Notes under the pieces: generated by a model
What the model saw: only the letters and a program-made list of their open reading frames with translations
What the model was told of the DNA's origin: nothing
Database searches by the model: none
Source: an uncultured Candidatus Woesearchaeota archaeon
GTDB taxonomy: Archaea > Nanobdellota > Nanobdellia > Woesearchaeales > 21-14-0-10-32-9
Assembly (NCBI GenBank): GCA_903891505.1
Contig: CAITEO010000087.1
Span: 1 to 33,457, forward strand
Direction: 5' to 3'
Length of the DNA stretch: 33,457 nt
Part shown: positions 1 to 33,457 of the stretch, piece after piece
How the letters are laid out: each line of letters begins with the position of its first letter
How positions within the stretch are numbered: position 1 is the stretch's first letter
Program-made: the position numbers and the translations under genes

Positions 1-45
1 AGAAGAAGAACAGAAAAAAACAGAAAAAATTCAATAAATGTTTCT

Positions 46-1521
46 TCACTCCATGAAGTAGTACGTGAGTAATCGAACTCCTGCGCCTGTTCCCCATTTT
101 GGATTATATTCTTTTCCTTCTTTGAGGTATGCTGTCGCTGCAATATCGATGTGTGCGAGCTTTGCTTTGTCGACGAATTTCGATAAGAATACACCACCGA
201 CGATTGTTCCTGCAATCCTATCTTGTTTTTTTGAGATGTTTGCAAGATCAGATGCATCTCCATCTACCATGTCTTGGTATTCTTCGTGGAATGGGAACAT
301 CCATACTCGATCGTAGCTTGCGTCTCCTGCAAGAACTAGTTTTTCTCCAAGTTCTTTGTTGTTCGTTACAAGTCCTGCTGTGTAGTATCCGAGTGCAACA
401 ACAACTGCCCCTGTGAGCGTTGCAAGGTCTATTATTTCATCCGCTTTGCATTTTTTCTCTGCATACGTTATTGCATCAGCAAGTATTAATCGTCCTTCAG
501 CGTCTGTGTTCATAACTTCAACTGTTTTGCCGTTGTACATTTTTATTATATCACCTGGCTTGTATGCTTCGCCATTAATCATATTTTCGCACGTAGGAAT
601 TAGTCCGATTATGTTTTTCTTAAGTCCGAGGTCTGATGCTGTTTTTATTGTTCCAATTACTGCTACTGCGCCTGCCATGTCGCATTTCATCTCTTCCATC
701 GCGCCATAAGGTTTGACGTGCAATCCACCTGAATCGAACGCGATTCCTTTTCCAACTATTGCGGTTGTTTTTTCTTTTCCGCCGCCGTTGTATTCAAGTA
801 TTATTAGTCTTGGCTCGTGTACGCTTCCTTTACCGACGCTAAGTATTCCATTCATTCCTTCTTTTTCAAGAAGTTTCTTACCGAGAACTGTAACTTTTAC
901 ATTCTTCGATTTTAATTTTAGGGCTTCTCGTTCGATTTGTTCAGGCGTCATGTACTCTGCTGGTTCGTTCACAAGCGCTCTTGTGTAGTTTGTGTTTTCA
1001 GAGATTATTCTTCCAGAGGCAATTCCTTTTTCAAATTCTTTTTTATCTCCTTGCCAAGATATAACTACTGCGTCTATTTTCTTTATCTTAGGTTTTGATA
1101 AGTACTTGTCAAAGACATACTCTGATAAAACAAGTCCTTCTGAAAATGATCGTCCAATTTCAATTGGGGAGAATAATTTTGCACCCGCAATCATCTCAAC
1201 AATGTTCGTCGTTGCGCCTTGAATATTTGCAGCTTGCATGTATCTAACTATTCTCGATGCAGCGCGTCTTATTTTCTCAAGCGTCAGCTCGCTCTTCTTT
1301 CCAAGAGACAAAACAAGAACTTTGTCGTACGTCGAGTTTGTAATCTTTGTTACATACGCACTTCCGAAGTCTGATTTGAATGTTTCGCGCTTGGTTGCTT
1401 TCTTTAGTTCCGAATCAAGCACCGGATTTTGATTTGCATACGCCTCTTGTTCTTCAGCAAATAGTCCAAGAGCAAGTAGCTCCTGCTTTGTATCCAACCC
1501 TAATTCGACTATTATCTTCAT
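46..1521 (-). CDS. pepA: Leucyl aminopeptidase (M17 family)
   Basis: Cytosolic dinuclear-metal exopeptidase that removes N-terminal residues from peptides in protein turnover. The 491 residues match the usual M17 length. The C-terminal catalytic domain carries the family signature NTDAEGRL at about 338-345. The expected metal and catalytic residues are visible: K258, D263, K270, D281, D340, E342 and R344. The N-terminal third is the variable M17 macrodomain-like region. The ATG is preceded by an AGAGGT Shine-Dalgarno-like stretch ending about 7 bases upstream, and an A/T-rich box lies near 1558-1567, so the mRNA probably has a short leader. It has no close partner; the peroxiredoxin gene ends 87 bases upstream in the same direction. 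Confidence 0.95.
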   Translation of the reverse strand: MKIIVELGLDTKQELLALGLFAEEQEAYANQNPVLDSELKKATKRETFKSDFGSAYVTKITNSTYDKVLVLSLGKKSELTLEKIRRAASRIVRYMQAANIQGATTNIVEMIAGAKLFSPIEIGRSFSEGLVLSEYVFDKYLSKPKIKKIDAVVISWQGDKKEFEKGIASGRIISENTNYTRALVNEPAEYMTPEQIEREALKLKSKNVKVTVLGKKLLEKEGMNGILSVGKGSVHEPRLIILEYNGGGKEKTTAIVGKGIAFDSGGLHVKPYGAMEEMKCDMAGAVAVIGTIKTASDLGLKKNIIGLIPTCENMINGEAYKPGDIIKMYNGKTVEVMNTDAEGRLILADAITYAEKKCKADEIIDLATLTGAVVVALGYYTAGLVTNNKELGEKLVLAGDASYDRVWMFPFHEEYQDMVDGDASDLANISKKQDRIAGTIVGGVFLSKFVDKAKLAHIDIAATAYLKEGKEYNPKWGTGAGVRLLTYYFME

Positions 1522-1608
1522 GTTTTTTACCTCTTGACATTACTAAAAATAAACTGCTACAATATATTGCTTTCTATTTCTACTCATTAATTCGTATTTT
1601 TTCTTTTC

Positions 1609-2082
1609 CTATAACAAATCCTCAAGTATTTCCTTTGCGTGTCCTGCAGGTTTGACTTTAGGATAAATCTTTAGTATCTTTCCAGTCTCGTCGATGATGA
1701 ATGTTGTTCTTGCGATGCCCATCATTATTTTTCCGTACAGGTTCTTCTTCGTCCATGTTCCGTACTTCTCAAGCACGTCGTGCTTTGGATCTGAGAGCAG
1801 CGTGAATGGAAGCGAGTGTTTCTCCGCAAACTTCTTGTGGCTCTCGGTTGTATCCGCGCTAACTCCAAGTACAATCATTCCTGCGCGTTTGAACTGGTAG
1901 AAGTTATCCCTGATGCTGCACGCTTCAACTGTGCACCCTGGTGTATTGTCCTTCGGGTAAAAATACAAAACAATCTTCTTTCCTTTGTACATCTTAAGTG
2001 TGTGCTTCTTGCCCTCCTGATCTAGTAGTTCGAAGTCGGGTGCCAAATCGCCCACGTTTAATTTTTCTTTTGATTTTGCCAT
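1609..2082 (-). CDS. bcp: Peroxiredoxin, Bcp/PrxQ type
   Basis: Thiol peroxidase that reduces hydrogen peroxide and alkyl hydroperoxides. The 157 residues are full length for the Bcp/PrxQ group. The thioredoxin-fold motif DNTPGCTVEACSIRD carries the peroxidatic Cys50 and a resolving Cys55 five residues later, the typical atypical-2-Cys arrangement. A GAGATG Shine-Dalgarno-like site precedes the ATG. The inositol-phosphatase-family gene ends 26 bases upstream on the same strand, so the two are probably cotranscribed. The electron donor, presumably a thioredoxin, is not in the window. Confidence 0.95.
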   Translation of the reverse strand: MAKSKEKLNVGDLAPDFELLDQEGKKHTLKMYKGKKIVLYFYPKDNTPGCTVEACSIRDNFYQFKRAGMIVLGVSADTTESHKKFAEKHSLPFTLLSDPKHDVLEKYGTWTKKNLYGKIMMGIARTTFIIDETGKILKIYPKVKPAGHAKEILEDLL

Positions 2083-2108
2083 TTTTTCATCTCGTTTAAA
2101 TTATATTT

Positions 2109-2894
2109 TCATCTCTTCTTGTTATTTATTATCTTCATTAATTTTTTATGTAAAACTGGATTAGCAGCGACAACTTCTATTTTACCTTCCATGTTGACTC
2201 TTTCTCCAGATAAATTAGTTAACACGCACCCTGCTTCGCCCATTATAATTGCTGGTGCTGCGACATCCCAGATGTGTCCTCCGACTGCTGGAAAATATGC
2301 GGCATGTGCTCTTCCCGCTGCGACAAGAGCCATATCATATCCTGAGCCACCATATTCTGCGAACCAGGATCTTTTATTCTTCAACGCCACAAATAATTTC
2401 CTTGTCTTTTCCTGTAATTTTCCATCAGGTTCAAAAGAGCCTAAAATCCTCATGTGTTCAAGATCAGATTTATCAGAACAGTGAATCTTTTTTCCGTTCA
2501 ACGTAGCGCCTTTTTCTTTCTGTGCAAAATAGAATTCTTCTAGCTTAGGGAAGTATGCCGCGCCCGCGATTACTTCTTTTCGTTTTGCAATAGCAACAAG
2601 CACACCATATATTGGTATCGCTCTTGAAAAGTTCCACGTTCCGTCGAGCGGATCTATTATCCAGACATATTCTGCGCTAGTGTTGTAATCAGAACTCTCT
2701 TCAGAAATTATGCCATCATCAGGAAAATGTTTTTTTATAGCTGTAATAATTATCTTCTCGCTCGCAAGATCAGCCTCCGTGACAACCGCAGCTTCATGAT
2801 CTTTAGTATACTTAACTCCTATTTTTCCAAAATACTTCAGCGTTTCTTTCCCCGCAGCAAGCGTTATTTTCTTCAGTAGTTCTTCTCGTTTCAT
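2109..2894 (-). CDS. Inositol monophosphatase family phosphatase
   Basis: Mg-dependent, Li-sensitive-type sugar phosphatase. Archaeal members often act on both inositol-1-phosphate and fructose-1,6-bisphosphate. The 261 residues show the family landmarks in order: EES at about 65-67, DPLDGTWNF at 81-89 (metal ligands D81 and D84), and GGHIWDVAAP near 205-214 with the third metal Asp. The real substrate cannot be read from the sequence. An A/T-rich box at 2911-2919 on the minus strand lies 17-25 bases upstream of the ATG, suggesting a leaderless message. The peroxiredoxin follows 26 bases downstream. Confidence 0.92.
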   Translation of the reverse strand: MKREELLKKITLAAGKETLKYFGKIGVKYTKDHEAAVVTEADLASEKIIITAIKKHFPDDGIISEESSDYNTSAEYVWIIDPLDGTWNFSRAIPIYGVLVAIAKRKEVIAGAAYFPKLEEFYFAQKEKGATLNGKKIHCSDKSDLEHMRILGSFEPDGKLQEKTRKLFVALKNKRSWFAEYGGSGYDMALVAAGRAHAAYFPAVGGHIWDVAAPAIIMGEAGCVLTNLSGERVNMEGKIEVVAANPVLHKKLMKIINNKKR

Positions 2895-2910
2895 TGTTTT
2901 CAGACCCGCA

Positions 2911-2919
2911 TTAATATAT
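2911..2919 (-). promoter_or_regulatory. TATA box for the phosphatase/peroxiredoxin unit
   Basis: Minus-strand GATATATTA lies 17-25 bases upstream of the ATG at 2894. The spacing fits an archaeal promoter with a leaderless or nearly leaderless transcript. Transcription start is inferred, not seen. Confidence 0.5.
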
Positions 2920-2981
2920 CTAAACTAACTAATTATTATTTATAATGCTTGTGAAACCACTAGACAACTCTCGACGTGAAG

Positions 2982-2990
2982 TATATAAAT
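2982..2990 (+). promoter_or_regulatory. TATA box of the LAGLIDADG gene
   Basis: TATATAAAT lies 21-29 bases before the ATG at 3011. This is the expected distance for a leaderless archaeal transcript. It decides the start of the downstream gene, because the more upstream ATG at 2945 lies before this box. Confidence 0.6.
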
Positions 2991-3010
2991 GCGCCTTTAT
3001 TCACCACACT

Positions 3011-3844
3011 ATGATTTCTGCAGAAGAATACAAAACAAAATATGAAGAAAAAGAAAATAGAATAAATGCATTTAATGAATTTTGTAAGTTGAAGAATGAA
3101 GGTGCGACAAAAAGAAAACTGGTGCTAAATATAAATAGAAAGTATTGTATAAACGCAGGAACTATTTACTCATGGACTTATAGAAATAATTCTCCCTACA
3201 TAGTCAGAGTAAAAGTTTGTCCTGAATTATTTTATGTTATAGGTGCTATTCTTGGAGATGGATGCATCTATCAATGGAGACACATTTATAGAATAAACTT
3301 GGTTGGAGATGAAGCGTTTACGCGTAAATATGCAAATAAACTATCTGTGTGCCTAAACCGACCAGTTAAGAATTATTTCAAAAGAAACAGAAATTATTGG
3401 TTCGTTAATAGAACAAACGTAGAACTTTTCTTTATGATTAAAACAATTAGAACAAATCTAGACAGTTTATTAGAGCTGTTCAAACAGGGCAACACTAAAG
3501 AAAATTGTTTACAATTCTTAGAGGGATTCTTTGATGCTGAAGGTTGTGTAAAAATAATCAAAGAGCCAACTATTAGAAAAACACCAAAAGTTTGCCTAGA
3601 TATATACAACACTAATTACGCATTCCTTGAATTGTGCAGAAATATACTTTCTGAATATCTCAATATAACTACTAGGTACTCTGTTCAAAACCCGTCAGAC
3701 AAAGACGAATATGAAAGGAAAGTAGCCTATCATTTGAGAATATACAAAAAAGAATATGTGAAAATTTTCCTTGAGAACATCGACACAACAAAGCTAAAAA
3801 AAGAAAAAATAAACTATGTTAAAACATGGCTCGAATTAAAGTGA
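3011..3844 (+). CDS. Free-standing LAGLIDADG homing endonuclease
   Basis: Site-specific DNA endonuclease of the two-motif LAGLIDADG class, not embedded in an intein or visible intron. Counted from an upstream in-frame ATG at 2945, the two motifs are VIGAILGDG at 98-106 and FLEGFFDAEG at 191-200, each ending in the acidic cleavage position. They are spaced as in a single-chain monomeric enzyme. The N-terminal part around residues 50-85 looks like a helix-turn-helix. I prefer the ATG at 3011, which gives 277 residues, because a TATA box sits just upstream of it. The last 9 bases overlap the end of the convergent SOD gene. It is the only plus-strand gene between about 46 and 16188, which suggests an acquired selfish element. 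Confidence 0.85.
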   Translation: MISAEEYKTKYEEKENRINAFNEFCKLKNEGATKRKLVLNINRKYCINAGTIYSWTYRNNSPYIVRVKVCPELFYVIGAILGDGCIYQWRHIYRINLVGDEAFTRKYANKLSVCLNRPVKNYFKRNRNYWFVNRTNVELFFMIKTIRTNLDSLLELFKQGNTKENCLQFLEGFFDAEGCVKIIKEPTIRKTPKVCLDIYNTNYAFLELCRNILSEYLNITTRYSVQNPSDKDEYERKVAYHLRIYKKEYVKIFLENIDTTKLKKEKINYVKTWLELK

Positions 3845-4681
3845 ACCTTTTAGCGCCTTCTCGTAATTCTTCTCAACAACATCCCAATTTATGATGTTGA
3901 AGAAATTATTTATGTACTCAATCTTTCTGTTGTTATATAGGATATAAAAACTATGCTCCCATAAATCCAATGTCAATATAGGAATCTTTCCAACACTTAG
4001 TGAATTATCTTGATTTGGAAGGTTTATTATTTCTAGTTTTCCTTTGTTTAGAACAAGCCAAGTCCATCCAGAGCCAAATAAGCCTTTAGCGCTGTTCGTG
4101 AATGCTTCCTTGAATTTTTCATAGCCCCCAAACTCTTTATTTATAGCATCCAGCAATTTGCCTGATGGTTTAGTATCTTTTTTTAGTATTGTCCAAAAGA
4201 AGTTATGATTCAAAACTCCTCCTCCGTGGTTCTTAACTTGGAGCCTTATGTCTTCAGGAACTACATTCAGGTTTGCGAGGAGCGCGCCTAGTTCTAATTT
4301 GTATAACTCTGGATGCTTATCAAGCGCCAAGTTCAGATTATCGACGTAAGTTTGATGATGTTTGTCATGGTGCAATCTAACTGTTGCTTCGTCCATGTAT
4401 GGCTCGAGTGCGTTGTATGCATATGGCAATGCAGGTAGCACGTGTTTCTTAGTACTTGTTGCAACAACCGCAGGTACACTCGCTTGCCCTTTTGTTGTTG
4501 TACTTGTTTGCTTTGCAGGAGCAACCACTTTCGTTGGCACTGCTTTTGCTGGTGCCACTTTAACTGGTGTTGCTTTAACTGGTGTTGTTTTAACTGGTGT
4601 TGTTTTAACTGGTGTTGCTTTGACTATTTTTGTCTCTTTTTTCATTGGTTTCATCTGTTTCGTTTCTTTTTTCATTTTCAT
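3836..4681 (-). CDS. sodA: Superoxide dismutase, Mn-type, with repetitive basic N-terminal tail
   Basis: Converts superoxide to hydrogen peroxide and oxygen. The SOD domain fills residues 81-281. Metal ligands by comparison with E. coli SodA are H104 (in HHDKHHQTYV), H159 (in NHNFFW), D239 and H243 (in LDLWEHSFY). The position matching SodA Gly77 is G155 and the one matching Gln146 is Q224, which points to manganese. Residues 1-80 are an added Lys/Pro/Thr/Ala/Val tail with PVKTT-like pentad repeats, with no signal peptide and no membrane segment. A GTG at V81 could alternatively start a tail-less protein. AGGTGA abuts the ATG. The hydrolase-Nudix gene ends 31 bases upstream in the same direction. 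Confidence 0.95.
   Translation of the reverse strand: MKMKKETKQMKPMKKETKIVKATPVKTTPVKTTPVKATPVKVAPAKAVPTKVVAPAKQTSTTTKGQASVPAVVATSTKKHVLPALPYAYNALEPYMDEATVRLHHDKHHQTYVDNLNLALDKHPELYKLELGALLANLNVVPEDIRLQVKNHGGGVLNHNFFWTILKKDTKPSGKLLDAINKEFGGYEKFKEAFTNSAKGLFGSGWTWLVLNKGKLEIINLPNQDNSLSVGKIPILTLDLWEHSFYILYNNRKIEYINNFFNIINWDVVEKNYEKALKGSL
4550..4626 (+). repeat. 15-base tandem repeat in the SOD tail
   Basis: About five copies of a 15-base unit read on the plus strand as AACTGGTGTTGTTTT-like sequence. On the coding strand they encode PVKTT/PVKAT/PVKVA pentads. The unit length is a multiple of three, so copy-number change would keep the frame. Boundaries are approximate because the outer units are diverged. 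Confidence 0.8.
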
Positions 4682-4712
4682 TCACCTTTGTTCTCTCTTC
4701 CCGACAGTTATT

Positions 4713-5732
4713 TTATTTTCTTTTCCATTTCAACAATCCCTCGTCGATGAGCTGTGGAATTCTTTGCTCCTCAATTGAAGGGGGTAATTTTATTCCAAGC
4801 GCTTTGTAGTTTTCTGGTATGAATCTGCATTCTTCAAGCTCTGGATCATCAAGTTTTATTTCACCATGCAACTCAACTAAATACGCGGATAACTTCACGA
4901 TTGCATCGTCGAATACTGCTTTTGATTCTGTATCTCCAAGTTTTCGTATTATTTTTGCGTCGCAGTGTACTTCTTCATCTATTTCTCGAAGGAGCGCTTC
5001 TTCTTCTGTTTCTCCAGCTTCAGGTTTTCCGCCAAGTCCCGTCCAGATATCTTTTCCTTTCTTTCTAACCATGAGTAATTCATCATTCTTGATTACAATC
5101 GCGATGACTTTGTGGATTACTGGAAGGCTGTTTGATTTAGATTGATTAGAAAGTTTTTCTATTTCATCCAGCAACACTGGAATTTCTTCTGTTCTATCTT
5201 CTTCATAGTGTAATTTGTTGTGTTCTATGATTATTTTTGCTCCGAGTTCTTTCTTGAACCTTTTCGAGTTTTCAACTGAAACGAATGGATCGTTATCAGA
5301 CCCTATGTAAACAACGTTGTTTGTCTTTGATTTTATTTTTCCGAAGTCAATCTTTGTCGTTATCCATGGCTTTGCTATCTTCCTGGATTCTTCGCCAGAC
5401 TCCTGATCCGCATATGTTTCTTCCAACAAATCCATCCATCCTGCGACGAGGAACAATCCTTTTATTTTCTTTAGCTTTGATTTCTCAAGGAATCGAAGTG
5501 TTGCCTGACATCCTATGCTATGCGCTATGAATATTGTCTCTTCATTCGCATCCTTCGCAATTTCTGCTATTTTCTTCACCCAAGCACTTATTTTGGGTTC
5601 TTCTGGATTCGGCATGTTTGGTTTTATGACAATGTATCCTCTTTTCACAAGTTCCTTCTCAAGCCAAACAAACCATCCTAGTTCTGGCTTTCCATCCCAT
5701 CCATGAATTATTATCGCAGTTTTCATTCTCAT
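4713..5732 (-). CDS. RBBP9/YdeN-like alpha/beta hydrolase fused to a Nudix hydrolase
   Basis: Two enzymes in one chain of 339 residues. Residues 1-195 are a small serine hydrolase of the RBBP9/YdeN type: IIIHGWDG near the N-terminus, nucleophile Ser72 in AHSIGC, an Asp at 146 or 148, and His175 or His171 as base. Residues 205-339 are a Nudix domain with the box GGKPEAGE (about 234-241) followed by REIDEEV (249-255). The usual Gly after the box is His256. Substrates are unknown; the Nudix part could clean up damaged nucleotides. ATG codons at 5732 and 5726 are both possible starts, and GAGGAA favours the second. The GNAT gene ends 4 bases upstream and SOD starts 31 bases downstream. Confidence 0.9.
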   Translation of the reverse strand: MRMKTAIIIHGWDGKPELGWFVWLEKELVKRGYIVIKPNMPNPEEPKISAWVKKIAEIAKDANEETIFIAHSIGCQATLRFLEKSKLKKIKGLFLVAGWMDLLEETYADQESGEESRKIAKPWITTKIDFGKIKSKTNNVVYIGSDNDPFVSVENSKRFKKELGAKIIIEHNKLHYEEDRTEEIPVLLDEIEKLSNQSKSNSLPVIHKVIAIVIKNDELLMVRKKGKDIWTGLGGKPEAGETEEEALLREIDEEVHCDAKIIRKLGDTESKAVFDDAIVKLSAYLVELHGEIKLDDPELEECRFIPENYKALGIKLPPSIEEQRIPQLIDEGLLKWKRK

Positions 5733-5736
5733 TTCC

Positions 5737-6264
5737 TCATTTCTTCAACACAAGTTTCGTTTCAGGAATTACTGCCCCATTTCTCATCCTGAATTTCTTA
5801 TTTTTTATTACTTTCCCCGTTTCTATAAATCCTAGTCTATTGTAGAATCCTATCGCTTTTTCATTGTAAATCGCTACTTTGACTATGGTTTTGCTTTTAT
5901 TATTGAAAAAAAGACATGTTCTTTTCCAGAGCAGTTTTCCTATTCCAGTTCCATGGTATTCTGGGAGAATGTAAATCGCTGTGAGTTCATTTGTTTTTGA
6001 ATCTTTTAATGCTCTGCAGAATCCTATCACTTTATTCTTGTACTTTGCAACAAGACAGAGCTCATTTTTCGGCTGATTTCTAATTCTTTCAGCTCTTTTT
6101 TCCAGCTCTTCTTTTGTTAATCTTTTTTTGAATTTATAATGAATATCAGACACAGTTATGTGATATTTCCTGTTAGGATACGTGTCGAGCCAAGTAAGGT
6201 ATAATACTTTAGTTATATCTCTTATATCGCTTGGTTTAGCTTTTACAATAGTGACCCCTTTCAT
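5737..6264 (-). CDS. GNAT family N-acetyltransferase
   Basis: Transfers an acetyl group from acetyl-CoA; the acceptor is unknown. The 175 residues contain the acetyl-CoA pyrophosphate loop in YHGTGIGKLLWKR and the late GNAT segment NEKAIGFYNRLGF. I chose the ATG at 6264 because it forms an ATGA overlap with the stop of the upstream endonuclease IV-like gene and begins a normal GNAT first strand (VTIVKAKPSD). The open frame continues upstream to 6381, but that part only shadows the neighbouring gene. It is translationally coupled to its neighbours. Confidence 0.88.
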   Translation of the reverse strand: MKGVTIVKAKPSDIRDITKVLYLTWLDTYPNRKYHITVSDIHYKFKKRLTKEELEKRAERIRNQPKNELCLVAKYKNKVIGFCRALKDSKTNELTAIYILPEYHGTGIGKLLWKRTCLFFNNKSKTIVKVAIYNEKAIGFYNRLGFIETGKVIKNKKFRMRNGAVIPETKLVLKK

Positions 6265-7133
6265 TTCAATCCCTCGTAATACTTCTTCATGAGCAATGCA
6301 TCTTGTTCTATGTTTGGACTCTCGCATACGACGACTCCTTTGATTTTGAATTCTTTCCATACTTTTAGGAGTTCTCGCCATTTGAAATCAGATTCCTCCA
6401 AAAATAAGTGGTTTCTCTCTCCTTTTGCAGTGTAATTGATTCCTGACATATGAATGTGCATATTGTCAAGACCTCGCTTCCCGAGTCCATTTTCAACCAT
6501 CGATAACAATTCATGAAATTCTTCAGTTGTGTTATTTTTCCCGCCTGTGCGTGCATGTAAATGCGCGAAGTCAATGCATGGAAGTACTTGTTCATTCGCC
6601 TGACTAAGCGCGATGAGTTCTTTCATATCTCCAAACTGGGTTGCTTTTCCTGTTGTCTCAGGTCGAATCCATATTTTGTTCCCAGAATCGTTCAATTCAT
6701 CAGTTATCTTCTTTAATTGTCCTTGGACTTTTGAGAACACTGCGCTTTGTTCATCTTTCAAGTAGAATGCTGCGTGAAATGTTACACTCCAACCCCCTGC
6801 GAGTCTCGTCATTTTTGCCGCGTCAAGTATTCTTCCCCTGCTCGCACCGATTTTTTCTTTTTCAACCGCATTTAAATTAATATAATATGATCCATGCGCC
6901 GTTAAAGTTACATCATTTTTTTGTCGAACGTCATTAACTATTGCTGCGCTTTGTTCGTTTAAGTTGACGTTGTGAACGAACTCTAGCTCCATGCATTCAA
7001 GCCCCAAGTTTCTAACTGCTTGAACGCCCTCTGGTGTTTTCGCACCAGCCTCATGTGCAACTATTGGTATTCCTGCAGTTCCAAATCTAAGCTTGTCTGG
7101 TTTCTCTACTTTTATTTTTGAAAAATCAATCAT
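6261..7133 (-). CDS. Endonuclease IV-like AP endonuclease (TIM barrel)
   Basis: Probable metal-dependent nuclease of the AP endonuclease family 2, which cuts DNA at abasic sites in base-excision repair. The 290 residues follow the Nfo layout. Candidate metal ligands are H80, H120, E159 (in RPETTGK), D188 and H191 (in CIDFAHLHAR), H226 or H228 (in HIHMSG), H242 and E271 (in CESPNIE). The Asp two residues before the late His in Nfo appears to be Arg240 here, so one zinc ligand may be changed. The start shares one base with the Nudix stop (TAATG). The end overlaps the GNAT start by 4 bases. Confidence 0.87.
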   Translation of the reverse strand: MIDFSKIKVEKPDKLRFGTAGIPIVAHEAGAKTPEGVQAVRNLGLECMELEFVHNVNLNEQSAAIVNDVRQKNDVTLTAHGSYYINLNAVEKEKIGASRGRILDAAKMTRLAGGWSVTFHAAFYLKDEQSAVFSKVQGQLKKITDELNDSGNKIWIRPETTGKATQFGDMKELIALSQANEQVLPCIDFAHLHARTGGKNNTTEEFHELLSMVENGLGKRGLDNMHIHMSGINYTAKGERNHLFLEESDFKWRELLKVWKEFKIKGVVVCESPNIEQDALLMKKYYEGLK

Positions 7134-7561
7134 TAGTTCACCGTGTATTTTTTGAATTGTTCTATGTATTCTATCATGCTCGACAAAAATTCGTCAGGAT
7201 TCGTTTTTATCGCGTCGCTTAATTCTTTTTGTGAAAACCACTTTATTTCAGCAACTTCTTTTTCTTGAATTGCAAATTTTGACTCTGGTAAGTCAATAGT
7301 CCCTATAAACCATTGTGTGAAATGATTATGTTTTCCTTCGACTTTGGTTTTCGGCCCAAGAGTTATCTTGAGATCTGTTATTCCAAGTTCTTCCATTGTT
7401 TCTTTGATGATATTATCTTTGTATGATTCTTTTGCCTCAACTGTACCTGCCACTGCAGGACCCCATTTTCCAGGATGATGTGTTTTTGTATATGCTCGTC
7501 TTGCAAGCAACACATCACCTTTTGAATTCATAAGCCAAAGTGCAGAGACTCTATACCACAA
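7133..7561 (-). CDS. Nudix hydrolase, main frame (5' end frameshifted)
   Basis: Nudix pyrophosphohydrolase resembling the IPP-isomerase-like group. The Nudix box runs from GTVEAKE to KETMEELG, with Lys in place of the usual Arg before the catalytic Glu pair. The only in-frame start is a TTG at 7561 with no Shine-Dalgarno site, which would remove the first beta strand. The missing N-terminus is present one frame away at 7562-7635 and ends at a run of seven A residues; the two pieces together make about 167 residues, a normal length. The gene therefore needs either a -1 shift or one more A to be whole. The substrate is not predictable. Confidence 0.85.
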   Translation of the reverse strand: MWYRVSALWLMNSKGDVLLARRAYTKTHHPGKWGPAVAGTVEAKESYKDNIIKETMEELGITDLKITLGPKTKVEGKHNHFTQWFIGTIDLPESKFAIQEKEVAEIKWFSQKELSDAIKTNPDEFLSSMIEYIEQFKKYTVN

Positions 7562-7635
7562 TTTTTTTGATCTACTATATCTCTTTCTTCTACTCCGATT
7601 TTATTATCTTTTTCATCCACAACAATTATTTTCAT
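7528..7635 (-). pseudogene. Displaced 5' end of the Nudix gene
   Basis: From the ATG at 7635 this frame reads MKIIVVDEKDNKIGVEERD and then VDQKN before leaving homology. It matches the usual N-terminus of IPP-isomerase-like Nudix proteins (two beta strands around a DEKDN-type turn). A GGTGA Shine-Dalgarno site lies 5 bases upstream of the ATG. The frame stops at 7528 after 35 codons. The shift point is CAAAAAAAT at 7561-7569 on the minus strand. The heptamer A AAA AAT, if slipped back by one base, continues directly into LWYRVSALW of the main frame. Confidence 0.75.
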
Positions 7636-7659
7636 TATTTCACCATTGTAAACTTCATT

Positions 7660-7740
7660 CAAAATCTCCTTCCTGACACCCCGTAGGGGGCGACCCCCGT
7701 CAGGGCGCGCAAAAGATGTTTGCTGCGCACGGAGATTTTG
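7660..7740 (-). repeat. Palindromic intercistronic element, family I, copy A
   Basis: Private arms CAAAATCTCC (7660-7669) and GGAGATTTTG (7731-7740) enclose 61 bases. On the minus strand these hold a GCGCA/TGCGC hairpin, then a CCTGAC/GTCAGG stem closing the conserved core of G5, C5 and G4 tracts. The element fills almost the whole gap between the CYTH stop (7748) and the Nudix ATG. Confidence 0.85.
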
Positions 7741-7747
7741 TTTCTTT

Positions 7748-8320
7748 CTATTCTTTCACCTTCAAGACTCGTTGTTCTTCAACTCGTTTCAATGCATCTT
7801 TGAAGAGCGATTCTAGCATCGACATGTATTTTTCATTGCTCAGTTCGACAACATCAAATTCTTCAAATACACTATCTATTTCTCGTCTTATTTTCACTAT
7901 TTTTTCTTCGCTTTCTTTTTCGCTCGCCATCTTTTCTGCTTCAAGTATTGTTCCGAGGTAATCGTGTTTTGTTAAATCGATTCTGAATTCACCATACTCG
8001 TATGTCCAGCATTCTGATTTGAAGTAAACACATTTAGTATAACCGAGCTGCTGCATTATTTTTGCAAACGTTGGAACTTCTTTTGTTAAAATCTCCATTT
8101 CGTATTCGTCTCTTGCTGCGTCCTTGTATGTTCCTATCTTGAGTGTTACGGTTGTTTTGTCGTTCCCTTCTTCCCATCGAAATCTTAAGTAATTAGGTGA
8201 TTTGTATAGAACTGTGTGAAGTTTCTTGTGCATCACAAGTTTCGCTTTGCTATCGAGCATTTTTTTTAGTTTTGGCACGTCCTTTTCTGCTATCAATGAT
8301 CGTTTTTCAATTTCTTTCAT
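7748..8320 (-). CDS. CYTH domain protein (triphosphate-tunnel enzyme)
   Basis: Member of the CYTH/triphosphate tunnel metalloenzyme superfamily, which includes class IV adenylate cyclases, thiamine triphosphatase and inorganic triphosphatase. The 190 residues begin with the EIEKR form of the ExExK motif (residues 3-7). They continue with YLRFRWE, TLKIG, EYEMEI and LGTILEAEK, the alternating charged strands of the tunnel. The C-terminal 50 residues are helical and charged. Reaction and substrate cannot be told apart from sequence. Repeat elements B and A flank it on both sides, and its direction matches the suf genes upstream. Confidence 0.85.
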   Translation of the reverse strand: MKEIEKRSLIAEKDVPKLKKMLDSKAKLVMHKKLHTVLYKSPNYLRFRWEEGNDKTTVTLKIGTYKDAARDEYEMEILTKEVPTFAKIMQQLGYTKCVYFKSECWTYEYGEFRIDLTKHDYLGTILEAEKMASEKESEEKIVKIRREIDSVFEEFDVVELSNEKYMSMLESLFKDALKRVEEQRVLKVKE

Positions 8321-8349
8321 TATTTCCCCTTGGTCAAAATAGATTTATT

Positions 8350-8432
8350 CTAAAATCACCTATGCTCCACCCCGCAGGGGCCATCCCCCGGAGCATCGCG
8401 TCACTTTTCGTCGACGGCGACGGTGATTTTAG
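8350..8432 (-). repeat. Palindromic intercistronic element, family I, copy B
   Basis: Arms CTAAAATCACC (8350-8360) and GGTGATTTTAG (8422-8432) enclose 61 bases. On the minus strand these hold a CGTC/GACG hairpin, then ATGCTCC/GGAGCAT closing the core of G5, C4 and G4 tracts. It sits between the SufC stop (8446) and the CYTH start (8320). Confidence 0.85.
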
Positions 8433-8445
8433 TACTTCCTTCACT

Positions 8446-9291
8446 TCACATTCCCTCATAGCCTTTTGTTTCGATTTCTTTTATTATTTCTGCGCCGCCG
8501 CTCTTGACTATTTTTCCTTCTTTCATAACGCAGATTCTATCAGGAACAATATAATCTAGCATTCTTTGATAGTGTGTAATTATGACAACGGTCAAATCTT
8601 TCCTCTCTTTCTTCAAAGTGTTTATCGCGTCGCATACTTGTTTTAACGCGTCAACATCAAGCCCTGAATCTGTTTCATCAAGTATCGCAAGTTTTGGTTC
8701 AAGCATTGCCATCTGGAGTATCTCTATTTTTTTCTTCTCGCCGCCAGATAGTCCTTCGTGAATGCTTCTCGACATCATTTCACGTGGAATCTTAAGCAGC
8801 TCTAGATTCTTATTCAAAAGAACTACGTATTCTGATATTCGTATCTGTTTGTTTTTTGGTCGCCGAGAATTCATCGCTGTTCTTATGAAATTAGAGATTG
8901 TTATACCTGGTATCTCAACTGGTTGCTGGAACGAGAGAAATATACCTGCACGTGCTCTATCTTCTACTTTCATCTTCATCACATCTTCTCCTTCGAAGAT
9001 TATTTTTCCAGAAACATTAATTAATGGATAACCTGTTATTGCTTTTGCAAGTGTGCTCTTCCCAGAGCCATTAGGCCCCATTATTACAAGCACTTCTCCT
9101 CGCATTACATCAAGGCTAAGCGAATTCAGTATTTTCTTTCCATCAACAGACGCATTTAATCCTTTTATCTCTAGTAAATTTGGTTTATTTTCTGCTCCTT
9201 TTGTGATGATTGTAGTTTTTGCAGTATTCATGGTTTTATTGTTCCCTTTATTTTCTTTTGTGCTCTCTTTTGTTATGATTCCTTTTGCCAT
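8446..9291 (-). CDS. sufC: SufC, Fe-S cluster assembly ATPase
   Basis: ABC-type ATPase of the SufBCD scaffold, powering the conformational change for Fe-S cluster assembly in the cytosol. The 281 residues show Walker A GPNGSGKST at 72-80, the Q-loop in LSFQQPVEIPG, signature LSGGEKKKIE, and Walker B LAILDETDSGLD with the family-typical ETDSGLD. Residues 1-38 are a polar Lys/Thr/Asn extension not found in E. coli SufC; Met21 is an alternative start that would shorten it. It starts 4 bases after SufU ends. Confidence 0.96.
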   Translation of the reverse strand: MAKGIITKESTKENKGNNKTMNTAKTTIITKGAENKPNLLEIKGLNASVDGKKILNSLSLDVMRGEVLVIMGPNGSGKSTLAKAITGYPLINVSGKIIFEGEDVMKMKVEDRARAGIFLSFQQPVEIPGITISNFIRTAMNSRRPKNKQIRISEYVVLLNKNLELLKIPREMMSRSIHEGLSGGEKKKIEILQMAMLEPKLAILDETDSGLDVDALKQVCDAINTLKKERKDLTVVIITHYQRMLDYIVPDRICVMKEGKIVKSGGAEIIKEIETKGYEGM

Positions 9292-9295
9292 GAAT

Positions 9296-9862
9296 TCACT
9301 TCTTCAATGCTTTTTCGATTGGTTTGCTAATTATGTTTGTATTCGCTGTCTTTGATTTTCCAGTTTTACCTGCTTCATACTCAACTATTCCTTTCTTGAC
9401 TGTTGAGAGTGGGAGCATCGCGCATTTGACTCTTGTCGGTGTGAGACTTAGTCCAATCATGTCGAGTAAATCTTCTCTTGTTATGGCTGCGACTTCTGCA
9501 AGCGTTTTTCCTTTTATTCTATCTAGGAGCAAGGATGTTGATGCCATGCTTATTACGCAGCCTTTGCCATCGAAAAGCGCATCAGTTACTCGTCCAGACT
9601 TATCAAGACGTAAACTTATTTCTACTTGATCTCCGCACAAAGGATTGTGTTCCTCCGTTTTTATATCTGGCTTTAACATTAATCCTTTATTGGTTGGATT
9701 TCTGTAAAGTTCTAGCAACTCTTGTCTATACAAATCATCTGCAACCTTATCAACAGCACCATTAGCAACCTTACTCGCAACTTTATCAACGAGAGCATCT
9801 GCTGATTTGTCTGTCAGTTTTGAATTTTGTTTTTTGTCGTTGCCAGCCAATTTAGTCACCAC
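9296..9862 (-). CDS. sufU: SufU/IscU-like Fe-S scaffold or sulfur-transfer protein
   Basis: Partner of SufS that accepts sulfur from the desulfurase for delivery to SufB. The core is residues 45-165 with the zinc/cluster ligands C76 and D78 (NPLCGD), C102 (GKGCVIS) and C147 (RVKCAML), all conserved. Residues 1-44 are an added segment with repeated hydrophobic spacing (DALVDKVASKVANG and AVDKVADDLY), likely a helix. The last 25 residues are also extra. The start is one of two adjacent GTG codons, overlapping the SufS end by 11 bases. Confidence 0.93.
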   Translation of the reverse strand: MVTKLAGNDKKQNSKLTDKSADALVDKVASKVANGAVDKVADDLYRQELLELYRNPTNKGLMLKPDIKTEEHNPLCGDQVEISLRLDKSGRVTDALFDGKGCVISMASTSLLLDRIKGKTLAEVAAITREDLLDMIGLSLTPTRVKCAMLPLSTVKKGIVEYEAGKTGKSKTANTNIISKPIEKALKK

Positions 9863-11060
9863 TCAGTATTTTTTTTGCAACGTTAAGTGAGTCTATTAGT
9901 TTGTCTACATCTTTCCTGTCGTTGTAGAACGATAAACTAATTCGAAGTGTTGCTGGAATTCCAAGTCTTTGATGAAATGGATGTGCGCAATGTGATCCAG
10001 CACGGATGCACACATTGCTTCTCGCACATATTGTAGCCACATCATGCGGATGCACATCATCGATAAGGAATGCAATGACTGGTCCATGTTTCTGTTTTTT
10101 GTGCCCGATTATTTTAAGGCCGTTAATTTCTCTGAGTTTTTCGAGTGCATAATCCCTTAATTCATTCTCAGATGCAAATAGCTCTGAATAGTTATTATCT
10201 TTAAGATATTTTATCGCAACGCCAGTGCCAATTATTCCTTCGGCGTTTACTGTTCCAGGTTCAAGTCTATCAGGAAGATCAGCCCAGCTACTCTCACTAT
10301 TTGTTACTTTTCGTATCATTCCGCCGCCGAATCTTGTAGGTTCTAGTTGCTCAAGTAATTCTTGTTTTCCATATAATATTCCAACTCCTCCCGGACCATA
10401 TAATTTATGCGCTGAAAAACATGCAAAATCACAATCTAGTTTTTTCACGTCTATTTTTTCATGCGCAACAAGTTGAGTTATATCAAGAACTATTATTGCT
10501 GCTTTGTTCTTCTGCCTTATCACTTTTATAATTTTTTCAACATCAGGCACAATCCCAGTTACATTTGACATTCCAGTAAGTGCAACTATTTTTGTTCTTG
10601 CATCGACGTATTTTTCGGGGTTAATAGTTTCATTTGTTTCGTTGTATTTCGCGACACGAAATTCTGCGCCTAATTCCGTAGCAATTTGCTGCCAAGGAAC
10701 AAAGTTGCTGTGATGCTCAAGTTCGGTTGTCACTATGTTGTTTCCAGGTCCTGTGAATTTCTTAAGGGAATCTGCGAGCATATTGAATGAATCTGTTGCA
10801 TTTCTAGTAAAAATTATCTCTTCGCTTCGAGCGTTGATGAATGCAGCAACATCTGCTCTTGCCTGATCGACAAGTTTTGCAGTGTTCTCAGACGCCACAT
10901 ATATTCCGCTGTGTGCGTTAGAGTTGTCTGTTTCGTAATAATAACTAATCGCATCAATTACTTGTTTCGGCTTTTGTGTTGTAGCTGCGTTGTCTATGTA
11001 CACTTTTCCCGCGAGTGCAGGAAAATCTTTCTTCAATTTTGCACCTGTTTTAATCAACAT
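9852..11060 (-). CDS. sufS: SufS cysteine desulfurase
   Basis: PLP enzyme that takes sulfur from cysteine as a persulfide for Fe-S cluster building. The 402 residues are full length for group II desulfurases. The PLP lysine is K219 in FSAHKLYGPGG. The persulfide cysteine is C358 in IRAGSHCAHP, the SufS-type short loop. The usual VDGAQ segment reads LDITQ (192-196), keeping the PLP-binding Asp193 and Gln196. GGGAGAGG precedes the ATG. Element C separates it from SufD upstream; SufU overlaps downstream. Confidence 0.96.
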   Translation of the reverse strand: MLIKTGAKLKKDFPALAGKVYIDNAATTQKPKQVIDAISYYYETDNSNAHSGIYVASENTAKLVDQARADVAAFINARSEEIIFTRNATDSFNMLADSLKKFTGPGNNIVTTELEHHSNFVPWQQIATELGAEFRVAKYNETNETINPEKYVDARTKIVALTGMSNVTGIVPDVEKIIKVIRQKNKAAIIVLDITQLVAHEKIDVKKLDCDFACFSAHKLYGPGGVGILYGKQELLEQLEPTRFGGGMIRKVTNSESSWADLPDRLEPGTVNAEGIIGTGVAIKYLKDNNYSELFASENELRDYALEKLREINGLKIIGHKKQKHGPVIAFLIDDVHPHDVATICARSNVCIRAGSHCAHPFHQRLGIPATLRISLSFYNDRKDVDKLIDSLNVAKKILSGD

Positions 11061-11111
11061 TTAGTTCCTCTCCCTTTGTTGTTCTTTTGAATTTGCACTA
11101 TTAATATCGTT

Positions 11112-11305
11112 GTAAGTTTGCTGTACGCGAGAAAACACCACTGTGTTTCCTGCGCCCAGAAAATCAATAAAGATTTTCTTGGCGCCGCTGTCTTTGACAG
11201 CGTGTCTCGACGGGGGTTGCCCCCTTCGGGGTGCACAAAAAATCCACTGGCTTTTTTGGCACAGGAAACGCTTAACGTTTCCTTGTGGCGAGAAAGCAAA
11301 CTTAC
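11112..11305. repeat. Palindromic intercistronic element, family I long form, copy C
   Basis: Arms GTAAGTTTGCT (11112-11122) and AGCAAACTTAC (11295-11305) enclose 172 bases. On the plus strand there are successive hairpins: GAAAACAC/GTGTTTCC, AGAAAATC/GATTTTCT, CGCTGTC/GACAGCG, the core of G5, C5 and G4 tracts, then AGGAAACG/CGTTTCCT. It aligns along most of its right half with copy D. It fills the gap between SufD (stop 11332) and SufS (start 11060). Confidence 0.85.
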
Positions 11306-11331
11306 TTTCGTGTTTCTCATTTCTCTCTTTT

Positions 11332-12168
11332 CTATTCCTCCATCATCTTGCTAACTTTCTGTGATAGCATCGGCAAGAGCATCTCGAGTTTATCAACACT
11401 TAGCGTTTCAAGCGATTTATGAATAAACGCATTTATCATCATCTCTTTCGCGTCAATCTCGCTTATTCCTCTTGATTGCAAGTAAAATAATTTTTCATCA
11501 GCTATCTGCGTTATTGACGAGCTATGATTGCATTTTACGTTGTTATTTAGTATCTCGAGATTTGGAAGCGAAATCGCTTTCGAATCTTTCAATATTAACA
11601 TATCAGATTTCTGCATTCCTTCTGCGTTCTCTGCAAATCGCTCGATTCTCACAAGTCCTGTTAACATCATGTCTGCACTCGAGAGCAAGCCTCTATTGTG
11701 AAGCTCTGATTTTGAATTTTTTCCCTTGTGGATTATTGACACTTTGTGCTCCTGCTTTTGTCCGTTAGCGAGGAACAAATTCATGACTTTAATCGTGCTA
11801 TTCTCCCCAATTTCTATCGTTGTGTTTGTTGATTTGTTTTTTGACCCAACAACTATTTTATGAATTACGACTTCCGCATTCTTTTTTATTATAATTCTTT
11901 TAACAACATTCATCTCATTGTTTGAATCCATTATTTCTAAATAGTTTAGTTTTGAGTTATCATCACATATTATGTCAAGTTCTTTTAGTTTATCGTTCGT
12001 ATTTACAACCGATCTTGTCATTCCTTTCTCGACGTTGATTGTAAGCAATTCTGGTTGCCCTATATTCACATTAAATTTATTTATATCAAATTTATTCTTC
12101 GCCACGCTTTCATTTCTTTCTGAATCTTTTTCGCTGATTTTCTCACGTGGCATCTTCTTGCTCTTCAT
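11332..12168 (-). CDS. sufD: SufD-like Fe-S assembly scaffold subunit
   Basis: Partner of SufB in the SufBCD complex. At 278 residues it is shorter than bacterial SufD (about 420) because it lacks most of the N-terminal region, keeping the beta-helix and C-terminal part. The motif VKCNHSSSIT (211-220) carries C213 and H215; the His matches the functionally important His360 of E. coli SufD. The stretch EKLFYLQSRGIS is typical of the SufB/SufD C-terminus. It overlaps the SufB stop by four bases (ATGA), indicating coupled translation. Confidence 0.9.
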   Translation of the reverse strand: MKSKKMPREKISEKDSERNESVAKNKFDINKFNVNIGQPELLTINVEKGMTRSVVNTNDKLKELDIICDDNSKLNYLEIMDSNNEMNVVKRIIIKKNAEVVIHKIVVGSKNKSTNTTIEIGENSTIKVMNLFLANGQKQEHKVSIIHKGKNSKSELHNRGLLSSADMMLTGLVRIERFAENAEGMQKSDMLILKDSKAISLPNLEILNNNVKCNHSSSITQIADEKLFYLQSRGISEIDAKEMMINAFIHKSLETLSVDKLEMLLPMLSQKVSKMMEE

Positions 12169-14678
12169 CCAAGTCCACCTTCAATTTCAAGTTCGATTAA
12201 TTTGTTCATCTCGACAGCGTATTCGAGTGGAAGTTCTTTTATGATTGGTTCTATGAATCCAGATACAATAAGTTGCACTGCTTGCTCTTTGCTAAGTCCA
12301 CGTGTTTGTAAGTAGAATATTTGTTCTTCGCTTATCTTTCCTACTTTTGCTTCGTGCACGAGATTTGAGTCTTTTTCATCTGACACTATGACTGGATATG
12401 CATTGCTCTGACTTATGTTATCAAACATTAGAGAGTCGCAATTAACTGCACAATTTACTCCGAGCGCGCCTTTTTTTACAATTACAAGTCCTCGGTACGC
12501 AACGATTCCACCATCTTTACTTAGACTCTTTGAGGTTACTGTGCTCGATGTGTTCGATGCTAAATGGTAAACTTTCGCGCCAATGTCTTGATTTTGACCC
12601 TGGCCTGCGTATGCTATTGATAGATGAGTTGCCCTAGCGCCTTTGCCTGCAAGAACTGATGCAGGGTAGAGCATTGTAACTCCCGAGCCTAAATTTCCAG
12701 AAACCCATTCCATGATCGCATTTTCTTCGACAACTGCTCGCTTCGTGTTCAAATTGTATGTATTTTTAGACCAATTCTCGACGCTACTATATCTCATGCG
12801 AGCGTTTTTCATGACAAATATTTCAACGCAGCCCGCATGAAGTGAACTGCTGTTGTAAATTGGCGCCGAGCAATTATGGACGGCGACTCCTGAAACAGTG
12901 TATGTGTGATAAGACTCGACTCCAAAATTATACACTTTCGTATTGTAAACATTTCTTTTAGATATTTTTTTTATAGGTACATATGCAAATTTTTTATCCA
13001 CATAAAACATAGCTGCCCTTTTTTTGTTGTTCATCTTCTCCTGAACTTTAATATCAACTATCTTTCCAAATTGTATCATATGCTCCCCAGTAATTCCGAG
13101 TGTGTACATGTCCTGTCTGTTTTCGAGTATCCTTATTCTTTTGTTTATGAAAGCAAATATGCCAAGTCTTAGCAAGATATCTCTTCCTTGCCTGGTAAGT
13201 TTTTCTGATGTTGTGTTTATTCTGAATGATTCTTTAAATCCTGATTTGTGCGCCCTGCAATAATAGTTGCCGTCTCCTCTAAACCAACCTTTTATTATTT
13301 CTAACTGATTTTCATGAGATTCATACATCATCCATGGAAGAACTTGTTTTCTGTTGTTCTTATCTCCAAATTGCTTGAAAAGTCTGGCTAAATCAACAGA
13401 GCACACAACAACAGAGGTTCCATTATTTTTTTTGTGCACCATTTCAAGGATTTTTTTGACATCAAACACGCGTTTAAGGCATAGTTTGACATCCTCAATG
13501 TATTCTTTTTCTTTTGAATTGAATGAAAAATTCAAATAAGAATTAGAACTAACGCTGCCTTCTGCTAAATAATATCCTACTAATCTAAAGAACTCTGGAA
13601 CCAATTCTACATTTATTTTTTTTGTATAACTTTTCCCGCTCGATGTTTTTCTTTCAATTTCGAAAATATGATTTGTATTTTTCTTCACAGTATTGTTTAT
13701 GGGCAGAACTAAATAATCTCCTTTTTTGAAATATACTGGTGCATTCCATCTAGGATTAAATGTTTTATTTCGCTCGTTCTTCCATTTCCTATCAACGTAT
13801 AGAAATGGATGCTCAGGTGTTGAACTTATTGTTTGGGTTGAATCTCCATAGAATTCTATGTCATAAATCTCTCCAGTATATTCGTAGAATTGCAAATCTT
13901 TAGATCCCATAAACTCACCTTCAGATGTGAGTATCTTTTCACCTGATTGTATCTCCTCTATTTTTTTATAGTCAGTATTTGTAGTCACAAGATTTCCTGC
14001 GGTAAAGCACCCTTCGATGTAGTGGCACTCTGCTCCTTCGTCGATTATTATGAGTGTGTGTTCGAATTGCCCCATTCCTTCTGTATTCATCCTAAAGTAT
14101 GCTTGCAAAGGCATCGATACTTTGACTCCTTTAGGGACGTAGATGAATGTTCCACCAGACCATACTGCGCCATGCAATGCTGAGAACTTGTGAAGCGCCG
14201 GTGCAACTCCTGTTGTCATGAAATACTTCTTGACAAGATCAGGATATTTTTTGACTGCAACATCCATATCTTCAAAGATGACTCCTTTTTTTTGCAAATC
14301 TTCTTTTAGATTGTGATAAATTATCTGACTATCATACTGCGCGCCAACGCCAGCGAGTGCTCGTCGTTCAGCTTCTGGAATTCCGAGTTTTTCGAATGTT
14401 TGTTTTATGTTCTCAGGTACTTGCTCCCAAGTGTTCGCATTCGGTTTCGCGTCAGGCACAGAAAAGTAATGTATCTTGCTCAAATCAAGCTTTGATATAT
14501 CAGGCCCCCATGATGGATTTTTCTTATCTAGAAATATTCTGAATGCTGCAAGTCTTTTATCAAGCATCCATTTAGGTTCACGCTTGTACTCCGATATTTT
14601 ACGTACAGTTTCAACGTCGAGTCCTACGTCTGCTTCGAACTTGTTTTTTACATCGTCCGCAACGTTTAAGTCTTTCAT
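12165..14678 (-). CDS. sufB: SufB Fe-S scaffold precursor with intein
   Basis: Main scaffold on which SufBCD builds Fe-S clusters. The 837-residue precursor contains a 379-residue intein (C224-N602); splicing joins G223 to C603 and leaves a 458-residue SufB. The mature part keeps the Cys matching E. coli SufB Cys405 (C747 in NCDSLMF) and the Glu matching Glu434 (E776 in LVHEAKVG), both important for cluster assembly. The insertion lies in the conserved YIEGC(S/T)AP segment. No clear TATA box was found; the 204-base gap upstream holds element D, whose arm reaches to within 21 bases of the ATG. Confidence 0.96.
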   Translation of the reverse strand: MKDLNVADDVKNKFEADVGLDVETVRKISEYKREPKWMLDKRLAAFRIFLDKKNPSWGPDISKLDLSKIHYFSVPDAKPNANTWEQVPENIKQTFEKLGIPEAERRALAGVGAQYDSQIIYHNLKEDLQKKGVIFEDMDVAVKKYPDLVKKYFMTTGVAPALHKFSALHGAVWSGGTFIYVPKGVKVSMPLQAYFRMNTEGMGQFEHTLIIIDEGAECHYIEGCFTAGNLVTTNTDYKKIEEIQSGEKILTSEGEFMGSKDLQFYEYTGEIYDIEFYGDSTQTISSTPEHPFLYVDRKWKNERNKTFNPRWNAPVYFKKGDYLVLPINNTVKKNTNHIFEIERKTSSGKSYTKKINVELVPEFFRLVGYYLAEGSVSSNSYLNFSFNSKEKEYIEDVKLCLKRVFDVKKILEMVHKKNNGTSVVVCSVDLARLFKQFGDKNNRKQVLPWMMYESHENQLEIIKGWFRGDGNYYCRAHKSGFKESFRINTTSEKLTRQGRDILLRLGIFAFINKRIRILENRQDMYTLGITGEHMIQFGKIVDIKVQEKMNNKKRAAMFYVDKKFAYVPIKKISKRNVYNTKVYNFGVESYHTYTVSGVAVHNCSAPIYNSSSLHAGCVEIFVMKNARMRYSSVENWSKNTYNLNTKRAVVEENAIMEWVSGNLGSGVTMLYPASVLAGKGARATHLSIAYAGQGQNQDIGAKVYHLASNTSSTVTSKSLSKDGGIVAYRGLVIVKKGALGVNCAVNCDSLMFDNISQSNAYPVIVSDEKDSNLVHEAKVGKISEEQIFYLQTRGLSKEQAVQLIVSGFIEPIIKELPLEYAVEMNKLIELEIEGGLG
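12873..14009 (-). mobile_element. SufB intein with LAGLIDADG endonuclease
   Basis: In-frame insertion that should self-splice from the SufB precursor. Residue numbers are for the precursor. C224 is the first residue and H601-N602 with C603 downstream form the C-terminal splice junction. Block B is TPEH (T287, H290). Blocks C and E are LVGYYLAEGS (366-375) and IIKGWFRGDG (461-470), a two-motif DOD endonuclease. Block F/G is VYNFGVESYHTYTV through SGVAVHN. All splicing residues are present, so splicing is expected to be active, and both endonuclease motifs still end in acidic residues. Confidence 0.95.
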
Positions 14679-14698
14679 TTTGTGTTTCAGTTAGTTTG

Positions 14699-14837
14699 CA
14701 AATTTACCGTACGCCGCCGTCAGTTTAAGGCGCGTCTCGACAGGGGTTGGTCCCCTAGGGATGCACAAGAAAATACTGCGTATTTTCTTGGCACACGAAA
14801 CGTTTAAGCGTTTCCTTGTGTCGAGAAGGTAAATTTG
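14699..14837. repeat. Palindromic intercistronic element, family I long form, copy D
   Basis: Arms CAAATTTACC (14699-14708) and GGTAAATTTG (14828-14837) enclose GTACGCCG, then TCTCGAC paired with GTCGAGA. Inside are the G4, C4 and GGGA tracts, an AAGAAAATA/TATTTTCTT hairpin and a GAAACG/CGTTTC hairpin. The hexamer TTAGTT lies outside both arms (14691-14696 and 14838-14843), a possible target duplication. The element occupies most of the gap between the regulator gene (stop 14883) and SufB (start 14678). Confidence 0.85.
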
Positions 14838-14882
14838 TTAGTTCATACTCTTTTTTCTTGTCTTTCGTTTGCTTTATCTCGC

Positions 14883-15428
14883 CTATTTTCTATCCTTTAT
14901 TATCTCGACGACTGCAACAGTTTTGTTGTTCTCATCCTTGATTGGCTTCGCAATTATCTTCTTGTTTTTGCCATGACAGGATTTTTCCTTGAATAGTTGT
15001 TTCCCTGTGAGGAATGCGTGTTCAACTGGACAATTATCGCACTTCTTGCTGCTGTTCCATTTTATTTTTCCTTCCGCGCTATTCCAGCATCTTAACATAT
15101 CATTTCTTGCGAACTTATTTTTCCATATGATTTCGTGGTTCTTATTCTGGATGTTTATGTGCTCATCTACATCGTCAAGTATACTTGTAAATTGCTTAAT
15201 TAGAGGATCGTTTTTCTTAAGCGCGCTCACGATATTAGGTGATGCTGCACTCCATATCTTTGCGCGCCGCTTTATATCGTGACAAACAACTCCGCGGCTC
15301 TCCATTGTTTCAAGGTATTTTACAGCTGTATGTCTCTCAATGCCGAGTCTTGCAGCAACATCTATCGTCTGCAAAGATTCCTTCTTTAATAGAGAAATAA
15401 TGCTCTCCTCTGTTGTTATACGCCCCAT
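14883..15428 (-). CDS. Winged-HTH regulator with PAS-like Cys-cluster domain
   Basis: Probable redox, metal or Fe-S sensing transcription factor. Residues 5-60 are a winged helix (IDVAARLGIERHTAVKYLETME is the recognition region). Residues 82-178 look like a PAS-type fold with C114, C130, C133 (KKCDNCPVEHAFLTGK) and C151; Cys49 lies in the HTH part. A C-x(n)-CxxCP arrangement of this kind in PAS-like domains could bind a metal or cluster, but the ligand is unproven. It is transcribed toward sufB with element D between, so it may control the suf genes. A 17-base palindrome and an A/T-rich box lie just upstream of its ATG. Confidence 0.75.
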   Translation of the reverse strand: MGRITTEESIISLLKKESLQTIDVAARLGIERHTAVKYLETMESRGVVCHDIKRRAKIWSAASPNIVSALKKNDPLIKQFTSILDDVDEHINIQNKNHEIIWKNKFARNDMLRCWNSAEGKIKWNSSKKCDNCPVEHAFLTGKQLFKEKSCHGKNKKIIAKPIKDENNKTVAVVEIIKDRK

Positions 15429-15445
15429 GGAGTATAAATTACGCT

Positions 15446-15458
15446 ATTTATTTTTAAA
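15446..15458 (-). promoter_or_regulatory. A/T-rich promoter box of the HTH regulator
   Basis: Minus strand reads TTTAAAAATAAAT-like sequence 18-30 bases upstream of the ATG at 15428. Position and composition fit a TATA box with a leaderless message. Confidence 0.45.
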
Positions 15459-15465
15459 TCTTGTG

Positions 15466-15482
15466 CTAATGGTTACCATTAG
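15466..15482. promoter_or_regulatory. 17-base palindromic operator candidate
   Basis: CTAATGGTTACCATTAG consists of 8-base perfect arms around a single T. It lies 38-54 bases upstream of the HTH regulator ATG, directly before its A/T-rich box, the place where an archaeal activator or autoregulator would bind. It also falls in the few bases before the stop of the upstream HD gene (15487). Confidence 0.6.
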
Positions 15483-15486
15483 AACT

Positions 15487-16101
15487 TTAGACGAGTTTTG
15501 GACGAGCTAGAATTTCTTGTTTTTTAGACCCGCCTAATTCTTTTGCTGTTTTTGTATAGTATTTATGATTTCTTAAGAAATTTGGTTGGTCTTCATTGTA
15601 CCATTTTCTTTTTTCTACGCCAAACTCCAAGCGCAACTTTTCAGACATTGTATCGAACTCTTTTGTTCCAATATACCCAACATCGCAATCACACATTATT
15701 CTCTGCAAAATTCCTCTTGGTTTAGTCGGCATTTTTGTCGCAAGAATCAATTTATAAATAATATTTATTTGACTTGATGAATAACCTTGTTTTAAAAGAA
15801 AAAGCGTCGCAAATTTTGCAGATTGCTCTTCATTATCTGTTCTTCCTTTGACATACACAACATCGTGTAACAACGCAGCTGTTTCTAGAAGAAATATATT
15901 TTCTTTGAAGATTCCCTCGTTAACACCATAGAATCTTGCTGCATCACAAACCATAAGTGCGTGTTTGTAATTATGATATGGTAATTTAGGCGCGCGTTTC
16001 TTGACAAACAAATCTATTTGCTTTAGTTTCTCATCATATCCTATTTTTTTGTAAAACTCTAGTAGCTCAATTGTTTTCGAACGCATTTCTTTTATAGTCA
16101 T
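15487..16101 (-). CDS. HD-domain phosphohydrolase
   Basis: Metal-dependent phosphohydrolase of the HD superfamily; the substrate is unknown. The 204 residues show PYHNYKHALMV (41-51, H43 and H47), LLHDVVY with the H79-D80 doublet, and CDCDVGYIG (D138 or D140) for the final ligand. The arrangement resembles the family of small predicted metal-dependent HD hydrolases rather than GTPase-linked RelA/SpoT proteins. A strong TATA box (16122-16133) precedes the ATG, consistent with a leaderless message. The next gene downstream is the HTH regulator, with its own palindrome and box. Confidence 0.85.
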   Translation of the reverse strand: MTIKEMRSKTIELLEFYKKIGYDEKLKQIDLFVKKRAPKLPYHNYKHALMVCDAARFYGVNEGIFKENIFLLETAALLHDVVYVKGRTDNEEQSAKFATLFLLKQGYSSSQINIIYKLILATKMPTKPRGILQRIMCDCDVGYIGTKEFDTMSEKLRLEFGVEKRKWYNEDQPNFLRNHKYYTKTAKELGGSKKQEILARPKLV

Positions 16102-16121
16102 AACCTAATTTAACAAGATAA

Positions 16122-16133
16122 ATTATATATATC
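16122..16133. promoter_or_regulatory. TATA-rich divergent promoter region
   Basis: ATTATATATATC lies 21-32 bases upstream of the HD gene ATG (16101, minus). It is also the only strong A/T box in the 87-base gap before the divergent pyrophosphatase-like gene at 16189 (plus), 56 bases away. The minus-strand assignment is well placed; use by the plus gene is a guess. Confidence 0.5.
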
Positions 16134-16188
16134 TTACTATATCTATCCTCAATATCAAGAAAATCTGCGATGGTGCGAACACAATAAA

Positions 16189-16542
16189 ATGAGTTACTCA
16201 ACAAAATTCATAGGTAAACAAGTAAAAATAAAAGTGGATAGACCTCTAGGTAGTGCTCACCCTAAATATCCAGATATGATTTACTCTATAAATTATGGTT
16301 TTGTGGAGGGAACAATCGCGCCTGATGGCGAAGAATTAGATGCGTATATACTAGGTGTTTCAAAACCAGTTTCTGAGTTTACTGGAACCTGCATCGCCGT
16401 AATTAAAAGATCTGATGATGATGACGATAAACTGATCGTTGTTCCAACAGAGCCAAACTATGCTCAATATACTGATGAAAAGATTCTAGAGCTGACACAC
16501 TTTCAAGAACAATACTTTAAATCTAAAATACTAAGAAAGTAA
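16189..16542 (+). CDS. Short inorganic pyrophosphatase-like protein
   Basis: Resembles the soluble inorganic pyrophosphatase fold in a short 117-residue form common in Firmicutes. Visible segments are KVDRPLGSAHP, INYGFVEGTIAPDGEELDAY and LGVSKPVSEFTGTCIAVI. The family I signature DxDxxD appears as D-G-E-E-L-D, with one metal Asp replaced by Glu, and the protein lacks about a third of a normal family I enzyme. Pyrophosphatase activity is therefore doubtful; binding or hydrolysis of another phosphate compound is possible. It is the only plus-strand gene in the neighbourhood and may be transferred. Confidence 0.75.
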   Translation: MSYSTKFIGKQVKIKVDRPLGSAHPKYPDMIYSINYGFVEGTIAPDGEELDAYILGVSKPVSEFTGTCIAVIKRSDDDDDKLIVVPTEPNYAQYTDEKILELTHFQEQYFKSKILRK

Positions 16543-16587
16543 AACAACAACTAGACTCAAATATAGCCCAAAGAAAAAACAAAAGAT

Positions 16588-17001
16588 TTATTCGACTGTG
16601 AATTCCCCTGTGTACATGTTCATTGAGCAAGCGATTCTAAAAAGTCCTGCTTTGTCTGGCGAGAATGTTATTACATTGTTGCTCTCTGTTAATGTTTTTT
16701 GTATTCCAAACGATGGTATAACTACAGTTCTTGCGCAGCCATCAACACTTGTCATGTCAAATATTAATTTGACAATCGCTCCTTTCTTGAGCGTTGTTGG
16801 TTCAAAGACATAATTTGCTCCAACTATTTTTACATGAACTTCTTGAATATCTTTAAAATCATTTCCTGATGTTGTTTGCCCTGAAACATTATTTCCCCCT
16901 GTGCTGCAGCCGGCAACAATAATTGAAGCTATTACCAGTAATAAAACAAAAATCTTCCAGGAAATATTTTTCTTTTTCATTATTTTTTTACTCCGCATCA
17001 T
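16588..17001 (-). CDS. Cupredoxin-like lipoprotein
   Basis: Surface copper-binding or electron-transfer protein. The 137 residues start with a basic stretch and a hydrophobic segment ending in a lipobox IVAGC, so Cys32 is probably lipidated and the protein membrane-anchored outside the cell. A linker (33-50) leads to a cupredoxin-like domain. The usual first copper His is C89 (in VDGCARTVVIP), and the second cluster is C125, M127 and M129 (CSMNM). Such Cys/Met sites favour Cu(I). The domain is closely similar to the neighbouring protein at 17027-17620, which ends 25 bases upstream. ATG codons at 17001 and 16998 are both possible. Confidence 0.85.
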   Translation of the reverse strand: MMRSKKIMKKKNISWKIFVLLLVIASIIVAGCSTGGNNVSGQTTSGNDFKDIQEVHVKIVGANYVFEPTTLKKGAIVKLIFDMTSVDGCARTVVIPSFGIQKTLTESNNVITFSPDKAGLFRIACSMNMYTGEFTVE

Positions 17002-17026
17002 TTAATTAAAAATCTTGTGAATGACT

Positions 17027-17620
17027 CTATCTTCCACTGCCGCAGCCGCATCCTCCACTGCCACCTGAGCCCATTCCACATGTTGGCGCAGGACTTGAAG
17101 CTAAATTCGTATTCTGCGCAGTTATTGCTGCAGTCGTTGTGGCATTAGCTGTTCCATCATCTGTTACAACAAGAATTCCTCTATACATATTCATTGTACA
17201 TGCGACTTTGAACGTTCCTACTTTGTTTGGTGTGAATTCTACTGTGTTGTCTGTGTCTGAAAAATATTTCTGTACGCCAAAATCAGGTATTGTAAATGCC
17301 TTTGAACAGCCAGGCATTGCACTTACATCAGCAACAATTTTAACAGGAACCCCGACCTTTACAACACTCGGTGTTAAGACGTATCCTGAGCCCACAACTT
17401 TTAAGTTGACAATTTGCACATCTCCTTGAACTTGCGATGCCACGCCTAAATTAGCCTGCTGATTATTTTTACCTGAATTAGCATAGCTATTTGCATCGCC
17501 ATTATAATTAGAGGCAACACCTCCTTTTTGCGCGACGATGTTTGTCGCGGCAAACACAAAAATAAATCCAACTATCACTATCGCAATCGCGAGTATTGGT
17601 ATCTTAAAGTAATCTTTCAT
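17027..17620 (-). CDS. Membrane-anchored cupredoxin-like protein with Gly/Cys tail
   Basis: Second cupredoxin-like surface protein of the copper cluster. Residues 8-26 are an N-terminal membrane anchor (no lipobox Cys). A polar Asn-rich linker follows, then the copper domain (about 68-153) with C105 (PGCSKAFTIP) and C141, M143, M145 (CTMNM). Residues 154-179 are Thr/Ala-rich. The last residues form a metal-binding-like tail with C181, C191 and C193 among glycines (CGMGSGGSGGCGCG). It probably arose with the lipoprotein gene by duplication. The wide gap upstream (17621-17816) contains hairpin element H. Confidence 0.85.
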   Translation of the reverse strand: MKDYFKIPILAIAIVIVGFIFVFAATNIVAQKGGVASNYNGDANSYANSGKNNQQANLGVASQVQGDVQIVNLKVVGSGYVLTPSVVKVGVPVKIVADVSAMPGCSKAFTIPDFGVQKYFSDTDNTVEFTPNKVGTFKVACTMNMYRGILVVTDDGTANATTTAAITAQNTNLASSPAPTCGMGSGGSGGCGCGSGR

Positions 17621-17645
17621 TTTTTTATCCTCCTATTATTCTCTT

Positions 17646-17799
17646 ACTCGTATTTTTGTGGCCGCGAGCTATCGAGCTAAACACGCATTAACAAATACGA
17701 GTCTAGCCCAAGAAAATCTGTGAGGATTTTCTGGACACAGAAAACGTGAAACGCTTTCTTGTGTTTTGTTGACTGCATTATTCATTTGCTCGCTGGGCT
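17646..17799. repeat. Multi-hairpin intergenic element H, related to C and D
   Basis: First hairpin: ACTCGTATTT (17646-17655) with AAATACGAGT (17693-17702). Second unit: AGCCCA (17705-17710) with TGGGCT (17794-17799) around AGAAAATC/GATTTTCT (17711-17732) and an ACACAGAAAACG/CGCTTTCTTGTGT pair. The second unit shares its two inner hairpins with elements C and D, but the G/C tract core is missing. It fills the gap between two copper-cluster genes. Confidence 0.65.
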
Positions 17800-17816
17800 T
17801 CAAAAAAATACTTCGT

Positions 17817-18737
17817 TTATCCTCCAAAAAGCACTGATTTTGGCCCGTAAATTACGAGCGCCGTTAGCGCGAACGTTATTATTATGCTAATTGCTGCAAG
17901 CGAGATGAAATCAATATCGCGTTTGACAATCTTCTTATTCTCAACAACTTCTTCAAAGTACATATAAACAAATCCCGCGAGTATTGCAAGGTTTATTACA
18001 ATGTAAAATGGCATGAATATTTTGACGTGGTCTGTGAACATCATCATTGTTATCATCGGACCCATTGTTCCGCCCATGATTCCTGCCATCATTCCTTGCA
18101 TTATTCCCATGTTTCCGCAACTTGTTCCAGATATTATACCTGCAATTGTTCCTATTATCATTCCAACCATCGCGCCAATGAAAAAACCATTTACTGCGCC
18201 ATGAACTGCTCCGATCATCATTCCTGTCTGCATTCCAAGCGTCATTCCTATCATCATTCCAGTCATGCATGTTACATGTCCTTTTTGTGTGTACATGTAC
18301 CACGCGCTTGCAGCAAGTGCAGCGACGCTAATATCTAAGTAGAATAACCAAATTCCGAACTTCGAGAGGAAATTTGGAATTGAATTTAGGAATCCGAAGT
18401 ATGCTATTGCTTGAAGCCCAAATAGTATTAAGAAAATGAAGAGTGAGTACCAGAATACTTTTCGCATCGTTTTGTATTTCTCTTTATTTTCTTTCATATC
18501 TCGAAGTCTCTCTTTGAGATTTTTTCTTTCAAACGGATTGAGCGATGCTCGAAAGCCAAGCGATTCTATGTTTTTTATCAGCTTGTCTGATGAGACAACT
18601 TTTTGATTATACTCTACTTCTATTCCGTCATTCTCGACCGTAAATTCATCAACGCCGTTGATGTTTTTGAATTTACGATTCAAGAGCTTTGTGCAACTTT
18701 CACATTCGATGTCTGGTATGAATATTTTTTCTTTCAT
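17817..18737 (-). CDS. HMA-domain membrane protein with Gly/Met-rich helices
   Basis: Copper-cluster membrane protein of unknown activity. Residues 3-66 are a heavy-metal-associated domain with C12-E-S-C15 as the metal site. After a charged linker about seven membrane segments follow (roughly 93-115, 126-149, 158-180, 182-203, 210-233, 240-262 and 276-298). The middle three are packed with Gly and Met (GMMIGMTLGM, GIMQGMMAGIMGG) plus C157 and C207. Gly spacing suggests tight helix packing, and the many Met side chains could line a Cu(I) path. I infer copper transfer or transport; no transporter family was recognised. Confidence 0.75.
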   Translation of the reverse strand: MKEKIFIPDIECESCTKLLNRKFKNINGVDEFTVENDGIEVEYNQKVVSSDKLIKNIESLGFRASLNPFERKNLKERLRDMKENKEKYKTMRKVFWYSLFIFLILFGLQAIAYFGFLNSIPNFLSKFGIWLFYLDISVAALAASAWYMYTQKGHVTCMTGMMIGMTLGMQTGMMIGAVHGAVNGFFIGAMVGMIIGTIAGIISGTSCGNMGIMQGMMAGIMGGTMGPMITMMMFTDHVKIFMPFYIVINLAILAGFVYMYFEEVVENKKIVKRDIDFISLAAISIIITFALTALVIYGPKSVLFGG

Positions 18738-18808
18738 GACTTTCCCTCATTTCATATTCGTTATTTATATTTTTTAATTCTATTAGCTTTATTTTAATTT
18801 TTTAATTT

Positions 18809-21049
18809 TTACAACTTTGTGTTCTTGAGCAGTAAACTATTCGTTACAACACTCACACTACTGAGTGCCATTGCTCCACCTGCAATTATTGGCGAGAGTA
18901 ACCATCCTGTGAATGGATAGAGCACGCCTGCTGCAAGTGGAATTCCGAGTATGTTGTAAACTAGCGCCCAGAACATGTTCTGTCTTATTTTCCCCATTGT
19001 TTGCTTGGAGAGTTTTATCGCTCGCGGCACATCTCGAAGATCGTTCTTCATGAGCACTATGTTGCCGCTCTCCATCGCGACATCTGTTCCTGAGCCGAGG
19101 GCGATTCCTATGTCTGCTTGCGCAAGTGCTGGCGCATCATTTATTCCATCTCCAACCATGACGACAACATTCGTTTCTTGTCCATTCTTTCCATTACCCT
19201 TTTGTTGTTGAAGTTTTTTTACATACTCTGCTTTCTTGTTCGGAAGAACTTCCGCGAAAACATTCTCTGGTTTTATTCCCGCAAGAATTGCTATCGCTTT
19301 CGCTGTTCTTTCGTTGTCCCCTGTTATCATGTATACTTCTATCTTCATTTTTTGAAGTTCTAAAACTGCCTCTCTTGATGTTTCTTTGATTGTATCCGCT
19401 ACAGCTATTGCGCCAATTAGTGTTTTGCCAAGAGATAGAAGCATTACTGTTTTTCCTTCTGATTCGAGCGTTTCTATTTCTTGTTTTTGTGATGAATAGT
19501 TGACCTTGATTTTTTGCATCAATCTTTGATTTCCAAAGTAATACTGCTTCGTTCCTATTTTTGCTTCTATTCCATGACCAGATATTGCTTTGAAACCCGT
19601 TACTTTTGAAAGAGATATCTTCTTCTTCGATGCATCGTTAACAATTGCATCCGCAAGTGGATGTTCTGATTGTTTTTCTATCGACGCTACAATTTTCAAT
19701 AGGTCCATCTCAGAAAATTTCTTGTTGAATACCACTATATTTGTAACAACTGGCGTGCCATTCGTGATTGTTCCTGTCTTGTCTAATATTACGTATTTTG
19801 TTTTGTGCGCAGCTTCCAAACTATCTGCTCCTTTGATTAGTATTCCTTTCTTCGCGCCTTTTCCTGTTCCAACTATTATCGCAGTTGGAGTTGCAAGACC
19901 AAGCGCACAAGGACATGCAATTACAAGTACAGCTACGCTTGTTATGAGTGCGAACGAAAGAGTTTTGCCGAATATGAAATACCAGATTCCGAATGTGATT
20001 AGTGCGATTGCAATCACTATTGGAACAAAGTATGCTGAAATAGTATCTGCGAATCTTTGGATTGGTGCTTTCTTTCCTTGCGCATCCTCAATTAACTTTA
20101 TTATACTCGCAAGAGTTGTATTTTCACCAATCTTTGTCGCTTTGAACGTGAAGGCGCCATGCTTGTTGATTGTTCCCCCAATAACAACGTCGCCCTTTTT
20201 CTTTTCACGTGGAATGCTCTCGCCTGTTATCATGCTCTCATCGACAGATGATGTTCCTTCTATTATGATTCCATCGACAGGGATTTTCTCTCCTGGTTTG
20301 ACTATTATTATATCTCCAAGAACGACTTCATCAACAGGAATTGTTATTTCTTTTTTCTTTTTACCAACAAATCTTATAATTGTCGCCATTTTCGGCGCGA
20401 GTTCCATGAGTTTCTTTATGGCGTCGCTCGTTTTTCCTTTTGCTCTCGCTTCAAGGTAGCGTCCTAGCATTACGAACGTGATTAGTATTGCTGATGTTTC
20501 GAAGTACTGCCCAAGACTTGGATTGAAAAGCAAAGCATACACGCTAAATAGATATGCTGCACTTGTTCCAATAGCAACGAGCGTATCCATATTCGCGGAT
20601 TTGTTCTTGAGTGAGACCCATGCACTTCTATATATGTCCCATCCGACGACAAATTGAACAGGAGTTGAAAGTATGAATAGAATTAACATTTCATACGGAA
20701 GAGCAATGCCGAGAGGCATGAATATCATTCCTATAATAAATGCAGGAATTGCGAACATTAATCCTAAGTAGAAATTGTTTTTTATGAGTTGTATTTCTTT
20801 CTTTTGAGTTTCAGCATCATTTTGCGCGTCTTCTTTGCGTGCAATTGCTGCGTCGTATCCTCTGCTTTGTACAACTTTGATTAAGTCCTCTTCTGATAAC
20901 TTTGTTTCGTCGTAGAGCACCATCGCTTTCGCTGTTGCGTAGTTTACATTCGCTTCCTTAACTCCATCTGCTTTTGAAAGTCCTTTGTTTATCAAGAACG
21001 CGCAACTCGCACAGTGCATTCCAGTTATTTTCAAATCAGTTTTCTTCAC
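18809..21049 (-). CDS. copA: Copper-exporting P-type ATPase CopA
   Basis: P1B-type ATPase that pumps Cu(I) out of the cytosol. The 746 residues are full length. One N-terminal HMA domain (GMHCASC, C13 and C16) is followed by eight predicted helices. The membrane metal motif is C379-P380-C381. D423 in DKTGTITNG is phosphorylated, and [12 protein letters not shown] marks the hinge. The start is GTG with an AGGT Shine-Dalgarno-like site 6 bases upstream. Element E separates it from the CopZ-like gene. Copper rather than another metal is inferred from CPC and the neighbours. Confidence 0.96.
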
Positions 21050-21089
21050 AATTATACCTTTTTAGTTTTTCTTATGTTATTAACCGCCT

Positions 21090-21173
21090 GTTGAGTTGCC
21101 TATGCTCCACCCCGGAGGGGGCGACCCCTGGAGCAACGCGTCGCTATAATACGACGGCGTACGGCAACTCAAC
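21090..21173 (-). repeat. Palindromic intercistronic element, family I, copy E
   Basis: Arms GTTGAGTTGCC (21090-21100) and GGCAACTCAAC (21163-21173) enclose 62 bases. On the minus strand these hold GTACGC, a CGTCG/CGACG hairpin, and GCTCC/GGAGC closing the core of G4, C5 and G4 tracts. It lies between CopA (start 21049) and the CopZ-like gene (stop 21185). The inner sequence is very close to copy B. Confidence 0.88.
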
Positions 21174-21184
21174 CACGTCAACTC

Positions 21185-21400
21185 TTACTTCGCAATCTTT
21201 ACTTCGTAGCCTTCTGCTTTGATTGCAGCAATCATTTTTTGCTCATCAGCAAGTTTCTCGTCGTATTCAACTATCGCATTTTCTTTTTTCAAATCAACTT
21301 TTGCATCTTTGACTCCTTTAACATCAGTTAATGCTTCTTTGACGAGCATTGTACAACTTGGACAATGCATTCCTTTAATTTTCAGTTCTGTTTTCTTCAC
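21185..21400 (-). CDS. copZ: CopZ-like copper chaperone (HMA domain)
   Basis: Single heavy-metal-associated domain of 71 residues with the GMHCPSC metal loop (C13, C16), expected to carry Cu(I) to CopA in the cytosol. Its first residues closely match the N-terminal HMA domain of CopA, indicating a common origin. The start is GTG, overlapping the upstream stop by four bases (GTGA), and GAGGTGA is the Shine-Dalgarno site. CopA lies downstream across element E. Confidence 0.93.
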   Translation of the reverse strand: MKKTELKIKGMHCPSCTMLVKEALTDVKGVKDAKVDLKKENAIVEYDEKLADEQKMIAAIKAEGYEVKIAK

Positions 21401-22203
21401 GCTTTCACCTCAGTATTGAAAAAATTACTCTCTACAACGTGCGCCATATCAAGACTTGTATTTGTTTTCTCGAGCACACCAACTATCACTATGTTTCGTC
21501 CAAAGAAACCATCAAGCGTATCTCCAACTTTGTTAAAGAGTTTTTCTTCACGCATCATTTTCGCCTCATCATACCCTAGTATTAATGGATAATAAGTTGC
21601 GTCTCCTTGGAATTGTTTTGTGAATAATGTAAAATTACCCTCAGCAAGAGTTAAGTTTATTTTGTTCTTATCTTGAACATTGTATAGATAAAATAATTTT
21701 GGAACCTTGCCATCTTTTAACTTAACAACGCTCACTCCAGCAAAGCCCCCACTCAAATTTGCATAATCTTCGCTTGATAAATAATGAAAATCATCTGCGA
21801 ACGTTCCTGTCGCTTCAAGTACACCTGAGACTTTGAAAACTGTTCCTTGTTCCTCAATATTATCTCCAATTCTTTTGTACTCTCCTTCTTCTTTCATCAT
21901 TAGTCCTTGTTCGCTACCAAGAACAATAGTTCCTTGCATAGGAACCGCCATTCCCTTCGCTCGATATGCAGATAAATTACTGCTCGGTGCAAGTACAAAC
22001 ATATCTATCGTGCCATCGTCATTATATACTGTTTTTATCTGCATATTTCTGAAAAGATCAAGTTTTGGTGCGGTTATTGGTCTTGCTGTATTCATCATTA
22101 ACTTGGACGATCCTAAGATAAAATACAGCGCGATGACTACTATTATTACTGCTGCTGCAAATACTATTGCTGTTTTTTTGCTTGACAAATAATCACTCGA
22201 CAT
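21397..22203 (-). CDS. Membrane-anchored protein of the copper cluster, unknown function
   Basis: I do not recognise this 268-residue protein. Residues 9-30 form one N-terminal membrane helix, and the rest is likely outside the cell. It is rich in beta-strand patterns, with two segments of similar pattern (VFKVSGVLEATGTF and NIVIVGVLEKTNTSLDM) that recall OB-like barrels, a weak impression. No Cys is present, and Met-rich stretches (AKGMAVPMQG, QGLMMKEE, EAKMMREE) are frequent. As first gene of the copper operon and coupled to CopZ by a 4-base overlap, it may bind copper at the surface. A TATA box lies at 22219-22229. Confidence 0.75.
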   Translation of the reverse strand: MSSDYLSSKKTAIVFAAAVIIVVIALYFILGSSKLMMNTARPITAPKLDLFRNMQIKTVYNDDGTIDMFVLAPSSNLSAYRAKGMAVPMQGTIVLGSEQGLMMKEEGEYKRIGDNIEEQGTVFKVSGVLEATGTFADDFHYLSSEDYANLSGGFAGVSVVKLKDGKVPKLFYLYNVQDKNKINLTLAEGNFTLFTKQFQGDATYYPLILGYDEAKMMREEKLFNKVGDTLDGFFGRNIVIVGVLEKTNTSLDMAHVVESNFFNTEVKA

Positions 22204-22218
22204 ATCTAACCACTACTG

Positions 22219-22229
22219 TAAATATATTG
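22219..22229 (-). promoter_or_regulatory. TATA box of the copper operon
   Basis: Minus-strand CAATATATTTA is 16-26 bases upstream of the first gene's ATG at 22203, consistent with a leaderless message for the six-gene copper unit. Confidence 0.5.
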
Positions 22230-22258
22230 TAACAACGCCTTCACTTAAGGTTATTCAT

Positions 22259-22289
22259 ACCCCTTGTAAATTTGAAACCCCTTATAAAT
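22259..22289 (+). repeat. 13-base direct repeat including a TATA box
   Basis: ACCCCTTGTAAAT (22259-22271) and ACCCCTTATAAAT (22277-22289) match at 12 of 13 bases and are 18 bases apart. The second contains TATAAATA (22283-22290), placed correctly for transcription starting in the palindrome just downstream. Confidence 0.6.
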
Positions 22290-22293
22290 AAAC

Positions 22294-22313
22294 ATGTGAA
22301 ACTAGTTTCACAT
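22294..22313. promoter_or_regulatory. 20-base perfect palindrome (operator candidate)
   Basis: ATGTGAAACTAGTTTCACAT is a perfect palindrome. It begins 4 bases after a TATA box on the plus strand, so it would cover the predicted transcription start. It is 91 bases upstream of the copper operon (minus) and 145 bases upstream of the plus-strand gene at 22458. A repressor bound here could control either side. The regulator is unknown. Confidence 0.7.
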
Positions 22314-22425
22314 TAAAATATTATTCTATAAATCCCTGAATAATAGACGCAGAACCAAAATCTATTCAAAAAGGTTGTGAAAGATGACGCGTATTTAGTA
22401 GTGCTGCATACATCCTTAAGAAAAG

Positions 22426-22434
22426 ATTAAATAC
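22426..22434 (+). promoter_or_regulatory. TATA box of the 22458 gene
   Basis: ATTAAATAC lies 24-32 bases upstream of the ATG at 22458, fitting a leaderless archaeal start. Confidence 0.45.
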
Positions 22435-22457
22435 AAGCAAATCAGAGATTGTTGTCA

Positions 22458-22934
22458 ATGGGCGACTTGGAACTAACAAATAACATAAACTATGTCCGCA
22501 CAATAGGCAGTAAACTGCTTGATGCGTATAACTACATAGAGACTGATCTTCTTTTAAACATCGGACACCACCCTAAATTGTATTCTGCGGAGATTAGACA
22601 TTATGTGATGCTTGAAACGCTTGGAATAAAAATAGTAAATCTAGCAGATAAGCTCGAGAATGAAATTGTTTTAACAGCTGATGATATTGGTTGCCTAACA
22701 AATCTTTTTCTTGACTCATCGAAGCAACTATATGCTGAGTTGGAATATCTTCTGGATAAAAGTGAGAGAAGCAAACAAAGATATTCTGATCGACACTTAA
22801 CGAAGAAAGAGAGTGTTAGAAAAGCAGTTTACTTCAGACGGACTTCTCGCGTAAGAGAAATCATGAAATCTGTAGAAGAAGGACCATTTCCTGACCACGT
22901 ACTAATTCATCAATCTAGTTATTCACAGAGTTGA
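22458..22934 (+). CDS. Helical protein of unknown function
   Basis: I do not recognise this 158-residue protein. It is predicted to be nearly all helical, soluble and charged, with no Cys motif, signal or membrane segment. Residues about 100-135 are basic (KSERSKQRYSDRHLTKKESV). In-frame TTG codons lie upstream at 22449 and 22452, but the ATG at 22458 has a TATA box at the leaderless distance and is preferred. It stands alone on the plus strand between minus-strand genes. The codon pattern and clean end make it a credible gene. Confidence 0.6.
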   Translation: MGDLELTNNINYVRTIGSKLLDAYNYIETDLLLNIGHHPKLYSAEIRHYVMLETLGIKIVNLADKLENEIVLTADDIGCLTNLFLDSSKQLYAELEYLLDKSERSKQRYSDRHLTKKESVRKAVYFRRTSRVREIMKSVEEGPFPDHVLIHQSSYSQS

Positions 22935-22965
22935 TTATTCAGAAGTTTAAGTTATCTGTCCAGAC

Positions 22966-23481
22966 TTATTGATGCTTCAATATCACGACGTTCGTCATTC
23001 CACGCCTTTTGCGCTCAATTACGCCCTTACCTTCAAGTCTATCTAGTATCCGTGTGATTTTAACTTTTGTAAACTTCGTTTCTTCAACAAGTTGTGATTG
23101 AAAGATTGATCCGTTAGCATCTATCACTCGTTCAACAATCGCGCGCTCATCAGGTTCGAGTTTCCCAAGGAGCTTCTCGTAGTTCTCTTTTGTTATCTTC
23201 TTCGCTTTAACTTGTTCTTTGATTACTTTAACCGTATGAACTTCTCGAACAACTTCATCCTTTGCGAAGAATACAAGATATAATCCAACTATTAGAACAA
23301 ATATCAGTATCCCCAGTCCGACGTTAGTTTGGAACTTTATGTCCCCCCACATCGCGCAGCTAGCTCCGTGGCTGCAATTGTCATTGACAATCTGCGTTAA
23401 TGCATGATTGAATAGCCAGATTAGAACGCCCATAAGAATGGAAATTCCAATTACGATGTATCCTACCTGACGATTCTTCAT
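22966..23481 (-). CDS. Membrane protein with C-terminal winged-HTH domain
   Basis: Membrane-bound DNA-binding protein, a type common in Euryarchaeota and DPANN. Two membrane helices (about 7-26 and 53-72) flank an outside loop with C36 and C42 (DNCSHGASCAMW), which could form a disulfide or bind metal. A linker leads to a MarR/ArsR-like winged helix at about 108-168 (IFQSQLVEETKFTKVKITRILDRLEGKGVIERK). It may sense an extracytoplasmic signal and act on nearby genes. The ATG is preceded by GAGGAGGATAT about 10 bases upstream. Confidence 0.82.
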   Translation of the reverse strand: MKNRQVGYIVIGISILMGVLIWLFNHALTQIVNDNCSHGASCAMWGDIKFQTNVGLGILIFVLIVGLYLVFFAKDEVVREVHTVKVIKEQVKAKKITKENYEKLLGKLEPDERAIVERVIDANGSIFQSQLVEETKFTKVKITRILDRLEGKGVIERKRRGMTNVVILKHQ

Positions 23482-23550
23482 ACTCTGCGATATCCTCCTC
23501 TTTTTTTAAAGGTTGTGAAATAAAGTAGAATTTCAGAAAAGTACAAACAA

Positions 23551-24177
23551 TCATTTATACTTCTTCGCAACCTTCGCGTAGCTAGGAAGTATTATGACTT
23601 CGCGTTTGAATTTCTCTCGGCTCGCGGGGACTAGTTTGATGTTTCGTGGAACTATCTCAACGTGTTTTATCTCGGAGAATTTCGCTTCTATTTCGACGAC
23701 GAATCTTGCTCGAATCAAATTCTTATCTGAAAAATCAGGTCTAAGTGGAACAGAATGAGCGCGCAAAGAGAAGTATCCTTGAAAGCTAAAGTAATTGTCG
23801 AAGTAGCTCATCGCGAGCTCTCGAAGCGATGCATAAACTGGATGTCTGTATCTAAGTCCGAGGAATTTGCTTTGCGCGATAGCACCATACAATCCATTCA
23901 CTTTGAAAACGCAGAGCACGTGGTCTTCGTCGCGAACAACTGATAGATCCATCAAAAACGCTTCAATCTTATGTTCTTCGAGTACGTAGCAAGCGAACAT
24001 TGCCGCTTCTAGGCAATCGCCTTTCTTCAACCTCAAAACATCAACAACAGATATCCTCTTCCCAGTATTGTACTCGAGCGCATTCACGAACTCCTGAAGT
24101 TTCGCAGGAGTCTTCAATGATTTTATTGTACGACGTTCGTTTGCAGAAAAAATGTCTTTCTTTGTTTCACTTTTCAT
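23551..24177 (-). CDS. Transglutaminase-like protein
   Basis: Likely member of the transglutaminase/cysteine-protease-like superfamily. The region with LKKGDCLEAAMFACYVL supplies a Cys after Gly-Asp at a helix start, and DEDHVLCVFKVNGLYGAI supplies the His, as in these enzymes. A third catalytic residue is less clear. The open frame extends to an ATG at 24213, but I choose the ATG at 24177 (208 residues) because the extra bases hold the A/T-rich promoter box. No signal peptide is seen, so action is in the cytosol. Function is unknown. Confidence 0.7.
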   Translation of the reverse strand: MKSETKKDIFSANERRTIKSLKTPAKLQEFVNALEYNTGKRISVVDVLRLKKGDCLEAAMFACYVLEEHKIEAFLMDLSVVRDEDHVLCVFKVNGLYGAIAQSKFLGLRYRHPVYASLRELAMSYFDNYFSFQGYFSLRAHSVPLRPDFSDKNLIRARFVVEIEAKFSEIKHVEIVPRNIKLVPASREKFKREVIILPSYAKVAKKYK

Positions 24178-24192
24178 TTGATTTCTTTCCTC

Positions 24193-24203
24193 TAAATATA
24201 ATC
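24193..24203 (-). promoter_or_regulatory. TATA box of the transglutaminase-like gene
   Basis: Minus-strand GATTATATTTA lies 16-26 bases upstream of the ATG at 24177. It is followed outward by an 11-base triple repeat. Confidence 0.45.
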
Positions 24204-24233
24204 TTAATATCATCTTAATATCATCTTAATATT
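24201..24233 (+). repeat. 11-base tandem repeat, three copies
   Basis: ATCTTAATATC occurs twice, followed by ATCTTAATATT. It lies directly upstream of the TATA box of the transglutaminase-like gene, about one helical turn per unit. It could be a binding array or simple slippage. Confidence 0.7.
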
Positions 24234-24237
24234 ATTC

Positions 24238-24307
24238 ACTCATCCAGTTTTAACCCGCCCAATGCGGGCAAGTGCTGCGCGTTACGCGCAGATAAATCTG
24301 GAAGAGT
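24238..24307. repeat. Palindromic intercistronic element, family II, copy F
   Basis: Arms ACTCATCCAG (24238-24247) and CTGGAAGAGT (24298-24307) pair with one A-A mismatch. Inside are CCCGC/GCGGG and TGCGCG/CGCGCA hairpins joined by CAAGTGC. It lies between the Cys-rich membrane protein gene (stop 24345) and the transglutaminase-like gene. It shares its layout and joining sequence with copy G. Confidence 0.75.
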
Positions 24308-24334
24308 AAAAAATAAAAAATAAAAAATAAAAAA
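24307..24334 (-). terminator. T-rich transcription terminator
   Basis: The minus strand reads four T6 tracts separated by single A bases, starting 11 bases after the stop at 24345. Repeated oligo-T is the archaeal intrinsic termination signal. Confidence 0.65.
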
Positions 24335-24344
24335 CGCGATTAGT

Positions 24345-24779
24345 CTACTTTCTCTTCGCAAGCAATATGAATATGAATATTCCGACAAAGAATGCGAATC
24401 CGTATATGCATGTTGGCAAGAGAAGACTATATGAGCATCCACCCGCCGGGCATGGAAATGATAGTTCTTTGTAGATTGAAACTGCTGCAAATAGTATTCC
24501 TATTATGCTAACGACGAACGTCGATGTCCATAAGCAGTTACTCTTCTTCGCTTTCTCTTTCTTGCCTTCTTTCTTAAAGAGCATTATTGCAGATAATATT
24601 AGCAGTGCTGCAAATAGTATGAATCCGTAGATACATGCTGGCTGGCCGAAAAATTGTGGACATGGCTCTTTTAGTGGACAAACACCATATAATTTTGTGC
24701 TAATTGTTAAGAATCCTGCGAACAGAACTCCTGCTATTGCGAGTATAAACGCAACTAAATATGCTGTTTTGCTTTTCAT
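24345..24779 (-). CDS. Four-helix membrane protein with duplicated Cys motif
   Basis: The 144 residues consist of two similar halves (about 6-67 and 84-141), each with two membrane helices. The first half has C34, C40 and C49 (CPLKEPC and PACIYGF). The second has C110, C115 and C124 (CPAGGC and PTCIYGF). Matching outside-facing Cys sets suggest paired redox centres, and the layout recalls VKOR-like disulfide enzymes, although the typical VKOR CxxC is absent. Function is unknown. GGAGGAA precedes the ATG. A T-rich terminator follows the stop. Confidence 0.72.
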   Translation of the reverse strand: MKSKTAYLVAFILAIAGVLFAGFLTISTKLYGVCPLKEPCPQFFGQPACIYGFILFAALLILSAIMLFKKEGKKEKAKKSNCLWTSTFVVSIIGILFAAVSIYKELSFPCPAGGCSYSLLLPTCIYGFAFFVGIFIFILLAKRK

Positions 24780-24918
24780 TGAAATATTCCTCCAAAACTA
24801 TGAACTAATCACTCTTTCTTGAATTTCCTTTAAATAAATTTCGGATAAAATAGGCTAGTTGCGAGTAAAATAGATAAGAAATTGAAAAGAAGAACAAAAT
24901 AAAAAAATTATTTATAAT

Positions 24919-25398
24919 TCAAACCTTCTTCTTAGCCGTTGCTTCTTTGCCTGGACGTATTATCCATGCAACAATCATTCCACCGACAAGATATACTGCA
25001 AGGTTTTCAAGCGTCCACATTGCAGCAAGACCTGCTGGTAAATTGATTAATAATAGCATGCTTAAGTATCCAGGTATTCCTGCAAGCAAAAACACTAGGA
25101 ATCCGAATGCAAGTCCTTTGTTTACTTTCTTTCCAGGTATTCCCCCCATGAGCACATCGTACACAATCGCGAACAATACTCCACCTATGAAGCTAAAGAG
25201 AAGCGAGAACATAGAAAATGACAATGGTGGTGCTGCGCCAGCACTCGGCATCATTAGTTTGCTCCAAACAGATGCATATTCAGGCATCTTGTAGTAACCC
25301 ATCGCGAGCATCGCCCCAATCATATGAATTACGAATGCAACAATTGCAAATAAAAATCCTGATAATACTACTTTTCCTAACAGTTTTAATTTTCCCAA
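24919..25398 (-). CDS. Four-helix membrane protein, unknown function
   Basis: I do not recognise this 159-residue protein. It has four likely membrane helices (about 10-33, 59-82, 92-116 and 127-147) and a basic C-terminus (PGKEATAKKKV). A conserved-looking inner loop reads YDVLMGGIPGKKVNKG. The start codon is TTG at 25398; GGGGTG lies 7 bases upstream, and no ATG or GTG is available nearby. It stands between the Cys-rich membrane protein and the ABC permease in the same direction, with gaps of over 100 bases on both sides. Confidence 0.72.
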   Translation of the reverse strand: MGKLKLLGKVVLSGFLFAIVAFVIHMIGAMLAMGYYKMPEYASVWSKLMMPSAGAAPPLSFSMFSLLFSFIGGVLFAIVYDVLMGGIPGKKVNKGLAFGFLVFLLAGIPGYLSMLLLINLPAGLAAMWTLENLAVYLVGGMIVAWIIRPGKEATAKKKV

Positions 25399-25515
25399 TT
25401 AAAAACACCCCTTATACTATTCTTTCGACTATTTGCGTATTTAAAATTTGTGCTTAATTAATGTCTATTCGCGCCTCAGCGTAAGATTGCCTTCGTTCTC
25501 AACTTTGCGCATCAT

Positions 25516-27081
25516 CTATTCATATCTCAAAGCTTCCACTGGATCCATACGAGATGCACGTATTGCTGGAAGTAATCCTGCAAGCGCTCCGATGAGTGTT
25601 GTGAGCGCAATCACACTAATTACGAGCCACGGCTGAAATGAAATTATGTTTTGTATTGGAACGCCTTGACTTATCGCGATTTGATTTCCGACAATATTCA
25701 TTATTTTCGCAAGGCCGAAACTTATCACGAGACCTATTGCTCCTCCAAGAAATCCGAGGAGTCCTGCTTCGAATATGAACATATTTCTAATTGTTCCCCT
25801 AGTAGCGCCGCATGCACGCAGTATTCCTATCTCGCGAGTTCTTTCGTATGTTGCCATAATCATGTTGTTAATAATTCCAAGCGCGGCAACAAACAAAACT
25901 ATTCCTCCGATTGCACCTATGATTAAACCTATTAAGTTGAATATTTTTTTTATTTGATCAAGCATATCTTTCGCAGTCTGAACTCCGAAGCCTAGTTGCT
26001 TTACGCTCTTTGCAACACTCTCTATGTTTTCTGTTTTATCTACTCTAAGCAATATAGAACTATATCCGTTGCGTGCCAAGTTATCTTGTTTGTCGAGTAT
26101 CAAAGTAGCACTTTGATTAAATCCTGCGGCAGCCAGTTGCTCAGATATGTTTTTATCCCATTCTTTATTCCACTCGTCAAACAATTCGTTTCTAACATTA
26201 TTATCTGGGATCGTCATCAAGCTCTTTATGTATACGCTCTTTTGTTCTGCTTGTTCGCGTCTAAGTTGCTCTTCGAGTTGACTTTGATTTTCTTTCAACT
26301 GTTTCATTTTTTGATCGTCATACTTCCAGTTCTTGCTTGTCATAATTCTTTTTCCGAAGCCCATAGTAATATAATTCTGGCTTTCATCAACTCCCCCCGT
26401 AACAACGCCCACAATTTCTACAGTAACATTGTGTGGTTGGTTCTGAATATTATCAAAGTACTCTTTATTATCTCCTTCTGGTGGTTTGGGAGGATCCGCT
26501 CCCCAATCAACATATTCTTGTGTGTATAAAACGAGTTTTTTCCCGATTATGTCGCCAGGGTTATTTGAGTATCCTAAGTTGCGCAAGAGCTCTGAGCCAA
26601 TTACTATTTTATCCATATCTTCTGGAACTAATGATCTGCCTGCTGCGACAGGAATATTTAGAACTTTAGTTCCTGGTGTGTAAGCGACGATGTTCGCACG
26701 ATATTTTTTATCTGATCCCTCAAGACTGATGCTTTTTACCCACACTCCCGCGATAGGTGTTGCATCAAGTACGTTCAGAATTTGTTTAATTGTTTCAACA
26801 GTAGAATCATTCAACTTATTTGTTGTATCATCGCCATATGTGTCTGTATTAATTAAATTTCCAGAATTTTGTATTTCTGGATTCGCAGACACAGTCATAA
26901 GAGTTAATCCATCTATACTTTCAAGTTGATGTGTTGCTACTTGTTTTGCTCCAAGAACAAGTGATAACATAATTATTATGGAGATTGCACCTATCACTAC
27001 AGCGAATATAGTTAGGAAAGATCGAGATTTTCGTCTCCAAATGTTCTTGAAACCTAGAGCCACATAGTCAAAGAATTTCAT
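25516..27081 (-). CDS. MacB-like ABC transporter permease
   Basis: Permease of the MacB/FtsX type, which uses ATP in the cytosol to move or release substrates at the outer face. The 521 residues show the family layout: an N-terminal helix after FKNIWRRKSRSFLTIFAVVIG, a large extracytoplasmic MacB_PCD domain (about 50-380) that contains a charged coiled-coil stretch (QLKENQSQLEEQLRREQAEQ), then three C-terminal helices with the FtsX signature (NNMIMATYERTREIGILRACG). I chose the ATG at 27081, one base after the ATPase stop; upstream Met codons lie inside the ATPase gene. The substrate is unknown. Confidence 0.92.
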   Translation of the reverse strand: MKFFDYVALGFKNIWRRKSRSFLTIFAVVIGAISIIIMLSLVLGAKQVATHQLESIDGLTLMTVSANPEIQNSGNLINTDTYGDDTTNKLNDSTVETIKQILNVLDATPIAGVWVKSISLEGSDKKYRANIVAYTPGTKVLNIPVAAGRSLVPEDMDKIVIGSELLRNLGYSNNPGDIIGKKLVLYTQEYVDWGADPPKPPEGDNKEYFDNIQNQPHNVTVEIVGVVTGGVDESQNYITMGFGKRIMTSKNWKYDDQKMKQLKENQSQLEEQLRREQAEQKSVYIKSLMTIPDNNVRNELFDEWNKEWDKNISEQLAAAGFNQSATLILDKQDNLARNGYSSILLRVDKTENIESVAKSVKQLGFGVQTAKDMLDQIKKIFNLIGLIIGAIGGIVLFVAALGIINNMIMATYERTREIGILRACGATRGTIRNMFIFEAGLLGFLGGAIGLVISFGLAKIMNIVGNQIAISQGVPIQNIISFQPWLVISVIALTTLIGALAGLLPAIRASRMDPVEALRYE

Positions 27082-27082
27082 C

Positions 27083-27766
27083 TTATGTCGCCCTCCCAAT
27101 TTTTCCATCATGCATTTGAACGACTCTGTCTGCTTCATGCGCGACATTTGGATCGTGGGTTATAACAATAAGAGTTATTTTTTTCTTGCGGTTCATATTT
27201 TTTAGAAGAGCAACTATTTCCTCGCTCTTCTTAGAGTCAAGATTTCCTGTTGGTTCATCTGCAATAATTATTTGCGGATCATTCACGAGCGCACGTGCAA
27301 TGCTAACTCTTTGACGCTCGCCGCCAGAGAGTTGGTTTGGTTTATGATCCATCCGTCCATCAAGACCTACTGATTTTAAACAGTCCTCTGCTTTTTGTCG
27401 TCTAATTTTCGATGATTCGCCTGATAAAATGAGTGGAACCATTACATTTTCAAGCGCTGTGTAAGTTGGAAGTAAATTGAATGATTGAAAAACAAATCCT
27501 ATTTTTTTATTACGGTACTTTGAGAGTTTTCGATCGTTTAACTTATTTATTTCTTCGCCATCAACTATGATTGTTCCAGCGCTTGGTTTATCGAGACCAC
27601 CTATTATGTTTGCAAATGTTGATTTGCCAGAACCAGATGGCCCCATTATCGCAAGAAATTCACCTTCTTTAATGTCAAGATTTACAGAGTCGAGCGCTGC
27701 GAGTGTTTCTTTTCCCATCACGTACGTTCGAGAAACCCCTTTTAGTTGAATTATGCTCATACTCAC
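27083..27766 (-). CDS. LolD/MacB-type ABC transporter ATPase
   Basis: ATPase partner of the permease that follows. The 227 residues include Walker A GPSGSGKST at 42-50, signature LSGGERQRVSIA, and Walker B IIIADEPTGNLDS typical of the MacB/LolD/FtsE group. GGGAGTGAG lies just upstream of the ATG and an A/T-rich box is near 27803-27810, suggesting a separate short-leader promoter. The stop is one base before the permease ATG, so the two are cotranslated. Confidence 0.95.
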   Translation of the reverse strand: MSMSIIQLKGVSRTYVMGKETLAALDSVNLDIKEGEFLAIMGPSGSGKSTFANIIGGLDKPSAGTIIVDGEEINKLNDRKLSKYRNKKIGFVFQSFNLLPTYTALENVMVPLILSGESSKIRRQKAEDCLKSVGLDGRMDHKPNQLSGGERQRVSIARALVNDPQIIIADEPTGNLDSKKSEEIVALLKNMNRKKKITLIVITHDPNVAHEADRVVQMHDGKIGRAT

Positions 27767-27825
27767 TCCCTTTGTTTGTTAAACATGGAACATCTTATCT
27801 ATTATTAATATGGAGTTTAATAAAT

Positions 27826-28449
27826 CTATGGATTCTTCCACTCGAATGATTGAGCCATCTCATAAAATATGTTAGAATCCGCGCATCGCTCTTCACACTG
27901 CATACTAAACGCGTACGCTTTATTTCCTTGAAGTGCTCTTAGTTGAGTTATTACAAGTGTTCGATTTTGTATTTTTGTATTTAATACAACTTTAATCGCA
28001 TCAATTCGCCCAAGCCTTGCAGTTTCATTAAATTCTATGACTTGAAGATTGGGCATGGCTGATTTGCTATTCTCTATTTCAGAAAGAGTTATTTCTTTGA
28101 ACGAACGAGTTTCATTCTCTGGAATAAAACCCCCCATCATACTAAACTTTTCAGAGAACGCATCATTAAGATTTCCATTTGGAGGTAGATATATTAATGC
28201 GGAATTATATTCCGTTTCTTTCCAATCTTTTGGTTTTACAATGGAAAAAGTTTTGTGTTCAACTCGCTGAGGGTTAGTTATGTAAACAAATGTTTGCGCA
28301 CGTACATTCTGGTTTCCATTTTGATTTTCAAAAGATGCGTTTTCTTTATTATTTGTTGCTTGTTCTTTTTGGCAACCTGCAACAAAAAGAGAAATAAGAA
28401 AAATAGTACAAAAAATTAAAAGGACTTTTTTATAATCCGTGCGTATCAC
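27826..28449 (-). CDS. Lipoprotein of unknown function
   Basis: The 207 residues start with a basic stretch and hydrophobic segment ending in the lipobox LFVAGC, so Cys26 is probably lipidated. An Asn/Gln-rich linker (27-50) follows. The body (52-207) resembles PsbP-like or DUF-type surface domains (FSIVKPKDWKETEYNSALIYLPP), a weak match. C-terminal CEERC (CxxxC) may form a disulfide. The start is GTG, directly after the PCNA stop, so it is probably expressed with PCNA, an odd pairing of replication and surface genes. Confidence 0.8.
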   Translation of the reverse strand: MIRTDYKKVLLIFCTIFLISLFVAGCQKEQATNNKENASFENQNGNQNVRAQTFVYITNPQRVEHKTFSIVKPKDWKETEYNSALIYLPPNGNLNDAFSEKFSMMGGFIPENETRSFKEITLSEIENSKSAMPNLQVIEFNETARLGRIDAIKVVLNTKIQNRTLVITQLRALQGNKAYAFSMQCEERCADSNIFYEMAQSFEWKNP

Positions 28450-29187
28450 CTAGTCATTATCAACCCTAGGTGCCAAGATGAATGTCAAGCTTAGTTTGTC
28501 AGTTTCCTTGTATTCCAAGGTCAAAGGATAATCGTTCGAAAACTTGAGCGTTGCTTTTGATGCGAGCTTCGAGCCTTGCATCATTTTCTTCAAGTATTCT
28601 ATGCTATACTTGCTCTTCTGGTCAGTTTCTGTTGTTATTTTAACCGAATCATCCTTTAATATTACAACTTCTGCCTTTGTCAAATCACCTGATGCAGATA
28701 TTACGAGTTTGTCTTTTTGAGCGAGGAATGATACGCTCTCGCCTACAATATCCATATCATCTATTGCATCGTTTAGCATCGTACTCTGGAATTCTATTGT
28801 CGCTTTCGCTGTTAGCTGCGGTATCTTTTGTGCTCTCTCTTCAAGATCTATTAGTGGCAAGAAGAATGTTCTAACAGTCTTTTCTTTCAATGTTATCTTA
28901 AGTTTTCCTTCTGCTTTTTCAAGCGTTAAAACATCTGATGGCTTTGCTCGCCTTAGAACTTGTTTTAAATTATTAAGATTTATCGCGATGACTGTGTCCT
29001 CTTTTATTTCGTACTCTGCAAAGCAGCTTGATGGCATTTTGAATATTACCATTGCGACATTCGCCGGATCCATCGCGACGAGTTCGACATAGTCCTTTAG
29101 TATTCTTATTCTTGTTTCTGTAACGAGATCTGATATTATTGAAATACTATCTTTGAGTAATCTTGGTTCTGCTAGTGTTAATTTCAT
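28450..29187 (-). CDS. pcn: PCNA sliding clamp
   Basis: DNA polymerase sliding clamp; archaeal PCNA usually forms a trimer ring around DNA and tethers polymerase, ligase and FEN1. The 245 residues match the family from the N-terminal domain (AEPRLLKDSISIISDLVTE, LVAMDPANVAMVIFKMP) through the linker region to the C-terminal YPLTLEYKETDKLSLTFILAPRVDN. Only one PCNA gene is in the window. AGGGGG lies 7 bases before the ATG and a TATA box at 29247-29254 suggests a leader of about 35-40 bases. Confidence 0.97.
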   Translation of the reverse strand: MKLTLAEPRLLKDSISIISDLVTETRIRILKDYVELVAMDPANVAMVIFKMPSSCFAEYEIKEDTVIAINLNNLKQVLRRAKPSDVLTLEKAEGKLKITLKEKTVRTFFLPLIDLEERAQKIPQLTAKATIEFQSTMLNDAIDDMDIVGESVSFLAQKDKLVISASGDLTKAEVVILKDDSVKITTETDQKSKYSIEYLKKMMQGSKLASKATLKFSNDYPLTLEYKETDKLSLTFILAPRVDND

Positions 29188-29246
29188 GATTTACCCCCTG
29201 TAATCAGTACGCTTTACGCCTGTTACTCTCAAGAGAGGAAAAGCAG

Positions 29247-29254
29247 TTTATATA
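29247..29254 (-). promoter_or_regulatory. TATA box of PCNA
   Basis: Minus-strand TATATAAA lies about 60 bases upstream of the ATG, giving a leader of roughly 35-40 bases that ends in an AGGGGG Shine-Dalgarno site (29194-29199). Unlike most promoters here it is not leaderless. Confidence 0.6.
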
Positions 29255-29316
29255 GTTTGCGCACAATACGCTCACTAATACTTTGAAGAGGCACCATCAC
29301 AAAAAGAAAGCGAAAA

Positions 29317-29345
29317 ACTTATATAATAAAGCATAATACTTATAT
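29317..29345 (+). promoter_or_regulatory. Promoter/operator of the first toxin-antitoxin pair
   Basis: ACTTATATA occurs at 29317-29325 and 29338-29346, 21 bases apart. The first is the TATA box, 20-29 bases before the ATG at 29346. Two copies on the same face of the helix could also be the binding sites of the antitoxin for autoregulation. Confidence 0.5.
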
Positions 29346-29561
29346 ATGATTATAATGAACACCACAATATCCATATCAAAGGAAACACGCGACCTGCTCT
29401 TAGAGTTCGGGAAAAAATCTGAAAACTATGATGATGTCATAAGGAGAATGCACAACACTCTTCTTCTACAGGAGAAACTCAAAGAATTCGTGGATGAAAA
29501 CGAGTATTCTTCACTTCAAGAAGCAAAAGAATGGACTAAACTAAAATTAAAGTCAAAATGA
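29346..29561 (+). CDS. RelB/VapB-like antitoxin
   Basis: Small antitoxin of 71 residues. The N-terminal half (TTISISKETRDLLLEFGKKSENYDDVIRRM) has the ribbon-helix-helix pattern for DNA binding. The C-terminal part, ending in KEWTKLKLKSK, should wrap the toxin. The start could be the ATG at 29346 or the one at 29355; the TATA spacing favours the first. Its stop overlaps the toxin ATG by four bases (ATGA), the classical toxin-antitoxin arrangement. Confidence 0.82.
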   Translation: MIIMNTTISISKETRDLLLEFGKKSENYDDVIRRMHNTLLLQEKLKEFVDENEYSSLQEAKEWTKLKLKSK

Positions 29562-29899
29562 TCCAAGTAATAGTTCTCAACAAATTAAGAGATGAAATAT
29601 ACAAGACATTCAAAAACGAATCTCTTAAAATATATAATCTAATTGATGATTTGCAAACTAATCCTGAAAAAGGAAAGGTTCTTGGACATGTAGGAAATAT
29701 GAGCATTAGAGAATTAAAATATAGAGACTATAGATTCTATTTTATATTGGACGGACATAAATTGTATCTTTTCACAAAGAATCAAACAGAAGATCTACTA
29801 ATAAGATTTGTAAGGATGTCAAAGAAGAACAATCAGCAAAAAACCATCGATGAAATTAAACAAATTCTTGATAAACTAGGATATGTTGCTTTCAAATAG
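29558..29899 (+). CDS. RelE/ParE-type toxin
   Basis: Probable mRNA interferase or related growth inhibitor, neutralised by the upstream antitoxin. The 113 residues follow the RelE fold: an N-terminal strand and two helices (KLRDEIYKTFKNESLKIYNLIDDLQTNPEKGK), then IRELKYRDYRFYFILDGHKLYLF. Basic residues R71, K73 and R76 by my count are placed like the catalytic ones in RelE, not proven. Residues 85-113 are an extra helical tail (SKKNNQQKTIDEIKQILDKLGY) longer than in standard RelE. Confidence 0.82.
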   Translation: MIQVIVLNKLRDEIYKTFKNESLKIYNLIDDLQTNPEKGKVLGHVGNMSIRELKYRDYRFYFILDGHKLYLFTKNQTEDLLIRFVRMSKKNNQQKTIDEIKQILDKLGYVAFK

Positions 29900-29906
29900 A
29901 AATACT

Positions 29907-29914
29907 TTTATATT
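29907..29914 (+). promoter_or_regulatory. TATA box of the DUF1003 gene
   Basis: TTTATATT lies 22-29 bases before the ATG at 29936, directly after the toxin stop (29899), so the next gene has its own leaderless promoter. Confidence 0.55.
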
Positions 29915-29935
29915 ATAAAAAAAGTTCTGATACGA

Positions 29936-30769
29936 ATGGAAAAGGGGAAAAAGAAAAAACGGTTTAGCATAATCCCTAAAATATTCAAGGGCAAGAGCAA
30001 ACCTGAGGGAAACGTTAAAGCGTCTGGTGTTTATGAGTGCAGTCTATGCGGAAACTACACTGCATTCAAGAAAGGCGAGATGTTTACAAGATGTGAAGAT
30101 TGTATACACGACAATCCAGATACACCAAATGAATGGTATGTAACAAATATTGTTGTACATTTTATATCTAAGAACATGAAGATTGAATTCGAGAAAATAT
30201 CAACTCTTGAAACTAAGCTCGCTGTTTTCATAACTAAATTCGCAGGAACAATGTGGTTCGTCTATATTCATGTAATCTGGTTCGCTTGGTGGATTGCAGC
30301 CAATCAAGGTAGATTCGGTCCAAACTACGTATTCGATCCATTCCCCTATGGTCTTTTAACAATGATAGTTTCGCTCGAAGCTATATTTCTCTCAACACTC
30401 ATCATGATAGGACAAAACATCATGTCTAGGCAATCCGAACTTCGTTCAGAGCTAGACTACGACGTGAATTTGAAGACTGAAAAAGAAGTCGCTGAAATGT
30501 CCGCAACACTTCGTGAAGTAAAAGAAGAGCAAGCTCTAATAAAAGATATGCTTATGGGTCTTAAAGAAGTTAACAGCAAAGATGCTGAGTGGAGAAAGAA
30601 TAGAAACAGACGAAATCGTTGGCGAAAAAAACGCAAAGCACAATCAGCCCTCACCGAAACAGGCATTCGCATGATGGAAGAAATTGATGAGAAGAATAAC
30701 AACAATAACTCTCTCGACGAAACTAATGATGAAAGTACAACTGATGAGAACAATAACAGCGAAGAATAG
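29936..30769 (+). CDS. DUF1003 membrane protein with N-terminal zinc ribbon
   Basis: Membrane protein with an added zinc-binding module. Residues 31-60 hold C35-x2-C38 and C53-x2-C56, a small zinc ribbon. The DUF1003 domain follows (about 85-195), with membrane helices at 103-121 (AGTMWFVYIHVIWFAWWI) and 136-158 (FPYGLLTMIVSLEAIFLST). After it come a helical stretch, a strongly basic segment (RKNRNRRNRWRKKRKAQ) and a highly acidic Asn/Glu/Asp tail. Function of DUF1003 is unknown. The basic and acidic cytosolic tails suggest nucleic acid or ribosome contact, an inference. Confidence 0.85.
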   Translation: MEKGKKKKRFSIIPKIFKGKSKPEGNVKASGVYECSLCGNYTAFKKGEMFTRCEDCIHDNPDTPNEWYVTNIVVHFISKNMKIEFEKISTLETKLAVFITKFAGTMWFVYIHVIWFAWWIAANQGRFGPNYVFDPFPYGLLTMIVSLEAIFLSTLIMIGQNIMSRQSELRSELDYDVNLKTEKEVAEMSATLREVKEEQALIKDMLMGLKEVNSKDAEWRKNRNRRNRWRKKRKAQSALTETGIRMMEEIDEKNNNNNSLDETNDESTTDENNNSEE

Positions 30770-30819
30770 ATTTATTGTTTCTTTTCTCTTGAGTTAAAAA
30801 CACTATATGCTAAATAATA

Positions 30820-30909
30820 TTTATCTAATTCTTGTTCTTCTGTGCAACACCCGCCGATGGCGGGCAATGCCGCGCAACGCGCGGTAAAATACAGAAGAAC
30901 AAAGATAAA
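30820..30909. repeat. Palindromic element, family II, copy G
   Basis: Arms TTGTTCTTCTGT (30832-30843) and ACAGAAGAACAA (30891-30902) are perfect, and TTTATCT (30820-30826) with AGATAAA (30903-30909) extends the stem past a 5-base bulge. Inside are CCCGCC/GGCGGG and a CGCGC/GCGCG hairpin, joined by CAATGC. It lies between two convergent genes and could end transcription on both strands. Confidence 0.85.
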
Positions 30910-30919
30910 AAGAAAAACA

Positions 30920-31345
30920 TTATTTTATTTTGATCTTATTTATGTTCTGAACCGTCAACCACGCTACAGCATTTCCAAATCCGCGCTTGTCGATTTGGAA
31001 CGGCGCGACACGTTCGACATTCTTCAAGAAAACAAGAATGCAATAATTCTTTCCAGAATAAAATTTGCTATTCTCTTTAGAAATACCTATTCGTCGTCCA
31101 TATTTTTTAAGTGTTTCATTTATTTTCCTATCATTCAACTTATCAAAGAACAAAACTTTCTTAGCAACAGCTTTAGCTTCGATTTGTTTTCCAGTCTCTT
31201 TGAAGTAAACAACATCTCCTGCACGAATGTTGTTCCACGGATTTGTTTTATGAACGTACCACCTGGATTCTATCGTTTTTTCGCCATCTAGTATTTTCTC
31301 AAGCAACTTCCATTTTGCTGCAAGGATTGCGACGTGATGTTTCAT
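30920..31345 (-). CDS. ASCH domain protein
   Basis: Small PUA-like fold protein of the ASCH family, thought to bind or act on RNA or modified nucleosides. The 141 residues begin HVAILAAKWKLLEKILDGEKTIESRWY, with the family's conserved Lys and the E-x-R-W pattern, and continue NNIRAGDVVYFKETG (the GD turn). The open frame reaches a GTG at 31357, but the ATG at 31345 has a TATA box at the leaderless distance (31365-31375). The substrate is unknown. Confidence 0.83.
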   Translation of the reverse strand: MKHHVAILAAKWKLLEKILDGEKTIESRWYVHKTNPWNNIRAGDVVYFKETGKQIEAKAVAKKVLFFDKLNDRKINETLKKYGRRIGISKENSKFYSGKNYCILVFLKNVERVAPFQIDKRGFGNAVAWLTVQNINKIKIK

Positions 31346-31364
31346 ACACTTCTTCACATAGAAC

Positions 31365-31375
31365 TATATTAATAT
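31365..31375 (-). promoter_or_regulatory. TATA box of the ASCH gene
   Basis: Minus-strand ATATTAATATA lies 20-30 bases upstream of the ATG at 31345. It also lies in the last bases between this gene and the RNase J stop (31385). Confidence 0.5.
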
Positions 31376-31384
31376 CTTTCGCGC

Positions 31385-32695
31385 TTATACATAAACCCTT
31401 GAGAAATTCTCAAGGATGTGTACATCAGTCTTCTTATATCCAAGCCTGAGTGCGAGTTTCTCTTGGTGTTTCATCATACGAACGTCGCCGTGTGTTGGAA
31501 TTATACACTTCGGCTTGATTAGTTTTATTAGCTCTTCTTGTTCTTCTTCGCTTGCATGACCCGATACATGCAGCTCGTTGTAAACAACAACTCCCCTCGC
31601 TTTAAGCGCGGCGTCAAGTAAATCTTTGTTCGCATAGTTTATCTCATTCGGAATTGTTTTAGACGAGAAAATCACGACATCTCGCTTCTTGAATGGAAAT
31701 ATGTTGGAGTGTGCAAGCCTTGAAAGTATTGCTTTGGGTTCAGCTTGATGACCTGTAACTATAAACATCTTATCAACTGTTTGCGGATGCGCTTGAAAGT
31801 ATTTCTCGAGTGTTGATCCGAATCTTACGAATTCAGCATCTTTTTCGAGGTCAGCAAGACCAGTTATCTTTGCAGCATCAACGTACTTCGCCATCGAGCG
31901 CCCGATGAGAACTGGTTTTCGTCCTATTTTCTTTGAAAGAGCAACGAGCGTTTTTAGTCTTGAAACGTGGCTTGAGAATGTTGTTGTAATTATGTTTCTG
32001 CCACTGAAGTCTTCAGAGAGCAAGAGCTCTTCGAGCATTCCAACTGCTTCCTCTTCCGACGGCGTTTTTCCTTTTCGCTCTGTGTATAAACAATTCATTA
32101 TGAGTGCTTTGACATTTTTTAATTTCCTTAGTGCTTCAAAGTTCGTAACTTGTCCAAGCATTGGCTTGTGATCAAACTTGAAGTCGTTCGCATACACAAC
32201 ACATCCTTCTGGTGTATGCACGACAACAATCGATGTTTGCGGAGTACTATGTGTAACATTGATTAATTCTACTGAGATGTTTTTTGATACTCTGAATCTT
32301 GAATTTATGGGGTGCGTTACAATCTCAGGCATTCTCTTCTTTTTGTCCTCAATTAACGATTTGAGAACTTGCATTGTGAATTCTGTTCCGTGAATTGGAA
32401 CTTTGAGCATATCTGAATAGAATGGAACCGCCCCAACGTGATCGAGGTGTCCGTGTCCTATAATTACTGCTTTCAAAAACTTCATTTCGTCAATTCCGAA
32501 AAGATCAGGGATTGCTTCTTCCCGAATGAGATTAGTTCTAGACATTGATCGTGCAAAGTCTTCATCTTCAGTTATCCTGATATAATTATCGAGGTGTATT
32601 CCAAGATCTATCATGACTGCTTCGCTCTTGTATTTTATCAGGGTACAATTCCTTCCAATCTCGCTGTACCCTCCAATCGGGATGATTTCTATCAT
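31385..32695 (-). CDS. RNase J (beta-CASP metallo-beta-lactamase ribonuclease)
   Basis: Archaeal RNase J, a 5'-to-3' exoribonuclease of RNA decay and processing. The 436 residues carry the metallo-beta-lactamase motif HGHLDH (H81, H83, D85 and H86), a further His in NVTHST, the Asp in YANDFKF, and the beta-CASP motifs including GHASEEEQ and PTHGDVRMM near the C-terminus. A TTG at 32701 would add two residues, but the ATG at 32695 is the better start with the TATA box (32718-32725) 23-30 bases upstream. Length and motifs match archaeal RNase J rather than CPSF-type proteins, which have KH domains. Confidence 0.93.
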   Translation of the reverse strand: MIEIIPIGGYSEIGRNCTLIKYKSEAVMIDLGIHLDNYIRITEDEDFARSMSRTNLIREEAIPDLFGIDEMKFLKAVIIGHGHLDHVGAVPFYSDMLKVPIHGTEFTMQVLKSLIEDKKKRMPEIVTHPINSRFRVSKNISVELINVTHSTPQTSIVVVHTPEGCVVYANDFKFDHKPMLGQVTNFEALRKLKNVKALIMNCLYTERKGKTPSEEEAVGMLEELLLSEDFSGRNIITTTFSSHVSRLKTLVALSKKIGRKPVLIGRSMAKYVDAAKITGLADLEKDAEFVRFGSTLEKYFQAHPQTVDKMFIVTGHQAEPKAILSRLAHSNIFPFKKRDVVIFSSKTIPNEINYANKDLLDAALKARGVVVYNELHVSGHASEEEQEELIKLIKPKCIIPTHGDVRMMKHQEKLALRLGYKKTDVHILENFSRVYV

Positions 32696-32717
32696 ACTCA
32701 AAAGAAATGGAACTTAT

Positions 32718-32725
32718 TATATAAA
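32718..32725 (-). promoter_or_regulatory. TATA box of RNase J
   Basis: Minus-strand TTTATATA lies 23-30 bases upstream of the ATG at 32695, indicating a leaderless transcript. The rest of the gap up to 32901 holds no gene that I can support. Confidence 0.6.
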
Positions 32726-32901
32726 TATTGATAGAAACAGAATAAAAAAGGTGAAGTTTTGTGTTCATCTACTTCCAATTATCTTTCTCGTATTTTGCAG
32801 CATATCTTCACTATATTTTCTGCCTTTCTTCGCAAACATTTCGATTCAAATCAAAATACGATTATTAAGCCGCGAGTATCTCTTTTCCAACGAACAAAAA
32901 A

Positions 32902-32944
32902 ACATTTAAACTAAATATCACTCCATATCACTTAAGGTGATATG
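32902..32944 (+). promoter_or_regulatory. Promoter and operator of the second toxin-antitoxin pair
   Basis: CATTTAAAC (about 32903-32911) is the probable TATA box. ATATCACT occurs twice, 11 bases apart (about 32915 and 32925), and CATATCAC (32924-32931) with GTGATATG (32937-32944) is an inverted repeat with a 5-base spacer reaching the ATG. Half-sites of this kind fit a ribbon-helix-helix antitoxin that represses its own promoter. GGTGA is also the Shine-Dalgarno site. Confidence 0.6.
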
Positions 32945-33244
32945 ATGACACAAATAAGTTTCAGAGCGGAAATTAACGAATACACGAACAGAGTGCTTGG
33001 AGTGATAAAAGAAAAATACGGCCTAAAGACAAAATCCGAAGCGTTGAACATATTCGCTTTGCAATACGGCGAAAAGTATGTTGAAAAAGAAATCAAGGAA
33101 GAATTAATACGCGAAGTGCAAGAAATTGCTACTAAACACGACAAAAAATATCCGAAAAGAATAATGACGCTCGAAGAGTTAGACAAAATATGTGGATTAA
33201 AATGTTCAACGTCGACATCACCGAAGAGTTTGAAGAAACACTAA
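32942..33244 (+). CDS. DUF2683-like antitoxin
   Basis: Archaeal ribbon-helix-helix antitoxin resembling DUF2683. The N-terminus (TQISFRAEINEYTNRVLGVIKEKYGLKTKSEALNIF) matches the family's strand-helix-helix plan; residues 45-85 are helical and charged and should bind the toxin. ATG codons at 32942 and 32945 are both possible. The frame ends at 33244 after LEELDKICGLK and a low-complexity tail, overlapping the toxin by 43 bases, longer than usual. Confidence 0.8.
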   Translation: MMTQISFRAEINEYTNRVLGVIKEKYGLKTKSEALNIFALQYGEKYVEKEIKEELIREVQEIATKHDKKYPKRIMTLEELDKICGLKCSTSTSPKSLKKH

Positions 33245-33457
33245 AGAAAATCACAAAGAAAAACTCCGCACTAGCCGTCGCCATCAATCGTAAAATCAAA
33301 GAAATTCTCTCAAGGGACAAAACGTCTATAGATTCTTACAAGAACTTAAGATATGACCTCAAAGAATTCAAACGAGTTCACATCACCTGGAATATTATAA
33401 TGATCTTCAGAGTAAACCTGGATGAAAACAAAATTCTTTTTGTCGCAATAAAACACC
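33202..33457 (+). CDS. RelE/ParE-type toxin, cut by the window end
   Basis: Partner toxin of the DUF2683-like antitoxin. The visible 85 residues read MFNVDITEEFEETLKKITKK, continue through a helix pair (NRKIKEILSRDKTSIDSYKN), then LRYDLKEFKRVHITWNIIMI and FRVNLDENKILFVAIKH, the RelE/ParE strand pattern. The last expected strand is just reached and no stop is present, so only a few residues are missing. An in-frame ATG at 33190 is an alternative start. Both starts lie within the antitoxin gene. Confidence 0.8.
   Translation, partial: MFNVDITEEFEETLKKITKKNSALAVAINRKIKEILSRDKTSIDSYKNLRYDLKEFKRVHITWNIIMIFRVNLDENKILFVAIKH

Follow-up and report, generated by a model that had tools for sequence, protein, structure and literature searches.

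Several families of small structured repeats resemble the elements described here. MITEs are short, lack coding capacity, end in terminal inverted repeats with 8-9 bp target duplications, reach high copy numbers and have ends in common with a longer unit, features that have parallels in the present elements. REP elements and REPtrons, with RAYTs of the IS200/IS605 type, offer a second likeness, being intergenic palindromes in many copies with conserved mismatches in their stems (PMC3733652). In integron attC sites structure is likewise kept while sequence changes, and bases are left unpaired within the stems. On a smaller scale, GNA and GNNA loops with G-C pairs are reported to form extraordinarily stable DNA hairpins (PMC4686876). 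A search of the open-access literature returned no description of elements of the kind reported below in Woesearchaeota or Nanoarchaeota.

The source genome, from an uncultured Candidatus Woesearchaeota archaeon, comprises 1.03 Mb in 101 contigs; one of these, C87, was analysed over its whole length of 33,457 nt and is called the window. A motif able to fold into either of two hairpins forms the conserved centre of many small DNA elements, and for several of these it can be demonstrated that they are mobile and carry no genes. We consider it quite likely that these elements form a MITE-like superfamily of non-autonomous, intergenic transposons in Woesearchaeota. The window contains the following:

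7660 to 7740, plus strand: copy A, an 81-nt element with an outer stem (CAAAATCTCC/GGAGATTTTG), an arm A with the core and an arm B hairpin.
7672 to 7704, plus strand: arm A of copy A, stem CCTGAC/GTCAGG around A-CCCC-GTA-GGGGG-CGA-CCCCC (two alternative hairpins).
7705 to 7728, plus strand: arm B of copy A, GCGC-GCAAA / TTTGC-T-GCGC, with a conserved bulge.
8350 to 8432, plus strand: copy B, with the architecture of copy A, between a CYTH gene and sufC.
11112 to 11305, minus strand: copy C, which has additional hairpins and a length of 194 nt, at the sufD-sufS junction, which is tight in four relatives.
14698 to 14839, minus strand: copy D, with a degenerate core, between a TrmB-like gene and sufB.
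17657 to 17776 (limits approximate), no strand assigned: a multi-hairpin intergenic element without the core, with a AGAAAATC/GATTTTCT hairpin in common with copy C.
21090 to 21173, plus strand: copy E, with the architecture of copy B and an outer stem GTTGAGTTGCC/GGCAACTCAAC.

Hairpins of the AGAAAATC/GATTTTCT type (AAAATC/GATTTT with AAACG/CGTTT) recur together as a pair within elements of distant genomes (L005, L007, L216 and L228). SufB, encoded on the minus strand of the window at 12165-14678, is interrupted by an intein-like segment that contains a LAGLIDADG domain.

The core of copy A occupies 7677-7698 and reads CACCCCGTAGGGGGCGACCCCC on the plus strand, between the flanks CCTGAC and GTCAGG. 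Its G tract can pair with either C tract, which on the minus strand is a C tract pairing with either G tract. The first-pass annotation had given the core as G5 TCG C5 TAC G4, a correct minus-strand reading of this interval, and its proposal of two alternative hairpins is supported. In isolation the first and second hairpins are close (-2.9 vs -3.8 kcal/mol as DNA; -5.0 vs -7.8 kcal/mol as RNA), and the predicted fold of the whole copy A element uses the second. Copy A is a strongly folding three-armed palindrome, with a folding energy 5.6 standard deviations below that of shuffled sequences as DNA and 4.6 as RNA. The core had also been placed in all five copies; it is exact in four, at 7677, 8368, 11221 (minus strand) and 21108, and degenerate in the fifth, near 14740. 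Across the source genome CACCCCGNAGGGG has 15 matches, against none for the reversed control.

Outside the core, the stems change while continuing to pair. Among ten copies from the source genome, 97.3% of the 260 proposed-pair cells form and both sides have changed in 16 of the 26 pairs. Double-changed cells number 49, against 16 in shuffles, and slid registers are only 34-49% paired. The compensated closing stem (CCTGAC/GTCAGG vs GCTCC/GGAGC) was correctly recognized in the first-pass annotation, and arm B and the outer stem likewise change yet pair. The outer stem, which corresponds to the terminal inverted repeats, is 100% paired in these ten copies; that it varies from copy to copy, unlike in ordinary MITEs, counts against the MITE-like reading, although it still pairs. 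As for the proposal that such compensation reflects selection for structure, the compensatory change is real, but palindromic transposon ends can yield it without RNA selection. Arms that change while remaining paired could also arise, with no selection involved, through palindrome correction during replication. Since the core tracts are invariant in the source genome, covariation there cannot choose between the two hairpins. A scan of diverged cores found few true variants for this choice and no clear excess over the reversed control; in L090 and L129 compensatory changes preserve hairpin 1, whereas variants with a GNAT loop fit hairpin 2.

The structure had been tentatively interpreted as a three-way-junction RNA that tunes read-through, that is, as a cis-acting switch or processing element between operon genes. 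The three-way junction itself stands, and together with the two alternative hairpins, the strong covariation and the presence of several copies within the suf operon it would suit such a role. The placement of the copies argues otherwise: relative to co-directional flanking genes the two orientations are about equally frequent (25 vs 28), and divergent (24) or convergent (13) gaps hold 37 of 90 copies, counts that are approximate because ORFs were called by a simple length rule. By that rule 42 of 144 cores lie within an ORF, in many cases a short one. Among the 260 cells in the ten copies there is no G-U pair. An RNA selected on one strand should favor G-T mismatches and palindromic DNA should not, so that the near-equal counts of 129 G-T and 141 A-C mismatches in the stems of 181 copies speak against RNA; the accompanying tRNA control was too small to be informative. 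Rfam 15 gave no match at the gathering threshold in the window, and a permissive search of six loci returned only sub-threshold matches, all away from the elements. Taken with the target-site duplications described below and a pattern of presence and absence typical of mobile DNA, the random orientation, the divergent and convergent gaps and the lack of G-U pairs leave an RNA role in read-through unsupported. The two-hairpin motif therefore probably does not work as an operon RNA switch, a reading that we regard as very unlikely.

Evidence for mobility comes from the element borders. In 17 of 118 copies, against 0.25 expected, the outer stem is directly bordered by exact direct repeats of 8-12 bp, mostly 8-9 bp; those longer than 9 bp are probably 9-bp duplications lengthened by chance. 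In the window no copy shows a clear duplication, which counts against the MITE-like reading. Elsewhere in the source genome there are one such copy, on contig C3, with GCGAAAAAG on both sides of GACATTGTTA...TAACAATGTC, and one doubtful case. A recent subfamily in genome G200, with GGCTCTTAGGCAAAT ends and a usual length of 164-168 bp, shows exact 9-bp duplications in 8 of 14 entries, two of which share a site. Copies with GGCTCTTAGGCAAAT ends and no core also exist, some of them duplicated at the target (L254, L269 and L273), so the core is unnecessary for mobility in this subfamily. At L151 (1125-1465) two adjoining elements occupy one target site (CCTCTTTCC), a repeated insertion. Two copies in L113, at 3510 and 5835, have the same left half, and the second ends right after the core, as if broken.

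Comparison with relatives reveals empty junctions. The sufD-sufS junction, which holds copy C in the source genome, is tight in G001, G002, G004 and G005, and the sufC-TIM junction, which holds copies A and B, is tight in G002 and G004; these relatives are too distant for base-exact junctions. By our reading G001, too, has a CYTH gene at this place between sufC and TIM, so the gene was probably not brought by the element. That elements flank this single gene, and that structure is conserved over sequence, might recall integron attC sites or cassettes. No GTTRRRY/RYYYAAC ends were obvious by eye, the copies are dispersed and not arrayed, and targets are duplicated; on the grounds of dispersal and duplication this identity, of almost negligible probability, was rejected.

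Among 288 genomes of the order, 71 contain the core, and the control yielded almost no matches. Its distribution is patchy, copy number reaching about 84 per genome and differing sharply within genera (75, 11, 1 and 1 in one; 69, 14, 4 and 0 in another). Named records with the core belong overwhelmingly to Candidatus Woesearchaeota, Nanoarchaeota or other DPANN; the few bacterial records appear unrelated, and the viral contigs searched contained no core. Conservation of the core across the order and the mostly intergenic position of the copies could also be explained by palindromes that spread by transposition and were then kept as protein-binding sites for chromosome organization or transcription ends. 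Such retention is improbable, given that most of the order's genomes lack the core, among them all ten others tested from the genus and family of the source genome, and that close relatives such as G200 and its relative carry different elements at orthologous gaps.

MITE-like elements would depend on a transposase supplied in trans, and ends shared with longer units are observed. One genome carries 124 GGCTCTTAGGCAAAT ends, one of which opens an ORF of at least 99 aa. A GGCTCTGTAGAAAA end is common to core-bearing elements and to a longer unit in G159 that opens a related ORF; the starts of the G200 (GGCTCTTAGGCAAAT) and G159 (GGCTCTGTAGAAAA) ORFs are alike at 9 of 18 residues. Both transposase-like ORFs lie just inside the unit ends and run off contig ends. 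Neither has a Pfam or NCBIfam match, and the 99 N-terminal residues of the apparent partner have no relative in Pfam, NCBIfam, plasmids or viruses. The whole GGCTCTGTAGAAAA unit was not found in fifteen G159 contigs, nor was a complete transposon with the ends of the source genome. No tested transposase family accounts for all carriers. As candidate partners, DDE_Tnp_IS1595 was rejected for its absence from carriers, and DDE_Tnp_IS240 was set aside at 6/26 carriers vs 2/29 non-carriers (p = 0.13).

Y1_Tnp is commoner in carriers (14/26 vs 6/29, p = 0.013), which would accord with a REP/RAYT-like element whose single-stranded hairpins are recognized, for its movement, by a transposase of the Y1 (HUH) type. 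Hairpin tips and conserved mismatches would suit such recognition, and at L207 (1107-2831) a Y1 transposase gene and an ORF of unknown function are enclosed by the two arms of an inverted repeat that resembles the elements and has a degenerate core. Duplications of 8-9 bp, as found here, are not expected of Y1 transposition. The high-copy carriers G013, G247, G113 and G176 have no Y1 match in their incomplete assemblies, and the GTAG tetranucleotide at the hairpin foot is not conserved: TAGG varies with the arm A stem, and GTAG appears only if that stem starts with C. Movement by Y1 is therefore doubtful, if slightly less so than retention as protein-binding sites. For the MITE-like elements, insertion would instead be carried out by a transposase, probably of the DDE type, a class suggested by the duplication length, from an insertion sequence with matching ends. 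The outer stem would serve as its pair of terminal inverted repeats, each insertion would leave an 8-9 bp target duplication, and the window copies, which have none, would have arisen likewise.

The loop of the first core hairpin provides a further clue. In a free-loop search (CCCCNNNGGGGNCNNCCCCC) of 25 carriers, 133 of the 150 cores among the matches listed have a GNA loop by hand count; as the copies are related, no p-value is attached. The frequency of this loop and the reported stability of GNA loops in DNA suggest that hairpin 1 may also form, as DNA. GNA/TNC triloops show modest enrichment in other arms (26/66 vs 314/1469). The core may act as a folded single-stranded DNA hairpin, a GNA mini-hairpin alternating with the second hairpin, for instance when the DNA becomes single-stranded during replication or transposition.

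Junction architecture differs between genomes. In the source genome the open outer stem is arm C (CGG...CCTA) and the closed arm is B; most other carriers show the reverse, arm B being the outer stem and arm C closing into a hairpin (CGG-TCAAAATC-loop-GATTTTG-CCCTA). Because arm order, junction bases and the arm B bulge correspond between the two layouts, we read the three-way junction as circularly permuted between the source genome and most carriers. Some copies have extra hairpins, placed among other sites inside the loop of core hairpin 2 (L016, L036 and L039), and in other genomes the core lies within longer stems. Many genomes (L020-L184) retain pyrimidine-pyrimidine mismatches, either T-C or C-T, at fixed positions in the stems of arms A and C. 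As a speculative extension, a transposase or host factor might read the extruded single-stranded three-way junction via its GNA core, leaving the arms free to vary so long as they pair; the permutation would then arise when an intermediate, circular or single-stranded, is opened at another arm and inserted again. This is a long shot, and if true the elements would represent a structure-reading transposition system specific to Woesearchaeota.

The elements would be a major undescribed repeat class in an archaeal order for which metagenomes are the main source of knowledge. A caution also follows: strong covariation between intergenic repeats can have its origin in mobile palindromic DNA instead of RNA function. 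A core that survives while the ends change, within a permuted junction, poses a concrete mechanistic question testable on synthetic DNA. New features are the order-wide core with its GNA loop, arms that change and stay paired, and the circularly permuted junction. Integron attC sites differ from the present elements in their recombination boxes, of which none were seen here, in their arrays and in the target duplications found here. REP elements are 20-40 nt long and GTAG-tagged (PMC3733652), whereas the present elements span about 80-220 nt, lack a conserved tag, duplicate their targets and have no consistent Y1 partner. The C-GNA-G loop with a free N recalls the mini-hairpin d(GCGNAGC), here as a conserved part of a mobile element, where it and a second hairpin compete for one G tract. 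Compared with MITEs, the internal core is more conserved than the ends and spans many end types, the outer stems vary by copy, and the three-way junction is permuted.
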